Shown here piece after piece: positions 1 to 64,000 of a DNA stretch of 64,000 bases. Position 1 is the first letter of the stretch; the number at the start of each line of letters is the position of its first letter. Below the pieces are notes generated by a model. The model was given only the letters and a program-made list of their open reading frames with translations. It was not told the DNA's origin and ran no database searches. A program made the translations under genes and the position numbers. The DNA comes from Algimonas ampicilliniresistens (lineage in GTDB: Bacteria > Pseudomonadota > Alphaproteobacteria > Caulobacterales > Maricaulaceae). The DNA is taken from positions 1,116,001-1,180,000 of the forward strand of contig NZ_BSNK01000001.1 in NCBI RefSeq assembly GCF_030159955.1, written 5' to 3'.

Positions 1-653
1 TGATTTTCCGACCGGGGCCAACAGACAGTCTCGATCATGAGGTCCTGACGACAGTCGCCAAGCCATTCCGTCCGGATGGAGGCTTGGCGCTGATGGCTGG
101 TAATCTGGGGCGCGGTGTTATGAAAGTGTCCGCTGTTAAGCGTGACAATTGGTTGGTCGAAGCCCCAGCCATCGTCATTGATGATCAAAATGACTTGATG
201 GCCATGCATAAGGCTGGTGAGCTGGAACATGACTTTGTTGCTGTTTTGCGGTTCCAAGGCCCCCGGGCCAACGGCATGCCCGAACTCCACAAACTCACGC
301 CAGTTCTTGGCTTATTGCAGGATAAGGGGTTTCGCGTCGCCATTGTCACAGATGGGCGCATGTCGGGCGCATCTGGCAAAGTTCCCGCCGCCATTCATAT
401 GCACCCTGAAGCGCTCTTGGGGGGACCGTTATCAAGGGTCGAGACCGGGGACATGATTCGGGTCGATCCGGCTAATGGGTCTGTGTCTGTTTTAGATGTC
501 GATTTGTCACAACGAAAAGCGGCAGAAGCGCCCGTTCGAACCAATCTTTCGGGTCTTGGGATGAATATGTTTGCGCCTCAGCGTGAAGTGGCGTCTGACG
601 CCGAAAGCGGAGCCTCAACATTAGGGGATATGGATAGGATGACAGAGACCTAG
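1..653 (+). CDS. edd: Phosphogluconate dehydratase, C-terminal part (5' end outside window)
   Basis: The open frame enters from the left edge (codons in phase with position 3) and ends at the TAG at 651-653, so only about the last 216 residues are present. They carry the C-terminal swivel domain of the IlvD/Edd family, including the conserved run around [13 protein letters not shown] and [18 protein letters not shown]. IlvD and Edd share this fold; Edd (6-phosphogluconate to KDPG, an Fe-S dehydratase of the Entner-Doudoroff pathway) is preferred because glucokinase follows 52 nt downstream in the same direction, the usual alphaproteobacterial zwf-pgl-edd-glk order. The upstream genes of that order lie outside the window, so this rests on context plus sequence. 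Confidence 0.88.
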
Positions 654-705
654 TCGGTCGATCAACTGTCACCATCCAAACAAAAGAAGAGTTAGGGGAG
701 CCTCA

Positions 706-1656
706 GTGGATCAAACACTTGTCGGGGATGTCGGTGGGACAAATGCGCGTTTCGCGCTGGCCGAACGAACTTCCCAAGGCACGATCGAACTGCACCATTC
801 CAACCGGTACGCCGTTCGTGACTTCAGCAATTTTAACGATGCGGTCTCAGCTTACCTGACCGGAATTGGTGCGAAACCGAAACGCGCCGCGTTCGCTTTT
901 GCGGGCCCGAAATTCGATGATGAAATCCGCATGACAAATGTGGATTGGATCGTGTCGGAAGAAAATTTGATGAACACGTTTGGCTTTACAGAAGCTGTCG
1001 TTCTCAATGATTTCGTCGCTATGGCCAATGGGGCCACTGTCATTCCCGATGATGGTTTCCAGACGCTGATTCCGGGTAAGGTCAACTACGCCAAACCCGT
1101 GGCCGTGATGGGGCCGGGGACGGGTTTGGGTCTATCTTGCATTTTGCCCGGACGTCCGCCGAGGATTGTCCCGACAGAAGGCGGACACTCGGCATTCTCT
1201 CCCCAATCTGAGATGGAGATTGAAGTGCTGCGCTATTGGACCGGGCGTATTCCCTTCGTCTCCGCCGAAGCGCTGATTTCTGGGCCGGGCCTGTTCCGAC
1301 TCTACACCGCACTCTGTGCGATCCATGGCGAGACCCCGATTTGCACGAAGGAAGACGAAATTGTCGCGGCGGGACAAGCCAATCCGAAGTCCATTGCGCG
1401 ACTTTGCGTGAAGAGTTTTTGCGAAATGCTGGGCACATTTGCGGGGAATGCCTGTGTGACATTGGGCGCGTCGGGCGGTGTTGTTTTGGGCGGCGGAGTG
1501 TCTCGCCATATTGCCCCGTTCATCCAAGAATCAGACTTTGAAAGCCGCTTTCGCGATCGTGGGCATGGGGCTTGGTTTATGACAGACGTGCCAGTTCGAT
1601 TGATCCAAGCGCATTTCGTGGCGCTTTATGGCGCGGCTGCGATGGTTTTAGGATGA
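706..1656 (+). CDS. glk: Glucokinase
   Basis: 316-residue cytoplasmic kinase that phosphorylates glucose to glucose-6-phosphate, feeding the Entner-Doudoroff pathway. The ATP-binding start GDVGGTNARF is at residues 8-17; GPGTGLGLSC, EGGHSAFSP and the C-terminal GASGGVVLGGGV are the expected bacterial Glk (ROK-unrelated, hexokinase-fold) signatures. The start is a GTG at 706, chosen because AGGGGAG lies 5 nt upstream and the glucokinase motif begins immediately. Its stop TGA overlaps the ATG of the next gene (ATGA at 1653), so edd, glk and the gluconolactonase-like gene are probably one transcription unit. Confidence 0.94.
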   Translation: MDQTLVGDVGGTNARFALAERTSQGTIELHHSNRYAVRDFSNFNDAVSAYLTGIGAKPKRAAFAFAGPKFDDEIRMTNVDWIVSEENLMNTFGFTEAVVLNDFVAMANGATVIPDDGFQTLIPGKVNYAKPVAVMGPGTGLGLSCILPGRPPRIVPTEGGHSAFSPQSEMEIEVLRYWTGRIPFVSAEALISGPGLFRLYTALCAIHGETPICTKEDEIVAAGQANPKSIARLCVKSFCEMLGTFAGNACVTLGASGGVVLGGGVSRHIAPFIQESDFESRFRDRGHGAWFMTDVPVRLIQAHFVALYGAAAMVLG

Positions 1657-2654
1657 TGGTTATGTTGCGTGTTCTACCTCTTCTGCTTCTCGGTGCATGC
1701 GCCGCGTCACCGACAATATCCTATCCCAACATCGGATCAGTTGAGGCGATACAGGCAGGTATTTTACCTGCAGACGCATTGCCAGAAGACCTTGGTGGGG
1801 CGTTCGGTTGGTCTGAGGGTCCGGTCTGGATTGAGGACGGGTACCTGCTGTTCACAGATGTGCCGGGGAATACGATTTGGAAGTTCAGCGATCAGGACGG
1901 ATTGTCAGTGTGGATGCAGCCCTCTGGTGCTGACCCGGTCGCGGATTACACGTCGAGTCCTGGAGCGAACGGTCTTCTCGCCTATAAGAACGGAACGATC
2001 CTCGCGCCAGATCATGGCAACCGGGCGCTCTACGTTCTGGACTTGGACACGCAGGAAAAAACACTCCTTGCCGATCAATATGAAGGCCAACGCTTTAATT
2101 CGCCCAACGACGTGGTCGTGCACGCATCTGGAACGATGTTTTTCACCGATCCGCCCTATGGCTTGAAAGATCAAGACGGCAGCTCGGCTAAAGAGATCGG
2201 GTTTAATGGGGTCTATGCGTTACAATCTGATGGATCAATTACGCTGATTGATGACCGTTTAACGCGGCCGAACGGCATTGTATTATCGCCAGACGGGACC
2301 ACGCTTTACGTCTCGAATTCCGATCCAGCAGACGCAAAATATATGACATATCCGGTCGGGTCTGATGGATCTGTTGGCGAGGGCCGTCTGTTTCTGGATG
2401 TCACAGCGTTGCTGGCTGAAGAAGGCTTCGGTAATCCGGACGGTATGGCCGTCGCGAAAGACGGTACAATTTTCGCGACTGGGCCTGGTGGTGTGCTGGT
2501 TCTGTCACCGGACGCTGATATTCTCGGCACGATCCGGACTGGAAAGCCTGTTGCCAACGTCGCCTTTGGCGACGCTAATGGGCGCACGCTCTATATGACC
2601 AGTCAGGATCGGCTCACCCGTATTGAAACCTTGAAAACGGGCTTGGAGTTTTAG
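1653..2654 (+). CDS. SMP-30/gluconolactonase-family lipoprotein
   Basis: 333-residue secreted protein of the SMP-30/gluconolactonase/LRE six-bladed beta-propeller family. After a short hydrophobic signal it has a lipobox ending LLGAC (cysteine near residue 15), so it should be a lipoprotein in the envelope rather than cytoplasmic. Family-typical blade motifs are visible: GWSEGPVW near the start, FNSPNDVVVH, FFTDPPYGL, RPNGIVLSPDG and GNPDGMAV. Metal-dependent lactone hydrolysis is the usual activity. The start overlaps the glk stop by 4 nt (ATGA), tying it to sugar metabolism; an envelope lactonase would make gluconate from a periplasmic glucose dehydrogenase product, but no such dehydrogenase is in view. 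An alternative start is the next ATG at 1656. Confidence 0.86.
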   Translation: MMVMLRVLPLLLLGACAASPTISYPNIGSVEAIQAGILPADALPEDLGGAFGWSEGPVWIEDGYLLFTDVPGNTIWKFSDQDGLSVWMQPSGADPVADYTSSPGANGLLAYKNGTILAPDHGNRALYVLDLDTQEKTLLADQYEGQRFNSPNDVVVHASGTMFFTDPPYGLKDQDGSSAKEIGFNGVYALQSDGSITLIDDRLTRPNGIVLSPDGTTLYVSNSDPADAKYMTYPVGSDGSVGEGRLFLDVTALLAEEGFGNPDGMAVAKDGTIFATGPGGVLVLSPDADILGTIRTGKPVANVAFGDANGRTLYMTSQDRLTRIETLKTGLEF

Positions 2655-2661
2655 CGAGCGA

Positions 2662-3402
2662 CTAGCCTTCGAGCGCTGCGTCGAGAATCGTTTGTAGCTT
2701 GGTCAGGTTCGCCCCGGACACGAACTCGTCATTCACGATGAAGAACGGCGTTCCGGTGAGGGCTGGAATCTTATTGCCAAGCGCGAGCGTGTCTTCAATC
2801 TGACGATCAATCGCAGGATCGGCCATATCTTTCTTGAGTTGATCTGCGTCGAGACCATTGTTCTTCGCGATCTGCATCACGCGGGATTCGGTCAGAGACC
2901 GTTCACTCATCAGAGCGAAATGCATCTTCTTATATTTGCCTTGTCGAGCGGATGCGAGGGCTGCACGCGCGGCCATGTAGGATGTTCCATCCCGACCCGT
3001 CAGAACCGGGAGTTCCTTAAACACGACACGAACATCATTAGGATGTTTGCCTAATGTCGTTTCGACCCAATCGGTCGACCGTTTGCAGAAGCCGCAATTA
3101 TAATCGAAAAATTCAACCAACTGCACTTTAGCGTCTTTTGGGCCGATCGAATAATCGCGGGGGTCTTTGAAAATCTGATCGGACAGATCAGCAATCGCGT
3201 CCCGACTATCTTGAACTTCTGCCAGAGCTTCCTTGCGGTCGAGCGCAATCATCGCTTCGCGCAAGATTTCAGGGTTTTCCAACAAATAAGCGCGGATGAT
3301 TTCTTCGACATCTGACTTGGACATGTCGCCAGGTCCAGCTTGGGCACAGGCGGCCAAGCCAAGTATAGACACGGCCGCAACGGTACGGATGAGGTGCTTC
3401 AT
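2662..3402 (-). CDS. DsbA-family thiol-disulfide lipoprotein (ScsC/Com1-like)
   Basis: 246 residues. A lipobox ending LGLAAC puts the lipid-modified cysteine at residue 19. Residues about 30-60 match the short helical ScsC N-terminal domain (DVEEIIRAYLLENPEILREAM), followed by a thioredoxin-fold DsbA domain with active site CGFC in FDYNCGFCKRS and a cis-Pro segment at TGTPFFIVND. It should oxidise or isomerise disulfides in the envelope. The start at 3402 removes a 16-residue upstream extension of poor quality and places the signal peptide at the N-terminus. It lies 57 nt downstream of the M48 peptidase gene on the same strand, so the two could be co-transcribed; both act in envelope protein quality control. 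It faces the gluconolactonase-like gene with a gap of only 7 nt. Confidence 0.88.
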   Translation of the reverse strand: MKHLIRTVAAVSILGLAACAQAGPGDMSKSDVEEIIRAYLLENPEILREAMIALDRKEALAEVQDSRDAIADLSDQIFKDPRDYSIGPKDAKVQLVEFFDYNCGFCKRSTDWVETTLGKHPNDVRVVFKELPVLTGRDGTSYMAARAALASARQGKYKKMHFALMSERSLTESRVMQIAKNNGLDADQLKKDMADPAIDRQIEDTLALGNKIPALTGTPFFIVNDEFVSGANLTKLQTILDAALEG

Positions 3403-3459
3403 TGAATTTCCAGTTGGTCTGTTTGTTGGCGGCCCTTTAGGCCGAAACAATAAAAATAT

Positions 3460-4911
3460 CTATGGCCAGGACGTAGACCCGGCGCGACGGCTTGATGGCG
3501 TAGATTGTTCAGAGGATGAAGTTACAGTGAAGGGCTTGCCGCGACGCTGATTTCGGCGTTTCTTGTCCAGCTGCGCTTCAGCGACGACGATAATGTCAGA
3601 CGCCCGTCGCCATTGTGGAATGTCGCGCGGTAAATCCTGCTGCGCCCGTCCAGCAAAGGAGCGCGCGGAGTCTAAGTCTCCCAACGAATAAAACCGCTCT
3701 GCCGATGCGTATTTGGCCAAGGCATCTTGATTCTGCTGACCATAGGCAAGCGACAAGAGATACCAGCCATGAGAGTAGCGTGGCTCAACTGTCAGCGCAG
3801 ATTTCAACAACGTGATGGCCCGTTCAACTTGTCTGTCTTCCTGCGTTTCAATGAGGGATTGGGACAGGGCAACTTTAAGAAGGATCGCATCGGGCTTTAG
3901 CTCTAAAGCGCGCTCGGCTGACGGCAGGGCCGCAGAACGCTGCCCGGATTCATAGAGAATTTGCGCCTTTAGCTCATGAAAGTAGGGGTTTTCGGGCTGT
4001 TCTTCGATCAGTGAATCGATCTCTTTGATGGCACTATTCATGTCAGCCGCGCGGAATAGAGCGACCGAGCGCGCATATCGCGCTGGCAGGCTTTTGTCGG
4101 TGAGCGGATAGCGATTGAAAACCATTTGTGGTGCGTCGAGGAAACCTCGCAGCTTAGCCTGCATCATGGTGTGGCGCTCTATGTCCTCGTCTGAGTCCAA
4201 TACGTCGACGAAGGGACTCTCAGCGACGCGCTCCCGCAACTTGTCGATCCGATTGGCTGAGAGGGGGTGAGAGCGGAAATATTCGTAACGACGGCTATAT
4301 GAGAGAACTTCTTGGACCCGGAAATTATCGAAGAAGTCGATGAGACCTTTGCCGGACTGCCCCGTCGTTTCGAGGAACTGGGCAGCGTATTGATCAGCGG
4401 ATGACTCATTGACCCGAGAATAAGCCAGGGCTTCGACCGCGCCAAATTGCTGCGCGCCGCCAAGAATCGCAGCACCAGCGGCACCTTCACCGGCCAAGAT
4501 CGCAGCCAGTCCAACACCTGCCGCCAGTAGCATGGCACCATAGGCTGAACGATTTCCATAATCGGATCGAACTATGTGACCGCCAACAATGTGTCCGGCC
4601 TCATGGGCGATCACACCCTTGAGTTCATTCGGCGTTTCCGCCTGCAAAATCAGGCCGCTATGTAAGAAAATGTTTTGCCCGCGGGTGACGAATGCGTTCA
4701 ATTCCGGATCATTGACGAGGTAGATGTCGACAGAGCGGGGGCTTAGACCACCCGCGCGGAGGAGGGGGTCACTGAATTCCCGAAGGGTCTCCTCAATCTC
4801 CGTATCGCGCAAGAGACCTTGCGCTTGGGACTGCGCGACCAACAGAGCCGCGATCATGAACCCGCCAAAAAGGCGAGCCATTAGAGTGGAGAATGTACGG
4901 GACGCAGTCAT
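3460..4911 (-). CDS. M48-family zinc metallopeptidase with TPR repeats (BepA-like)
   Basis: About 483 residues (492 if the upstream ATG at 4938 is used). An N-terminal signal peptide (around LFGGFMIAALLVAQSQAQ) is followed by an M48 domain with the zinc motif HEAGH in GVIAHEAGHIVGGHIV and a third-ligand glutamate region near ALAYSRVNESSADQYA. The C-terminal half contains tetratricopeptide-like helices (SARYSHGWYLLSLAYGQQNQDALAKYASAERFY region). This architecture matches periplasmic BepA/YfgC proteases, which assist or degrade outer-membrane proteins. Neither candidate start has a clear Shine-Dalgarno; 4911 was chosen because the signal peptide then starts close to the N-terminus. The gene precedes the DsbA-like lipoprotein gene on the same strand. 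Confidence 0.9.
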   Translation of the reverse strand: MTASRTFSTLMARLFGGFMIAALLVAQSQAQGLLRDTEIEETLREFSDPLLRAGGLSPRSVDIYLVNDPELNAFVTRGQNIFLHSGLILQAETPNELKGVIAHEAGHIVGGHIVRSDYGNRSAYGAMLLAAGVGLAAILAGEGAAGAAILGGAQQFGAVEALAYSRVNESSADQYAAQFLETTGQSGKGLIDFFDNFRVQEVLSYSRRYEYFRSHPLSANRIDKLRERVAESPFVDVLDSDEDIERHTMMQAKLRGFLDAPQMVFNRYPLTDKSLPARYARSVALFRAADMNSAIKEIDSLIEEQPENPYFHELKAQILYESGQRSAALPSAERALELKPDAILLKVALSQSLIETQEDRQVERAITLLKSALTVEPRYSHGWYLLSLAYGQQNQDALAKYASAERFYSLGDLDSARSFAGRAQQDLPRDIPQWRRASDIIVVAEAQLDKKRRNQRRGKPFTVTSSSEQSTPSSRRAGSTSWP

Positions 4912-5006
4912 AGTTGTCTTGTTCACCGCGCCCCGCATGGGGTCAAGTTAAGCAGGGGTCACGTTTCAGTGTGTTTACCTGCCGTTCAGTTTCCGATTGA
5001 GCTGGA

Positions 5007-7964
5007 TTATTCCTTACCCATCAAGCGATCGATCAATCCCCGTTTGCGGCGCGGCGGTGCCTTGCGGCGGCGCGCGCCAGCGTCCTCACCCGACTCAGTC
5101 GGTTTAGCGGGCGCTGCTTGAGGCGCAGGCGCGTCCACGGGTTTTGGCTTGGCTGGCGCTTTTCGAGCCCTCGGTTTGGCTTTCGGAGCATCTGACTCCG
5201 CTTTGGGCGTATCGGCTTTAGCGGCTGCCTTTTTAGGGACTGGCTTTTTAGGAGCCGCCTTTTTTGGAGCCGCTTTCGACGCTGACTTTGGGGCTGCCCG
5301 CTTGCGCGCCGGTTTAGGCTTAGCGTCGCCATCCGTGTCATCGGACTTGGCCGGTGCTTTGGCGGCCGCGGCTGCTTTGGCTGGAGCCTTGCGACGACGT
5401 GCCGGTTTTGGAGCCTCTTCTACAGCGTCGGTAGCAGTCTTGGCCTTCGCAGGTGCCTTGCGCCGAGTGGCAGGTTTCGCTGCTGCAGTGTCGTCTGCCT
5501 TTGCGGTCTTAGCTGGCGCGCGGCGACGAGGCTTGGGTTTGTCCTCCGTGGCGGAGGCGTCCGTGCGTTTCGGTGCAGCACGACGACGTTTAGGCGCGGC
5601 CTCTTTTACAGGGGTGTCCGTCTCAACGCTGTCTGTTTTAGCTTTGGCTGGTGCCCGCCGACGGGCTGGCTTGCTGTCTTCAGACTTTGTGTCCGCATCC
5701 TCAGACGCCTTATTCCGTGACGGTGCACGGCGGCGACGTCCCGGCTTAGGCGCTTCGGCCTCAGGCTTGTCTTCAGACTGAACCTTGACGGCATCGTCCT
5801 TGGTTTCAGCAGTTGATGCAGACCCCGCTTTAGTTGGGGCCTTGCGACGGGACGAACTGCGGCGTTTGCTAGGCGCAGCTCCATCCTCAACCTTGTCTGA
5901 GCTCTGCTCGACCGCATCACTAGACTCTGTCGCGGTCTCGGCATCACCGGATTTGGACGGTGCACGACGACGGCGACGGCGACGAGGTTGCGAACTGTCG
6001 TCAGACTTAGTTTCGGACGCGTTCTCATTTGCTGCTATATCCTCATCATCAGACTTTTCATCTGATGATTCAGTGTCTTGAGGGCGCTTCTTACGATTGC
6101 GTCCACCGCGACGACCGCGACGGCGACGGGGTTTGCTGTCACCGTCTTCGTCACGTGCTTCGGTTGTTTCGGCATCAGTGTCGTCGTTTTCAGACTCGTC
6201 CTCATCATCGCGTTTCGTCGCTTTCGCTTTGGCGCGATCATTCTCGGAGCGTTTGGTTTCTTCCTGAAGATCCTTCTCAATCTGAGTCAGTGGGTCTTTA
6301 CGACTATCGTTGCGTTTCTCAGCGACTTCGATTGTGAAGGCTGGGCGGATCAGGCTGTCATCATGTTCAACGATGGTGAATACGTCGGCGTTCTCATCAA
6401 CTTTGGTGAGCAGGTCGCGTTTTTCATTCAACAAATAGAGCGCCACGTCCGGCGGGCATTTCAGGCGAATTTTCTTTGCCTTGCCCCGGATCGCAAATTC
6501 TTCGACGGCGCGGATTGCCGCGAGAGCTGCGCTCTCAACGGTCCGTTTTCGGCCGACACCGTCACAGTGTGAGCAAGTTGCGGTTGATCCTTCCAGCAGA
6601 GACCGGCGACGGCGCTGACGGGAGATCTCCATCAGGCCGAATTGGCTGATACGAGAGGTTTGGATACGCGCACGGTCACGTGACAGCATCGACTTCATCT
6701 TATTTTCGACGGAGCGGTTGTTTTTGCTTTCGTCCATGTCGATGAAATCGACGACGATCAATCCCGCGAGGTCACGCAGTCGCATCTGACGCGCGAGTTC
6801 CTCGGCGGCTTCTAGATTGGTCTTGAGCGCTGTGCGCTCAACATTGCGCTCTTTTGTCGAACGGCCCGAGTTCACATCGACAGAAACCAAGGCTTCCGTC
6901 GGGTGAATGACAAGATAGCCCCCGGATTTTAACTGCACGGTTGCGTCGAGACTGTTCTCGATCTGGCGTTCGACGTTAAAGCGTAAGAAAAGCGGGATCA
7001 CATCATCATAGCGTTTCACGAATTTAGCGTGACTCGGCATGAGCATCTTGATGAAGCTTTTCGCGTTTTTATAGGCGTCTTCGCCTTGGACCAGCACTTC
7101 TTCGATGTCTTTATTGTAGAGATCCCGGATCGACCGTTTCACGAGATTGCCTTCCTCGTGGATCAGGTTCGGCGCGACGGATTTCAAAGTCGTGTCGCGG
7201 ATTTCGTCCCAAAGACGCGACAGATAGCTGTAGTCACGTGTGATTTCGGCCTTAGTGCGTTTAGCCCCTGCCGTCCGAACGATCACACCCATGCCTTGCG
7301 GCACAGAGAGTTCGTCCATGACGGACTTCAGGCGCTTGCGATCCGCGCCATTAGGGATTTTGCGCGAAATGCCACCACCGCGCGGTGTATTGGGCATCAA
7401 GACGCAATAGCGTCCCGCCAATGACAAATAGGTTGTCATGGCCGCGCCCTTATTGCCGCGTTCTTCTTTGACAGCTTGGACCAGAAGGACCTGACCGCGT
7501 TTGATGACTTCTTGGATTTTGTAGCGGCGGCGTCGCATCTGTTTACGTCGCTGGCTGGCAACTTTCACCTGTTCGTCGGCGACTTCGGCATCGTTCTCAT
7601 CGGACGCGTCATCTTCGTCAGGGTCGAGGTTTTCATCTTCCTCAACCTCATCATCATCATCTGAATCCTTAGAGAGAGCTTCTTCATCCTGCTGTTGCAG
7701 GGCGAGCTTATCCTCGTAGGGAATCTGATAATAGTCGGGGTGGATTTCGGAAAAGGCGAGAAAGCCATGCTTATTGCCGCCGTAATCAATGAAGGCGGCC
7801 TGCAGCGATGGTTCTACACGGGTAACTTTGGCAAGATAGACATTGCCACGAATCTGGCGCTTGTGGCGCGATTCGAAATCAAGCTCGTCGACGCGGCTCC
7901 CATCGACGATCACGACCCGGGTTTCTTCCGGGTGGGCGGCGTCGATCAACATACGTTTTGTCAT
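5007..7964 (-). CDS. rne: Ribonuclease E
   Basis: 985-residue endoribonuclease that cuts AU-rich single-stranded RNA and scaffolds the RNA degradosome. The start at 7964 is supported by AGGAG 7 nt upstream and by the alignment of MTKRMLIDAAHPEETRV with the family N-terminus. An S1 RNA-binding domain (about 35-180) is split by an acidic insertion at about 93-133 that is mostly D and E. The catalytic DNase I-like domain carries VDVNSG (D363) and VVDFIDMDE (D406), and the zinc-link is CSHC (C464, C467). From about residue 580 the protein is a 400-residue Lys/Arg/Ala-rich, low-complexity tail, presumably disordered and RNA-binding. It ends RGLIDRLMGKE; a GWW tip like that used by Caulobacter RNase E to hold PNPase is not seen. 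Confidence 0.97.
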   Translation of the reverse strand: MTKRMLIDAAHPEETRVVIVDGSRVDELDFESRHKRQIRGNVYLAKVTRVEPSLQAAFIDYGGNKHGFLAFSEIHPDYYQIPYEDKLALQQQDEEALSKDSDDDDEVEEDENLDPDEDDASDENDAEVADEQVKVASQRRKQMRRRRYKIQEVIKRGQVLLVQAVKEERGNKGAAMTTYLSLAGRYCVLMPNTPRGGGISRKIPNGADRKRLKSVMDELSVPQGMGVIVRTAGAKRTKAEITRDYSYLSRLWDEIRDTTLKSVAPNLIHEEGNLVKRSIRDLYNKDIEEVLVQGEDAYKNAKSFIKMLMPSHAKFVKRYDDVIPLFLRFNVERQIENSLDATVQLKSGGYLVIHPTEALVSVDVNSGRSTKERNVERTALKTNLEAAEELARQMRLRDLAGLIVVDFIDMDESKNNRSVENKMKSMLSRDRARIQTSRISQFGLMEISRQRRRRSLLEGSTATCSHCDGVGRKRTVESAALAAIRAVEEFAIRGKAKKIRLKCPPDVALYLLNEKRDLLTKVDENADVFTIVEHDDSLIRPAFTIEVAEKRNDSRKDPLTQIEKDLQEETKRSENDRAKAKATKRDDEDESENDDTDAETTEARDEDGDSKPRRRRGRRGGRNRKKRPQDTESSDEKSDDEDIAANENASETKSDDSSQPRRRRRRRAPSKSGDAETATESSDAVEQSSDKVEDGAAPSKRRSSSRRKAPTKAGSASTAETKDDAVKVQSEDKPEAEAPKPGRRRRAPSRNKASEDADTKSEDSKPARRRAPAKAKTDSVETDTPVKEAAPKRRRAAPKRTDASATEDKPKPRRRAPAKTAKADDTAAAKPATRRKAPAKAKTATDAVEEAPKPARRRKAPAKAAAAAKAPAKSDDTDGDAKPKPARKRAAPKSASKAAPKKAAPKKPVPKKAAAKADTPKAESDAPKAKPRARKAPAKPKPVDAPAPQAAPAKPTESGEDAGARRRKAPPRRKRGLIDRLMGKE

Positions 7965-8005
7965 GAAATTCTCCTGCGGCCCTCGCATAAGTCTGCGGCG
8001 CGTCA

Positions 8006-8021
8006 CCACGATAAATCGTGG
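8006..8021 (-). promoter_or_regulatory. Hairpin in the presumed rne 5' leader
   Basis: CCACGAT, loop AA, ATCGTGG form a perfect 7-bp stem 42-57 nt upstream of the rne start. In enterobacteria hairpins in the rne leader are bound by RNase E for autoregulation; that this one does the same is inference. The transcription start is unknown. Confidence 0.4.
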
Positions 8022-8191
8022 GGCGTCCTCGCAGGTTGGGGCCAGTTGTAAGGGTGATGAGGTGGGCGCGCGCGGGCAAAATGACGATGTCTTTTCGGGA
8101 CAAAACTGTCAGCCTCGCACTGCGCATAAAATCTCTCAGATAGGGTGCAGGACGATCATCGCCTTGTTCCCAATTCCGGTCATAAACGAAC

Positions 8192-8207
8192 TGTTTCATG
8201 TGAAACA
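8192..8207. promoter_or_regulatory. parS-like site (candidate ParB-binding sequence)
   Basis: TGTTTCATGTGAAACA differs from the widely conserved chromosomal parS palindrome TGTTTCACGTGAAACA at a single central base. It is intergenic, 145 nt before the amidase start. parS sites normally cluster within a few kb to tens of kb of the replication origin, next to parAB, which are not in this window. Whether ParB binds here is not known from sequence alone. Confidence 0.5.
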
Positions 8208-8351
8208 ACATTGCATCCGGATGGATCGTCACTGCCTTAATTCGCGTCAGTGTGCAAAGCATTTGTCAGCAAGCCATGAGATGGCCACTTTTCCTGAGAA
8301 TAGCAGCATCCTCTAAGGCTTTCTTCACCCTGTTGCGAAAGACTCACCTGC

Positions 8352-9161
8352 ATGTCGATCCGAGCTATCATTGCTGCGTGTCTTTTTTCGCTCTGCGCGA
8401 TGCCTGCGCTGGCTTCAGGCCCACGCTATTTCAAGGATTCGGTGCCTTACCCAAGACTAAAACCGTCGCCGACTGTTGTGGTCGCGCTTCCGCTCATCGT
8501 GATCGACCCGGGTCATGGCGGCCGCGATCCTGGGGCGATTGGTCAGAAGGGGTTGCTAGAGAAAACCGTCACAACGGCTGCCGCCAAGGAATTGAAGGCT
8601 TTATTAGAAGCGACGGGGCGATACAGGGTCATCCTAACGCGTGGAACAGATACATTCGTTGAACATGATGACCGTTTGCGCATCGCGCGCGAACGACAGG
8701 CCGATCTGTTTATTTCGATCCATGCTGATTCGACGAAAAGCCGTTCGATTCGCGGGGCGTCCGTCTATACTCTCGCGGATAGGGCCAAGAACCGTAGCAA
8801 ACGGATCGTCAATAACCAGAACTGGATCATGGATGTAGATCTCGCGACGCAAAGTGACTCTGTGGGCGATATCCTTGTCGATCTGGCGCAGCGCAGCACA
8901 GAGACTCAATCGGAAGCCTTTGCCGATATCCTCTTGTCCAATTTATCCGGGAAGACGGCCTTAGTCGGGAATTCTCACAGGCGTGCAGGTTATTATGTCT
9001 TACTGGCGCCAGATGTTCCGGCGGTTCTTCTCGAACTAGGCTTTCTGTCCAATGTGAATGATGAGCGCCTGCTGAAAACGAAATCGCATCGGACAAAATT
9101 GATGAAGGCCGTGCGGCTTTCGGTCGACGATTATTTTTCTGGCCCCGGACGCCGGGGATAG
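8352..9161 (+). CDS. amiC: N-acetylmuramoyl-L-alanine amidase (Amidase_3)
   Basis: 269 residues with a cleavable signal peptide (MSIRAIIAACLFSLCAMPALA). The zinc amidase fold is marked by VIDPGHGGRDPGAIG (His ligand), the downstream KGLLEKTVT glutamate, LFISIHADS (second His) and LLELGFLSNVNDERLL (catalytic Glu). It cleaves the amide bond between N-acetylmuramic acid and the stem peptide during cell separation. It is shorter than E. coli AmiC because no AMIN targeting domain precedes the catalytic domain, so the symbol indicates the class rather than strict orthology. PBP1A follows 111 nt downstream in the same direction, an arrangement common in alphaproteobacteria. Confidence 0.92.
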   Translation: MSIRAIIAACLFSLCAMPALASGPRYFKDSVPYPRLKPSPTVVVALPLIVIDPGHGGRDPGAIGQKGLLEKTVTTAAAKELKALLEATGRYRVILTRGTDTFVEHDDRLRIARERQADLFISIHADSTKSRSIRGASVYTLADRAKNRSKRIVNNQNWIMDVDLATQSDSVGDILVDLAQRSTETQSEAFADILLSNLSGKTALVGNSHRRAGYYVLLAPDVPAVLLELGFLSNVNDERLLKTKSHRTKLMKAVRLSVDDYFSGPGRRG

Positions 9162-9272
9162 GATCTGGGAATAGAAAAAGCAAGGTGAGGGATATTTCAA
9201 TCTTCCTATTCTGTGCAAAATCAGCACAGCTAGACCTCGACCTCGCCTTATTTCTCGTTAGACCGTCTTATT

Positions 9273-12074
9273 GTGACTGAGCTGATCCAAGATAACCCCG
9301 ACTTGTCGGATGATGCCCCTAAAGGGTCGCGTCGCGCCCTTTACTGGAAGATCGCGAAGTGGGTTCTGATCGTCGGCACAGTCCTCGCCGTCATCTTGGC
9401 TGTTGCCCTCTCGGCCTGGCTCATCCGCTCGACCAAAGACCTACCCAGCGTCAAAACTCTGTCGGAGTATAAGCCCGCTGTCATGAGCCGGGTCCATGCC
9501 GGAGATGGTAAACTTATCAGTGAGTTCCGGACGGAAGCGCGTGTGTTCGTTCCGATCGAAAGTGTGCCGATCAAGCTACAGCAAGCCTTTGTCAGTTCCG
9601 AGGATAAGCGCTTTTACACGCATAATGGCTGGGATCCGATTGGTCTGACCCGCGCTGTTATATCCGTCCCTGGCAAAAAGCTAAAAGGGCAACGGGTTGG
9701 TGGCACGTCGACAATCACGCAGCAGGTCGCGAAGAATTTCCTCGTCGGTGACGACTATTCGATGAAACGGAAGATTCGCGAGATCGCCATTGCGCGTCGG
9801 ATGGAGAAGGCCCTTTCAAAGGGAGAGATTCTCGAACTCTATCTCAACGACAACTATTTTGGACGCGGTGCTTATGGCGTCGCCGCCGCAGCTCTGAACC
9901 ATTTCGGCAAAGAGATGGATGACCTGAGCGTTGGTGAGATGGCTTATCTGGCGCTGGTCGTAAAAGGGCCCGCCAATTACGAGCTTGATGACCCGAAAGA
10001 ATATGCCTCAGCGAAATCGCGTCAACGTTATGTCCTCGATCGTATGGCTGAAGATCGCTATATTTCGCAGGAAGACGCTGATGACGCCTATGAGGCTCCA
10101 CTGGAGTGGACGGACCGGCTGACAGGCGCGGAATATCTAGCCGCTGAATATTTTGTCGAAGAAGCACGGAAGCAGATTTTTGCCATGTACGGCTCTGACG
10201 AGCTGTATTCCGGCGGTTTGTCGATCCGCACCACGCTCGATACCGACATGCAGCTGGCCGGACGCCGAGCCCTGCGTCGCGGGATTGAGATGTTGGATCG
10301 GCGCATGGGTTGGCGTGGCCCACTGAAGAATATCGAAAACATCCGCGATTGGGCGACAGAATTAGACGCGTTCACAGCGCCTGTAGGCGTGGGTGATTGG
10401 CGTATTGCGGTCGTCCTTGAACGCGAGGCGACATCAGCCAAACTCGGCTTTGTCATTGAGCTCGATGAGGGCATCACTGACGCCCCTACTGACGACCAAG
10501 CTCCTGTAACAGAAACGGGGACCCTGGATCTCTCGGATATTCAGTGGGCAGGCAAGTCGCTCTCAAATGGACGCCGGGGAAATGCGCCGAGTTCTATGGC
10601 CGAGGTTGTCTCCGTCGGGGACGTCATTCTGGTGGAGCCTCATCTGGAAAAAGAGGCCGGTTATAATCTCCGACAAGTGCCTGATGTGAATGGCGCGCTC
10701 ATTGCAATGGATCCGCATACGGGTCGTGTGAAAGCATTGATCGGTGGTTATAGTTTTGAGCAAAGCCAGTTTAACCGGGTCACGCAAGCGTACCGCCAGC
10801 CCGGTTCGTCGTTCAAACCCTTTGTCTACGCCGCTGCATTGGGCGAGGGATTCACACCCGCATCCCAAGTCCTCGACGCGCCCTTTGTCGTGGAACGGTT
10901 CGACGTCCGGTGTTTCGAGAATGAATATGGTGTGCTGGAGCTCCGGGCCTCAAGCGATGATCGGTCTAGCCCGGCACGTAGCGATGAATGCGAACGATTC
11001 TACAAACCCGAAAACTACGATGCAGGCACATATTACGGCATGTCGACCTTGCGATTGGGCATTGAGAAATCGCGCAATGCGATGACGGTCCGCCTGGCTA
11101 ACGACATCGGTATGCAGCCAATTATGGAGATTGGACGTAAGTTTGGGATTTACGACAATCCGCGCTCTGAACTGGCCTGGGCTTTAGGCGCCGGTGAGAG
11201 CAACCTCCTGCGGATGGCGACAGCTTACTCAATGATGATCAATGGCGGGAAGCGGGTTGTTCCGAGTATTCTTGACCGTGTCCAAGACGGACGCGGGGAG
11301 ACAATCTTCGTCAATTCAGATGTGGTGTGCGCCGATTGCCAACAGGATGAATATATGGGTCAAGCGCCTCCGATATTGCCGGATATACGCGATCAAATCA
11401 TCGATCCGATGACCGCCTATCAGATGAGCTACATGATGATCGGTGTCGTTGAAAACGGCACTGGCGCGAAGCTGCGGGCATTGGGGCGACCGGTTGGCGG
11501 CAAGACTGGGACGACTAACGATTCCAAGGATAACTGGTTCATGGCCTTCACGCCTGATCTTGTCGTAGGGGTCTATGTGGGCAAGGATACGCCCGAACCC
11601 ATGGCCCGCGAAACGGGGTCGACATCTGCTGTGCCAATCGTGCTCGATTTCCTGACCGAAGTGTTGGACGGCGAGCCGACTGTCCCGTTCCGCATTCCGG
11701 ACGGTCTCACCCTAGCCCCTGTCAATCGGAATACAGGCGAGCCCAGCTTTATCGGCGCGCCCGATGTGATTTTGGAGGCGTTTAGGCCAGGCACGGAACC
11801 ACAGGTCGGGTCGCTCGTCAGGACCATCCGCATTGGATCAGGGAGTGACACATTCGGCTCCGGCTTTTTCGGCAGCGGTGATGTGCTGGACGGCACTGTT
11901 CCCGCTGACCTTGGTGAAGGACCGAGCGACCCTCAGCTTGGACCGGATGATCCAGCCTTTGTGCCGATTGGTCCCAACACACCAGACAGTGATAATCTGA
12001 CGCCTAAGCCTAATGAGCCGAAGGAAGAGCCCGAACCTGAACCTGTACGCGATCTGGACGACGGTCTCTACTAG
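9273..12074 (+). CDS. mrcA: Penicillin-binding protein 1A (bifunctional transglycosylase/transpeptidase)
   Basis: 933 residues. A cytoplasmic tail and one membrane anchor (about residues 26-50, WVLIVGTVLAVILAVALSAWLI) precede a GT51 glycosyltransferase domain with EDKRFYTHNGWD and GGTSTITQQVAKNF. The transpeptidase has SSFK in RQPGSSFKPFVYAAALG, SRN in EKSRNAMTVRLA, and KTG in GGKTGTTNDSKDNW. An OB-like insertion lies between the two enzymatic domains. The last 70 residues are Pro/Asp/Glu-rich and probably disordered. It polymerises and crosslinks peptidoglycan. The GTG at 9273 is the chosen start because the TM segment then sits at the usual distance. Downstream prfB begins 23 nt after its stop. 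Confidence 0.95.
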   Translation: MTELIQDNPDLSDDAPKGSRRALYWKIAKWVLIVGTVLAVILAVALSAWLIRSTKDLPSVKTLSEYKPAVMSRVHAGDGKLISEFRTEARVFVPIESVPIKLQQAFVSSEDKRFYTHNGWDPIGLTRAVISVPGKKLKGQRVGGTSTITQQVAKNFLVGDDYSMKRKIREIAIARRMEKALSKGEILELYLNDNYFGRGAYGVAAAALNHFGKEMDDLSVGEMAYLALVVKGPANYELDDPKEYASAKSRQRYVLDRMAEDRYISQEDADDAYEAPLEWTDRLTGAEYLAAEYFVEEARKQIFAMYGSDELYSGGLSIRTTLDTDMQLAGRRALRRGIEMLDRRMGWRGPLKNIENIRDWATELDAFTAPVGVGDWRIAVVLEREATSAKLGFVIELDEGITDAPTDDQAPVTETGTLDLSDIQWAGKSLSNGRRGNAPSSMAEVVSVGDVILVEPHLEKEAGYNLRQVPDVNGALIAMDPHTGRVKALIGGYSFEQSQFNRVTQAYRQPGSSFKPFVYAAALGEGFTPASQVLDAPFVVERFDVRCFENEYGVLELRASSDDRSSPARSDECERFYKPENYDAGTYYGMSTLRLGIEKSRNAMTVRLANDIGMQPIMEIGRKFGIYDNPRSELAWALGAGESNLLRMATAYSMMINGGKRVVPSILDRVQDGRGETIFVNSDVVCADCQQDEYMGQAPPILPDIRDQIIDPMTAYQMSYMMIGVVENGTGAKLRALGRPVGGKTGTTNDSKDNWFMAFTPDLVVGVYVGKDTPEPMARETGSTSAVPIVLDFLTEVLDGEPTVPFRIPDGLTLAPVNRNTGEPSFIGAPDVILEAFRPGTEPQVGSLVRTIRIGSGSDTFGSGFFGSGDVLDGTVPADLGEGPSDPQLGPDDPAFVPIGPNTPDSDNLTPKPNEPKEEPEPEPVRDLDDGLY

Positions 12075-12097
12075 ATAGACGATATAAGGAATTCCCA

Positions 12098-13211
12098 ATG
12101 CGGGCTGATATTGAACAGCTGAAATCTGAAATCGAGCAGTCAGTTGAACTGCTAAGGAGGCGTCTTTGACTGGGAAACCAGTGAACGCCGCTTGGCTGAG
12201 CTGAACGCTCTCGCCGAGGATCCGACCTTTTGGGACGATGCCCAGAAGGCGCAGACACTGATGCAAGAACGCGCCAAATTGGAGTCTGCGTTTGACGCTA
12301 TCAATAGCATCACGTCTAATCTGGCTGATAATGTCGAATTGGCTGAATTGGCCGAGATAGACGACGACACATCGCTCTTAGACGAGGCTGCCAAAGCGCT
12401 CGGTAAAGTAAAAGATAAAGCGGCCGCGGCGGAGCTAGAAGCGCTTCTGTCCGGTGAAGCGGACGGAAATGATTGTTTCGTCGAAATCCATCCCGGCGCA
12501 GGGGGCACAGAGGCTCAGGACTGGGCCGAGATGATGATGCGCATGTATTCACGCTGGGCCAATGCGCGCGGCATGAAGGTTGACGTCTTAGAATATTCAG
12601 ACGGCGATGAAGCCGGCATCAAATCCGTGACGTTGAAATTCAAAGGGCCGAATGCCTTTGGTTGGATGAAGACCGAATCTGGTGTCCATCGTCTCGTGCG
12701 GATCAGCCCGTATGATTCCAGCGCGCGTCGTCACACAAGCTTTGCCAGCGTTTGGGTCTATCCAGAGATCGACGACACGATCGACATCGACATCAATGAA
12801 AGCGATTGTCGTGTAGATACTTACCGCGCGTCTGGGGCAGGGGGACAGCACATCAACAAGACTGACTCGGCGGTTCGTATCACGCATGAACCGACGGGCA
12901 TTGTTGTGCAGTGTCAGAGTGATCGCAGCCAGCATAAGAACCGTTCCCAAGCATGGGATATGCTTCGGGCCCGGCTTTATGAGCGCGAGTTACAAATCCG
13001 AGAGGCTGAGGCTCAAGCACAGGCCGATGAGAAGTCAGAGATTGGCTGGGGTCACCAGATCCGATCTTACGTCTTGCAGCCCTATCAGATGGTCAAAGAT
13101 CTGCGCACAGGCGTAGAGACATCGGACACGCAAGGTGTGCTGGACGGCAAGATCGATGCGTTCATGGCAGCCGCCTTGTCCGCCCGCGTCGGTGATGAAG
13201 ACCAGGCATAA
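12098..13211 (+). CDS. prfB: Peptide chain release factor 2, programmed +1 frameshift
   Basis: RF2 terminates translation at UGA and UAA. The first 23 codons run from ATG 12098 (AAGGA upstream) to an in-frame TGA at 12167-12169; shifting +1 at CTT continues with GAC TGG GAA into the long frame that ends at 13211, giving about 370 residues, the usual RF2 length. The GGQ peptidyl-hydrolysis motif is in [16 protein letters not shown]. The stop-codon recognition tripeptide reads SPY in [15 protein letters not shown] rather than the textbook SPF, a change I believe is common in alphaproteobacterial RF2. An annotation pipeline ignoring the frameshift would start at the TTG at 12192 and lose the N-terminus. 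Confidence 0.97.
12155..12170 (+). promoter_or_regulatory. prfB programmed frameshift site
   Basis: AGGAGG at 12155-12160 is an internal Shine-Dalgarno-like sequence 3 nt before the slippery codon CTT (12164-12166) and the in-frame TGA C (12167-12170). This is the classic RF2 autoregulatory element: low RF2 lets ribosomes pause at UGA and slip +1. Confidence 0.96.
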
Positions 13212-13237
13212 AAAAACGCGCCTTTGGGCGCGCTTTT
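13211..13237. terminator. Bidirectional intrinsic terminator between prfB and bactofilin gene
   Basis: CGCGCC, loop TTTG, GGCGCG forms a 6-bp GC stem flanked by A-run on the left and T-run on the right, so it can work for prfB (plus) and for the convergent bactofilin operon (minus, stop at 13264). It overlaps the prfB stop codon by one base. Confidence 0.88.
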
Positions 13238-13263
13238 CATCAGGCTGAACCATGTGATCCTAT

Positions 13264-13707
13264 CTAGGCGGAGATTTGCGTCGCTTTGATTGGTGTCGGT
13301 GTGGTTGACTTACGCGCGCACTTTCCATCGAAAAACGCACCGTTGGCAATAATCAGCTTATCTTGAATGAGGTCCGCTTGGACGTTGGCTGTTTCTGACA
13401 GCTCAATGCTGGATGCGTCGATCTTCCCCGTGACTTTACCCCGGACAATAACGCTGGTCGCGACGACCTTGCCGTTCACCGCACCATGTTCGCCAACCAT
13501 AATCCGACTCGCAGTCAGATTGCCGTCGAGGCGACCATCAATTTGAACTTCGCCGTCCGTCTTGATGTCACCGGTAATGACAAGGTCTTGGCTGAGAAGA
13601 GACGGGACGGCTGGTGTACGAGCGACAGTTGGGGCCGATCCAGACTTCTTCTGGGTAGCCGCATCCGCCGAGGACGCCGACGACCCTGAGGAAGATTTAC
13701 TGAACAT
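13264..13707 (-). CDS. bacA: Bactofilin
   Basis: 147-residue cytoskeletal protein. After a Ser/Ala-rich N-terminal tail, residues about 45-130 form the DUF583 right-handed beta-helix, with the repeating pattern DLVITGDIKTDGEVQIDGRLDG and GKVTGKIDASSIELSETANV. Bactofilins polymerise without nucleotide and localise cell-wall enzymes. The start at 13707 (AGGA upstream) sits inside the last codons of the M23 peptidase gene (11-nt overlap), so the two are translationally coupled. The bactofilin/M23 pair is a recurrent partnership in stalked, curved and helical bacteria. The symbol follows Caulobacter usage and does not imply proven orthology. Confidence 0.93.
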   Translation of the reverse strand: MFSKSSSGSSASSADAATQKKSGSAPTVARTPAVPSLLSQDLVITGDIKTDGEVQIDGRLDGNLTASRIMVGEHGAVNGKVVATSVIVRGKVTGKIDASSIELSETANVQADLIQDKLIIANGAFFDGKCARKSTTPTPIKATQISA

Positions 13708-14911
13708 AGAGTCCTGCCTTGAGGAACTTCTTCGGATCGAACGGACGACCTTGGAAGTGAACTTCATAATGAAGATGCGTGGCTGTACTCCGCCCCGTCG
13801 ATCCCATGCCCCCCAGCTCATCCCCCTTTTCAACGGTCTGGCCGCGCTTGACAAAGGTTTTCTTCAGGTGGGCATAACGGGTTACGAAACCATGCCCATG
13901 ATCGATCTCGACCACGCGTCCATAGCCTCCCTTAACGCCAGAATAGATGACGGTTCCAGACGCAGTGGCGACAATGGGTGCCATCGTTCCGCCAATAAAG
14001 TCGAGACCCTCATGGAACGTAGGGCGCTTGGTGAAAGGGTCACGACGAACGCCAAAATGAGATGTCATAACGGTTTCATTCTTGACGGGATGACCCAACG
14101 GCATGGCCTCGACAACTTTCGCCAGCGCTTCCGCTTCGTAAAGACGGGCCTGAATCGTTGTCACGCGCGGCTGAAAAGCGCCATCAATCATTGGTGTGGA
14201 GAAACCTGACAAGGGTATAAAAGGACCGCCCTGACCTTGAGTGCCTTGTTCGAGCACAGTTTCGACTTCCATATCCGTCGTTTCGATCAAGGCACGGTTA
14301 AAGTCGATGGATTCAAGAATGTCTGCCTCAGCGGAGATGAGGATGTCATTCTGTGTATCATCGAGGGAGGCGAGGGAGCGATCAATCGGTAGCCCGGTTG
14401 AGATTTCATGACTGGGAATGTACGCGCGGCGGGCGACTCGGTCGACATTATCACGACGTGTCGGCGCCATGATGATTTCCGCTTCAGCAAATTTGAGGGC
14501 GGGCTCAGCCCCAACTGTTGGAACAGCGTCTGTGCCGACGATCTGTGACAGCGTATTATGTTTAGCTTCGATGTTTGCCGCCATAAGCTCAAAGCTCTGG
14601 CGTTGTTCCGTCAATAAGAGTTCAGCGTTTTCGACTTTGGCTTGGCTATCGGCGAGTTGACGTTCGTAGGTGGCTTCCAGTGCAACGATGCGCTCATCAG
14701 GGTTGCCAAACAGAGACAATCCAAACATCGCATTGAGAAGAGACATGACGCACCAAAGCGCCATGACAGCGATCGCGGTAACGATAGCGACCTGCAAGCG
14801 GGTCGTGAGGTTGTAATAGGTAACCTCGCCGCCGGACCGCAGATATATCTGCCGTTCAGGAAATGTTTGAAGGATGCGCGTGCGCACATCCCCAATAACG
14901 TCACTAACCAT
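13697..14911 (-). CDS. Membrane-anchored M23 peptidase of the bactofilin partner type
   Basis: 404 residues. A cytoplasmic segment, one TM helix at about 40-62 (VAIVTAIAVMALWCVMSLL), a coiled-coil stretch about 75-125, a linker, and a C-terminal LytM/M23 domain from about 285. Zinc-binding motifs are FHEGLDF (His, Asp) and THLHYEV (HxH). It should cut peptide crosslinks in peptidoglycan, positioned by the bactofilin encoded immediately downstream (LmdC/Csd-type partner). GGGGAA 4 nt before the ATG supports the start. A perfect CtrA-type box lies about 80 nt upstream. Confidence 0.92.
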   Translation of the reverse strand: MVSDVIGDVRTRILQTFPERQIYLRSGGEVTYYNLTTRLQVAIVTAIAVMALWCVMSLLNAMFGLSLFGNPDERIVALEATYERQLADSQAKVENAELLLTEQRQSFELMAANIEAKHNTLSQIVGTDAVPTVGAEPALKFAEAEIIMAPTRRDNVDRVARRAYIPSHEISTGLPIDRSLASLDDTQNDILISAEADILESIDFNRALIETTDMEVETVLEQGTQGQGGPFIPLSGFSTPMIDGAFQPRVTTIQARLYEAEALAKVVEAMPLGHPVKNETVMTSHFGVRRDPFTKRPTFHEGLDFIGGTMAPIVATASGTVIYSGVKGGYGRVVEIDHGHGFVTRYAHLKKTFVKRGQTVEKGDELGGMGSTGRSTATHLHYEVHFQGRPFDPKKFLKAGLYVQ

Positions 14912-14992
14912 GATTCCCCATCCGGCTTTAATCCCTCGATGCTTACACCATAGCCGCCCCCAAGCCGTAAAGAGCTTTTGCCATTCGGTAGG

Positions 14993-15008
14993 GTTAACAG
15001 ACCGTTAA
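14993..15008 (-). promoter_or_regulatory. CtrA-type box upstream of the M23-bactofilin operon
   Basis: On the minus strand the sequence is TTAACGGTCTGTTAAC, a perfect match to the CtrA consensus TTAA-N7-TTAAC. It lies 82-97 nt upstream of the M23 start, oriented towards it, in a 106-nt intergenic gap. A further TTAA half-site is adjacent at 15018-15021. CtrA is the cell-cycle master regulator in Caulobacter relatives; binding here is inferred. Confidence 0.6.
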
Positions 15009-15017
15009 TAATTCAGA

Positions 15018-15824
15018 TTAACCCGATAAATCCTTATAATAAGATAAGGGAAACCCGGCTTTCTCGCGTGCATCTACATTAAAGGGCCGGCGAAGGTGGT
15101 TGCCGAAAAATTCTTGGACCATTCGCTTGAAAAGCGAATTTGGCTCTAAATCGCGTTTTTCGGCCACATGTCGCAGCCAGCGCATGCCGATTGCGACATG
15201 ACCAATCTCCTCCTCATAAATGATTTGAAGCACGGCTGCGCTCTTTTGATCACCCGCTTGAATGAGCTTTTCGATCATGCCGGGCGTTACATCCAGACCC
15301 CGCGCTTCAAGCACAAGCGGCGCAATCGCTAAGCGTGCGGCAATGTCGCTGCGCGTATTCATGGCCGCATCCCAGAGACCGCCATGCGCCGGGAAATCGC
15401 CATAGGCGAAACCCAACTCATTCAGCCGATCGCAGACCATCACGAAATGCCGCGCTTCATCGTCACAGACCGAGGACCAATCTACAATAAAGTCGTCGCG
15501 TCGATCAGAGACGTCGGCCGCGTCTGCGAAGCGAGCGATCATGTCCGCCGCGAGATCAATCGCATTCAATTCAATATGCGCAATAGCATGCAACAGGGCG
15601 GCACGTCCTTCGACAGAGCCCAGTCGGCGCCGCGCGAGTTGCTTCGCTGGGACAAGTTCAGGACGGTCAGGCCGTGATGGGTAATCAGGCGGTTGTGGAC
15701 CATCAGTCGAAGCTCCGCCCAGGTTGGACTTGAGAATCGACTGACGGAACGCGCGCGCTGCGGCGGCTTTCTTATGAGGATCGCCTTCGGTCAGCACCGA
15801 AAGCGGGGTGAGGCTAGCCTGCAT
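15018..15824 (-). CDS. DUF455-family ferritin-like protein
   Basis: 268 residues of the DUF455 ferritin-like di-iron family. Three helices carry the putative metal ligands: AIAHIELNAIDLA (Glu, preceding His), VCDDEARHFVMVC (ExxH) and IYEEEIGHVAIGMRW (ExxH). The molecular function of the family is unsettled; tRNA hydroxylase-like and general oxidoreductase roles have been suggested for relatives, and I do not assign one. The start at 15824 lies inside the end of the bcp gene (11-nt overlap), indicating co-transcription with a peroxiredoxin, which would suit an iron or oxidative-stress role. Confidence 0.85.
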   Translation of the reverse strand: MQASLTPLSVLTEGDPHKKAAAARAFRQSILKSNLGGASTDGPQPPDYPSRPDRPELVPAKQLARRRLGSVEGRAALLHAIAHIELNAIDLAADMIARFADAADVSDRRDDFIVDWSSVCDDEARHFVMVCDRLNELGFAYGDFPAHGGLWDAAMNTRSDIAARLAIAPLVLEARGLDVTPGMIEKLIQAGDQKSAAVLQIIYEEEIGHVAIGMRWLRHVAEKRDLEPNSLFKRMVQEFFGNHLRRPFNVDAREKAGFPLSYYKDLSG

Positions 15825-16287
15825 GATCGCGGACCGCTTCGACCACAGCCTCAACATGACCTTTGACCCGGACTTTGGGCCAGACTTGCAGGATATTACC
15901 GTCGGAGCCGATCAGAAAGGTTGAGCGCACGATCCCCATGTAAGTTTTGCCGTAGTTTTTCTTTTCGACCCACACCCCATAATCCTCCAGCACATCGCCC
16001 GCCTCATCAGAGGCTAGGCGGAGGTCGAGCTCATGTTTCGCGATGAATTTGTCGTGTTTGGCTGGAGTGTCCTTCGACATGCCTATGACGACCGTGTTGA
16101 GCGCTTCAAGCTCTGTCTTGGCTTCAGTGAATCCAATGGCTTCCTTGGTGCAGCCCGGCGTGTCGTCGCGTGGATAGAAATAGAGGATCACGTTCTGACC
16201 GCGATAATTGGATAGGCGGATATCCTCGCCATTATCGCCGGGTAGGGTGAAATCTGGAGCCATGTCTCCGACTTGAAGTTGCGACAT
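15814..16287 (-). CDS. bcp: Thioredoxin-dependent peroxiredoxin, BCP/PrxQ type
   Basis: 157 residues, cytoplasmic. The peroxidatic site is FYPRDDTPGCTKEAIGF, with the TxxC signature. The second cysteine found five residues later in E. coli BCP is absent (KEAIGF), and no other cysteine is seen, so this copy must work as a 1-Cys enzyme that needs an external thiol. The start at 16287 has GGAAAGG upstream; the longer open frame adds 37 residues that do not belong to the family. It reduces H2O2 and organic hydroperoxides. The downstream DUF455 gene overlaps its 3' end. It is divergent from the AsmA-like gene. Confidence 0.94.
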   Translation of the reverse strand: MSQLQVGDMAPDFTLPGDNGEDIRLSNYRGQNVILYFYPRDDTPGCTKEAIGFTEAKTELEALNTVVIGMSKDTPAKHDKFIAKHELDLRLASDEAGDVLEDYGVWVEKKNYGKTYMGIVRSTFLIGSDGNILQVWPKVRVKGHVEAVVEAVRDHAG

Positions 16288-16348
16288 TGTCGACCTTTCC
16301 AACTGAAATTTAAGTGTCTGCGCGGTGACCAGCGCTGGACGGCAAAGC

Positions 16349-19300
16349 ATGCCTTCGTTAGCGCTCGCGCTTATGGCGGACATGCCGACAACCGACAAGC
16401 CGGAGACTGACCTCGAATCTGGCTCTCAAACTCGTCGAGAAACGCCCCCCAAGGCGGAAAAAACGCGTGTCCGGATCACAGAAGTCCGAGATGCTGTTTT
16501 GCAAGCCTCCGCTTGGGCAGGACATCGCGCCTATCGCCTTGGCGGGGAAACAGTGTCTGTTCTGCTCACGCTCGGCATTGCCATTCTTTTCTTTGCCAGT
16601 GGCTTAGTTGCGCGGCAGTCGGCCGACCTGACCGCGCTGCGTCCGAATTTCGAGCGCTGGTTCTCGCAGAGTTTTGATGGCGCCTGGGCGGAGCTAGGTG
16701 ACATTGAGCTGCGCTGGAACCCGTCCGATGATACGGTTTCTTTTACCGCCACCGATGTCGTCGTTTATGATCGGGATGACGCGGTCATCCAAACACTCGC
16801 TCTGATGCGGGCGACAACGACCAAGGCAAATCTTCTGGATCGCAATGCCTCCTTGCGCGATGTCGAAATTGTCGGTGGGGAAGTGACGTGGCGCCAAGGC
16901 GTTAATGGCGCAATCCTCGCCGGACTAGGCAATCCGCAAACGGTCGGAGGGTTTGGCCCGGTCTTTCGTGGTCGGAACAGGGTTGAACAGCGCACGCAGA
17001 TGGATTGGTTGGATGAATTTCGATCAGTCACGCTGCGGGACAGTCGAGCGCATATTGTCGATGAAAAAGACGGGCTGTCAGTCATTGTCGATGTCGAAAC
17101 ACTATTAGGTCAGCGCGACGGCGATATAACAATGCTCAGCGTGAAGGGGCAAATTGCCTCTGATGATGAGGCCGGCATTGATGCCGGGTCGCTGTCTCTC
17201 GACCTTCGGTCAGAGGATCGTCTCAAGACCATCTCACTTGACCTGACGACAGATGCCCTGCGTCCTAGCCGCTTAGCACCGCCGCGGGGGCGACTGGCTG
17301 TTTTGAGCGCGATTGATGTTCCGCTGAACGCAGGGATCCGCGCCATCTATAGTCGGCAAGATGGACTGCAATCTGCAGATATGAGCCTTAACATTGGTGC
17401 GGGCACCGTCCGTCCTGCGGGGGCGGAGCGTGCTGTCGAAAGCGGGACCTTCGTGGCCTCCTTGAGCCCCGGTGATGAGGTCATGCGAGTCGAATCGATC
17501 ACGATAGACGCTGACCGGCTCAGCCTATCCGGCAGTGGTGTCATTCGAGAAATCGGCCGCCTCTATGACGGGGATGTCGGCACCTCACCGAAATTCGACC
17601 TTGAGCTTGCCGACACACGACTGGACCTGACACCTGTTTTCGAGGCCCCGCTTGAGATGAAGTCTGTCAAGGCGCTCGGGGAGCTCGATCTCGATGATCG
17701 ATCCCTGACTTTGGACAGATTGGTCGCGGACTTTGACGGATTTTCTCTCACCACGACTGCAGATATCGAAGCTGGTGATGAAGGGCTGACGACGGTCAAT
17801 CTGAAGGGACAAACGCAAAGTCCGCTCACAGCACAAGATCTGCTGTCGCTCTGGCCTGTTGAGTCGGCCAATGGCGCGCGCCGTTGGATCGATCGGTCGA
17901 TCCTAGACGGGACGCTGCATAATGTTCAGTTCAAGGTCGCTCTCGAAGAGGCGTTTTTTGACGATCCTGCCCTGACTAGTGAGCGGCTCACTGTCAACTT
18001 TGACGTCCGTGACGGCGTGGTCCGCTATATTTCAACCATGGATCCGCTGACAGAGGCCCATGGATCAGGCCGGATTGATGGTAATCGCTTCGGTTTTGTT
18101 CTTGAACGCGGGCGCATCAATGAGATCGAGATTATCGGCGGCGATGTGGATATTCCGCAGCTTACACCTAAAGGCGGAGATATATTTATCACGACGCAAG
18201 GGCGGGGTGATGTCAAGTCTTTGCTGAGCCTGATCAATCAACCGCCTTTTCAATATATGGACAAATACGGCGTTGATCCGGAAGGGTTTTCCGGAACGGC
18301 GGATGTGACGTTGAGCATCAAACGGCCGCTGCTTGAGTTTTTTGATCGCAACAGAATTGAGTATTCGGTCGACGGAACGTTCACCGACGCCAGCGCACCG
18401 TTTAGCCTCGGCTCTTACACATTGAGCGATGCGGACGTCACGATTCGCGGCGGTAAAGACGGTCTATTCCTCTCTGGTCCGGCGAATCTAGGGCCTTGGC
18501 GCGCGGATCTGGCGTGGGAAGAACGTTACGGGCTGAACGGAGAACCGACACGCTATCGGATTAGCGGTCCGATGGATCGGAAAACGCTGGACGGTTTCGG
18601 CTTTGGGTTTCGAGAGTTTTTCGATGGTGTGATCGATGTTGATATTGAAGCGTCCGGTCGTGGGCTGGAGATTAGGGATGCCGGCGTGGACCTGCGTCTT
18701 GACGAGGCAGAAATATCATTTGGAGAGTTTTGGTCCAAGTCCGCCGGTGATCCGGGATTGTTGCGCGCGTCTGTGACTCGGTCCGAGAGCGGTGTCTCAA
18801 TTGACGCGTTGACGATGCAAGCGCCAGGTCTTGATCTATCTGGCTCAGCACAGCTTCGACCGGACTTGTCTCTTGATGAGGCGCGTCTAGAGCGCATTTT
18901 GATCGACGGGTTGATTGACGGTCAACTGACCCTCTCACGCGATGATGAGGCTCAGAGGCTGGCGATAGACACAATTGGGACGCGGCTCAATATTAGCAAT
19001 TGGGTCGACGCCGCCCTAAAATCGGCGGGGGGTGATACGTCAAATCTGCCTTTGTCAGTCGATGCCACATATGATGAGATTGTCGTGTCGCCGGGATATG
19101 TGCTTGAATCCGGCGCTTTGATCTACCGTCACACAGGCGAAGCGGTGGAAACGCTATCACTCCGCGGCACACGGCCCGATGGTCCGTTCGATATCACATT
19201 GGGTGAGTTGCCGGATCTGCCCAACAGGCAGGCGCGCTTGACCATTCCAGATGCCTCAGACGCCATGTCCAAAGTCATGGGCTTGGAAGCGACACGCGGC

Positions 19301-19882
19301 GGCGCGTTGTCGATTACGGCTGAGTTGCCAAAATCTGGTATTGAAGGTGCGATCATTGGCCAGGTCAAAGCAACAGATTTCACCGTACAGAACGCGCCTT
19401 TCTTAGCGCAAATTCTGTCGCTCGCGTCTCTGACCGGCATTGTCGACACGCTATCCGGCGACGGGCTTGGGTTCCAAGAGCTCGATTTCGATTTTGCGCT
19501 TGAGAATCGGATAATGTCGGTGCGTGACGCAACGTTGCGCGGGTCTGCTATCGGTATGACGGGCGAGGGCGACATCGCGCTGGATGATCGCAGTGTGGAT
19601 TTCAGCGGAACGCTCGTCCCGGCTTATACTGCGAACTCATTGCTAGGCGATATTCCGCTGATCGGTGACATATTCGTGGGTAAGGACGGCGAGGGTGTGT
19701 TTGCGATAACCTACGCCGTGCGCGGGCCCTATTCGGGTGCGCAAATCTCGATCAATCCGCTCTCAGCACTGGCACCGGGCTTCATCCGAGGTATTTTCCG
19801 CCAGAGCCGAGACGATCTGCCAGAAAGCGTGACAGAGGAAATTGAATCCGTACGTCCCAGTTCAGATGGAACCGAAGATTAG
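16349..19882 (+). CDS. AsmA/YhdP-like inner-membrane-anchored envelope protein
   Basis: About 1,177 residues. A single N-terminal TM helix (VSVLLTLGIAILFFASGLVA, about residues 70-90) is followed by a very long periplasmic region of repeated beta-strand character with DUF3971-like content, and a C-terminal AsmA_2-type domain (from about 990: TDFTVQNAPFLAQILSLASLTGIVDTL through NPLSALAPGFIRGIF). Such TamB/YhdP/AsmA proteins form hydrophobic bridges thought to move phospholipid to the outer membrane. The start is uncertain: GTG 16325, ATG 16349 and ATG 16373 are all in frame and none has a strong ribosome site. Its TAG stop shares four bases with the tyrS stop on the other strand. Confidence 0.85.
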   Translation: MPSLALALMADMPTTDKPETDLESGSQTRRETPPKAEKTRVRITEVRDAVLQASAWAGHRAYRLGGETVSVLLTLGIAILFFASGLVARQSADLTALRPNFERWFSQSFDGAWAELGDIELRWNPSDDTVSFTATDVVVYDRDDAVIQTLALMRATTTKANLLDRNASLRDVEIVGGEVTWRQGVNGAILAGLGNPQTVGGFGPVFRGRNRVEQRTQMDWLDEFRSVTLRDSRAHIVDEKDGLSVIVDVETLLGQRDGDITMLSVKGQIASDDEAGIDAGSLSLDLRSEDRLKTISLDLTTDALRPSRLAPPRGRLAVLSAIDVPLNAGIRAIYSRQDGLQSADMSLNIGAGTVRPAGAERAVESGTFVASLSPGDEVMRVESITIDADRLSLSGSGVIREIGRLYDGDVGTSPKFDLELADTRLDLTPVFEAPLEMKSVKALGELDLDDRSLTLDRLVADFDGFSLTTTADIEAGDEGLTTVNLKGQTQSPLTAQDLLSLWPVESANGARRWIDRSILDGTLHNVQFKVALEEAFFDDPALTSERLTVNFDVRDGVVRYISTMDPLTEAHGSGRIDGNRFGFVLERGRINEIEIIGGDVDIPQLTPKGGDIFITTQGRGDVKSLLSLINQPPFQYMDKYGVDPEGFSGTADVTLSIKRPLLEFFDRNRIEYSVDGTFTDASAPFSLGSYTLSDADVTIRGGKDGLFLSGPANLGPWRADLAWEERYGLNGEPTRYRISGPMDRKTLDGFGFGFREFFDGVIDVDIEASGRGLEIRDAGVDLRLDEAEISFGEFWSKSAGDPGLLRASVTRSESGVSIDALTMQAPGLDLSGSAQLRPDLSLDEARLERILIDGLIDGQLTLSRDDEAQRLAIDTIGTRLNISNWVDAALKSAGGDTSNLPLSVDATYDEIVVSPGYVLESGALIYRHTGEAVETLSLRGTRPDGPFDITLGELPDLPNRQARLTIPDASDAMSKVMGLEATRGGALSITAELPKSGIEGAIIGQVKATDFTVQNAPFLAQILSLASLTGIVDTLSGDGLGFQELDFDFALENRIMSVRDATLRGSAIGMTGEGDIALDDRSVDFSGTLVPAYTANSLLGDIPLIGDIFVGKDGEGVFAITYAVRGPYSGAQISINPLSALAPGFIRGIFRQSRDDLPESVTEEIESVRPSSDGTED

Positions 19883-21144
19883 GCCGAAACGCTACGAAGC
19901 AGCGCGTGCCGCTTCTTACCGACAGAGAGTTTCACGATGCCGTCGTCAATGTCGTCTGCGGTAATCGCATAATCATGCGACGAGACCGCAGCGTCATTGA
20001 GCTTGAGTGCCCCCGCTTTGATATGTCGACGGGCTTCGCCATTGGAGCCCGCTAAGCCCGCTGTGACAGCTGCGTTCAGAATACCCATTCCGATCAGCAC
20101 ATCGAGCGTGACATCTGTCGTCGGAAGGCCGTCAGCAGCACCGCCTGCAAAGGTCTCTTGCGCCGTCTGATTGGCTTTCTTTGCCGCGTCCCTACCGTGC
20201 AGCAGGGCTGTCGCTTCATCGGCAAGCTTGACCTTTGCCGTATTGATGTCCGCACCTTCCATGACTTCAAAGGTAGCAATCTCTGAAAGCGGCATATCGG
20301 TGAATAGGCGCATAAAACGACCCACATCAGCATCATCCGAGTTTCGCCAAAACTGCCAATACTCATAAGGGCTTCGGGTAAAATCTTCACCTAATGAGGA
20401 ATCGCCGTTTAACCAGACAGCCCCGTCCGCAGTCTTACCCATCTTACCGCCAGACGCAGTCGTGATGAGCGGTGTGGTGAAGCCAAAGACTTCTGCGCCT
20501 TCCATCCGTCGCGTTAGGTCAACGCCAGTCGTGATGTTGCCCCATTGGTCTGATCCGCCCAGTTGAAGGCGGCAGCCATAGCGGCGGTAGAGTTCGACAA
20601 AATCATAGCTCTGTAGCAGCGGATAATTGAACTCTAGGAAGGTCATGGGTTGCTCATTCTCGAGCCGCCGCTTGACCGTATCCATCGTCACCATGCGGTT
20701 GATCGTAAATTCCTTGCCGACGTCGCGGAGGAAATCGAGATAGCCAAGATTGCCGAGCCAATCGTCATTATCGACCATTATGGCCGCGTTCTCGCCCTCG
20801 AATGACAGGAATTTGGCGAAGACGCGACGAATGCCATCCTTGTTTTCGGCAATACGCTCAGGTGTCAGAATCGGGCGGGACTTGTCCTTATCAGACGGAT
20901 CGCCAATCTTGGTCGTGCCGCCGCCAAGCAGAACGATGGGTGTGCCGCCCGCCCGCTGTAGGATTCTTAGCATCATGATTTGGACGAGGCTGCCAACATG
21001 CAGCGACGGAGCCGTACAATCAAAGCCGATATATCCGGTCACACCGCTTTGGGCGACTTGGTCTAAGCCGTCTTCATTGGTGCACTGATAGAGAAATCCG
21101 CGCTCTGTCAGCGTCGTCATCAGGTCTGATTTATATTGCGTCAT
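19879..21144 (-). CDS. tyrS: Tyrosyl-tRNA synthetase
   Basis: 421 residues, class I aminoacyl-tRNA synthetase. The HIGH-equivalent is PSLHVGSLVQIMML, the tyrosine-binding region GGSDQWGNITTGVDL, and the KMSKS-equivalent KMGKT in GGKMGKTADGAVW. A C-terminal S4 RNA-binding domain spans about residues 355-415 (SNGEARRHIKAGALKLND). Length is normal for the short bacterial TyrS. It is divergent from anmK (45 nt apart) and convergent with the AsmA-like gene with a 4-nt stop overlap. Confidence 0.97.
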   Translation of the reverse strand: MTQYKSDLMTTLTERGFLYQCTNEDGLDQVAQSGVTGYIGFDCTAPSLHVGSLVQIMMLRILQRAGGTPIVLLGGGTTKIGDPSDKDKSRPILTPERIAENKDGIRRVFAKFLSFEGENAAIMVDNDDWLGNLGYLDFLRDVGKEFTINRMVTMDTVKRRLENEQPMTFLEFNYPLLQSYDFVELYRRYGCRLQLGGSDQWGNITTGVDLTRRMEGAEVFGFTTPLITTASGGKMGKTADGAVWLNGDSSLGEDFTRSPYEYWQFWRNSDDADVGRFMRLFTDMPLSEIATFEVMEGADINTAKVKLADEATALLHGRDAAKKANQTAQETFAGGAADGLPTTDVTLDVLIGMGILNAAVTAGLAGSNGEARRHIKAGALKLNDAAVSSHDYAITADDIDDGIVKLSVGKKRHALLRSVSA

Positions 21145-21189
21145 AACGCGCGGCTTCTAATCGCCGCGCGGATGGTGTCAAAGGGGCTT

Positions 21190-22305
21190 ATGAGCAAAGT
21201 CTACAGAGTCTTAGGCCTGATGAGCGGAACGTCGCTGGACGGGGTCGATGCAGCAGTCATCGAAACCGATGGTGAGCGCATCCATGCTTTCGGTCCGAGC
21301 CTTACGCTTGCCTATTCGGATCAGCAGCGGTCCGTCTTGATGGATGCGACACAAGCGGCGCTGTCATGGAACTTTCTGGGGCCTCCGCCTAACATCTTTG
21401 CGGAAGCCGAAGATGCGTTGGATGACACCCATCGGCAGGCCATTCGAGAGCTGGACGCAGGCTCTGTCGATCTGATCGGCTATCATGGTCAGACCGTCCT
21501 TCACCGTCCTGATCAATTGAAGACGTTGCAGCTCGGTCGGGGGCAAGGGCTTACGGATCAATTCGAATGTCCTTGTGTCTATGATTTCCGGAGTGAAGAT
21601 GTCGCCGCAGGCGGGCAGGGCGCGCCCTTAGCGCCAATCTATCACAAGGCCCTAGTCGAGCGGGCGAATCTCGCCGGAGTCACGGCTGTGCTCAACCTTG
21701 GCGGCGTGGGTAATGTCACGATCATTACGGGCGATGAGATACTGGCCACCGATACGGGGCCTGCTAACGGACCGCTGGATAGTTTTTTGGAACGGCGTGG
21801 CCTTGGGTTCGATATTGGCGGAGCCGTGTCTGAGGCCGGTTTGGCGGACTTTAAGATTGTAGAGGGATGGCTGACGGCCGATTTCTTCCAGCGCGCTTGG
21901 CCGAAATCAGCGGATCGATACGACTTTGATGTTATCGATGACCTTGCACAGGCGAGTGTGGCTGATGGAGCCGCAACGCTCTGCGCATATACAGCACTCT
22001 CAGCCTCCCGGACGATCGCTCAGATGGGTCGTCGTCCGGATCGGGTGATTGTTTGTGGCGGCGGGCGGCGCAATCGCACCATCATGACTATGTTGGCGTT
22101 AGAACTAGGGTGCCCTGTGCAGCCCGCTGAGGCGTTCGGGTGGGATAGTGATGCGATAGAGGCGCAAGCCTTCGCGTTTCTGGCCGTTCGCGTGCTGCTC
22201 GGCCTGCCAAATAGCTTTCCAACGACGACCGGCGTTTCCACACCGACCGTCGGGGGACAGATTGCTTATCCTTCGAGCAGCCGAGGCTCGCGAGGCGGAG
22301 AGTAA
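21190..22305 (+). CDS. anmK: Anhydro-N-acetylmuramic acid kinase
   Basis: 371 residues. Converts 1,6-anhydroMurNAc from recycled peptidoglycan to MurNAc-6-phosphate. Motifs are GLMSGTSLDGVDAAV (phosphate loop), GYHGQTVLHRP (catalytic Asp/His region), LNLGGVGNVT and TDTGPANGPLDSF. The start at 21190 follows AAGGGG by 4 nt; the longer frame adds a poorly conserved leader. Its 3' end overlaps the convergent hydrolase gene by 40 nt, which makes the last dozen codons of both genes mutually constrained. Fits the several peptidoglycan genes of this window. Confidence 0.94.
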   Translation: MSKVYRVLGLMSGTSLDGVDAAVIETDGERIHAFGPSLTLAYSDQQRSVLMDATQAALSWNFLGPPPNIFAEAEDALDDTHRQAIRELDAGSVDLIGYHGQTVLHRPDQLKTLQLGRGQGLTDQFECPCVYDFRSEDVAAGGQGAPLAPIYHKALVERANLAGVTAVLNLGGVGNVTIITGDEILATDTGPANGPLDSFLERRGLGFDIGGAVSEAGLADFKIVEGWLTADFFQRAWPKSADRYDFDVIDDLAQASVADGAATLCAYTALSASRTIAQMGRRPDRVIVCGGGRRNRTIMTMLALELGCPVQPAEAFGWDSDAIEAQAFAFLAVRVLLGLPNSFPTTTGVSTPTVGGQIAYPSSSRGSRGGE

Positions 22306-22946
22306 CGCGGGTCTAGATGGACATCGAGATAGTCTTCGATGACCTCCATCGTTTCGTCTAAATGGTGCGTGTAGAAGTGATCGGCGCCATCAATCTTATG
22401 GGTGCTGATGATATGACCCTTCTGGACACGGATTTTTTCGGCCACGCGCACGACATCGTCGGCGGGCACAATCGGATCTTCGCTGCCATATGTGATCAGG
22501 CCTGAGGCCGGACAGGGGGCCAAGAAGCTAAAATCATAAGTGTTGGTCGGCAAGCTCATCGAGATGAAGCCTGCAATCTCTGGTCGGCGCATTAAGAGCT
22601 GCATGCCGATCCAAGCGCCAAAACTATAACCTGATACCCATGAAAACGGCGCGTTTTGATTGAAGCTCTGCATCCAGTCGAGCGCGTAGGCGGCATCTTG
22701 CAGCTCGCCCTGACCATTATCGTAAGTACCCATCGAGCGGCCAATGCCGCGGAAGTTGAAGCGCAGAACTGAAAAACCACGACGCTTATATTGTTCATAC
22801 ATCGCCACCGGGATGCGGTGATCCATATGACCGCCCGCTTTAGGGTGAGGCGATAGAATCAAGGCGCAAGGGGCGGCGGAATCGTCGGCTGGATGATAAC
22901 GACCTTCGAGACGGCCTTCAGGACCGGCAAAAATGACTTCAGGCAT
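22266..22946 (-). CDS. Alpha/beta hydrolase (COG2945-like)
   Basis: 226 residues, no signal peptide. Nucleophile elbow GYSFG (serine), acid in YGSEDPIVP and histidine in KIDGADHFYTH form a complete catalytic triad. The opening MPEVIFAGPEGRLEGRYHP and SPHPKAGGHMDHRIP (oxyanion segment HPKAGG) match the short alphaproteobacterial hydrolases of the COG2945 group. Substrate is unknown. It overlaps anmK tail to tail by 40 nt and its start is 169 nt from iscR, divergent from the suf operon. Confidence 0.88.
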   Translation of the reverse strand: MPEVIFAGPEGRLEGRYHPADDSAAPCALILSPHPKAGGHMDHRIPVAMYEQYKRRGFSVLRFNFRGIGRSMGTYDNGQGELQDAAYALDWMQSFNQNAPFSWVSGYSFGAWIGMQLLMRRPEIAGFISMSLPTNTYDFSFLAPCPASGLITYGSEDPIVPADDVVRVAEKIRVQKGHIISTHKIDGADHFYTHHLDETMEVIEDYLDVHLDPRYSPPREPRLLEG

Positions 22947-23003
22947 AGAGGACGTGCTCTCGGAGCTATGCGCAAATGCCGCTGCGGCTTTGCGCTTGTT
23001 ATT

Positions 23004-23033
23004 CTTGACTAGATTGGTCGGAAATCATAGATG
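23004..23033 (+). promoter_or_regulatory. Candidate suf operon promoter overlapped by an IscR-like box
   Basis: CTTGACTA at 23004-23011 and GGTCGGAA at 23016-23023 form an imperfect dyad like the type 1 IscR box (GACTA...AGTCGG core). The TTGACT at 23005-23010 also serves as a good -35, with a weak -10 candidate TAGATG at 23028-23033 after 17 nt. Located 83-112 nt before the iscR start, which fits autorepression by holo-IscR. Confidence 0.55.
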
Positions 23034-23115
23034 CCCGCTTCAATCTACATTTCGGCCCGCTCTACCAAGCGCGTCGTTAATTTGCAAAATAAATGGCAGT
23101 TGGGACAGGATAGAC

Positions 23116-23547
23116 TTGAAACTCAGCGCGAAAGGACGAACGGCCGTGACGGCTGTGGCTGATTTGGCCGCCCAAACCGCTCTTGGCGGTCCAGGTGCGC
23201 GTGTGCGTTTAAATGAGATCAGCGAACGTCAGGGTCTCAGCCAGTCATTCCTCGAACAGGTTTTTGCCGATCTACGCCGCGCAGGCTTGGTCGATAGTAA
23301 GCGGGGGCCGACCGGTGGCTACGCCCTGACCCGGCCAGCCTCGCAAATGCCAATTTCTGACATTATAGCAGCGGTCGAAGAAGAAGTCCGCGCGCATGGC
23401 TGCCGCCCAGAGCAGGCGCTGGGTTGCACGGGCCGCACAGCGAAATGCCTGACACATAGTCTCTGGGGTGCGTTGGAAGACCATATTGGTGGGTTTTTGA
23501 ACACTGTAACGGTTCAGATGGTTGTTGATGGGGAAATCCCTCGGTGA
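23116..23547 (+). CDS. iscR: Rrf2-family [2Fe-2S] regulator IscR
   Basis: 143 residues. Winged helix-turn-helix DNA-binding domain (ISERQGLSQSFLEQVFADLRRAGLVDSKRGPTGGY) followed by the cluster-binding loop with C96, C104, C111 and H114 (the IscR CysCysCysHis set, ending CLTHSLW). It senses Fe-S supply and represses the suf genes that follow. The TTG at 23116 is the chosen start because AGGA lies 5 nt upstream and the protein then begins KLSAKGRTAVTAV as in the family; no ATG is available at this place. The next gene starts on GTGA overlapping its stop, so it heads the operon. Confidence 0.93.
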   Translation: MKLSAKGRTAVTAVADLAAQTALGGPGARVRLNEISERQGLSQSFLEQVFADLRRAGLVDSKRGPTGGYALTRPASQMPISDIIAAVEEEVRAHGCRPEQALGCTGRTAKCLTHSLWGALEDHIGGFLNTVTVQMVVDGEIPR

Positions 23548-24656
23548 ATATCTATCTTGATCATAACGCCACCAGCCCAGCCCCGCAGTCGGTGATTGAT
23601 GCGGTCACTCACGCGATGACGGTCGTTGGCAATGCGTCTGCTCAACACATGCATGGCCGCACCGCGGCCAGCCTTGTCGCTGATGCGCGTGATGCGGTCG
23701 GTATGGCGATGGGTCAATGTTCGCAGGACATCGTGTTCACGGGCTCTGGCACGGAAGCGATCAATACCGTTATCCATTCTGTGGTCGCAGCTGGGTGCAA
23801 GCATCTGATCGTGTCCTCAATGGATCACCCGGCCTCGATCAATGCCGCTGAAGCCAGCGGTGTACGCCTCAGCATGCTGCCGGCGCTGTCGGATGGCCGG
23901 ACTGACATGGATGCGCTCGATGCTGTGCTTGCAGACTGGAACCCGATGGATGGCAAACCCTTCCTGTCACTGGTTGCCGCGAATAGCGAAACGGGTGTTG
24001 TGCAGGATACGGACCGTGCGATCGATACTATTCACGATGCGGGCGGCCTGATCCTGATCGATGGCGTTCAGGCGCTGGGCAAAAGCCAAATGCTATTTCC
24101 GGCGGATTATGTTAGTGTCAGCGCCCATAAGATCGGTGGACCGCAAGGCGTCGGAGCGCTCTATGTCTCACCCGATGCCCCGTTTACGCCGATGATCTGC
24201 GGCGGTGGTCAGGAACAACGCCGACGCGCCGGTACGACTAATGTCGCCGGAATTGCGGGGTTTGGCGTCGCCGCAAGTGAAGCAAATACAAGGTTTTCAG
24301 ACTTGCAGCCGCTGCGAGATGCGTTGGAAGCCGAGCTTTTGCGGATCGACCCGACGACGGTGGTCTTTGGCGCGGATGCGAAGCGTCTACCGAATACGAG
24401 TTTTTTCTCAGCGCCGGGATTGAGCGGCATGACAGCCATGATGACGTTTGATCTGGCCGGGCTATCGGTCAGTAACGGAACCGCCTGTTCATCCGGCAAA
24501 GTCGGCGAGCGCCGCGTTCTACGCATGATGGGGCGGTCAGAAGAAGCGCCGAACGGCGCACTCCGGGTCAGCTTTGGTCCCGGCAATACAATGGACGATG
24601 TTGCAGCCTGCGCTGATGTATGGGCCAGACTTCGCAAGGCTAGGAAAGCCGTATAA
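23544..24656 (+). CDS. Cysteine desulfurase, NifS/IscS-like
   Basis: 370-residue PLP enzyme, class V aminotransferase fold, which removes sulfur from cysteine for cluster assembly. Visible are HNATSPAP at the N-terminus, the PLP lysine in SVSAHKIGGPQGVGALY, RAGTTNVAGIAGFG, and the persulfide cysteine in SNGTACSSGKVGE. It belongs to group I (IscS/NifS-like), whereas sufS later in the operon is group II, so the operon carries both types. GTG start overlaps the iscR stop by 4 nt; sufB starts directly after its TAA. Confidence 0.93.
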   Translation: MNIYLDHNATSPAPQSVIDAVTHAMTVVGNASAQHMHGRTAASLVADARDAVGMAMGQCSQDIVFTGSGTEAINTVIHSVVAAGCKHLIVSSMDHPASINAAEASGVRLSMLPALSDGRTDMDALDAVLADWNPMDGKPFLSLVAANSETGVVQDTDRAIDTIHDAGGLILIDGVQALGKSQMLFPADYVSVSAHKIGGPQGVGALYVSPDAPFTPMICGGGQEQRRRAGTTNVAGIAGFGVAASEANTRFSDLQPLRDALEAELLRIDPTTVVFGADAKRLPNTSFFSAPGLSGMTAMMTFDLAGLSVSNGTACSSGKVGERRVLRMMGRSEEAPNGALRVSFGPGNTMDDVAACADVWARLRKARKAV

Positions 24657-26150
24657 ATGACTGATGTAAAAGTAAAAGATGGCATTGAAGCGGAAACGGT
24701 CGAGGGTGTGCGCGCTCTGGAGGCCGATAAGTACAAGTATGGCTTTGATTCCGATATTGAACAAGAGTTCGCGCCAAAAGGTCTGAACGAAGACATTGTC
24801 CGCTTTATCTCCGCCAAGAAGGATGAGCCGCAATGGCTGCTAGACTGGCGGTTGGAAGCGTATCGCCGCTGGCTGACGCTGGACGAGCCGAAATGGGCCA
24901 TGGTCGACTATCCTGAAATCGATTTTCAGGACATGTATTACTACGCTTCGCCGGTGAAGAAAAAAGAGCTGGAATCGCTGGACGAAGTCGATCCAGACAT
25001 TCTCGAAATCTACAATAAGCTCGGTATCTCCCTGAAAGAACAGGAAGTTCTAGCGGGCGTCAAAGGCGCACCCAAAGTGGCCGTCGATGCAGTGTTTGAC
25101 AGTGTGTCCGTCGTGACGACGTTCAAGAAAGAGCTCGCCAAACATGGCGTCATCTTCTGTTCGTTCAGCGAAGCCGTCAAAGATCACCCGGAACTGGTCC
25201 GCAAATATATGGGCTCAGTCGTCCCCGTGACCGACAATTACTATGCGACGCTCAACAATGCCGTCTTTTCGGACGGGTCATTTGTTTACATCCCGCCGGG
25301 CGTGCGCTGCCCGATGGAGCTATCGACCTATTTCCGCATGAATGCACAGGGCACAGGTCAGTTTGAACGCACGCTGATTATTGCGGATAAGGGTTCTTAC
25401 GTTTCCTATCTGGAAGGCTGCACCGCGCCTATGCGCGATGAAAATCAGCTCCACGCTGCGATTGTCGAGATCATTGTGCATGAGGATGCGGAAGTGAAGT
25501 ATTCGACCGTCCAGAACTGGTGGCCGGGCGATAAGGACGGAAATGGCGGGGTCTATAACTTTGTCACCAAACGGGCCGATTGCCGCGGCGCGAACTCCAA
25601 GGTCAGCTGGACCCAGGTCGAAACCGGGTCGGCTGTAACGTGGAAATACCCATCCTGCATTCTACGTGGGGATAATAGCCAAGGCGAATTCTACTCCATC
25701 GCCATCACTAACGGGCATCAGCAGGCCGATACTGGCACGAAGATGATCCATTTGGGCAAAAACACCAAGTCGCGGGTGATTTCCAAAGGGATCAGCGCGG
25801 GTCAGTCCAACTCGACCTATCGCGGGCTCGTCTCTGCCCACCGCAAGGCGACAGGCGCGCGAAACTTCACCCAGTGTGACAGCTTGCTGATCGGCGATCA
25901 GTGCGGCGCGCATACCGTGCCTTATATCGAATCCGGCACGCCGACCGCGCAATTTGAGCATGAAGCAACGACGTCCAAACTGTCTGATGATGAGCTGTTC
26001 TATTGCCGTCAACGTGGCCTGTCCGAAGAGGATGCCGTGGCGCTGTTGGTCAATGGTTTCTGTCGCGACGTATTGCAGAAACTGCCGATGGAATTTGCTG
26101 TCGAAGCCCAGAAACTGGTTGCGATCTCGCTCGAAGGGAGCGTGGGCTAA
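24657..26150 (+). CDS. sufB: Fe-S cluster assembly scaffold SufB
   Basis: 497 residues, the typical SufB length. Conserved stretches include [22 protein letters not shown], the core [21 protein letters not shown], and the C-terminal beta-helix/helical part with [19 protein letters not shown] and [22 protein letters not shown]. It is the scaffold subunit of the SufBCD complex, which builds [4Fe-4S] clusters with SufC ATPase energy. The start ATG immediately follows the desulfurase stop codon. The usual next gene, sufC, is displaced 1.8 kb downstream by four inserted genes. Confidence 0.97.
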
Positions 26151-26704
26151 TGTCTGAGTCTCGCCAGCGCAAAAGCCTCGTCTGGATCATCGGTGTTGTC
26201 GGCATCGGCGTGATTGCGGCGATGATCATTGTGAAAATTTGGTTTGCTGCGACGGTCTTCCTGCCGAGCGATACGGCAACTGCCGAGGTCATTGAGCCGC
26301 TTGACCCTGAAGAACAGATTGTCCGTGACATGGTCGCGCCGGTCGTGCCCGGAACGCCCGTTATGCCGGCTGGTCTTCCCGCGTTAAACCCGAACGATTA
26401 TTCGCGTGATTTGGCACGTTTCGTTCCGATTGAGTTGGGCATGGCGCGCTATGCGGCCCAAGACGAACTGCTTCTCTATTACAACTCAGATGCTGGTTCT
26501 GGGTCCAAGGTTAGCTCCACCGAACGCACTGTAGATGGCGATATGATCTTTGTGATCCGCCGGAGTGGTCTGAAAGACGACTCGCTCGCCGCCGAGGAAA
26601 CTTACGCCCGGTTTACGGATGACGTGTTGGTCGGATTCGGCTCGCGCATACAATGTCGCCGTGGCGATAAAGCCAATGAATGGACCACGGACCTCTGTCC
26701 TTAG
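26150..26704 (+). CDS. Hypothetical single-pass membrane protein in the suf operon
   Basis: 184 residues, not recognised. Residues 9-31 form a TM helix (LVWIIGVVGIGVIAAMIIVKIWF), followed by a proline/valine-rich linker and a soluble domain presumably outside the cytoplasm. Two cysteines, C169 and C183, lie near the C-terminus (GSRIQCRRG and TTDLCP) and could form a disulfide. Start ATG overlaps the sufB stop (TAATG), so it is translated as part of the suf mRNA. No link to Fe-S chemistry is visible in the sequence. Confidence 0.75.
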   Translation: MSESRQRKSLVWIIGVVGIGVIAAMIIVKIWFAATVFLPSDTATAEVIEPLDPEEQIVRDMVAPVVPGTPVMPAGLPALNPNDYSRDLARFVPIELGMARYAAQDELLLYYNSDAGSGSKVSSTERTVDGDMIFVIRRSGLKDDSLAAEETYARFTDDVLVGFGSRIQCRRGDKANEWTTDLCP

Positions 26705-26714
26705 GATCGATATA

Positions 26715-27113
26715 ATGACCAAATCCAAACCTAAGCCAAAGCGCCAACTCATCACGCTGAGCGAAGGCGAGAAAAGCTACGCCATGAGCCGCGCCGTCGT
26801 GCAAGGCGACTGGTGTTTCGTGTCCGGCACGGTCGGCTATGATTACTCATCCGGTGAATTGCCTGACGATCCAGCGCAGCAGGCGATGAACACATTCGCC
26901 AATATTCAAGCGGCGCTTAAGGCGGGCGGGTTCGAGCTGGGGCACACAATCCGCGTTCAGTATACGCTGACCGACCGCGCCCATATGGACGCCGTTCTAC
27001 CTGTCATCCGCCAGCATTTCGGCAATATCCTCCCCGCCGCGACCATGGTCATCGCCGACTTGGTCGATGAGCGGATGAAGGTCGAAATCGAAGTGACGGC
27101 GTTCAAGGGCTAA
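26715..27113 (+). CDS. Rid (YjgF/YER057c/UK114) family protein lacking the deaminase Arg
   Basis: 132 residues, RidA-like trimeric fold. The family C-terminal block reads LPAATMVIADLVDERMKVEIEVTAF, but the arginine essential for imine deamination in RidA (ARS in E. coli) is alanine here (A109). It is therefore unlikely to be a classical 2-iminobutanoate deaminase. AGGA upstream supports ATG 26715 as start. Placed between the hypothetical membrane protein and a cupin gene; the cupin start overlaps its stop (TAATG). RidA is known to protect PLP enzymes from aminoacrylate, which could be relevant next to cysteine desulfurases, but the missing Arg argues against it. Confidence 0.85.
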   Translation: MTKSKPKPKRQLITLSEGEKSYAMSRAVVQGDWCFVSGTVGYDYSSGELPDDPAQQAMNTFANIQAALKAGGFELGHTIRVQYTLTDRAHMDAVLPVIRQHFGNILPAATMVIADLVDERMKVEIEVTAFKG

Positions 27114-27484
27114 TGATCGACAAAATCGACATATCCGAGAAATTCGATCTGATTACCGAACATTTCCGCCCGAAAACGGTCGCGGAATTGAACGGGCAGA
27201 CGTTCCAACTCGCCAAAATCAAAGGTGACTATCCGTGGCATGCTCATCCGGAAGAGGACGAGATGTTCTTCTGCTGGAAGGGCGCGTTCACGCTCGATAT
27301 TGAAGGCCAAGATAGCGTCGATGTCGGGGAGGGCGAATGTATCGTCGTTCCCAAAGGCACGCGTCACCGCCCCCGCGCCGAGGAAGAATGCTGGATATTC
27401 CTGATCGAGCCCGTCGGAACAAAGAATAACGGCGATACCGCCGTCGACGCGAAATATGACGCGCCCGTGGGGGCTTGGGTGTGA
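27113..27484 (+). CDS. Small single-domain cupin
   Basis: 123 residues, single cupin barrel. Metal-binding motif 1 is WHAHPEEDEMFFCWKG (two His, one Glu) and motif 2 VVPKGTRHRPRAEEE (His), so all four usual ligands are present. Function unknown. A paralogue of the same type (WHSHAEEDEMFF) is encoded at 50889-51254, beside a flavoprotein. Start overlaps the Rid gene stop. It sits inside the suf operon and would be co-expressed; a link to iron homeostasis is conjecture. Confidence 0.85.
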   Translation: MIDKIDISEKFDLITEHFRPKTVAELNGQTFQLAKIKGDYPWHAHPEEDEMFFCWKGAFTLDIEGQDSVDVGEGECIVVPKGTRHRPRAEEECWIFLIEPVGTKNNGDTAVDAKYDAPVGAWV

Positions 27485-27921
27485 AGATGTCTCGATATTT
27501 TTTTGCACCACTTATCGTGGTGCTAGGGTTGGCTTTGTGGACTATTACGTCTCACGTTCGGGCCGATGTTCAAGAGAAGGATAGTTTCGAAATCTGGGTG
27601 CAGGATGTGACCGCAGATTACGGACATACTTTTGAGCATAAATGGGTGCTGCCCGATTCATTAGATTTTGATTTTGAAAACACTGTCGAACGAACAAATA
27701 TTACACCTGAATTGGTAGGCTTTGTGCCAGTCTATTCCTCGGAAGTGGTCTGTGTTCTTGGTCCAAGCTTTTCTTGTCGCAATTTGCCGCATGGATACTC
27801 TCTTTTTCAAAGCTCAACTGACAAGAACTCGTTTTTGGCTATCTCTTACGCCTATAAGGTGTCCTTAAAAGGATGCTCTCCAAAATTAGTATCAGCGATA
27901 CAATCGATTTTGAAAGACTGA
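27481..27921 (+). CDS. Hypothetical exported protein, AT-rich
   Basis: 144-146 residues, not recognised. Starts at GTG 27481 (overlapping the cupin stop as GTGA) or ATG 27487. The N-terminus SRYFFAPLIVVLGLALWTITSHVRA is a signal peptide with a plausible cleavage after ARA. The mature part is about 120 residues, with three cysteines (VVCVLG, FSCRNL, KGCSPKL). Base composition is visibly more AT-rich than the genes on either side, with many TTT, ATT and GAA codons, which suggests a recent arrival within the operon. sufC starts 5 nt after its stop. Confidence 0.7.
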   Translation: MKMSRYFFAPLIVVLGLALWTITSHVRADVQEKDSFEIWVQDVTADYGHTFEHKWVLPDSLDFDFENTVERTNITPELVGFVPVYSSEVVCVLGPSFSCRNLPHGYSLFQSSTDKNSFLAISYAYKVSLKGCSPKLVSAIQSILKD

Positions 27922-27926
27922 CGGCA

Positions 27927-28670
27927 ATGCTTAAAATACAAAACCTCACCGCGACGGTCGATGATGGCAATAAGACTATCATCAAGGATCTGTCGCTCAC
28001 CGTTCCGGCGGGCGAAGTCCATGCCATTATGGGGCCGAACGGCGCCGGGAAATCAACGCTTTCTTACGTGCTGACAGGCCGTGACGGCTATGATGTCACG
28101 GACGGCTCTGTGACTCTGGACGGTGAAGACCTTTTGGAGATGGAGCCGGAAGAGCGCGCGGCGGCAGGCTTATTCCTGTCCTTCCAATATCCACTCGAAA
28201 TCCCCGGCGTGCCAACGCTGACCTTCTTGCGCACGGCTATGAACGCACAACGCAAAGCGCGCGGCGAGGACGAGGTCAGCGCGCCGGACTTCATGAAACG
28301 CGCGCGAGAAATCGCCAAGTCGCTCAAGATCGCGCCAGAGATGCTGCGCCGTCCGCTCAATGTCGGTTTTTCCGGCGGGGAGAAGAAGCGTATGGAGATT
28401 TTCCAGATGATGATGTTGGAGCCCAGCTTCCTCGTCATGGACGAAACGGACTCTGGTCTTGACGTCGATGCGCTCCGCATTGTGGCCGACGGCGTCAACG
28501 CGCTGCGCGCGCCGGATCGCGGCATGCTCATCATCACCCACTATCAGCGTCTGCTGGACTATATCGTGCCGGATCAGGTGCATGTGCTCGCGGGCGGCAA
28601 GATCGCCGCCAGCGGCGAGGCTGACTTTGCCAAAACCCTCGAGAAAGAGGGCTATGACGCTTATGTATGA
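27927..28670 (+). CDS. sufC: Fe-S cluster assembly ATPase SufC
   Basis: 247 residues, ABC-type ATPase of the SufBCD complex. Walker A GPNGAGKST, Q-loop in FLSFQYPLEIPG, signature FSGGEKKRMEI, Walker B FLVMDETDSGLD and switch His in IITHYQRLL are all present. The start at 27927 gives the normal N-terminus MLKIQNLTATVDDG; no strong ribosome site is seen and it lies 5 nt after the upstream stop, so translation may be coupled. Confidence 0.97.
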   Translation: MLKIQNLTATVDDGNKTIIKDLSLTVPAGEVHAIMGPNGAGKSTLSYVLTGRDGYDVTDGSVTLDGEDLLEMEPEERAAAGLFLSFQYPLEIPGVPTLTFLRTAMNAQRKARGEDEVSAPDFMKRAREIAKSLKIAPEMLRRPLNVGFSGGEKKRMEIFQMMMLEPSFLVMDETDSGLDVDALRIVADGVNALRAPDRGMLIITHYQRLLDYIVPDQVHVLAGGKIAASGEADFAKTLEKEGYDAYV

Positions 28671-29679
28671 TGTCGTTGCTCATCTGCCCCACCGCGGATT
28701 GGAAGCGTGGAAATGGTCGGATTTGAAATCCACCGTAGAGGCGCGCAAGCCTGACGGTCTGTCCGGGCCGATGCGTCCGGCTCTGTCGACGCTGGACGGT
28801 ATGATTATTGGAGAGACTAAACCCGCAGAGGGATCGGATCCGATGACCAAAATGGCATCGATCCTATCCGGTGGCGCCACCAAGATCACCGTGCCGGATG
28901 GTGCGCAATTTGATCAACCACTGGTCTTGCGCGATTTACGTCAGGGCAACGCCCAGATCGTGATTGAGATCGGAAAGGGCGCATCGCTCTCTGTTGTCGA
29001 ACATCATGAGAGCGACGCCGGTTTCGTCAATCTCGACCTACGTTACACGGTGCGCGAGGGCGGATCGCTCTCGCGAACCCTGATCTCGCAAGATGGGAAC
29101 GACGTCGTTCGTTATGCCCGTGCGCATGTGACCCTCTGGGACGGCGCACGCTTCAATCAGACACTGCTGACCTTTGGCGGGGCTTTCACCCGTCTGGAGA
29201 CGCGATTGGCCTGTATGGGCGCGGTAGAGGTCGACATGTCGGGCGCTTATCTGCTGGACGGCAGCCGACACGCCGACATCACCCATTATATCGATTTTGC
29301 AGCGCCGGGCTCAACGGTTCGTGACACGGTGGCTGGTGTGGTCACAGACAAATCGCGCGGCGTCTTCCAAGGCAAATTCCATGTCCGCCGTCCGGCGCAG
29401 CAGACTGACGCGGAAATGCGTCATGACGCGCTGATGCTGTCCGATAAAGCGAAGATCAACGCCAAGCCGGAATTGGAAATTTACGCCGATGACGTCGAAT
29501 GCGCGCATGGCAACACCATCGGCCAGTTGGACGAACAGTCGCTATTTTACATGCGCCAACGCGGTATTCCCGAAGGGCAAGCTCGTGCTCTGCTTATCGA
29601 AGCCTTTATCGCCGCCCGGTTGGGGGAGAATGAGGACATGTTGGCACTGGTGCGCGATTGGCTGGAAAGCCGGTCATGA
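28654..29679 (+). CDS. sufD: Fe-S cluster assembly protein SufD
   Basis: 341 residues, shorter than E. coli SufD (about 420) mainly at the N-terminus, as is usual in alphaproteobacteria. The SufBD beta-helix core is evident, and the C-terminal signature ECAHGNTIGQLDEQSLFYMRQRGIPEGQARALLIEAF is characteristic. It partners SufB and SufC; the B-D interface is where nascent clusters form. ATG 28654 (GAGG closely upstream) or ATG 28663 can start; both overlap the end of sufC. Confidence 0.95.
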   Translation: MTLMYDVVAHLPHRGLEAWKWSDLKSTVEARKPDGLSGPMRPALSTLDGMIIGETKPAEGSDPMTKMASILSGGATKITVPDGAQFDQPLVLRDLRQGNAQIVIEIGKGASLSVVEHHESDAGFVNLDLRYTVREGGSLSRTLISQDGNDVVRYARAHVTLWDGARFNQTLLTFGGAFTRLETRLACMGAVEVDMSGAYLLDGSRHADITHYIDFAAPGSTVRDTVAGVVTDKSRGVFQGKFHVRRPAQQTDAEMRHDALMLSDKAKINAKPELEIYADDVECAHGNTIGQLDEQSLFYMRQRGIPEGQARALLIEAFIAARLGENEDMLALVRDWLESRS

Positions 29680-29846
29680 GCCTTGCAACCGCAGCCGCTG
29701 TCGCCGCCGTGCTTTTGCTGATCGCGTCGCAAATTCAGCGGCGGACAGAGCAAAACAACGCATTGCTAAGCGGGATTGTGAGGGTCCTCGTTGTGCTCGT
29801 GATCGCGCTGGTTGCGGCCTATATGTATCAGCGAGCGGTTTCATGA
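29676..29846 (+). CDS. 56-residue two-helix membrane protein between sufD and sufS
   Basis: Begins at ATG 29676 overlapping the sufD stop (ATGA) and ends overlapping the sufS start (ATGA at 29843). Residues about 5-24 and 38-53 are hydrophobic (AAAVAAVLLLIASQIQ and VRVLVVLVIALVAAYMYQ), separated by a polar loop. The two translational-coupling junctions argue that it is a real gene. Function unknown; too short for family assignment by eye. Confidence 0.72.
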   Translation: MSLATAAAVAAVLLLIASQIQRRTEQNNALLSGIVRVLVVLVIALVAAYMYQRAVS

Positions 29847-31063
29847 GTGCGTTTGATATCCAAGCCGTCCGGGCACAGTTTCCGATCCTCTCGCGTGAAG
29901 TGAATGGCTATCCGCTTGCCTATCTTGACAATGCGGCCTCTGCGCAGAAGCCTGAGGCTGTAATTGATGCGATGGCCGGTCAGATGCGGAGCAGTTTCGC
30001 CAACGTCCATCGCGGCCTTCACACGATGGCCAATGAAACGACGGATGCGTTCGAAGCCGCGCGGGCCAAAGTCGCGACCTTCCTGAATGCGCCGTCACCG
30101 GATAATATCGTCTTCACCCGCGGCGCGACGGAGGCGCTGAACCTCAGCGCCTACGGGCTCGCTCATATGATCCAGCCAGGCGACGAGATCGTCATCACGC
30201 AGATGGAGCATCATTCCAACATTGTGCCGTGGCATTTTTTACGGGAACGCTACGGGGCGGTTCTGAAGTTTATTCCTGTGCTGCCTGATGGCTCACTCGA
30301 CATGAAAATATTCCGAGAAACCATTGGTTCTAAAACAAAAATTGTCTCCGCTGTTTATATGTCCAATGTGCTGGGCACGATCAATCCGATTGCCGAAATC
30401 GCCCGCTGGGCCAAAGCGGCGGGCGCGGTGATGATCGCGGACGGCACACAAGCGGCCGTGCATCTGGATGTGGATGTGCAAGCGCTAGGTGTCGATTTGT
30501 TCGCTATGACTGGGCATAAGCTTTACGGGCCAACGGCGATTGGCGCGCTTTACGGCACGACTGATATTTTAGATCGCATGCAGCCCTTCAACGGCGGCGG
30601 TGAGATGATCGAAGACGTCTATATGGACCGCATCACTTATGCAGACGCCCCCGCCAAATTTGAGGCGGGGACCCCGCCGATCTTGGAAGCCATCGGTCTA
30701 GGTGCGGCGATCGACTGGTTTTCGCAATATGATATGGCCGACGTGCATCAACACGAAATGGCTTGTTACCACGCGGCGCGCGACGGTCTGCGCGAGCTGA
30801 ACAGTGTCCGCATTTTTGGCGAAACCCCCGATAAAGGGCCGGTTTTAGCGTTCAACCTCGAAGGGGCGCACGCCCATGATGTGGCGCAGATTATGGACAA
30901 ATACGGCGTTGCTGTTCGGGCCGGACAGCACTGCACTCAACCGCTGATGGAAGCCATGGGCGTACATTCAACGGTCCGGGCGAGCTTTGGAATTTACAAT
31001 ACGCTGGAAGAAGCCGACCGCTTCATCGCAGCGGTTAAGAAGGCAGCGGTCTTTCTCGGATGA
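29843..31063 (+). CDS. sufS: Cysteine desulfurase SufS (group II)
   Basis: 406 residues. PLP lysine in MTGHKLYGPTAIGALYG, conserved THTMEHHSNIVPW-like segment (TQMEHHSNIVPWHF), and the active cysteine in RAGQHCTQPLMEAMG match group II desulfurases. It supplies sulfane sulfur to the SUF machinery; a SufE or SufU partner gene is not in the window. The long open frame starts upstream in sufD, but the real start is ATG 29843, overlapping the small membrane-protein stop. Confidence 0.96.
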   Translation: MSAFDIQAVRAQFPILSREVNGYPLAYLDNAASAQKPEAVIDAMAGQMRSSFANVHRGLHTMANETTDAFEAARAKVATFLNAPSPDNIVFTRGATEALNLSAYGLAHMIQPGDEIVITQMEHHSNIVPWHFLRERYGAVLKFIPVLPDGSLDMKIFRETIGSKTKIVSAVYMSNVLGTINPIAEIARWAKAAGAVMIADGTQAAVHLDVDVQALGVDLFAMTGHKLYGPTAIGALYGTTDILDRMQPFNGGGEMIEDVYMDRITYADAPAKFEAGTPPILEAIGLGAAIDWFSQYDMADVHQHEMACYHAARDGLRELNSVRIFGETPDKGPVLAFNLEGAHAHDVAQIMDKYGVAVRAGQHCTQPLMEAMGVHSTVRASFGIYNTLEEADRFIAAVKKAAVFLG

Positions 31064-31088
31064 GTAAGACACACTATATGGTAGTCAG

Positions 31089-31604
31089 ATGGACGATTTA
31101 ACGGAAAGAGAACGGCGCGCAGAAGCGATTGCCAATGCGCAGATCCCCGGCCTTGCGGCGGTGGAAATTGAGCGCTCGGCTACCCATTCGCCCGCATCTG
31201 CGCCCATGCCTGCGCGAGACAAATCGGCTGTTGTGGCCGAAACGCGCGACGTTATGGATGTTTCCGGTGCGCCGATAGAGCCGCCGACTGACGGCGAAAT
31301 TGCGCGCATAACCCATGATGTCGTGGTCGAGCTTAAAACCGTCTACGATCCTGAAATCCCGACCGATATTTATGAGCTTGGCTTGATCTATAAGGTCGAG
31401 CTGGAAGATGATCGTACGCTGCTCGTCGATATGACCCTGACAGCGCCAGGCTGCCCGGTTGCTGGCGAAATGCCGATTTGGGTGCAAGAGGCCTGTCAGC
31501 GCGTCGAGGGCATCCGCCGAGTTGAGGTCTCAATGGTCTTTGATCCACCTTGGACACCCGACCGGATGAGTGAGGAGGCTCGACTAGAGCTGAACATGTT
31601 ATGA
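31089..31604 (+). CDS. sufT: SUF-associated MIP18/DUF59 protein (SufT-like)
   Basis: 171 residues. The N-terminal 70 residues are variable; the DUF59 domain follows with DPEIPTDIYELGLIYKV and the conserved cysteine motif LTAPGCPVAGEMP. Proteins of this class act in Fe-S cluster maturation or transfer and are commonly encoded in alphaproteobacterial suf operons. The final codons overlap the sufA start by 4 nt (ATGA). The gap of 25 nt after sufS is the largest in the lower half of the operon. Confidence 0.9.
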   Translation: MDDLTERERRAEAIANAQIPGLAAVEIERSATHSPASAPMPARDKSAVVAETRDVMDVSGAPIEPPTDGEIARITHDVVVELKTVYDPEIPTDIYELGLIYKVELEDDRTLLVDMTLTAPGCPVAGEMPIWVQEACQRVEGIRRVEVSMVFDPPWTPDRMSEEARLELNML

Positions 31605-31978
31605 CCGAGACACTGACAAAAACCCGTCGCCCGCGCCCCAAACTCGTCACGCTGAGCGACGCTGCTGCCGAACAAGTGCGCGAAATCCTAGACGAACGCG
31701 GCGAAGGTTATCTTCGTGTGGGCGTCAAAAATGGCGGCTGTGCCGGCATGGAATATATGATGGACTATGTGTCCGAACCAGAACGCTTCGATGAAGTGGT
31801 CGAGGATAATGGCGTCAAAATTGTTGTCGATGCCAAGGCCGTGCTGTTCATTCTCGGTGCTGTGATCGATCACGAAACCACATTGCTGCACAGCAAATTC
31901 GTGTTCAGAAATCCAAACCAGACGGATGCGTGTGGTTGTGGTGAGAGCGTAACAATCGTTCCGGCTGCAGCGGACTAA
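31601..31978 (+). CDS. sufA: A-type Fe-S carrier protein
   Basis: 125 residues with the three cysteines of A-type carriers: C in VKNGGCAGMEY and CGC in TDACGCGESVTI. It receives clusters from SufBCD and hands them to apo-enzymes. In the first motif Ala-Gly-Met replaces the common Ser-Gly-hydrophobic, as in many alphaproteobacteria. Last gene of the operon; its TAA shares four bases with the stop of the convergent monooxygenase gene, and no intrinsic terminator is visible. SufA and ErpA cannot be told apart by eye; operon position favours SufA. Confidence 0.93.
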   Translation: MTETLTKTRRPRPKLVTLSDAAAEQVREILDERGEGYLRVGVKNGGCAGMEYMMDYVSEPERFDEVVEDNGVKIVVDAKAVLFILGAVIDHETTLLHSKFVFRNPNQTDACGCGESVTIVPAAAD

Positions 31979-33141
31979 ATCCCGGTCGAGACTAACGAGC
32001 CCGAAACGAGCTGTGTCAAACCCCTGTTCAATGGCCAGATTTGGCTGGCTGGGTGAAAAACATTGTTGCGGATCATCGGCAGGACAGAGTTTCGCGATTG
32101 GTAGAACGGCGTGAACAGGTTTGAAATCATCTGATAAAAGCGAACGTGGCGGCGACGTTGCGCTGCATATCGTAACAAAGCCTCTGGAATTGGATGTCGG
32201 TTTAACGCTTCAGAGAGTGCTATTGCATCGAGCAGCGCCATATTCGCCCCTTGGCCTAATTGCGGACTGGCTTGATGCGCAGCGTCGCCAATAAACGCCA
32301 TACGGTCGGTGTAAGGCGTTTTCAGCGTCCCATGACGATAGAAAGCTGGGCTCATGTCTGCATGCGAAGTAATCTGATCGACGAAGGGCGCAAATTCGGG
32401 CCAGAGTCGGATGGTCTGGGTTTTCCACGTGTCTAGGTCGCCTTGAACCCAATCTTGAAGGCTGTTTTGCGGTTCGCTCCAGAAGATTGCCGTTTGTTGC
32501 TTGTGACCGAGCGGTAGCACGCCCAACATATGATGCGCCCTGCGATAGCATTGCGAGAGGCGATCTGTTGGCAGCCGCGTATCATCTGGCCAATCAACCG
32601 TGCCCCATAAGGCCCCATAGGGTAGGGGCTTTGTACGGATCGGGCTTAGGTTTGAGCCAATGCCTGATGCGTCAATGACCAGATCGAATGGTCCGTGAAT
32701 GTCGCCCTTATCGGACAGGATAGTTCGCTGCTCGCCGTCCAATTGACTGGCTGTCACATGTGTGGACCCTATGATGGTCGCGCCCAACGCCAACGCCTGA
32801 GTATAGAGTGCGGTGAAGAGTTCGGCCCGGTGGATGGCGAGGCCGTATCTGTCGCCACCTTGCGGCCCGTAAGCCACGCGCAGGACCGTGCGGCGAGACG
32901 CGCTCTCAATCCCTTGCATCTGATAGATGGCCTGACCGCGGCCTGTCACTATCTCCAGCAAGCCAAGTTTTTCTAGACAGGTCAAACCGACAGGTTGAAT
33001 GACTAATCCGGAGCCGACAGGCGAGGGTTCATCGAACTGGTCGAACACCGTAACCGCGTGGCCTTGCCGTTTCAGGAAGCAGGCCGCCGCCAATCCGCCA
33101 ATGCCGCAACCCGCAATCCCGATATGATGACGTTGCGCCAT
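31975..33141 (-). CDS. FAD-dependent monooxygenase (PHBH/UbiH-like)
   Basis: 388 residues. N-terminal dinucleotide fold GIAGCGIGGLAAACFLKRQG, followed downstream by the second FAD motif MAFIGDAAHQASPQLGQGANMALLDA, define the class A flavoprotein aromatic hydroxylase family. Substrate unknown; the sequence lacks an obvious ubiquinone-pathway context. It is convergent with sufA and shares the CTAA stop overlap, and is divergent from typA (94 nt). Confidence 0.88.
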   Translation of the reverse strand: MAQRHHIGIAGCGIGGLAAACFLKRQGHAVTVFDQFDEPSPVGSGLVIQPVGLTCLEKLGLLEIVTGRGQAIYQMQGIESASRRTVLRVAYGPQGGDRYGLAIHRAELFTALYTQALALGATIIGSTHVTASQLDGEQRTILSDKGDIHGPFDLVIDASGIGSNLSPIRTKPLPYGALWGTVDWPDDTRLPTDRLSQCYRRAHHMLGVLPLGHKQQTAIFWSEPQNSLQDWVQGDLDTWKTQTIRLWPEFAPFVDQITSHADMSPAFYRHGTLKTPYTDRMAFIGDAAHQASPQLGQGANMALLDAIALSEALNRHPIPEALLRYAAQRRRHVRFYQMISNLFTPFYQSRNSVLPMIRNNVFHPASQIWPLNRGLTQLVSGSLVSTGI

Positions 33142-33235
33142 AGGAAATCATCTATCATGTCTGGACTGCGGTGCCATACCGATCTCGCCGTATAGCGGGC
33201 TTGCATCTCGCCGCCTGAGCGTTAAGGGCCGCGCC

Positions 33236-35095
33236 ATGTCAGATCCGATCAAACATCTTCGTAACGTCGCCATTGTTGCGCACGTTGACCACGGCAAAAC
33301 GACGCTCGTCGATAAGTTGCTGCGACAATCCGGTACGCTGGACGAACGCGGCACGCTGGACGAGCGGGTCATGGATAGTGGCGACATTGAGCGCGAGCGT
33401 GGGATTACCATTTTGGCAAAGAATACAGCCCTGCGCTGGACCGCGCCGGATGGCCAAGAGTGGCGGATCAATATTGTGGACACACCCGGACACGCCGACT
33501 TTGGCGGTGAGGTGGAACGCGTTCTGTCGATGGTCGATTGTGTGGTGCTGCTGGTTGATGCCGTTGAAGGTCCAATGCCGCAGACCACTTTCGTGACTCG
33601 CAAGGCGTTGGAACGTGGGCTTAAGCCCATTGTTGTTGTCAACAAGGTCGACCGTCAAGGGGCCCGTTCTGACTGGGTCGTGGACCAGACATTCGATCTG
33701 TTTGATCGTCTCGGTGCCACTGATGAACAGCTCGACTTCCCAACCGTCTTCGCCTCAGCCATCAATGGTTGGGCGACGCATGAGGTCGACACAATCGGCA
33801 CCGACATGACGCCGCTTTTCGAAACGATTGTCGCGCATGCGCCTAAGCCGTCCGTCGACCCGAATGGTCCCCTGCAGCTACAGGTCAGCGCGCTAGACTA
33901 TGACAGCTATAAAGGTGTGATCGGCATCGGTCGCATTCAGCGCGGCGTGATCAAAAAGGGACAATCTGTTGTCGTTGCGTCTCCGGATGGCCGTGAGCGT
34001 AAAGCCAAGATTGCCCAGCTTTTCGGGTTTATGGGCTTGGAGCGCGTTGAGGCTAACATGGCGACGGCTGGCGATATTGTGACGTTCACAGGGATCGAAG
34101 GTTTGGGTCTGTCCGACACGATTTGCGATCCAGAGCATGTTGAATGTCTGCCAGAACTTTCGGTCGATGAACCGACGATCTCTATGACCTTCCAAGTCAA
34201 TGACAGCCCCTTTGCTGGTCGCGAAGGCAAATATGTCACATCGCGCAACATCAAAGACCGGCTCGACCGAGAGTTGATCCACAATGTGGCTTTGCGAGTC
34301 GAACAACTCGCTGAGGCTGACAAGTTCCGGGTGTCTGGCCGGGGTGAGCTCCACCTTTCGATCCTGATCGAGAATATGCGCCGTGAAGGCTATGAAGTGG
34401 CCATTTCCCGTCCGCAGGTGATCAATAAAGAAATTGACGGCGTCCTATGTGAGCCTTGGGAAACGCTGACGGTCGATCTTGAAGAAGGCACAGAAGGCAC
34501 GATCATTCAGCGCCTGAATGAGCGAAAGGGTGATCTGAAGAATATGGAGCCGGACGGCAAAGGTCGCGTTCGTCTTGACTATGACATCCCGACGCGCGGC
34601 CTGATCGGCTTCCGCGGAGATTTCATGACGCTGACATCCGGCAATGGCCTGATGTATCATAACTTTGACCGCTACGCGCCGCGCGCCAAGGCGGGGATTG
34701 GCCGTCGTCAAAAAGGGGCGCTGATTTCAAACTCAACAGGCAAAGCGGCGGCTTTCGCTCTGTGGAACCTGCAGGAGCGTGGCAAACTGTTCATCGGTCA
34801 TGCCGTTGAAGTTTACGAAGGTATGGTCATCGGCGTGAACTCGCGTGAGAACGATCTGACCGTGAACCCACTCAAAGGCAAAAAGCTGACCAATGTCCGG
34901 GCGTCCGGAACAGATGATGCTGTGGTCCTTGTGACACCGATTGAGATGACTTTGGAAGGTGCTTTGGAGTTCATCAATGATGATGAGCTGGTCGAAGTGA
35001 CACCTGAGAACATCCGGGTCCGCAAGCGCTTCTTGCTCGAGCACGAGCGTAAGAAAGACAGTCGCGCCCGTGAAGCTCTGGAAGGCGCCGAATAG
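33236..35095 (+). CDS. typA: Ribosome-associated GTPase TypA/BipA
   Basis: 619 residues, translational GTPase. G1 AHVDHGKTTL, G2 ERGITI, G3 DTPGHADFGGEVER and G4 NKVDRQGAR are intact, followed by beta-barrel domain II, the EF-G-like domains and the BipA-specific C-terminal domain (PLKGKKLTNVRASGTDDA). It assists 50S assembly and stress responses. GTLDERGTLDER in the switch I area looks like a duplication but has the same length as E. coli, so nothing is inserted. Stands alone between divergent and convergent neighbours. Confidence 0.97.
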   Translation: MSDPIKHLRNVAIVAHVDHGKTTLVDKLLRQSGTLDERGTLDERVMDSGDIERERGITILAKNTALRWTAPDGQEWRINIVDTPGHADFGGEVERVLSMVDCVVLLVDAVEGPMPQTTFVTRKALERGLKPIVVVNKVDRQGARSDWVVDQTFDLFDRLGATDEQLDFPTVFASAINGWATHEVDTIGTDMTPLFETIVAHAPKPSVDPNGPLQLQVSALDYDSYKGVIGIGRIQRGVIKKGQSVVVASPDGRERKAKIAQLFGFMGLERVEANMATAGDIVTFTGIEGLGLSDTICDPEHVECLPELSVDEPTISMTFQVNDSPFAGREGKYVTSRNIKDRLDRELIHNVALRVEQLAEADKFRVSGRGELHLSILIENMRREGYEVAISRPQVINKEIDGVLCEPWETLTVDLEEGTEGTIIQRLNERKGDLKNMEPDGKGRVRLDYDIPTRGLIGFRGDFMTLTSGNGLMYHNFDRYAPRAKAGIGRRQKGALISNSTGKAAAFALWNLQERGKLFIGHAVEVYEGMVIGVNSRENDLTVNPLKGKKLTNVRASGTDDAVVLVTPIEMTLEGALEFINDDELVEVTPENIRVRKRFLLEHERKKDSRAREALEGAE

Positions 35096-35103
35096 CTAGA
35101 GCG

Positions 35104-35511
35104 TTAGGTCCGCTTGATCTTAAAAGGCGGCCGCTCATAACCATAAATGGACGCGGCTGATTTAATCAGCCGCGATTCCTCGGCGACATATTCATTGTCG
35201 GCGATCGTGATCGCCACAAGCGCGTCATAGATTGCCTCACAGTGCTGAGCGTCTTTAAACCGTGTGAGCGCTTTCAGAACGAGCGTATTTCCGCCCTTAT
35301 CCCAGAGTTGATCTTCAAGATCCTCTTTCCGCTCTTCAAACCAACCCATCATGTCTTCCGCAATCATGGTCGGATGATCGAAAAGTTCGAGTAGGCCATT
35401 CGCCAGCAGGAAAAACGCAGTCTGTTCGACCGCTCTGACCTTATGGTCAATCACGACGGCGATCGCCAAAGGCATCAAGATTTCGTCGACAGTGTGGGTT
35501 GTTGTACTCAT
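35104..35511 (-). CDS. TerB-like helical protein
   Basis: 135 residues, all-helical. The two halves VDEILMPLAIAVVIDHKVRAVEQTAFF and ALVAITIADNEYVAEESRLIKSAAS resemble TerB/tellurite-resistance-type repeats with acidic (Asp/Glu) putative metal-binding positions, but the match is weak and only judged by eye. The start at 35511 (AGGATC upstream) lies 1 nt after the FAH gene stop, so the two are co-transcribed. Near the 3' end a perfect 10-bp inverted repeat (CGCGGCTGAT, TTA, ATCAGCCGCG at 35152-35174) lies within the coding sequence. Confidence 0.7.
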   Translation of the reverse strand: MSTTTHTVDEILMPLAIAVVIDHKVRAVEQTAFFLLANGLLELFDHPTMIAEDMMGWFEERKEDLEDQLWDKGGNTLVLKALTRFKDAQHCEAIYDALVAITIADNEYVAEESRLIKSAASIYGYERPPFKIKRT

Positions 35512-35512
35512 A

Positions 35513-36166
35513 TTAGATGATCCTGACTCTGATCGGTTCGAGGCCTTCAATGCCGCCTTCAAGCTCATCACCGATCACGGCAGGGCCGACGCCGTCCGGC
35601 GTTCCGGTATAGATAAGGTCGCCGGGGCCAAGATCCATATCGCTGCCGATCTGATGGATAATCTCATTCACTGACCAGATCATGTCGGACAGTCGCGCAT
35701 GTTGAACGATTTCGCCGTTCTTTCTCAGCACGATATGCGCATTTTCGAGGGAAGTATTTCCAGCCTGAGTGAGATTGGAGCAGGGGGCGGCGGAGGCAAA
35801 ATCTTTGGCTCGTGACCAAGGCGCGCCCTTGGATTTAGCAAGGCTTTGTAGATCCCGGCGGGTGAGGTCGATCCCAACGCCATAGGCGAACACACCATCT
35901 GGCCCGATGGCGGCGACCAGTTCGACTTCGTAATGCATGTCGGACGTGTTGGGCGGATAATGGATTTGAGAGCCGTTTTCGACTAAGGCTTCGGGCGCTT
36001 TGGTAAAGATGATCGGTTCTGAACGCACCGGGTCTCCGCCCATTTCTTTCACATGCGCTGCATAGTTCCGCCCAACGCAATAAATTTTGCGCACTGGAAA
36101 TCGCTTATCTGTGCCAACAACGGGCAGGGAGACAGGATCGGATGGCGGGAACACATAATCGTTCAT
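35513..36166 (-). CDS. Fumarylacetoacetate hydrolase-family protein
   Basis: 217 residues, the short FAH form. Metal-binding acids are in [12 protein letters not shown] (ExE) and the downstream Asp region [27 protein letters not shown] and [11 protein letters not shown] are the usual family blocks. Members cleave C-C bonds of acylpyruvates or decarboxylate oxaloacetate. The start at 36166 has GAGG 6 nt upstream. It is divergent from the haloalkane dehalogenase gene (50 nt) and precedes the TerB-like gene. Confidence 0.92.
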
Positions 36167-36216
36167 TGTCGACCTCAATTTGTCTCACTAGTCTATCAAG
36201 ACAGATCGGAGGGGTC

Positions 36217-37110
36217 ATGGAAAAACTGAGAACGCCGGACGAACGGTTTAATGGGCTTCCAGATTACCCATTTGAACCGAATTATGCCACCGTTGGGGAC
36301 GATCTCCGCCTGCACTATGTCGACGAGGGCGCAAAAAGCGCCCGCCCTGTCTTGATGATGCATGGCGAGCCGAGTTGGTCATTTCTCTATCGACATATGA
36401 TCCCACCCGTTGCTGAAGCTGGGTTTCGGGTCATTGCGCCGGACCTGATTGGGTTCGGTAAGTCAGATAAACCGACTGAGACATCAGATTACAGTTATAG
36501 CTCCCATGTTGAATGGATGCTGGAATGGTTCGACAGTCTTGATCTGTCCGGAGTGGTGCTCTTCTGTCAGGATTGGGGTGGCTTGATTGGGCTTCGCCTC
36601 GTCGCGGCACGACCGGATCGCTTCGCAGCCGTCATTGCTGGAAATACTATGTTGCCAATTGGCGAAGGCACGCCGCCAGATGCCTTTCTAGCGTGGCAAC
36701 AATTCTCACAAACCGTGCCGGAATTTCCGACCGGTATGATTCTTCAAGGCGCCTCGGTCCGGGACTTAACTGCAGAAGAGGTTGCGGGCTATGATGCGCC
36801 CTATCCCGATGAAAGTTTTAAGGCGGGGGCACGTATTTTCCCGGCACTCGTGCCGACTGCGCCAGACCATGACGGTGTGGCCGACAATCGCGACGCGTGG
36901 AAAGTCCTGTCCGCCTGGGACAAACCGTTCGTGACCTGTTTCTCTGATCAGGATCCGGTAACCAAAGGCGGTGACAAGATTTTTCAAGCACGCGTGCCGG
37001 GCACAAAAGGGCAGCCGCATCGAACCATCAAAGATGGCGGTCACTTCTTACAGGAAGATCAGCCCGGCGAATTGGCCGAGCTGATTATTGAGGTCGCAAA
37101 GACGCTTTAG
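36217..37110 (+). CDS. Haloalkane dehalogenase, HLD-I type
   Basis: 297 residues, alpha/beta hydrolase. The nucleophile elbow is CQDWGG with Asp119 in place of serine and the halide-binding Trp120 beside it; the oxyanion/halide loop is [15 protein letters not shown] (Glu51, Trp54). The general base is His276 in DGGHFLQED, and an acid lies in [10 protein letters not shown] (Asp244 or Asp246). This order matches DhlA-like subfamily I, which hydrolyses haloalkanes to alcohols and halide; marine bacteria often carry them. Substrate range cannot be read from sequence. GGAGGGG gives a strong ribosome site. It shares a TTAG stop overlap with the SIMPL gene. Confidence 0.9.
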
Positions 37111-37829
37111 TCGGCGATGGCGTAGCTCATCGTCACTGTGGCGCTGATTTCGCGCTGGCCTGGCGCCAGCGGCGGAGCGGCGTCCATGGCTTCCATCCGT
37201 GCACCCATATTCATCACCTGATTATAGATCGGTCCCGGTGCGCTGCCTTCGCTTAGCGACAGCAATTTACCGAGCCGCACATTAGCGGCCTGCGCCATTG
37301 TCCGTGCCTTCATTTGAGCCTTAGCAATTGCGGCAGCCCGGGCTTGGGCTTGCGCTGCGTCCGGTTCGCTCACGGTGAATTGGACATTATTGATGTTGTT
37401 GATGCCCGCTTGCAGCAACGCGTCGATCATTGGACCGGTGCGGTCTAACTCACGCGTGCTCACGGTGATTTGGTTGCTCGCTTGATAACCGACGAGCAAG
37501 GGCTGACCGTTCTCACGATTTTCGTAATTATAGCGCGGATTGAGGTTCAGGTAGGAGGTTGAAATGTCTTTCGGAGGAATGCCGTTGGCTTCCAGCGTTG
37601 CATAGACATTGCGCATCAGCTGCGAATTCTTCGCCATGGCTTCTTGAGCCGTTTTGCCCTCGGTTTGCACACCCGCAGAGACAGAGGCTCGATCCGGAAC
37701 GGCATCGGCAGAGGCACTGGCTGTCACATGGATGACGCCGGGCATCTCGCTGGCGTCAGAATGAGCGTGGGCCAGTGCGGGCATCGCAAGGGCGCTTGTG
37801 GCCAGGAGAATAGGCAGAAAACGGGACAT
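37107..37829 (-). CDS. SIMPL-domain (DUF541) periplasmic protein
   Basis: 240 residues with signal peptide [22 protein letters not shown]. The mature protein is a DUF541/SIMPL domain: [46 protein letters not shown] and the central [26 protein letters not shown]. Members (for example E. coli YggE) are linked to oxidative stress and envelope physiology, with unclear chemistry. Start at 37829 has AAAGG upstream. Divergent from the SDR gene with 60 nt between. Confidence 0.9.
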
Positions 37830-37889
37830 ATCGGACCTTTCGTTAGCTTCGTCTTGGCAGAGCAACGCGCGACTGCCAAAGATGGATGC

Positions 37890-38687
37890 ATGGACTATAC
37901 AGGTAAATCCGTATTCATCACAGGTTCCGCACGCGGGATCGGGCAGGGTTTGGCAATCGCTTTCGCTAAATCAGGCTGCAAGGTCATTGGCTGTGACCTA
38001 AGAGCGGACACGCAAGTCGTGACGAAAGAACGGGTAGAAGCCGAAGGTGGCACCTATAACATCATTGAGGCCGACCTGTCCAAGGTTGAGGAAGCCGTCG
38101 TGGCCACAGAAGAAGCGATGGCGATCGGGTTCGATATTCTCATCAATAATGCGGGTATCGCGACGTCGGGGGAATATGATGCGGTGCCGTTTGAGCGCTG
38201 GCGGAAGACCATCGATCTCAACGTCACGGGCTTGATGGCAGTGACACACACGGCTCTGCCGCATTTACGCGAGCGTGAGGCCGCTCATATCATCAATATG
38301 AGTTCCATCGCGGGAGTGATCGGCTCGCCTGGAATGGCGGCCTACACGGCGTCGAAACATGCCGTACGCGGTTTTACGCGCTGCCTTGAATATGACCTCG
38401 ACGGGACGACTATCGGCGTCACGAGTATCCACCCCAGTATGGTGCGGACGCGGATGATCGATGGCGTGGCCCGCTCGAAAACAACTCCGGCCGTCGAAAT
38501 CGAAGACGTGGTCTCAGCAATCCTTAAGGCGATCTCACGTAATCAATCTCAGGTCTTCATCCCGAAATCAACGCGGTGGGCCTTCGATATCGGCTCCCGC
38601 CTCTTCCCCGGCCTGACGCGCAGAACAATGCGCGGCGACGGTCTGCAGGGATGGAAGACAGCCGATAAAGGTGTGCCAGATGCCTGA
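37890..38687 (+). CDS. Short-chain dehydrogenase/reductase
   Basis: 265 residues, NAD(P)-binding Rossmann enzyme. Cofactor motif TGSARGIG, NNAG in ILINNAGIATSG, catalytic Ser in NMSSIAGVIGS and YxxxK in YTASKHAVRG are complete. CDLRA after strand two (acidic) suggests NAD rather than NADP, a weak inference. Substrate unknown. Its last codons overlap the carboxylase gene by 8 nt, so both proteins may act on the same acyl or hydroxyacyl pathway. Confidence 0.9.
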   Translation: MDYTGKSVFITGSARGIGQGLAIAFAKSGCKVIGCDLRADTQVVTKERVEAEGGTYNIIEADLSKVEEAVVATEEAMAIGFDILINNAGIATSGEYDAVPFERWRKTIDLNVTGLMAVTHTALPHLREREAAHIINMSSIAGVIGSPGMAAYTASKHAVRGFTRCLEYDLDGTTIGVTSIHPSMVRTRMIDGVARSKTTPAVEIEDVVSAILKAISRNQSQVFIPKSTRWAFDIGSRLFPGLTRRTMRGDGLQGWKTADKGVPDA

Positions 38688-40209
38688 TCAACCGACCGAT
38701 TGGTCCGCTGAACTCGAACAAAAAGCTCTCCGTGAGGGCTTCGCTGAGGACATGGGCGGTGCCGACAAGGTCGCCCGCCAAAAGGGCCGCGGCAAGCTGA
38801 CGGCCCGTGAGCGGATCGACGGATTGCTCGATGACGGATCATTTCGAGAAATCGGTAAGCTGGCCGGGGCCGGCCAGTATGATGCGGATGGGAAGCTAAT
38901 CCGGTCGGCGGCGTCCAATTTCATCTATGGGCAGGGCGCGATTGCGGGTCGCCCGGTCGTTGCCTCAGCTGATGATTTCACCGTTCGCGGCGGGGCCTCT
39001 GACGCCGCGATCTATCGCAAGTTCATCCATGCTGAGAAAATGGCGTCAGAATTCGGTATCCCACTGGTCCGGATGATTGATGGGACGGGCGGCGGTGGAT
39101 CGGTCAAATCGCTTGAAACAATGGGCTATACCTATGTGCCGGAAGTGCCGGGGTTTGAGACCATCACAAAAAATCTACGGACCGTTCCTGTTGTGGCGTT
39201 GGCGCTAGGCCCTTGCGCGGGTCTCGGTGCCGCAAGAGTCGTGGCGTCGCATTACTCCGTCATGGTCAAAGGTCTGTCGCAAGTCTTCACGGCGGGTCCA
39301 GCGATCGTCGCCCCGCTGGGCGAAAGTCTCGACAAAGAAGGTCTCGGCGGATCGGACATACATACACGCAACGGTGTGGTAGACGATGAGGCGGAGAGCG
39401 AAGCGGATGCGTTCGTGCGTGCACGCGCCTTTTTATCCTTCTTACCCGACCGGGCCGGTGATCCGATCCACAGACATGTAACGTCGGATGATCCGAACCG
39501 TATCGATGAACAGCTTTTGTCGATCATCCCGCGTGACCGGAACAAAGCCTATTCCATGCGCGCGATTGTCCGATCCGTTATGGATGAGGGCAGTGTGTTT
39601 GAGATCGGTCGCAAATGGGGCCGCGCCTCAATTACGGCGCTAGCACGGCTAGATGGTTGGCCCGTTGCGGTCATCGCATCGGATCCCAGTTTCCTCGGCG
39701 GATCATGGACGGCTGATACGGCGGATAAGGTCAAGCGGCACGTCGAACTAGCTGAATTATTTGAACTTCCTATTGTGCACCTTGTCGACAATCCGGGGTT
39801 TATGATTGGGCTGGAGGCCGAGAAAGCCGCCACAATTCGGCGCGGCGTCGAAACAATGAGCGCGATTTATTCCGCGACAGTGCCTTGGGCGAGCGTCATT
39901 ATCCGCAAAGCTTACGGCGTCGCAGGTGCGGCGATGAGTGATCATACGCGCTTCCAGTACCGCGCCGCTTGGCCGAGCGGAGATTGGGGCAGTCTGCCTA
40001 TCGATGGCGGTGTGGAAGTAGCCTATCAGTCAGAACTCGCGGCGAGTGACGATCCAGCTGCCGAACTCGCCTCGATTAAGGCACGACTGGCTGAGGTCTC
40101 GTCACCGTTCCGAACGGCTGAGCGTTACGGGGTCGAGGACATCATCGACCCGCGTGAAACCCGCCCTTTCCTGACCAACTTCATCCAGCTGGCCATGCGC
40201 CGCGCTTAG
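38680..40209 (+). CDS. Acyl-CoA carboxylase, carboxyltransferase (beta) subunit
   Basis: 509 residues, the length of propionyl-/methylcrotonyl-CoA carboxylase beta subunits and MmdA. The N-terminal GRGKLTARERIDGLLDDGSF, LGPCAGLGAARVVASHYSVMV in the first half, and VDNPGFMIGLEAEKAATIRRG with AYGVAGAAM in the second half mark the two crotonase-like carboxyltransferase lobes. A biotin carboxylase (alpha) gene is not in the window, so the substrate cannot be inferred. AAAGG upstream supports ATG 38680. The TAG stop overlaps that of the convergent flavin oxidoreductase. Confidence 0.9.
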   Translation: MPDQPTDWSAELEQKALREGFAEDMGGADKVARQKGRGKLTARERIDGLLDDGSFREIGKLAGAGQYDADGKLIRSAASNFIYGQGAIAGRPVVASADDFTVRGGASDAAIYRKFIHAEKMASEFGIPLVRMIDGTGGGGSVKSLETMGYTYVPEVPGFETITKNLRTVPVVALALGPCAGLGAARVVASHYSVMVKGLSQVFTAGPAIVAPLGESLDKEGLGGSDIHTRNGVVDDEAESEADAFVRARAFLSFLPDRAGDPIHRHVTSDDPNRIDEQLLSIIPRDRNKAYSMRAIVRSVMDEGSVFEIGRKWGRASITALARLDGWPVAVIASDPSFLGGSWTADTADKVKRHVELAELFELPIVHLVDNPGFMIGLEAEKAATIRRGVETMSAIYSATVPWASVIIRKAYGVAGAAMSDHTRFQYRAAWPSGDWGSLPIDGGVEVAYQSELAASDDPAAELASIKARLAEVSSPFRTAERYGVEDIIDPRETRPFLTNFIQLAMRRA

Positions 40210-41297
40210 TAGAGTTTGGTCAGCGACTTGGCGTCGTAATCCGCCAATTCGTCTTCGCGACCTTCAAGCACCTTGGTCGCCCATTCCGGATCTTGCAGCA
40301 AAGCCCGGCCGACAGCGACGAGGTCGAACTCGCCTTTTTCCAGCCGTTCGGTCAAATCATCGAGCGACGCGGCCTTGGAATTTTCGCCTTGGAAGGCACC
40401 GATGAAGTCTGAGGACAGTCCCACGCTGCCGACTGTGATTGTTGGTAATCCGGTCAACTTTTTGGCCCAGCCCGCAAAGTTAAGGTCGGAGCCGTCAAAT
40501 TCTGGCTCCCAGAAGCGACGTTGCGAACAGTGTAGGCAATCAACGCCCGCATCAACGAAGACTTTGAGCCAGTCTTCCATTTCTTGCGGCGTTTCAGCGA
40601 GACGGGCCGAGAAATCCTGCTGCTTCCACTGCGAAATACGGATGAGGATGGGCATGTCCGGGCCCACGGCTTTTCGGCATTCGCGGATTATGTCGGCCGC
40701 GAAGGTGGCGCGTTCAGCCAGCCCGCCGCCATATTTGTCTTCGCGCGCATTCATCACGTCCCAGAAGAACTGATCGATGAGATAGCCATGGGCGCCGTGG
40801 ATTTCGATGGCGTCAAAGCCTAGCTCTTTGGCGTAAGCGGCGGACCGCGCATAGCTGTTGACCATGTCGGCCACGTCTTCATCGCTGGGCGGCGGCATCA
40901 CGGCTTTACCTGTGTGGGTGATGCCGGACGGAGAATCGGATGGGGCGTCGGGATAGTGACCCGTTCCGGGTTTGCGCATCATGCCAACATGCCAGAGTTG
41001 CGGCGCGATCAATCCGCCTTCCGCCTTGACCTGTTCAACAACGCGCTTCCAGCCATCCAAGGCTTCATCGTAGAATTTAGGCACATTGCCGTCATTGCCG
41101 GCCGCTTTCCGGTCTATGACGGTACCTTCCGTTAGGATCAGACCGACATTGTTGGCTGCGCGGCGCGCATAATAATCCGCAACATTCTGGCCGGGTATTC
41201 CATCGGGTGAGAAGCTCCGAGTCATGGGGGCCATGACGATACGATTGGGCAGCTCCAGCGAACCGAGCGAGAAGGGCGTAAAAAGAGGATTTGTCAT
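40206..41297 (-). CDS. Old yellow enzyme-family NADH:flavin oxidoreductase
   Basis: 363 residues, FMN-dependent TIM barrel. N-terminal NPLFTPFSLGSLELPNRIVMAPMTR, catalytic region HGAHGYLIDQFFWDVMNAREDKYGG (His/His or His/Asn pair for substrate) and the C-terminal phosphate site VAVGRALLQDPEWA match OYE-family ene-reductases. It reduces activated C=C bonds; the native substrate is unknown. Start 41297 has AGGCAGG upstream. A 67-nt gap separates it from trpA on the same strand. Confidence 0.91.
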   Translation of the reverse strand: MTNPLFTPFSLGSLELPNRIVMAPMTRSFSPDGIPGQNVADYYARRAANNVGLILTEGTVIDRKAAGNDGNVPKFYDEALDGWKRVVEQVKAEGGLIAPQLWHVGMMRKPGTGHYPDAPSDSPSGITHTGKAVMPPPSDEDVADMVNSYARSAAYAKELGFDAIEIHGAHGYLIDQFFWDVMNAREDKYGGGLAERATFAADIIRECRKAVGPDMPILIRISQWKQQDFSARLAETPQEMEDWLKVFVDAGVDCLHCSQRRFWEPEFDGSDLNFAGWAKKLTGLPTITVGSVGLSSDFIGAFQGENSKAASLDDLTERLEKGEFDLVAVGRALLQDPEWATKVLEGREDELADYDAKSLTKLY

Positions 41298-41364
41298 GGC
41301 CTGCCTCTGCCAAGCTGTCGGCTTTCGGTAAAGCGAAGACCGCCCCACATGTGTGATAGACAGT

Positions 41365-42147
41365 CTATCGCGCCGTGTGCGTGGCGTCGGCCAGAGCGCG
41401 GACAAGATCTAATGCGGCCTCTTCGCCGTCTTCATGCAAGGCTTTGACGATCGCTGTTCCGACCACGACGCCGTCCGCCTCTTTGGCGATCTGCGACGCG
41501 CGTTCGGTGGTTTTCACACCAAATCCGACCACAACAGGCAAATGGGCGGCATCACGAACCCGGGTCACTTGTTCAGCGACTGAGCCGCCTTGTGCGAGCG
41601 CTGCACCTGTCACACCGGTCATGCTGACATAATAGACAAAACCAGAGCTACCGGAGACGACTTTGGGAAGTCGTTCGGCATCGGTTGTTGGGGTGGCGAG
41701 GCGGATTAATGAGAGGCCGCGTGCGTCCATTTCAGCCCGTAATGGACCGTCTTCCTCTGGCGGTAGATCGACAATGATCGCCCCGTCGATTCCGGCCTCT
41801 GCCGCCCGCTCAGAGAATGCCGCATAGCCCATTTGGTAGACGGGGTTGGCGTAACCCATGACAATGATCGGTGTGGTGTCATCATCACGGCGGAAGGTGC
41901 GCGCCATGTCGAGTATAGACGCTAATGTCGTCCCGGCTTTACGAGACCGAATGCCAGCCTCTTCGATCACGGGGCCATCCGCCATCGGGTCTGTGAACGG
42001 GAAGCCCAATTCGATGATATCAACGCCCGCGCCGGGCAGAGCATTCATGATGCGTTGCGAGGTAAGCGCATCGGGGTCCCCGCCCATGATATAAGCGACA
42101 AAGGCCGGACGCCCCTTGGCGAAAACAGTCTGAATACGGGTGCTCAT
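41365..42147 (-). CDS. trpA: Tryptophan synthase alpha subunit
   Basis: 260 residues, TIM barrel. Catalytic Glu in [21 protein letters not shown] and Asp (DPMADGP) are present, as is the flexible-loop/phosphate segment [10 protein letters not shown]. Cleaves indole-3-glycerol phosphate to indole. Start ATG overlaps the trpB stop by 4 nt (ATGA). Last gene of trpF-trpB-trpA. Confidence 0.97.
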
Positions 42148-43385
42148 CCGTCTGTCCCCGCCGCAATATTTTCGCCGAGCGCATCGGCAATCGTGAACAC
42201 GTCTTTATCGCCGCGTCCGCACATATTCATGATGATGATCGCGTCTGAACCTAGGTCTTTTGCAAGATCTAAGGTGCGCGGGATGGCATGGCTCGGTTCT
42301 AGAGCGGGAAGGATGCCTTCCAGCTTGGCGCAAAGTTGGAAATGCTCAAGTGCTTCGTCGTCGGTCGCACTGACATATTCCGCGCGGCCCGTATCGTGCA
42401 GCCATGCATGTTCCGGCCCAATACCCGGATAGTCGAGACCCGCGCTGATCGAATGGGCATCGGCGATCTGACCGTTCTCATCTTGCAGTAAGTATGTCCG
42501 ATTGCCGTGCAGGATGCCGGGCTTGCCGCCCGTTAGCGATGCGGCGTGAAGGCCGCTCTTCACACCACGCCCAGCGGCTTCGACGCCGATGAGGCGGACC
42601 GACGTGTCGGGCACAAAGGCGTGGAATAGGCCCATTGCGTTGGATCCGCCGCCGATACAGGCCACGACGGCGTCGGGCAGGCGACCTTCGCGGTCCAAAA
42701 TTTGCGCTTTGGCTTCATGGCCGATGACAGCCTGAAAATCGCGAACCATAGCCGGGTAGGGGTGCGGACCCGCGACGGTGCCGATGCAGTAGAACGTGTC
42801 GTCGACATTTGTGACCCAGTCGCGCAAGGCTTCGTTCATCGCGTCTTTGAGCGTCGCCGTGCCGGAATGCACGGCGCGAACTTCGGCCCCGAGCAGGCGC
42901 ATCCGGAACACATTCGGTTTTTGCCGTACGATATCGACGGCGCCCATATAGACGATACACTCCATACCCAGGCGAGCAGCGACTGTCGCGGTCGCAACGC
43001 CGTGTTGACCCGCGCCTGTCTCAGCGATGATGCGCTTTTTGCCCATGCGCTTGGCGAGCAGGAGCTGACCAATGCAATTATTGATCTTATGCGCGCCTGT
43101 GTGGTTGAGCTCGTCACGCTTGAAATAGATTTTAGCCGCACTCCCATTTTCTTTGGCGGCATGCTCCGTCAGCCGTTCGGCAAAATAGAGCGGAGAGGGA
43201 CGTCCGACATAGTGGGTCAGAAAGTCGTCGAGCTCTGCGATGAAGGCCGGATCAACTTTAGCTTCTTCATAGGCTGCCTCGAGCGACAGAATCGGTGGCA
43301 TAAGCGTTTCCGCAACAAACCGGCCACCATACTCGCCAAAGCGACCGCGTTCGTCGGGCCAGCTTTTATTCGTCACTCTATCCAT
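42144..43385 (-). CDS. trpB: Tryptophan synthase beta subunit
   Basis: 413 residues. PLP lysine in [16 protein letters not shown], glycine-rich cofactor phosphate loop [10 protein letters not shown], and [16 protein letters not shown] are diagnostic of TrpB1. Condenses indole with serine. The ATG at 43385 overlaps the trpF end by 8 nt. No leader peptide or attenuator was found upstream of trpF. Confidence 0.97.
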
Positions 43386-44028
43386 TCCGATCCAGTTCCT
43401 TTGCTCGCGCGATGAACACTTTAATCAAAGCGGCGTCTTTTATGCCGGGGGAAGTTTCGACGCCAGATGCGACATCCACAATCGGGGCGTTTGTGTGTCT
43501 AATCGCCTGCGCCACATTGTCCGGGGTCAGTCCGCCAGCCAACGCCCATTGTTTTGGCAGCGCTGCGCCTGTCAGAATCGACCAGTCAAAGCGAAGCCCA
43601 TGTCCGCCGCGCGGCGCATCTTTCGGCGCACCCTTGGGCGGTTTGGCGTCAAATAGGATCAAGTCTGCGGCGCCGCTATAATCTGTTGCCAGTGCGACCT
43701 CATCGCGGCTGTCGACGGGGACCGCTTTAATGACGGACAATCCGGTGCGCGCAATTTCGGCAACCCGCGCCAAGGTCTCGAAACCATGAAGCTGGATATG
43801 AGAAAATCCGGCGGCCTTAATATCGGCCACGAGCTGATCCGATGGATCGCCTGTCACGGCGACAGTATTCACCTTGACGTCTTTGATCAGAGCAGCGGCC
43901 TGCGCGACCGATAAACGGCGCGCACTTTTGACCTCAACGATAAAGCCGAGAAAGTCCGCGCCAGCTGCCTGAGCGGTCTCAACGTCTTCAGCGCGGGTTA
44001 GCCCGCAGATTTTGACCTGTGTTGGCAT
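43378..44028 (-). CDS. trpF: Phosphoribosylanthranilate isomerase
   Basis: 216 residues, TIM barrel. Catalytic cysteine in [12 protein letters not shown] and aspartate in [10 protein letters not shown]-terminal phosphate-binding segment [14 protein letters not shown]. Performs the Amadori rearrangement in tryptophan synthesis. First of trpFBA here; trpD and trpC are not in the window. A 33-nt gap separates it from the cysteine synthase gene upstream on the same strand. Confidence 0.95.
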
Positions 44029-44061
44029 TGCGAGCGCCCATAGACACGCGCGCCATTGATG

Positions 44062-45111
44062 TCATCCCACCACGTCGAAACCGTGCAGTTCGATGTCTGG
44101 TGAGAGATAGCCGTCGCGGACCTGTTCGACTTTTGTCAGATCGGTCGAGAGATATTTCTTTGAGTCGTCACAGAAGACCGTGACGATATCGCCGCCTTGC
44201 GCGCCGGCTTTCACCGCACCGATCAAGTTTGCGCCAGAGCTAATGCCGACACCAAGCCCAAGTTCCGCCGACAGGCGCTGCGCCATGATGATGCCGTCTC
44301 CGTCATTGACCGAGACGACACTGTCGAGGCTTTGCAGACAGAGAATGTCTGGGATGAAATCATCAGACACGCCTTGAATGCGGTGCTTGCCAACTTTGTA
44401 GCCCGTCGAGAGTGTCGGGCTTTCCATCGGCTCCAGCGGATGAATGCGGATTGATGGATCGAATTTACGCAGCGCTTTGCCGACCCCCATCACTGTACCG
44501 CCTGTCCCGACCCCTGCCACAAAGGCTGACGCTTGAGCGCCCGCTTTGTCGAGCTGTGCCAAAATTTCAGGTCCGGTGGTGCGGCAATGTGCGTTGCAAT
44601 TATCCTCATTCTCAAACTGCCGCGGTAGAAACACGTCATTGCGCGACCGGGCCAACTCTTGTGTCAGCGCGATACTTCCGAGAAATCCGCCCTCCGCATG
44701 ACTGACGAGCCTTACATCCGCGCCGTAGCTTTTCATCAACTCGACCCGCTCAACGCTCATCCAGTCCGGCATGTAGATCACAACCGGATGGCCGAGCGCG
44801 CGTCCGAGCGCTGAAATCGCAATGCCCGCATTGCCGCTCGTCGCTTCCGTGATTGTGTCGCCCGGACGCAGCGCGCCTGTCTCATAAGCCTTGCGCAGAA
44901 CCTCCAGCGCCATACGGTCTTTGATCGAGCCGGACAGATTATAATATTCCAGTTTCGCGAAAATGCGCCGCTGCTCGCCTTTATAAGAGAGATCAATCGC
45001 GATCATCGGCGTGTTCCCAATCAGCTTTTCTAGACAGCGAAAGGGCGTCGGCTCCAGATAGGTGGCGGCACTAAACGTGTCAGGATCGCGGATCAGGGTC
45101 ATATCAGTCAT
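44062..45111 (-). CDS. PLP-dependent cysteine synthase-family protein
   Basis: 349 residues, fold type II. PLP lysine in NLSGSIKDRMALEV, SGNAGIAIS, and the cofactor phosphate loop GVGTGGTVMGVGK are present, with the C-terminal ISSGANLIG. It is closer in layout to the CysK/CBS-like group with a roughly 30-residue N-terminal extension than to short CysK, so O-acetylserine sulfhydrylase or cystathionine beta-synthase-type chemistry are both possible. Start choice among 45120, 45111 and 45102 is uncertain; GGGGG lies just upstream of 45111. It is divergent from an Lrp/AsnC regulator that may control it. Confidence 0.88.
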   Translation of the reverse strand: MTDMTLIRDPDTFSAATYLEPTPFRCLEKLIGNTPMIAIDLSYKGEQRRIFAKLEYYNLSGSIKDRMALEVLRKAYETGALRPGDTITEATSGNAGIAISALGRALGHPVVIYMPDWMSVERVELMKSYGADVRLVSHAEGGFLGSIALTQELARSRNDVFLPRQFENEDNCNAHCRTTGPEILAQLDKAGAQASAFVAGVGTGGTVMGVGKALRKFDPSIRIHPLEPMESPTLSTGYKVGKHRIQGVSDDFIPDILCLQSLDSVVSVNDGDGIIMAQRLSAELGLGVGISSGANLIGAVKAGAQGGDIVTVFCDDSKKYLSTDLTKVEQVRDGYLSPDIELHGFDVVG

Positions 45112-45202
45112 GGCCCCCATCTATCCGCTCAGCTATGTCTAATTCTTCGCAGTCCTTTTATTCATTCTTCCAATATGTGAGAAATTATCCTACATAAGCA
45201 CG

Positions 45203-45664
45203 ATGTCATCAAAACTAGACCCCACAGACCGTGCAATCCTGTCAGCTTTGCAAAGCGACGCATCGCAATCGCTCGACTCAATTGCCGAGGGGTTGAATGT
45301 GTCCCTCAACACTGTGTGGCGGCGCGTCCGCAAGCTTGAGAGTGATGGCGTGATCGAAAAACGCGTGGCGCTGATCGACAATGAGAAGATCGGCTTGCCG
45401 CTGACCGCCTTTGTCCAAGTCCGTACCGATGACCACTCTGCCGACTGGTCCGCGAAATTTGCTGCTGCCGTGGACAATATTCCCGAGATCGTCGAGTTTT
45501 ACCGTTTGGCCGGCGATGTCGACTATATCCTCAAAATGATGATTGCCTCCGTCGCCGATTATGACCGCGTCTATCAGCAGCTGATCGCGCAAGTTCGGAT
45601 CAGCGACGTGTCGGCCAGCTTTGCGATGGAAAAGCTGAAGTTTACGACAGAGCTTCCCTTATAG
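45203..45664 (+). CDS. Lrp/AsnC-family transcriptional regulator
   Basis: 153 residues. N-terminal helix-turn-helix (DSIAEGLNVSLNTVWRRVRKLESDGVIEKR) and C-terminal RAM ligand-binding domain (VEFYRLAGDVDYILKMMIASVADYDRVYQQLI). Divergent from the cysteine synthase gene with about 90 nt between starts, so it probably regulates that gene in response to an amino acid such as cysteine. Its 3' end overlaps the convergent hydrolase gene by 23 nt. Confidence 0.93.
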   Translation: MSSKLDPTDRAILSALQSDASQSLDSIAEGLNVSLNTVWRRVRKLESDGVIEKRVALIDNEKIGLPLTAFVQVRTDDHSADWSAKFAAAVDNIPEIVEFYRLAGDVDYILKMMIASVADYDRVYQQLIAQVRISDVSASFAMEKLKFTTELPL

Positions 45665-46478
45665 TTTGGGCTGCATTTTCCGAATCTGAGTCCATGAAAC
45701 CAAACCCCCAATCCGCCTGATCTTGAACCACACCGTTTTTGAGCAGCGGCGCGACGCGCGGCGTCAGCTCATAAAGCATGTCTTTCGGGTTTAGCACGAC
45801 AATCCGCTGATCCAGCGTCGCCACCCGGTCCGGGAAATAGGCATTATAGTTGAACGCCGCCTTGTGCCCCCACTCATAGGCTTCGCCCGCGCGGAAATTC
45901 TCCGCAAAGCTCGCCGCCAGATCGACCAGCGACACACCCGGCCCGCGATGCTGCACGGCCTTGGCCCAGCCTTCCGAAAACCGCGTCCCGGCTTCGTCCA
46001 GCGGGATTTCCTCGAACATGTCTTTGAACGCGTCGACTTCGGCGTCCGTCAGGACTAGCGCCGAGACCATGACAATTGTGCCGACGTCATCCGGGCGCTG
46101 CCACGCCATTTCGGTCGCGACCTTCGCCCCCGTATGATGACCGAGCAGATCAACCTTATTCCCAGAATCCAACATGCCCAACGCATCCACGGCCGCCCAA
46201 GCCGAGCGCGCATAAGTCATGATCGTGGCGTCCGCTTCGGACCCCGGCAGATCGCTCTCGCCATGACCCGGACTATCCACCGCGACCACATACCGATCCT
46301 GCGCCAGAAAGGGCATAATCTTTAAAAATTCGCGGCTGCTCTTGGGGCTCTGATGCAGGCAGAGCAGGGGAGGCTTGCCCGTTTTTGGATCGCTCGGCTC
46401 GCCCGCTTCGCGCAAATGCACTTGGCCAAACGGACCATCTACGAAACGACGACGAACATTGATCGATGACTGGCTCAT
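45642..46478 (-). CDS. Alpha/beta hydrolase-fold protein with His at the nucleophile position
   Basis: 278 residues. The fold is clear from LLCLHQSPKSSREF and VVAVDSPGHGESDLP, but the nucleophile elbow reads GHHTG (113-117), with His115 where Ser, Asp or Cys is expected. The usual acid and base are also hard to place near the C-terminus. It is thus either a non-hydrolytic relative or a subfamily with altered chemistry. It follows a hypothetical gene on the same strand by 9 nt, probably as an operon, and overlaps the Lrp gene 3' end. Confidence 0.85.
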   Translation of the reverse strand: MSQSSINVRRRFVDGPFGQVHLREAGEPSDPKTGKPPLLCLHQSPKSSREFLKIMPFLAQDRYVVAVDSPGHGESDLPGSEADATIMTYARSAWAAVDALGMLDSGNKVDLLGHHTGAKVATEMAWQRPDDVGTIVMVSALVLTDAEVDAFKDMFEEIPLDEAGTRFSEGWAKAVQHRGPGVSLVDLAASFAENFRAGEAYEWGHKAAFNYNAYFPDRVATLDQRIVVLNPKDMLYELTPRVAPLLKNGVVQDQADWGFGFMDSDSENAAQTIREALS

Positions 46479-46487
46479 CGGATTTTA

Positions 46488-46850
46488 CTAACGCGCCTTG
46501 CGGGGCCTGCCATGCGTTTGCTCAAGCTCAGCAAGGCTTAACCGCTCCGCCTCTCGCGCAAAGGCGGCTTCAGACGCGTCGAAGCTGACGCTGCCACATT
46601 GGTCGCAGCGCTGATCCTCCGGCACAAGCTCGTCAATCATATTGCGCCAGAGCCGTTGAATTTTAACCAGCAGCACGCCGCGCGACGCGCCCTCTAACCG
46701 ATCTCCCAACCGATAGCCCTGCGCGTTAAACTCGCCCTGTCTCTGCAACGCCGCAATTTCGCCGCGCAGGCGTTTGATCTCCCATTGCAGGGAGATTTCG
46801 GATTCCGTCGGGCCGGGCCGTTTGGATGTATGAGGAGTCTGTCTCGGCAT
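46488..46850 (-). CDS. Hypothetical protein with coiled coil and CxxC
   Basis: 120 residues, not recognised. Residues about 15-42 are predicted by eye to be a coiled coil (EISLQWEIKRLRGEIAALQRQ), followed by a basic/hydrophobic helix (VLLVKIQRLWRNMIDEL) and a single CxxC (RCDQCGS). The start at 46850 has AAAGG 7 nt upstream; the longer frame to 47015 adds an Arg/Ser-rich stretch with no coding look. Co-directional with the atypical hydrolase. Confidence 0.65.
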   Translation of the reverse strand: MPRQTPHTSKRPGPTESEISLQWEIKRLRGEIAALQRQGEFNAQGYRLGDRLEGASRGVLLVKIQRLWRNMIDELVPEDQRCDQCGSVSFDASEAAFAREAERLSLAELEQTHGRPRKAR

Positions 46851-47563
46851 GGCTGGGCCTTTCGGGTTGGGAGAGGACGGGGAGCGTTTTGGAGCGCGCA
46901 GCCGCCCACGTAGCCGACCACGCGACCGGCCATCACGGGTCCGGCAAAACGACTGGCCCCTGAATGAGAGACACGAGCGCGGGCCTGTCCGCTGACGGAC
47001 AGAGAGAATAGACACCGATTTACAACGAGCAGAACCCGCGCCCTGAACCCACCCAGCGTTAAGAGCGATGTCTTCGCGGGGCCCACCATGAGCTCACCCG
47101 GTTAGGCCCAAAGCGGCGAGGGCGGCTTTCGACCATCCTCACATTCGGGCCGGACGGAGACGGGATGCACCGTGCGCTGATCTCGTAAGATCCTCGTCAC
47201 GGCTCAAGCGCGCGTCTCCGCCTGACATCACTCCGCCCACTCAAGACCCGTCCGCGCCACGTAAGCTCGCGAAACGGATCATGCGCAAAGCACAGGATCC
47301 AGGCCCACCGACCGAGGTCTACGTACCCCTCGTGTCTGGGGTGGGAGATAGCACTCTGCCGCACCGCCGGAGAGCGTGGATGAGGTTGTGAGGAAGTGTG
47401 GAGAAACAAACGCGTAATAACGACCATCGCGAGGGCCGAGCGCGCCCACAGCAATGGGGGGCTTTCCAGTCGACCTGTCGGGAGATGGGCCCGTCGATCA
47501 AGTCGGCGGGAGGTTGGATTTTTAGGGTCTAACTCTCATGAAATTAAACTCTCCATGATCTCA
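46851..47563. other. Gene-free, GC-rich region with nested inverted repeats
   Basis: About 710 nt between the hypothetical gene and the outer-membrane lipoprotein terminator. Open frames here are short, overlapping and compositionally odd, and none was accepted. Perfect or near-perfect inverted repeats are frequent: CTGTCCG/CGGACAG (46985-47002), CCCGCG/CGCGGG (47034-47080), GGCCC/GGGCC (about 47106-47152), and a nested set at 47155-47220. I tested by eye for RNase P RNA, tmRNA, SRP RNA and tRNA landmarks and found none. It may encode an unknown structured RNA, or be a decayed segment. Confidence 0.6.
47155..47220. other. Nested hairpin, candidate structured RNA element
   Basis: CGGAGACG (47155-47162) pairs with CGTCTCCG (47213-47220); inside it CCGTG pairs with CACGG, and inside that GATCT-CGTA-AGATC forms a perfect 5-bp hairpin with a 4-nt loop. 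All three stems are concentric, as in a long RNA hairpin with internal loops. Strand and function are unknown. Confidence 0.4.
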
Positions 47564-47592
47564 CAAAAAAAGCGCCCACAAGGGGCGCTTTC
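47564..47592 (-). terminator. Intrinsic terminator of the outer-membrane lipoprotein gene
   Basis: On the minus strand GGGCGC-type stem (GCGCCC at 47572-47577 with GGGCGC at 47583-47588, loop of 5) is followed by seven T residues. It lies about 42 nt after the stop of the gene at 47634-48485. Confidence 0.88.
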
Positions 47593-47633
47593 CTAGTTTA
47601 GGCTCCCACCAAGCCCAAAATTTCGATTGGCCG

Positions 47634-48485
47634 CTAGAAGCGGTAGCGTCCGCGCAGGGTCACGGGGACAGAGTAATTTTCGCTGCCATTGTTCAGATTG
47701 TCGATGAGGGGAATGACCCCGCCCGGGCCGATATCGGTTCTGTCACTGTTGAGCGCGCCGCGATATCGGATGCCCGTTTCCAAGCCCAATGTCGCCTGTT
47801 TGAAGATCGGCGTTTCAATGCCGATCAAGCCAGCCCCGGTGGGAACCCAGCCGCCTTCATACATCTGCACAGTACCGCCATTGAACACACCCGGAGCGGC
47901 GCCCACTTCGCGCGCATTGGTTAGGCTGATGTCGTCGACTTTAGCCGCGCCGACACGGCCTTCAATATAGGGGCGGACGCTGCCGAAGAGCGGGGCCGGG
48001 CTGGGCCGGAAATATTGCCGCAATCCGGCTTCGATCCCGAATGTCTTATAGTCGCTCGCTTGCCCGCGGATTTGGTTTGTCGGTACACCGGTTTGTTGGA
48101 TGATGGCGACGTCTTTGCCTTCGGCGGTCGTGTAGGACCCCATGACCGTAAATTTGCGACTTGGGTTTAGGGTTTTTGACAGGCCGACTTCATAGCGTGT
48201 CCCAGTTTCATAGGCGTCTTTCATCGAGACGGCGGGCAAATCTATGCCTGGAATGGGCGTCACTTCGTCTGGCGTAGTGAAATCGCCGCCGACCATGAAT
48301 TCTTGGCCGATCGCGCCTTCGAGGTTCCACTGGCTAATGACGCCGCGTTGCCCGTGGTGGGACGAGACTGTGCTCGGATAATAGCTGTAATTGGACGCGG
48401 TTGGGGCGCCATATTGCCCGCCGCCGCCGAAGAATGAACAGCCGGAAAGGGCGAGAGCGGCTGTGCCGAGAAGGAGGATGCGCAT
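47634..48485 (-). CDS. Outer-membrane beta-barrel-like lipoprotein
   Basis: 283 residues. Signal peptide with lipobox LALSGC (cysteine 16), a glycine-rich linker (FFGGGGQYGAP), then alternating strand patterns typical of an 8-10-stranded barrel (RYEVGLSKTLNPSRKFTVMGSYT, RPYIEGRVGAAKVDD, LGLETGIRYRG) ending with aromatic-terminal SVPVTLRGRYRF. A C-terminal Phe is the usual BAM signal. Combining lipidation with a barrel is uncommon. Not assigned to a named family. Monocistronic: own terminator downstream and the groEL terminator upstream. Confidence 0.75.
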   Translation of the reverse strand: MRILLLGTAALALSGCSFFGGGGQYGAPTASNYSYYPSTVSSHHGQRGVISQWNLEGAIGQEFMVGGDFTTPDEVTPIPGIDLPAVSMKDAYETGTRYEVGLSKTLNPSRKFTVMGSYTTAEGKDVAIIQQTGVPTNQIRGQASDYKTFGIEAGLRQYFRPSPAPLFGSVRPYIEGRVGAAKVDDISLTNAREVGAAPGVFNGGTVQMYEGGWVPTGAGLIGIETPIFKQATLGLETGIRYRGALNSDRTDIGPGGVIPLIDNLNNGSENYSVPVTLRGRYRF

Positions 48486-48570
48486 GGGGGTCTGCTCGTA
48501 TGGTTGCCGATAAAGCTAAATTAGGTGCAAGTTTCGAGCCAAATGGGGGTCAGGGGCGGATGCGGCCTAC

Positions 48571-48605
48571 GAAAAAGGCCGCCCCCTGAGGAGCGGCCTT
48601 CTTTA
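48571..48605 (-). terminator. Intrinsic terminator downstream of groEL
   Basis: AAGGCCGC (48575-48582) and GCGGCCTT (48593-48600) form a perfect 8-bp stem; read on the minus strand it is followed by TTTTT. It lies about 95 nt past the groEL stop, with a second palindrome between. Confidence 0.85.
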
Positions 48606-48667
48606 GTCTGAGGTTGGATTGGAGCCACTTCGGCGAGGCTAAAGCCCCGCCTTCGCGGTAGCAGCGC

Positions 48668-48690
48668 GAATTGGTCCGTCGGACCAATTC
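48668..48690. repeat. 23-nt inverted repeat just after groEL
   Basis: GAATTGGTCCG, one T, CGGACCAATTC: 11-bp perfect arms, 8 nt beyond the groEL stop codon. There is no T-run, so it is not an ordinary terminator; it could be an mRNA 3'-stabilising hairpin or a copy of a dispersed palindromic repeat. Confidence 0.75.
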
Positions 48691-48697
48691 TCAGATG

Positions 48698-50353
<1,656 letters not shown>

Positions 50354-50389
50354 CTAGATGTTGTTTTTAAGTGAGGGGAGCGGGTCGGT

Positions 50390-50677
50390 TTAACCGATGA
50401 CGCCCATAATGTCGGATTCCTTCATGATCAGCAGGTCTTTGCCGTCAATCTTGACTTCCGTGCCGCCCCATTTGCCAAACAGGACGCGGTCGCCCTTTTT
50501 GACGTCGAGCTTAGCAACACTGCCGTCTTCCTTGCGGATGCCGGGTCCAACTGCGACGACTTTGCCTTCAGATGGCTTTTCAGTGGCTGTATCGGGAATG
50601 ATGATGCCGCCGGCGGTCTTTGTGTCTTCTTTGACACGTTCAACGACTACGCGGTCGTGGAGGGGACGAAACTTCAT
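50390..50677 (-). CDS. groES: Co-chaperonin GroES
   Basis: 95 residues, [34 protein letters not shown] with mobile loop and dome region [33 protein letters not shown]. Caps the GroEL ring. First gene of the operon; a CIRCE element overlaps its upstream region. Confidence 0.99.
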
Positions 50678-50711
50678 GCGTCTTCTCTCTATTCGAGGTT
50701 GGTGATGTGAC

Positions 50712-50738
50712 TTGGCACTCCCAGACAGAGAGTGCCAA
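50712..50738. promoter_or_regulatory. CIRCE element (HrcA operator) of groESL
   Basis: TTGGCACTC (50712-50720), nine bases, GAGTGCCAA (50730-50738). This matches CIRCE (TTAGCACTC-N9-GAGTGCTAA) with a symmetrical A-to-G change in both arms. It is 35-61 nt upstream of groES. A candidate promoter just beyond it on the minus strand has TTGCGA and, 17 nt later, TACATG. HrcA repression of groESL is well known in alphaproteobacteria. Confidence 0.93.
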
Positions 50739-50888
50739 CGCAGCGCATGTATGAAGGGTGAGGGATTGTCGCAAGGGTTCCGGTGACGAAACTTTGCAAA
50801 ACTATTGCAAAAGCCGACGGGACCGTTTGAGACTTTCTAATTGCAGCCAGCCAGAGTCGTCACGCGATCCGCTGCCTAACGACTTTCC

Positions 50889-51254
50889 TCAAATTATGTC
50901 TAACCCAGCCACGGTTCGTTCGTTCGTTTCTGCGCCAGTATTGAGCGTTTTGGAAGGCTCCACAAGCATGACTTCCGTGGGGGTTTCTGCAACGGGTTTG
51001 TGTTCGACCCCTTTTGGCACAACTAGAAATTCGCCAGCATTAAGAATGATACTCGGCTGGTCTCTCAATTCCATGCGTAATCGACCCGATACAACGAAGA
51101 ACATTTCATCTTCCTCGGCATGACTATGCCAGATGAACTCATCTTCAAATTTAGCAACTTTGATCAGAGTGTCATTCACCTGCCCACAAATTTTTGGGGT
51201 CCAAGTTTCCTCAAATTGAGAGAACATTTTTCCGAGGTTCTTCTTTGTCAGCAT
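50889..51254 (-). CDS. Small single-domain cupin (second copy of the type)
   Basis: 121 residues, single cupin barrel with WHSHAEEDEMFFVVSG and VVPKGVEHKPVAE, so the His-His-Glu-His metal set is complete. Strongly resembles the suf-operon cupin at 27113-27484 around these motifs. Starts 5 nt after the flavoprotein gene stop, so the two form a unit. Lower GC than the window average. Function unknown. Confidence 0.85.
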   Translation of the reverse strand: MLTKKNLGKMFSQFEETWTPKICGQVNDTLIKVAKFEDEFIWHSHAEEDEMFFVVSGRLRMELRDQPSIILNAGEFLVVPKGVEHKPVAETPTEVMLVEPSKTLNTGAETNERTVAGLDII

Positions 51255-51259
51255 AGCAC

Positions 51260-51781
51260 CTATTCCTTGCGACTTGTGATTTCGATGGGAGTGATCGTTT
51301 TAGTCGGGGAAGACGGCGAAATCGGCCTCACCCCGTAGGAGCGGTAGGCCGCCGCTTTTTTGTCTGCGATGGATTGAGTTGGTTTAAGATAGAAACTGGG
51401 CGCGATGATTGGGTGCGTTTTTTCAACAGATATGAGTATTGCATTTTTTATCGGGAATTCAGGTCCTGCCATTTCGATCAATGTGTGGGCAGTCGCATTG
51501 AAATCTGGATGGTCCGAAGACATTATGGTCGCCGTCCCGATCAGTTTGACGCCTTTCTCTTCGAAAATACTAACCAGGCTAACACAGACGTGGGGTTGGG
51601 TGATTATGTTGGAGACTGAGCGAGGCGAGGCTATATCTGCGATCAATAATCGGTTGCTGCCTTCATAGCGAAATATCTCCTTTGGTGAGACGTTCGGCCT
51701 GCCTGATTCATCGGATGTTGCCAGCCAACACAAGACAGATCGATCAATAAGATCGCGTGTTTCTTTGTTTATAAGGTCCAC
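51260..51781 (-). CDS. Pyridoxamine 5'-phosphate oxidase-like FMN-binding protein
   Basis: 173 residues of the PNPOx-like split-barrel family (LCWLATSDESGRPNVSPKEIFRYEGSN, TQPHVCVSLVSIFEEKGVKLIGTATI). Such small members bind FMN or F420 and reduce or bind diverse substrates; it is not a PdxH orthologue. Start is GTG 51781 with AGGA 7 nt upstream. Precedes the cupin gene and is divergent from the GntR regulator across a 262-nt AT-rich gap. Confidence 0.82.
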   Translation of the reverse strand: MDLINKETRDLIDRSVLCWLATSDESGRPNVSPKEIFRYEGSNRLLIADIASPRSVSNIITQPHVCVSLVSIFEEKGVKLIGTATIMSSDHPDFNATAHTLIEMAGPEFPIKNAILISVEKTHPIIAPSFYLKPTQSIADKKAAAYRSYGVRPISPSSPTKTITPIEITSRKE

Positions 51782-52000
51782 GTTGGTGTCCTTTCAATGC
51801 TTGAAATTTGAAGAGACTGGCCCGGCCTAGAAGGGGACGGTTTTAGTTTTTACGCAGCGAAATGACCATGTGTTGGGTAAAGAGGAGTCATGATCGACCA
51901 TCAGGTCTCAATTTCTAAAATATTCTGCGCGTAAGCCGATAACGGTCCTCCTCACGTTTGTATTTCGTTATGGCGCGTGTAAGTTAAGTCGAACTGATAT

Positions 52001-52018
52001 TTGTATACATGTATACAA
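52001..52018. promoter_or_regulatory. Perfect 18-bp palindrome, candidate GntR operator
   Basis: TTGTATACATGTATACAA reads identically on both strands and lies 26 nt before the GntR start. TTGTATAC-type half sites are typical of FCD-type GntR regulators. It is placed where it could repress the regulator itself and, less clearly, the divergent flavoprotein-cupin unit. Confidence 0.7.
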
Positions 52019-52043
52019 TAGTGTCGTATAGGTCTACTCAGAG

Positions 52044-52661
52044 ATGTCCAGTCACCAAATTGTCGAAACTCTAAGAGAAGAAATTTTGACGGGCCGAATT
52101 AAGGCCGGGCAGAAGCTTCGACAAACAGCGCTAGCTGAGCGGTTTGGTATTAGTCGGATTCCAATTCGTGACGCGATCTCTACTTTGGCAAATGAAAAGC
52201 TTGTTATTGCGAGCCCCAATCAAAGTGCTCGAGTTGTTCACTTGAATGTCGAAGAGCATGCAGAAATATTCGATTTACGGGAAATTCTCGAATGTCACGC
52301 CCTTTCCCACGCCATTCGCTATGTCTCCGATGTGGAACTGACGCATGCACGTCATGTTCACAAACGGACTTGTTTAGAGGCAGGAAAAGAAGGTTGGAGT
52401 GAGGGTGATAGAGATTTTCATATGACACTCTATTCCCCATCAGGTCTTCACAGAACGCAAGCTCTAATTTTTGAACTTAGGCAAGTCTGTCGCGTACAAG
52501 TCGCGAGCTACGATAACTTGCAAGCACAGACAGCACTCTGGATCGAACAGCATGAAGAGATACTTCATCATAGCGATCGACGAGACGCGGCCGCAGCTGT
52601 ACGGGTTTTGAGGGCACATATTTCCGATGCAAAGGGTGCCTTGTTTGGTGCCTCAGAATAG
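52044..52661 (+). CDS. GntR/FadR-family (FCD) transcriptional regulator
   Basis: 205 residues. N-terminal winged helix (GRIKAGQKLRQTALAERFGISRIPIRDAISTLANEKLV) and C-terminal FCD helical domain with metal-ligand residues around DRDFHMTLY and a second His in HEEILHHSDRRD. These regulators respond to carboxylates. No obvious target operon other than the adjacent flavoprotein/cupin pair. AT-rich like its neighbours. A perfect 18-bp palindrome precedes the start. Confidence 0.9.
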   Translation: MSSHQIVETLREEILTGRIKAGQKLRQTALAERFGISRIPIRDAISTLANEKLVIASPNQSARVVHLNVEEHAEIFDLREILECHALSHAIRYVSDVELTHARHVHKRTCLEAGKEGWSEGDRDFHMTLYSPSGLHRTQALIFELRQVCRVQVASYDNLQAQTALWIEQHEEILHHSDRRDAAAAVRVLRAHISDAKGALFGASE

Positions 52662-52761
52662 GTGCCATTGGGTGGATGAAGTCAGCCTTCTCTTACACAA
52701 ACTTTGCAAAGGGAATCATGTCGTCTAGGGCATCTGGAAATAGTTTCTTGAGGTGCCACCA

Positions 52762-55650
52762 ATGTCTATTCGTTCTCTGCTTTTAACAACCACCGCTGCG
52801 GCGCTTTTGATGGCTTGTGGGCCTCAAGCCGTAGACACGGATGCGAACAAAGTTCGTGTCACGACCGAGACGACGGACGGTGACAAAGCGTCCAGCTTCA
52901 CGCTCGATTATGAGGCGTTCACGCTCGATAATGGGTTGCAGGTTTTCTTGCAGCGCGATGCGTCTGATCCGATTGTGGCGGTGTCCACCGTGATCCATGC
53001 GGGCTCATCGCGAGAGAAACCAGGCCGGACGGGTTTTGCGCATTTCTTCGAACATATGGCGTTTAACGATAGTGAGAATGTGCCGCGTGGCTGGAACCGG
53101 GGGCAGATCCCGAAATGGGGTGGATCGCGCAATGGCGGCACGTGGTCGGACGGGACGATCTATTACGAGACTGTGCCGAAGGATGCCTTCGATAAGATCC
53201 TTTGGATCGATAGTGACCGGCTTGGCTATATGATCAACACGGTGACGCCCGAAGCGCTGGAACGTGAAAAGCAGGTGGTAAAAAACGAAAAGCGCCAACG
53301 TTACGATAATGCAGCCTATGGCTACACAAATGAGGTGATCCGCGCCGCGCTCTATCCAGAAGACCACCCCTATAACTGGACCACGATTGGGGCCTTGCCG
53401 GATCTACAAGCCGCGACGCTCGACGATGTGCGCGAATTCTATGACCTTTGGTACGCGCCGAACAATGCGACGCTCGCCATTGTTGGCGATATCGATATTG
53501 AAGAGACCAAGGAAAAGGTGAAGCTCTGGTTTGGGGAAATTCCGCGTGGGCGCGATATTCCAGATCCTGTGCCACAGCCCGTCACCCTGACCGAGACGAA
53601 AAACCTTTGGTACGAAGATAACTTCGCCAAGCTCCCTGAATTACGCATGACTTTCCCGACCGTGGACGGGTCGAATTCCGAGCAATATGCGCTGGCAGTG
53701 TTGGGCGAAATGCTTGGTGGAAGCCGGACGTCGCCGCTCTATGTCGAGATTGTCGATGGCGCCAAACTCGCGCCCAATGTGTCGTCATACAATAGTTCGA
53801 GCGAGCTGGCGGGGACGTTCACCGTTCGGGTCCGGGCGAATGCCGGTGTTGATCTGGATGATGTCAAAGCGGCGGTTGAAACGGCGATGGCCCGTTTTGA
53901 AGCCGAGGGTATCGATGAACTGGCGCTCAAACGCGTCAAAGCCGGCCAGGAAACGGCGCTCTATGCCAGCCTGTCCACGGCACTGGGCAAAGCCAATTCC
54001 ATGGCGCGATTTAATGAGCTGCAAGGCGATCCAGCCTATCAGGTCAAATCCGCAGCGGCGATCCGCGCGGTGACGGCGGATCAAGTGATGGCGGCTTATG
54101 AGCGCCACATCAAAGACAAGCCCTATATCCTAACCAGCTTTGTTCCCAAAGGGCAGGCGGAGCTGGTAGTTGCGGGCGCAGAGCGTGCGACCGTCTGGAT
54201 CGAGGAAGTAAAAGCCGACGTGGCGTCCGAAGAGGTCAGTGCTGGAGACTTGGCCGATTTCGAAAAGACTGTGACCGTCCATGATCGCTCAGAGCCTGAG
54301 TTTGGCGAATTACCTTTGCTGAAAATGCCAGCGATTTGGACGCGAACATTGGCTAATGATGCCGTTGTGCGCGGGATTGAAACCAACGAAATTCCGCTCG
54401 TTCAGTTTGATATTACGCTCCCGGGTGGACGTTGGGCCGAAGACCCCGCGCAGAATGGCCGTTTTGCACTGCTCGCCGATCTGATGGAAGAAGGCACGGC
54501 AACCAAGACACCAGGCGAATTAGAGCAGGCGATTGGCATTCTCGGCGCCAGTATCAATGTATCAGCGGGATCAGAAGATTTGACCATCCGTGCGACCACG
54601 CTGGCTCGGAACTTCGAAGAGACTGTGGCGCTGGTGCAGGAAATCTTGACCGAGCCCCGCTGGCAGACTGAGGATTTCGACCGGGTGAAGTCGGCCCGGC
54701 TGACCGGCATCAAAGGTCGTGAAGCTAATCCGCAAGCGATTGCCGCTATGGCCTTCAATAGCTTGATTTATGGGAATACCCATCCACTCGGACGCCCGAG
54801 CGGTGGCAGCGAAGATAGCGTTTCAGCTCTCGAGCTGGATGACCTCAAGTCTGCGCATTCAGATTTGCTCACGGCAACGCCGCGCCTCCATGTAGCGGGC
54901 GACATTGACCCAGATAGGGCTGCGGCTGGACTGAGCACTCTGGCTGAAGCCGTTGCTCCAACAGGCGCGGATCGACCCGCTTACGACATCCCAACGCAGG
55001 ATAATGCAGGACGTGTGTTCTTCATTGATGTGCCCGGATCGAAACAATCGGTCTTGCGCATTGGGGCTTTGACCCCGGCCTCTAGCCATCCGGATTTTAA
55101 CAAGATCCAGTTCACCAATGAGAAGCTTGGCGGCGGCATCGCTGGTGATCTGGCGCAGATGCTGCGGATCGAGAAAGGCTACACCTATGGGGCCGGATCC
55201 TTCATTCCACGCGGGACCGTTGAGCGTCCCTTCACTATGAGTACAAGTGTTCGCGCCAATGCGACCCAGGCCTCGCTAGAGACCATCCGTGATATGGTTC
55301 TGGCTTATGGCGAGACGTTTGATGAAGTGGCCGTTGAAGCGACCCAGCAGAAGATCATCAAAGCTTCCGCGCGCGCGTTTGAAAGTCTAGGCGCGAAACT
55401 GGGCACGCTGAACGAGATCAGCCAATACGGCCTATCAGACCGCTATGTCGAAGAGGAACAAGCCGAGTTGGTTGCGATGACTGACGCCGACTTTAAGCGC
55501 ATTGCGACCGAATATATGGATGAGAGCAATTTCGTCTATGTCATCGTTGGCGACCGCGCGACCCAGCTTGAACCTGTGCAAGCATTTGCGGCGGAGACGG
55601 GCAAAGGCGAGGTGGTCGAGCTGGATATATTTGGCCAGCCCGTCGAGTAA
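52762..55650 (+). CDS. M16 (pitrilysin/insulinase) family metallopeptidase lipoprotein
   Basis: 962 residues. Lipobox LLMAC within the first 20 residues gives an envelope-anchored lipoprotein. The first M16 domain has the inverted zinc motif HFFEH (in GFAHFFEHMAFNDSENVPRG) and the distal Glu in EREKQVVKNEKRQ. The second half repeats the M16 fold (AILADLMEEGTATKTPGELEQA) but lacks HxxEH, as usual for the structural half. Two-lobed proteases of this kind digest peptides in the periplasm. Start 52762 (TGAGG upstream) was preferred over GTG 52753. Confidence 0.93.
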   Translation: MSIRSLLLTTTAAALLMACGPQAVDTDANKVRVTTETTDGDKASSFTLDYEAFTLDNGLQVFLQRDASDPIVAVSTVIHAGSSREKPGRTGFAHFFEHMAFNDSENVPRGWNRGQIPKWGGSRNGGTWSDGTIYYETVPKDAFDKILWIDSDRLGYMINTVTPEALEREKQVVKNEKRQRYDNAAYGYTNEVIRAALYPEDHPYNWTTIGALPDLQAATLDDVREFYDLWYAPNNATLAIVGDIDIEETKEKVKLWFGEIPRGRDIPDPVPQPVTLTETKNLWYEDNFAKLPELRMTFPTVDGSNSEQYALAVLGEMLGGSRTSPLYVEIVDGAKLAPNVSSYNSSSELAGTFTVRVRANAGVDLDDVKAAVETAMARFEAEGIDELALKRVKAGQETALYASLSTALGKANSMARFNELQGDPAYQVKSAAAIRAVTADQVMAAYERHIKDKPYILTSFVPKGQAELVVAGAERATVWIEEVKADVASEEVSAGDLADFEKTVTVHDRSEPEFGELPLLKMPAIWTRTLANDAVVRGIETNEIPLVQFDITLPGGRWAEDPAQNGRFALLADLMEEGTATKTPGELEQAIGILGASINVSAGSEDLTIRATTLARNFEETVALVQEILTEPRWQTEDFDRVKSARLTGIKGREANPQAIAAMAFNSLIYGNTHPLGRPSGGSEDSVSALELDDLKSAHSDLLTATPRLHVAGDIDPDRAAAGLSTLAEAVAPTGADRPAYDIPTQDNAGRVFFIDVPGSKQSVLRIGALTPASSHPDFNKIQFTNEKLGGGIAGDLAQMLRIEKGYTYGAGSFIPRGTVERPFTMSTSVRANATQASLETIRDMVLAYGETFDEVAVEATQQKIIKASARAFESLGAKLGTLNEISQYGLSDRYVEEEQAELVAMTDADFKRIATEYMDESNFVYVIVGDRATQLEPVQAFAAETGKGEVVELDIFGQPVE

Positions 55651-55677
55651 GGGCAGCTCAGTTAGGCTCAGTCAGGA

Positions 55678-56130
55678 TCAGCTCTTCGGAAGTTGATCCG
55701 GTCTGGGCGGCGTATTGCGCTTACAGTTTTCTGGCACGACGCCATGTTCGCCGAAGGATGAGAATTTTCCCTCCTCGGCCCGGTGATGGATTTGTAGGTT
55801 GAACAACACGCCCTTGAACGGCGGAAGCAGCAGCAGGATCACGCCGAGGCAGATGATCGACATAATCGTCATTGAAATCACAAAGCCGGTCGTAGTTTCG
55901 GGTAAAATCCCGGCGATCACGAAGGCTGGTGTGAAAACGATGAGGGCGAGAAAGCCGACGAAGAAAGCGGGGCCATCCGCTGTATCGGCGACGGAAAAGC
56001 TCTGACCGCAAATGTCGCACTCATCTTTGAACTTCAAATAAGCCCTGAACAGCTTACCTTGTCCGCAATTTCCACAGCGAAGTCGGATTCCTGTTTCGAT
56101 GGGGGAGCGACTTGAATAACGTCTGTTCAT
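55678..56130 (-). CDS. DUF983-family membrane protein
   Basis: 150 residues. Two CxxC pairs (RCGNCGQGKLF and ECDICGQ) form a likely zinc ribbon, followed by DGPAFFVGF and two TM helices (ALIVFTPAFVIAGIL, MTIMSIICLGVILLLL), then a cytoplasmic tail. This is the DUF983 layout; function unknown, sometimes near cytochrome oxidase genes, which are absent here. Faces the M16 gene with a 27-nt gap. Confidence 0.9.
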   Translation of the reverse strand: MNRRYSSRSPIETGIRLRCGNCGQGKLFRAYLKFKDECDICGQSFSVADTADGPAFFVGFLALIVFTPAFVIAGILPETTTGFVISMTIMSIICLGVILLLLPPFKGVLFNLQIHHRAEEGKFSSFGEHGVVPENCKRNTPPRPDQLPKS

Positions 56131-56248
56131 GATCCCGGCCTTCCATGGTCATGGTCTCACGGGACAATAGCCTCTTCGCGCTGTATGACAATGCAGGTAT
56201 AGGTCGCCGGGCCGATAGACTGCCTTGCAAAAATGCCGTGCGCGAGAC

Positions 56249-56677
56249 TTAACCGCCGCTTGTGATGAGTCGGGTGATCCAGACACCGCCGACGGCACAA
56301 CTCGCCGTTAGGACCGTGCCCCAGACGATGTCGACAAGAACCATTTTGATCGGCCAACCTTCCAAAGTTGCGAGATTGGTTAGGTCGTAGGTCGCATAAC
56401 AGAAGAAACCGAAAAGAGCCCCATACAGCGCGGCCTTGCCAAGGCTGCCGCCCGATAGGCCGTGGTGGCTGGCAAAGATCAGGATGCCAACAATGTAGAG
56501 CGCGTAAAACCCAACGGCGACACCCCAACGGATATTTTCCGCCATCAAGCTGCCGAGCTGTCCGGCGTAAAACGGCTTCGCGACCACCCCGAGCCAGACC
56601 ATATCGATCGCGAAGAAAACGAACAGGGTAGCAACATAACAAATGAGCCAAGTGGAGAGAGGGATGGTTTCGGTCAT
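56249..56677 (-). CDS. DUF2177-family membrane protein
   Basis: 142 residues with four TM helices (WLICYVATLFVFFAIDMVWLG, WGVAVGFYALYIVGILIF, AALYGALFGFFCYATYDLTNLA, VLVDIVWGTVLTASCAVGGVW). The IDMVWLG and YDLTNLATL blocks fit DUF2177. Function unknown. Start at 56677 was chosen because earlier codons run back through an unrelated stretch; no clear ribosome site is visible. Confidence 0.85.
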   Translation of the reverse strand: MTETIPLSTWLICYVATLFVFFAIDMVWLGVVAKPFYAGQLGSLMAENIRWGVAVGFYALYIVGILIFASHHGLSGGSLGKAALYGALFGFFCYATYDLTNLATLEGWPIKMVLVDIVWGTVLTASCAVGGVWITRLITSGG

Positions 56678-56726
56678 GCCGTAAATACGGGGCAGAGCGA
56701 CAAAAGGTTGCCTCACATGTTCTTTG

Positions 56727-57932
56727 CTACTCTCCGTGCAGCGCCGGATAGGTCCACCACCACGGGTAATTCGTTTCACCCAAGACCAAATTTACAATGT
56801 CCGGAAAGATGATTTCGGCGCGAACACTATTGGCCAGCATCACAAGGCAGCGCTGCTCAGCCTCCTGACAAATGACCATGTTGCCGGTCCAATCATTATG
56901 TCCGCCTTTGGCGAAGTTGAGACCGTTAGGTCCATCCCACGTCTCTAGGCCAAGCCCGGCGGACAGATTGATCATCTCGCTGCGCGGCTCATCCGTGGCA
57001 TTGTGTTCGATTGTCGGGAACTTTTGTTTTGACCGAATGGGCACTTGCCCGCGCACCCATTCTGCCCGCATCGACTCGGAGAGCCCTTCACCGGCCAGCA
57101 TACCCCGCCACATCCGTGCTTGATCCGCGATCGTCGTGTCCATCGACCCCGAAGCGCTGACATGGCTGCGTTCGTCATGTGGTTCGAATGATCCGTCCAT
57201 TGCGTAACCGTCTGCAAGGTTGTCGGCAAAGTCTGCACGCCACTGCATGTCCGTATTAGGCATAGCGAAGCGGTCAAATATGCGCGCTTGCATCTGTGCT
57301 TTCACATCAAGCCCGAGGCCTTTTTCGAGCATGAATTGCAAGAGGTAAAACCCTTCGCCGGAGTAAGCATAACGCTCGCCCGGCTTGAAATGGAATTTGA
57401 GATCCATGTCGGGCTCAAGGAATCTGAGATTGGCCAGACCCGTGGAATGGGTGAGGATGTGTCTCGGCGTTAAGTGCTGCCAGTCATCATCCCCCTGCAG
57501 CGACTGCCAGTCATCATAGGTGGGTAAGGGTTGGTCGAGATCATCGGAAAGGGGCCGATCGAGATCAACAATGCCTTCATCAACGAGCTGTAGGACCATG
57601 TAAGCGAAAGCCGCCTTGGTCAGAGACGCACCATACACGATCGTGTCGGTCTCAAGGAGCAGTGCGCGCTCGACATTTCTGAAGCCGTAAGCGCTAAGGT
57701 GCGTGATGTCAGACCCGTCAATCACAGCGACGGCTAGGCCTTTGACGTCTTCTTCCGCCATGAGCCGCATTATCTCTTTGTCGAGAGCAACGCTTTGAAG
57801 CGCCGGGCTCTGATCTTTGAGCGGAGGTTCGACCTGCAATGTGTCTGGAGATTCTGCACAGGCGACTGTTCCGATCGCAAGAACGAATATGAGCGTCGTT
57901 CGAATGATTGCGCTGAAGGGAGGTTTCGACAT
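56727..57932 (-). CDS. Class C beta-lactamase-like serine hydrolase, lipoprotein
   Basis: 401 residues. Signal with lipobox ending GTVAC (C25). SxxK is SLTK at 103-106 in VYGASLTKAAFAYMVLQ; the second motif is YSG at 190-192 (GERYAYSGEGFY) instead of YxN, and the third is KGGHNDWTG near 342-350. These fit penicillin-binding-protein-like (AmpC/EstB) hydrolases rather than a true beta-lactamase. Start 57932 follows the stop of the XRE regulator by 7 nt with AGGTC upstream, so the two form an operon. The natural substrate could be a peptidoglycan peptide or an ester; not resolvable here. Confidence 0.87.
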   Translation of the reverse strand: MSKPPFSAIIRTTLIFVLAIGTVACAESPDTLQVEPPLKDQSPALQSVALDKEIMRLMAEEDVKGLAVAVIDGSDITHLSAYGFRNVERALLLETDTIVYGASLTKAAFAYMVLQLVDEGIVDLDRPLSDDLDQPLPTYDDWQSLQGDDDWQHLTPRHILTHSTGLANLRFLEPDMDLKFHFKPGERYAYSGEGFYLLQFMLEKGLGLDVKAQMQARIFDRFAMPNTDMQWRADFADNLADGYAMDGSFEPHDERSHVSASGSMDTTIADQARMWRGMLAGEGLSESMRAEWVRGQVPIRSKQKFPTIEHNATDEPRSEMINLSAGLGLETWDGPNGLNFAKGGHNDWTGNMVICQEAEQRCLVMLANSVRAEIIFPDIVNLVLGETNYPWWWTYPALHGE

Positions 57933-57939
57933 GATTGAC

Positions 57940-58653
57940 CTATCTTTTTGAGGATTGCGGCCAACGCCAGCTGACAAAGAAGCAACCGAGGCCGCCCAGA
58001 ATGAACATAAATCCCGGCACGTTCGCCCATCCATACCGGTTCTTGGTTTTGACCTCCGTGCCACCGACCAACCGCCAGACCCGTTTCCCATCATCCAGGT
58101 TTTCGACGAAGGACGGGCCTTTGAATGTCTTGATCAATTGTGTCTGGTCATCGACTCGCGCGATGAGTGCGTCTCGCTTGGCGGTCTCAACCGCGTCGAG
58201 GTCCAGCTTGGCGTCCAAGTCTCCGAAAACATCCATACTCTCGCCGGGTAAGATGATGCCCGTTGACTGATAGGTAAACTGAACATCCGATTGAGCGGGC
58301 CCCAACCGCGTCAGGCCGAGGAGCGCACCACCGACGAAAAGAGCGCTGACCCCACTTAGCAGCCATTGGCGTGAGGCGGTCATGGTCTTGCCATTTTGAG
58401 TGAGGCGCGCCTGCCGTACAGTATCAATTCCGTCTAAACGATCCGCCTCTGCGGGCGATAAAGCTTGAAGCACGTCTGACGTCTCAAGATCATAGGCCGC
58501 GATGAGGCGCTGGAACATGTCATCAGATGGATAAGCTTTGCCCGTTTCGAGTTTTGACAGATAAGACTGTTCAATGCTGACTTTTGATGCGGCCTCCGGC
58601 TGGGTCCAGCCGAGGGTTCGTCTTCGCTCTCTTAGATACTCACCGAACTTCAT
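57940..58653 (-). CDS. Membrane-tethered XRE-family regulator
   Basis: 237 residues. An N-terminal XRE helix-turn-helix (residues 5-60, EYLRERRRTLGWTQPEAASKVSIEQSYLSKLETGKAYPS) is joined to two TM helices at about 97-117 and 212-229. The roughly 95 residues between them would be periplasmic (QFTYQSTGIILPGESMDVFGDLD to VWRLVGGTEVKT). It is thus a one-component transmembrane regulator, ToxR-like in layout but with an XRE domain. GGAGCAG precedes the start. It lies immediately upstream of the serine hydrolase gene on the same strand, which suggests it senses an envelope signal and controls the hydrolase. Confidence 0.85.
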   Translation of the reverse strand: MKFGEYLRERRRTLGWTQPEAASKVSIEQSYLSKLETGKAYPSDDMFQRLIAAYDLETSDVLQALSPAEADRLDGIDTVRQARLTQNGKTMTASRQWLLSGVSALFVGGALLGLTRLGPAQSDVQFTYQSTGIILPGESMDVFGDLDAKLDLDAVETAKRDALIARVDDQTQLIKTFKGPSFVENLDDGKRVWRLVGGTEVKTKNRYGWANVPGFMFILGGLGCFFVSWRWPQSSKR

Positions 58654-58710
58654 CGCACTGCTCCGTACATTGGCTTCAACTGTCAGTTCGAACGGTAAGA
58701 ACTCAATCTG

Positions 58711-58740
58711 AATATTGAGGAATATTGAGGAATATTGCGG
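58711..58740. repeat. Three 10-bp tandem repeats upstream of the XRE regulator
   Basis: AATATTGAGG occurs twice in a row and a third time as AATATTGCGG. The 10-bp period keeps each copy on the same helix face, 58-87 nt upstream of the XRE start. A flanking CTCAAT at 58703-58708 makes an inverted match to ATTGAG. Probable binding sites for the regulator, by inference. Confidence 0.65.
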
Positions 58741-58851
58741 GTCTCAGCTCTTTGCGTTGACATGTTCGATGTCCAACCGCTCAGATATCGATAGATTGAT
58801 ACAATGATGAGGGTGTTCAGGTGTGACGTATGGCTGGGCTTTATAGAAACA

Positions 58852-58870
58852 ATCTTGATGTGATCTTGAT
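58852..58870. repeat. Pair of ATCTTGAT direct repeats before the MBOAT gene
   Basis: ATCTTGAT at 58852-58859 and again at 58863-58870, 11 bp apart, in the 289-nt intergenic region, about 75-90 nt before the MBOAT start. Short, so possibly chance; noted as a possible operator. Confidence 0.35.
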
Positions 58871-58942
58871 AGAGAACTTTATCATATCAACACCGCGAAC
58901 ACTTGCCCGCCGCGCCGCGCCTGCTAAGGCGCGATCAATCCC

Positions 58943-60319
58943 ATGAACTTCGCGTCCGTCACATTTCTGTTCTTCTATTTGCCTGCGGTCGTGGCGCTCT
59001 ACTTTATCCTGCGCGGCCGTCAGTCCCGTAACGTGTTGCTGTTGGTAGCGAGCTTGTTCTTTTATGCGTGGGGCGAGGGGGCTGGGCTAGCGCTGCTGCT
59101 GATCTCGATCATGATGAACCACGAGTTCTCGCATCAGATCGCTCGCAATATGTATGAACAGCCGAAGCGTCGGCGCTGGTTGATCATCGGACTGACAGCC
59201 AATCTCGCACTACTGATCATTTTCAAATATCTGGGACTTATCACAGAGACCCTCGGTTTGCCGCGCATCGAAACCGCGCGACTGCCACTCGGGATTTCTT
59301 TCTTCACCTTCCAAGCAATGAGCTTGCTGATTGATGTGTCGCGGGGATCAAAACCTGCTACCAGCCCGCTTCGTACGGGCCTCTATATCAGCATGTTCCC
59401 GCAGCTGATTGCGGGGCCGATTGTGCGCTGGGACGAGATCAGAGAGCAGATCATCGCCCGCCAAGAAACGTGGGACCGGTTCTGCGACGGAACGCGGCTG
59501 TTTATGCTGGGGCTGGCCCAGAAGGTCTTGATCGCGGATACAGTCGCAAAAGTCGCAGACGCCGCTTTTGGTGCGGATGCTGCAACGTTGGGGCCAGCGG
59601 GCGCGTGGCTTGGGCTGGCCGCATTCACGCTGCAAATCTATTACGATTTTGCGGGCTATTCTAACATGGCGATTGGCTTGGGGCGGATATTCGGTTTCGA
59701 ATTGCCACGAAACTTTGAACATCCCTATAGTGCGGCCAGTTTCCGCGAGTTCTGGCGGCGTTGGCATATGACTTTGTCGCGTTGGTTCCGGGACTATCTT
59801 TATATCCCGCTCGGCGGATCTAGAGACGGCGCGACAGCCACCTATCGAAATCTGCTGATCGTTTTTGTCCTCTGCGGTCTGTGGCATGGTGCGGCTTGGA
59901 CCTTCCTATTCTGGGGGCTGTGGCACGGCGCGTTCTTGATCGCGGAGCGTGTCGGCGCACAACGCGGTTTCCCTAAATTGCCCCGCATTGTTGGTGTTGC
60001 TTACACAGTGCTGTTCGTCGCGCTTGGCTGGGTCCTGTTCCGCGCTGACAGTCTTGGCCATGCGCTTGCTTATTGGGGCGCGCTGATCCCCGGGGGCGAG
60101 GCCGGAACGACTATCGAGGTGCCCCCAACCGCGGCTTATGCGATGATCGTTGGGGCGCTACTTGCATGGGACGGCTGGAAACGTGTTGGTGAGCGTCTTC
60201 CAACGCCCGCAGCCGTTGGCACGGCGACGAGCTGGGCCATGATCGGGCTGCTTACGATCGTGTGTTTCGCAGCTGTGGCCTCGACGACGCACCAGCCTTT
60301 CCTTTACTTTCGGTTCTGA
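58943..60319 (+). CDS. MBOAT-family O-acyltransferase (AlgI-like)
   Basis: 458 residues, about ten or more TM helices. The invariant MBOAT His is H315 in CGLWHGAAWTF, with WRRWHMTLSRWFRDYLYIPLGG as the second hallmark (H275). Such proteins pass acetyl groups across the inner membrane for O-acetylation of alginate, cellulose or other exopolysaccharides. The next gene, 1 nt downstream, encodes an AlgJ-like SGNH protein, the periplasmic partner. The polysaccharide itself is not identifiable as no synthase gene is in the window. Confidence 0.92.
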   Translation: MNFASVTFLFFYLPAVVALYFILRGRQSRNVLLLVASLFFYAWGEGAGLALLLISIMMNHEFSHQIARNMYEQPKRRRWLIIGLTANLALLIIFKYLGLITETLGLPRIETARLPLGISFFTFQAMSLLIDVSRGSKPATSPLRTGLYISMFPQLIAGPIVRWDEIREQIIARQETWDRFCDGTRLFMLGLAQKVLIADTVAKVADAAFGADAATLGPAGAWLGLAAFTLQIYYDFAGYSNMAIGLGRIFGFELPRNFEHPYSAASFREFWRRWHMTLSRWFRDYLYIPLGGSRDGATATYRNLLIVFVLCGLWHGAAWTFLFWGLWHGAFLIAERVGAQRGFPKLPRIVGVAYTVLFVALGWVLFRADSLGHALAYWGALIPGGEAGTTIEVPPTAAYAMIVGALLAWDGWKRVGERLPTPAAVGTATSWAMIGLLTIVCFAAVASTTHQPFLYFRF

Positions 60320-60320
60320 C

Positions 60321-61460
60321 ATGTCGCGTCTGATCCGAAATATCGCCGTCGCTTGTCTGCTGGTCGCCTTTCTCGTCCCCTCGGTCGGGTTTGCCGTCAA
60401 TTTTGTGCGCGGTTTGGACGACACTAGCGTGACCGAAAAGCGCAGGTTGGCCTCGCTGCCAGCTTATGAAGGCGATGCGCGGGCCTATACGACGGCCCTC
60501 GATGATTATCTGGAAGATCATTTTGCGTTTCGGATGACCATGATCCGGGTCGCGCGGAAGATCCGCGATAATCTCGGCGAGAATCCAAAGAATGTTGTTT
60601 ACGGCAAGGATGGCTGGCTCTTCCTTGGCCAGATCGAATATCGCGATGAGTTTGAAGGCAATGGTCTCTGGGACCAAAGACAAGTCGAAAACTGGGTCTC
60701 GTCTCTCACAGAGGTGAATGCGGCGTTGGCGGATCGGAACATTCCGTTCGCAGCGTTTATCGCTGTCGATAAAGCGCGCGCCTATCCAGAGAAATTGCCG
60801 GATGATTGGACGGAAGCTCCACGGCGCTTCCGCTCGGCGGTATATTCGCATCCGGATGTCGATCAGACCGGGCTGATCGATGCAGAGCCGTTGGTCATGT
60901 CCGCCAAAGAGCGCGGGCATCTCGTCTTTTTCCTTCGCGACACCCATTGGACGGCGGCCGGAACTTATGAATTGGCGTTGGAAATTCTGGAAAAGTTAGA
61001 TCCGAACCAAAGGCGTTTGATCTATATTCCAGAGCCCGCCGTGGAGCAGCGCGCCGGTCGGGTCTATGATCTTGATGCGATGGCAGGGTTTGAGACGACC
61101 CAAGAACCGCCTTACACCATGATTAAATATCCGCCGTCGCGACCCAACGTCCGTACGGTGATGCATTTTAACGAGGATGGCACGGCCGTTCGCGGGCGCA
61201 TGTCGACCTTGATGATCCTTGGCACTGAAGATGCGACCAAAGGGCGATTAGTGATCGTCGGTGATAGTTTTGGTGACTCCATGCTGGGTCATTTGCGCCG
61301 TAGCTATTCCGAAATCGTGCGTATCCACCACGGCGCGCACTTTTTTGACATCGGTCTGGATGAGGTGTTGTCCTACGAACCCGATGCCGTTTTATTCGCG
61401 ACAGCTGAACGACAGGCCGCGCGTAAGGCTCGGCCATTTTTGCCGTTGAACCCCGAGTAG
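60321..61460 (+). CDS. AlgJ/AlgX-like SGNH acetyltransferase-domain protein
   Basis: 379 residues. N-terminal TM/signal anchor (IAVACLLVAFLVPSVGFAV), then the AlgJ/AlgX hydrolase-like fold with GKDGWLFLG, the DxH dyad D207/H209 in RDTHWTAAGTY, and the nucleophilic Ser316 in VIVGDSFGDSML. It should receive acetyl from the MBOAT partner and transfer it to a surface polysaccharide. Starts one base after the MBOAT stop. Confidence 0.9.
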   Translation: MSRLIRNIAVACLLVAFLVPSVGFAVNFVRGLDDTSVTEKRRLASLPAYEGDARAYTTALDDYLEDHFAFRMTMIRVARKIRDNLGENPKNVVYGKDGWLFLGQIEYRDEFEGNGLWDQRQVENWVSSLTEVNAALADRNIPFAAFIAVDKARAYPEKLPDDWTEAPRRFRSAVYSHPDVDQTGLIDAEPLVMSAKERGHLVFFLRDTHWTAAGTYELALEILEKLDPNQRRLIYIPEPAVEQRAGRVYDLDAMAGFETTQEPPYTMIKYPPSRPNVRTVMHFNEDGTAVRGRMSTLMILGTEDATKGRLVIVGDSFGDSMLGHLRRSYSEIVRIHHGAHFFDIGLDEVLSYEPDAVLFATAERQAARKARPFLPLNPE

Positions 61461-61581
61461 AGCTCATTGCGACCCATCTGCGTTCCACGCGCGAGGTGGG
61501 TTCCGATCCGCGCAAAATCTTGCTAGAGACCCGCTCCAGCGCGGCAAATGGGTGCGTTGGAAGTAGACAGGACACCGCATC

Positions 61582-62961
61582 ATGCAAAAATGGACCCCGT
61601 CCAGCTGGCGCACGAAACCCGCTCGGCACATTCCGGCAGACTATCCCGATGTCGATGCGCTCGACGCGGTCGAAACAACGCTGCGAGGCTATCCTCCGCT
61701 GGTTTTTGCTGGTGAAGCGCGCCGTTTGAAGTCGCGTTTGGCGGATGTGGCCTTAGGCAAGGCCTTCCTACTTCAAGGCGGCGATTGCGCCGAGAGTTTC
61801 AAAGAATTCCACCCAGACAATCTGCGCGATATGTTCCGCGTGATGATGCAAATGGCGGTTGTTCTGACCTATGGCGGCGGGCAGCCAGTCGTGAAGGTTG
61901 GACGCATTGCCGGACAGTTCGGCAAGCCGCGAAGCTCCCCCGTTGAAGTGCGCGACGGCATCACCCTGCCGAGCTATCGCGGTGATAATATCAATGGGAT
62001 GGAGTTTGACCCGGTGACGCGGGCACCGGATCCGGAACGCTTGCTTAAGGCTTATGGCCAGTCGGCTGCGACGCTCAACCTGCTGCGCGCGTTCTCGACC
62101 GGGGGTTATGCGGACTTGCGCAACATCCATAAATGGACGCTTGGTTTCGTGTCAGACACGGCGGTCAGTCAGCGTTATGAAGACCTCTGCAATACTATCA
62201 GCGACGCGCTCGACTTCATGGAAGCTTGTGGCGTGACCCCGCAATCGACCCCGCAAATGGCCGCGACAGATTACTACACGTCGCATGAGGGGCTGCTGCT
62301 CGGTTACGAAGAAGCGATGACCCGGATCGATAGTACGACCGGTCGTTGGTATGACACGTCGGCACATATGCTCTGGATTGGTAATCGGACGCGTCAGCTT
62401 GACCACGCCCATGTCGAATTCTTCCGGGGCATTGAGAACCCAATTGCGATGAAAATTGGCGACGGTTTAGAGCCGGATGAGTTGCTACGCCTGACGGACG
62501 TGCTGAACCCGGATAATGATCCCGGACGGCTGACTCTGATCGCGCGCTATGGCCACGACAAGGTTGCGCAAGGGCTACCGACTTTGGCCCGCGCGATCAA
62601 AGCCGCTGGCAAACATGTCGTTTGGTCCTGCGATCCTATGCACGGCAATACGATTAAAACAGAGAGCGGGTATAAGACGCGTCCGGTCGACCACATCATG
62701 AGCGAAGTTCGTACCTTCATGCAGGTTTTGCATAGCGAAGGCTGCTGGCCTGGCGGTGTGCATTTTGAAATGACGGGCCAAAACGTCACGGAATGTATCG
62801 GTGGTTCGGCGCGCGTTGTGCGCGAAGAAGATCTGTCGTCTCGTTATCACACCCATTGCGACCCGCGCCTCAACGCCGATCAAGCGCTAGAACTCGCGTT
62901 CTTGATTGCGGAAGAACTACGTGGCTACCGCAAAGGTGAGGGCGCGCGACTGGCGGGTTAA
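61582..62961 (+). CDS. aroG: 3-deoxy-7-phosphoheptulonate synthase, class II
   Basis: 459 residues, plant/AroA-II type DAHP synthase, first step of the shikimate pathway, combining PEP and erythrose-4-phosphate. Signatures are [42 protein letters not shown], and C-terminal [11 protein letters not shown] and [18 protein letters not shown] (metal His/Glu). AGGA upstream supports ATG 61582. A 121-nt gap upstream may hold regulatory sequence but none was recognised. Ends with a 4-nt TTAA overlap with the convergent gene. Confidence 0.96.
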
Positions 62962-63770
62962 GGGGCTTGCAACAGACCGGCGTCTTTGGCCGCTCTGGCA
63001 GCCTCAATTGCATCAGGAGCGATGACGATTGTCATAGCGATTAAGCTTGCGAGCAGGTTCGCGACGAAGACACTGACGAATAATATCAACATCAGAACAA
63101 TTGATTTTGGAACGGCACTATCGAGGGGCTGTCCGGCAAATGGTCCTCGGAGGGCTGTCATGGTATAAAGGCCTACCATCACACCGATCTGTAAGATCGA
63201 TAAAGTAACAATCCAGTTTTTCGGGGCCATAACGACAAGAATTGTCAGAACCAAATTCACCAATGTTGCCGGTATGATGATGGCAAAGAGGTACCGAAGG
63301 CGGACAACGTAAGTCAGAGGTTCGCCCCAAAAACGGATGAATGTTGCTAGAAGCATCATGATCACGACCATGAAAAAAGGTTCGATGATAAGCGTGATAT
63401 CGAACATCTCTTGAAGAGACTGGTCCCAATCAATCTGAACGATTTCAGAGGCTTTATCACCAGCGCCTGCATTAAACCCAGCCTCAGCCTGTGCGCTCAT
63501 AGCCTGCATGAAGGCTCCATCCGCTTCACCCCAAAAGAAGCGAGTCGCTGCGGTTATTGCGATAAGGCCCAACCAAAGACGGGGAGACGGCGTGAATGAC
63601 TGTCGGCCCCAGTCTAATGTTTTGGCGGCGTTGAAATATCTGACCGGGGATGTGAACAAAGTCTTGAAGGACTGAAAGCTACGGATGTTCAAACCAAATA
63701 GATCTTCAAGCAATTCTTCAAATCCGGCTTTCGCGTCGGGCTGCATGGTCTCCGGTCGTTTATCTGTCAT
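62958..63770 (-). CDS. Multi-pass membrane protein, Yip1/DUF3667-like, tentative
   Basis: 270 residues with about five TM helices after a roughly 65-residue soluble start ([98 protein letters not shown]). The block [34 protein letters not shown] resembles Yip1/DUF3667 proteins, but this is a by-eye match only. Function unknown. Follows the partial gene at the window edge on the same strand. Confidence 0.7.
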
Positions 63771-63788
63771 TGGCTCAATCTCTGAATG

Positions 63789-63819
63789 AAAAAAGCTCTT
63801 GGGCTAAGCCAGAGTTTTT
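63789..63819. terminator. Weak hairpin with T-runs on both sides
   Basis: AGCTCTTGG and CCAGAG-type arms at 63795-63814 with short internal mismatches, with A6 to the left and T5 to the right, between the two genes at the right edge. A weak bidirectional terminator or attenuator; low confidence because the stem is interrupted. Confidence 0.3.
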
Positions 63820-63854
63820 CGAATGGATGGACGTCAGAAATAGGAGAACAATCA

Positions 63855-64000
63855 TTACAGCTGGACGATTTCCATGATGATCGGGAAGCTTGCAATAAGC
63901 ATACTGATGATCTGAGCGATGAAGATCCCAACAAGCATGATCAAAGCCATCACAATACTCATGCCGACGCGGTCCTTTTCAAAATCTCGCATGGGACCAC
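63855..64000 (-). CDS. Small membrane protein, probably cut by the window edge
   Basis: The last 48 codons are in view, reading ...RDFEKDRVGMSIVMALIMLVGIFIAQIISMLIASFPIIMEIVQL, with a hydrophobic stretch that could be one long or two short helices. An ATG at 63992 could make a 45-residue protein but no ribosome site is visible before the edge, so the gene likely starts beyond it. Same strand as the following membrane-protein gene. Confidence 0.55.
   Translation of the reverse strand, partial: GPMRDFEKDRVGMSIVMALIMLVGIFIAQIISMLIASFPIIMEIVQL

Follow-up and report, generated by a model that had tools for sequence, protein, structure and literature searches.

A putative membrane-tethered XRE regulator and a phased ATTC-box array at its own promoter in Algimonas ampicilliniresistens and related alphaproteobacteria

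BcrR, the bacitracin sensor of Enterococcus, has an N-terminal domain of the XRE type. It is a one-component regulator located permanently in the membrane, and its gene lies directly upstream of its target operon (PMC3968067, PMC13384398). As the cited passages describe it, BcrR has four membrane helices and no obvious extracellular domain, targets an ABC transporter, and belongs to a separate transcription unit (PMC3968067, PMC13384398). Transmembrane transcription regulators are an established class, and how a membrane-fixed transcription factor finds and reads its DNA site is described as poorly understood (PMC10269533). ToxR and CadC join a cytoplasmic winged-helix domain, through one membrane helix, to a periplasmic domain (PMC7496328, PMC5430869), and at ompU ToxR recognizes direct repeats with a 10-bp spacing (PMC7496328). 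CoxC, an alphaproteobacterial membrane-tethered repressor with a LytTR DNA-binding domain and a seven-helix MHYT sensor, uses three direct repeats over the −35, and those of the related RcoM1 are spaced by 12–13 bp (PMC11347149). HigX of Caulobacter is an alphaproteobacterial membrane transcription factor linked to envelope genes; it is a LytTR protein with four helices, no periplasmic domain apparent in the cited account, an inverted-repeat motif, and many ChIP peaks (PMC13384398).

We analyzed a stretch of 64,000 nucleotides from the genome of A. ampicilliniresistens (contig NZ_BSNK01000001.1, positions 1,116,001 to 1,180,000), referred to here as the window. It contains a regulator gene, a hydrolase gene behind it, and a phased array of repeats in front of it (Table 1), all described correctly in coordinates and content by the initial annotation. 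BcrR may be regarded as the closest known system in idea. Unlike BcrR, the window regulator has two hydrophobic segments separated by about 95 residues, and its presumed site is its own promoter, which has a phased array of direct repeats. Its presumed layout, and the 10-bp spacing of its repeats, recall ToxR and CadC, but the likeness does not extend to the winged helix: no winged-helix family is present among the 25 Pfam families listed for 34 members of the regulator family. It would share membrane tethering and three direct repeats near the −35 with CoxC, and a link to the envelope with HigX, but its XRE domain differs from the LytTR domain of both. No XRE protein of such a layout was found among the matches listed in open-licence papers. 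What is new, then, is the regulator family, its operator, and the partnership; the principle is already known.

Table 1. Features of the regulator locus, in positions of the window
Feature	Position	Strand	Basis
PF00144 serine hydrolase, 401 aa, SLTK motif, probable lipoprotein	56727..57932	minus	Pfam and motif; export and lipid anchor presumed
XRE-2TM regulator gene, 237 aa	57940..58653	minus	ORF list, HTH_31/HTH_3 matches, 34-row family alignment
Hydrophobic segment 2, residues 210-228, then short tail; borderline here	57970..58026	minus	Hydropathy
Presumed periplasmic region, residues 116-209	58027..58308	minus	Membrane side inferred
Hydrophobic segment 1, residues 97-115	58309..58365	minus	Hydropathy
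XRE helix-turn-helix domain, residues 3-58	58480..58647	minus	Pfam match and family alignment
Possible promoter: TTGAGT (58701-58706), 17 bp, weak −10 (58678-58683)	58678..58706	minus	By eye from conserved columns
Degenerate fourth box AGTTCT, weak in the window copy	58698..58703	minus	Family alignment
Three phased TATTC(C/A) boxes, 10 bp apart, main part of presumed operator	58709..58734	minus	Sequence and family array

The XRE domain of the regulator matches HTH_31 at 48.8 bits against a cut-off of 27. HTH_3 and HTH_19 also score above their cut-offs, and HTH_25 falls below its own (22.5 versus 24.6 bits). The open reading frame and the HTH_31 match agree with the earlier description of a 237-residue protein with an N-terminal XRE domain. 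In an alignment of 34 family members, 20 positions are invariant, 16 of them within residues 1–43, and the stretch IEQSYLS in the XRE domain is identical in every row. The interrupted copies L071 and L082 were excluded from this alignment and from the regulator tree. Kyte-Doolittle means are 1.73 for the first hydrophobic segment and 1.60 for the second. The two transmembrane helices and the loop of about 95 residues proposed at the outset thus correspond, by hydropathy, to two hydrophobic segments with 94 residues between them. Two segments are present in 30 of 36 family copies at a cut of 1.6; the window copy is among the six below it, with its second segment just under 1.6, and two others of the six are truncated. 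The region between the segments matches no convincing Pfam family; besides the helix-turn-helix, there are scattered weak matches in 1–4 of the 34 members. A DNA-binding domain and membrane segments are therefore combined in one polypeptide (HTH_31 and hydropathy), as in transmembrane transcription regulators. The XRE domain would be cytoplasmic, with the two helices in the inner membrane and the loop facing the periplasm. The initial annotation called this topology unusual and recognized no named system. Such a layout is indeed uncommon; it is not unprecedented, membrane-bound regulators being a known class in the account cited (PMC10269533).

Searches used an alignment of six regulator homologues (A1). 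Of the 138 genomes in the taxonomic family, 20 had a match. An order-level sample (the first order) gave matches in at least 29 of 399 genomes, one of them, G824, to the helix-turn-helix only. A class-wide sample gave at least 1 of 385, the window's own genome standing alone among the matches listed. The order and class-wide counts are lower bounds, as up to seven candidates per genome were scored. A wider alignment (A3) found the regulator in 19 of 196 genomes sampled from a second order, that of a Kordiimonadales genome. Within the window's genus, 2 of 19 genomes carry it. Locus L066 duplicates L019, and L114, which matches the helix-turn-helix only (24 bits versus 27), counts as a miss among the 35 first-order loci yet is within the 29 genomes of the order. 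A plasmid search returned one match to the regulator, covering residues 3–88 only, and a phage search returned no match. Some genomes of the second order have paired regulator genes close together (L018, 4968–9210; L177, 5894–7552; L020, 4968–6447).

On the coding strand, the repeats upstream of the regulator ATG read CAATATTCCT CAATATTCCT CAATATTCAG, with three CAATATTC units 10 bp apart. They lie 58–87 nt upstream of the gene, where three tandem 10-bp repeats had been noted. A search of the whole genome for further tandem sites, as the initial annotation had proposed, found a two-unit pattern with up to three mismatches only at this locus (two overlapping matches; reversed control, 0). An Rfam scan of positions 55000–60000 gave nothing at the gathering threshold. 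The array was then compared across relatives in two sets of upstream regions. The first comprises 34 regions of 150 bp and is not purely first-order, since four are from Kordiimonadales (L018 twice, L020 twice); the second comprises 19 regulator genes from 18 further second-order genomes and is independent of the motif definition. L114 was excluded from all operator counts. The first set contains 125 ATTC occurrences, and their pairwise spacings fall into a ladder: 70 pairs at 9–11 bp, 53 at 20–21 bp, 35 at 30–31 bp, and 16 at 40–41 bp, with zero at 14–18 bp. In 200 dinucleotide shuffles of this set, about 0.2 pairs occur per spacing. The second set gives 37 pairs at 10–11 bp and 34 at 19–21 bp, against about 0.14 per spacing in shuffles, and again no pairs at 14–18 bp. 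Spacings of 24 and 42 bp are also slightly above the shuffles.

Individual arrays were evaluated by box-chain scores because chains of three or more boxes arise in 24–32% of shuffles. For 36 of the 38 regions in the first set and 18 of the 19 in the second, no more than 2 of 200 shuffles reach the observed score. In the other three regions the arrays are weak: the number of shuffles scoring as high is 10 for the second L020 gene, 7 for L084, and 19 for the first L177 gene. Alignment of the regions yields the operator core nATTCC-n4-TATTCC-n4-TATTCA-n5-A(T/G)TCC; this alignment is anchored on the best consensus match, which favors conservation at the anchor columns, and the spacing test is anchor-free. 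The three repeats of the window are the visible part of this conserved ATTC-box array with a spacing of 10–11 bp. The repeat, whose absence upstream of relatives' genes had been named as counting against the original proposal, is conserved in the first set and at the new second-order loci. The array is mostly present whether or not a PF00144 gene follows the regulator. The interrupted regulator copies L071 and L082 are also preceded by it.

We scanned 20 genomes (14 with the regulator and 6 lacking it) with a sequence model of the array, scoring up to 150 candidates per genome. In all 14 carriers, the best match is the regulator's promoter (E 4e-7 to 0.02), a score that is partly by construction, since those loci or their close relatives supplied the sequences for the model. 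The six non-carriers have no match below E 0.07. In the window genome, the second-best match has an E of 0.7. Genome G016 has seven further matches, two of them at E 0.0023 and 0.049, and the former scores better than the promoter match of carrier G493 (E 0.02); these two sites are both within genes and were treated as chance. An exact three-box pattern, searched in 22 genomes, picked out the regulator's promoter in 10 of the 17 carriers; nine scattered matches fell elsewhere, versus 13 for a reversed control pattern. It had no match in the five non-carriers. One match away from the promoter in the window genome is inside a gene and was likewise attributed to chance. Within the sensitivity of these scans, the regulator's own promoter is the sole recognizable site per genome. 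Such a short, strongly conserved phased array at one recognizable place would make the geometry of recognition directly testable.

The hydrolase scores 113 bits with PF00144 against a cut-off of 27 and has the SxxK motif as SLTK. Its ATG at 57932 is 7 nt past the regulator stop, the spacing at which a class-C-type serine hydrolase gene had been placed. A lipobox had been claimed as well; the N-terminus does end in ...GTVAC, but we judge this to be a permissive rather than a textbook lipobox. The enzyme is probably exported via this N-terminus and lipid-modified. By sequence, it shares the PF00144 fold family with AmpH, LACTB, and EstB-like esterases. None of 21 NCBIfam models listed for it reaches its cut-off. 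A relative on a Sphingomonas daechungensis plasmid (NZ_CP060781.1) is 42% identical over 98% of its length.

The initial annotation suggested comparing the adjacency of the two genes across relatives and named its absence as counting against the proposal. The adjacency is conserved in the first order: in 23 of the 35 loci there, the regulator is followed immediately, on the same strand, by a PF00144 gene. Two others (L069, by Pfam, and L070, 81% identical to it) have an M28 peptidase with a signal-like N-terminus in this place. The regulator is beside a TRCF gene in L075 (by Pfam) and in L072 and L073 (about 90% identical), and L019/L066 has a PF00144 gene nearby on the opposite strand. The remaining first-order misses are the interrupted L071 and L082, the distant copies L083 and L084, the truncated L085, and L114. 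The second order has no PF00144 gene directly downstream in any of 23 loci (0 of 19, plus 0 of 4 for L018 and L020, one contig there being cut off within a regulator copy). Instead, 12 of the 19 loci have a LysR gene in the same orientation within 205 bp behind the regulator; Pfam confirms 8 of these 12. Another regulator is thus the usual neighbor there (L166, L169, L171–L178, L180, and L181). Of the pairing originally proposed, the co-directional envelope hydrolase and the array at the regulator's own promoter stand; the hydrolase as an obligatory partner does not, with 12 of 35 first-order and 23 of 23 second-order loci lacking it.

The serine and lysine of SxxK are conserved in each of the 23 adjacent enzymes, as is the tyrosine at position 190, which is followed by variable residues (YSN, YSG, YTN, and others). 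Inspection of the sequences and tree gave four named groups, with localizations judged by eye: the window type (14), a larger type of 429–516 aa (5), a second lipoprotein-like type (2), and one with an N-terminal hydrophobic anchor (2). One genus-level group (g304) accounts for 11 of the 14 window-type rows and thereby for 11 of the 23 positive loci; these are non-independent. In a quick tree with long branches, built from the 23 adjacent enzymes and 48 background PF00144 sequences, forcing the adjacent enzymes into one clade lowers the log-likelihood by 207 units (AU p = 9.5e-9), and strongly supported branches force at least three changes. In the regulator tree, the enzyme labels cluster, but L068, which has the window-type enzyme, lies with L067 and L112, whose enzymes are of another type. 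Because the adjacent hydrolases are not one clade, the PF00144 fold was paired with the regulator more than once. This repeated pairing offers a handle on the many uncharacterized hydrolases of this fold in alphaproteobacteria.

These data suggest a mechanism in which the cytoplasmic XRE domain would hang from the inner membrane by two helices, leaving the region of about 95 residues in the periplasm. Several copies would bind side by side to ATTC boxes one helical turn apart, at sites that all face the membrane and that adjoin and overlap the −35 of the regulator's promoter. The regulator would control its own gene and the next gene of the same operon, here the exported PF00144 hydrolase, and a periplasmic signal would relieve autorepression. 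We infer binding by the regulator itself, the operon, and the promoter position, and the one-turn spacing would fit a protein that approaches DNA from one side only. Read by eye, a weak putative −35 overlaps the fourth box, with a −10 about 17 bp further. Were this placement right, the array would begin near −60 and reach or enter the promoter, and in the f4 group of genomes the start codon would fall on the transcription start. In L102–L111 and L113, 17–18 bp separate the end of the box chain from the chosen start codon, a distance that would be compatible with a leaderless transcript. Leaving the sign of control aside, an autoregulated membrane-tethered one-component regulator of this kind, acting on a same-face operator, is the probable explanation. 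A point against it is that the regulators of L072, L073, and L075 have no partner enzyme, and a site at their own promoter only would then be of no obvious use.

The sign of control is the main matter on which readings diverge. The regulator might be an activator like ToxR and CadC, with boxes at about −40, −50, and −60 aiding RNA polymerase. The boxes upstream of and up to the putative −35 are in helical register, which would suit activation as in ToxR, whose direct-repeat boxes at ompU span −51 to −37 (PMC7496328). However, the fourth box, and in some loci a fifth, is inside the putative promoter spacer, a position that favors repression, and CoxC, with its three direct repeats over the −35, is described as a repressor (PMC11347149). 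We consider activation plausible without expecting it; it shares the core of the explanation above, so the chances of the two overlap. Of the two, we slightly favor autorepression released by a periplasmic signal. A bolder extension, which we regard as rather doubtful, is that the system is a portable membrane clamp acting on itself only. Membrane-hung domains would force a one-face array, insertion near its own gene would make other sites needless, and envelope hydrolases or a second regulator would repeatedly have been placed behind the switch.

Four other readings were weighed. RodZ consists of an HTH_25 domain and one membrane helix, and so also couples a helix-turn-helix of the same superfamily to the membrane. 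An HTH_25 match is present in the window regulator, but it lies below its cut-off, the hydrophobic segments number two, and a conserved DNA array precedes the gene. The protein falls outside the definition of RodZ, and a mainly structural or shape role, with a helix-turn-helix that does not serve gene control, is unlikely. Hardly more credible is a beta-lactam resistance pair, in which the regulator would sense the drug or wall fragments and the hydrolase would be a beta-lactamase. The fold family is shared with AmpC, but the class C beta-lactamase NCBIfam model gives 28.7 bits versus a cut-off of 415, and the enzyme has YSG here, with YSN or YTN in many neighbors. One-component membrane sensing of a wall antibiotic is itself known from BcrR (PMC3968067). 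The adjacency of the two genes could also be accidental, given the abundance of PF00144 genes (6–22 matches per genome in five first-order genomes and 19 in the window genome), their absence behind the second-order regulators, and the weight of one genus-level group among the positives. At such numbers, the chance of adjacency per gene is below 1%, assuming about 3,000 genes, and the same-strand pairing in 23 of 35 first-order loci, with enzymes that are not one clade, makes coincidence very improbable. XRE proteins are common as antitoxins, and the XRE domain scores with PADLOC models of the HTH and related types (capH, 38.6 bits), as expected if the pair were a toxin-antitoxin or defence module with the hydrolase as toxin. 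We give this reading scarcely any credence, as the hydrolase has no PADLOC match at E 0.01 and appears to be exported, and regulators without a PF00144 neighbor exist.

The wider surroundings of the locus vary within the genus. Base composition gives no sign of a recent import of the regulator-hydrolase pair, whose GC and third-position GC resemble those of neighboring genes. In two congeners (L254 and L255), both flanks match those of the window, and cytochrome bd oxidase subunits I and II replace the regulator and hydrolase. A third (L256) matches on the MBOAT side, has the oxidase genes next, and joins on its other side sequence matching window positions 48699–50801. The oxidase genes beside the MBOAT gene are at 3950–6412 in L254, 4187–6646 in L255, and 4023–6538 in L256. 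In the window, the MBOAT acyltransferase gene and an AlgX-like gene form a pair at 58943–61460, which we take to be an O-acetylation pair, oriented away from the regulator.
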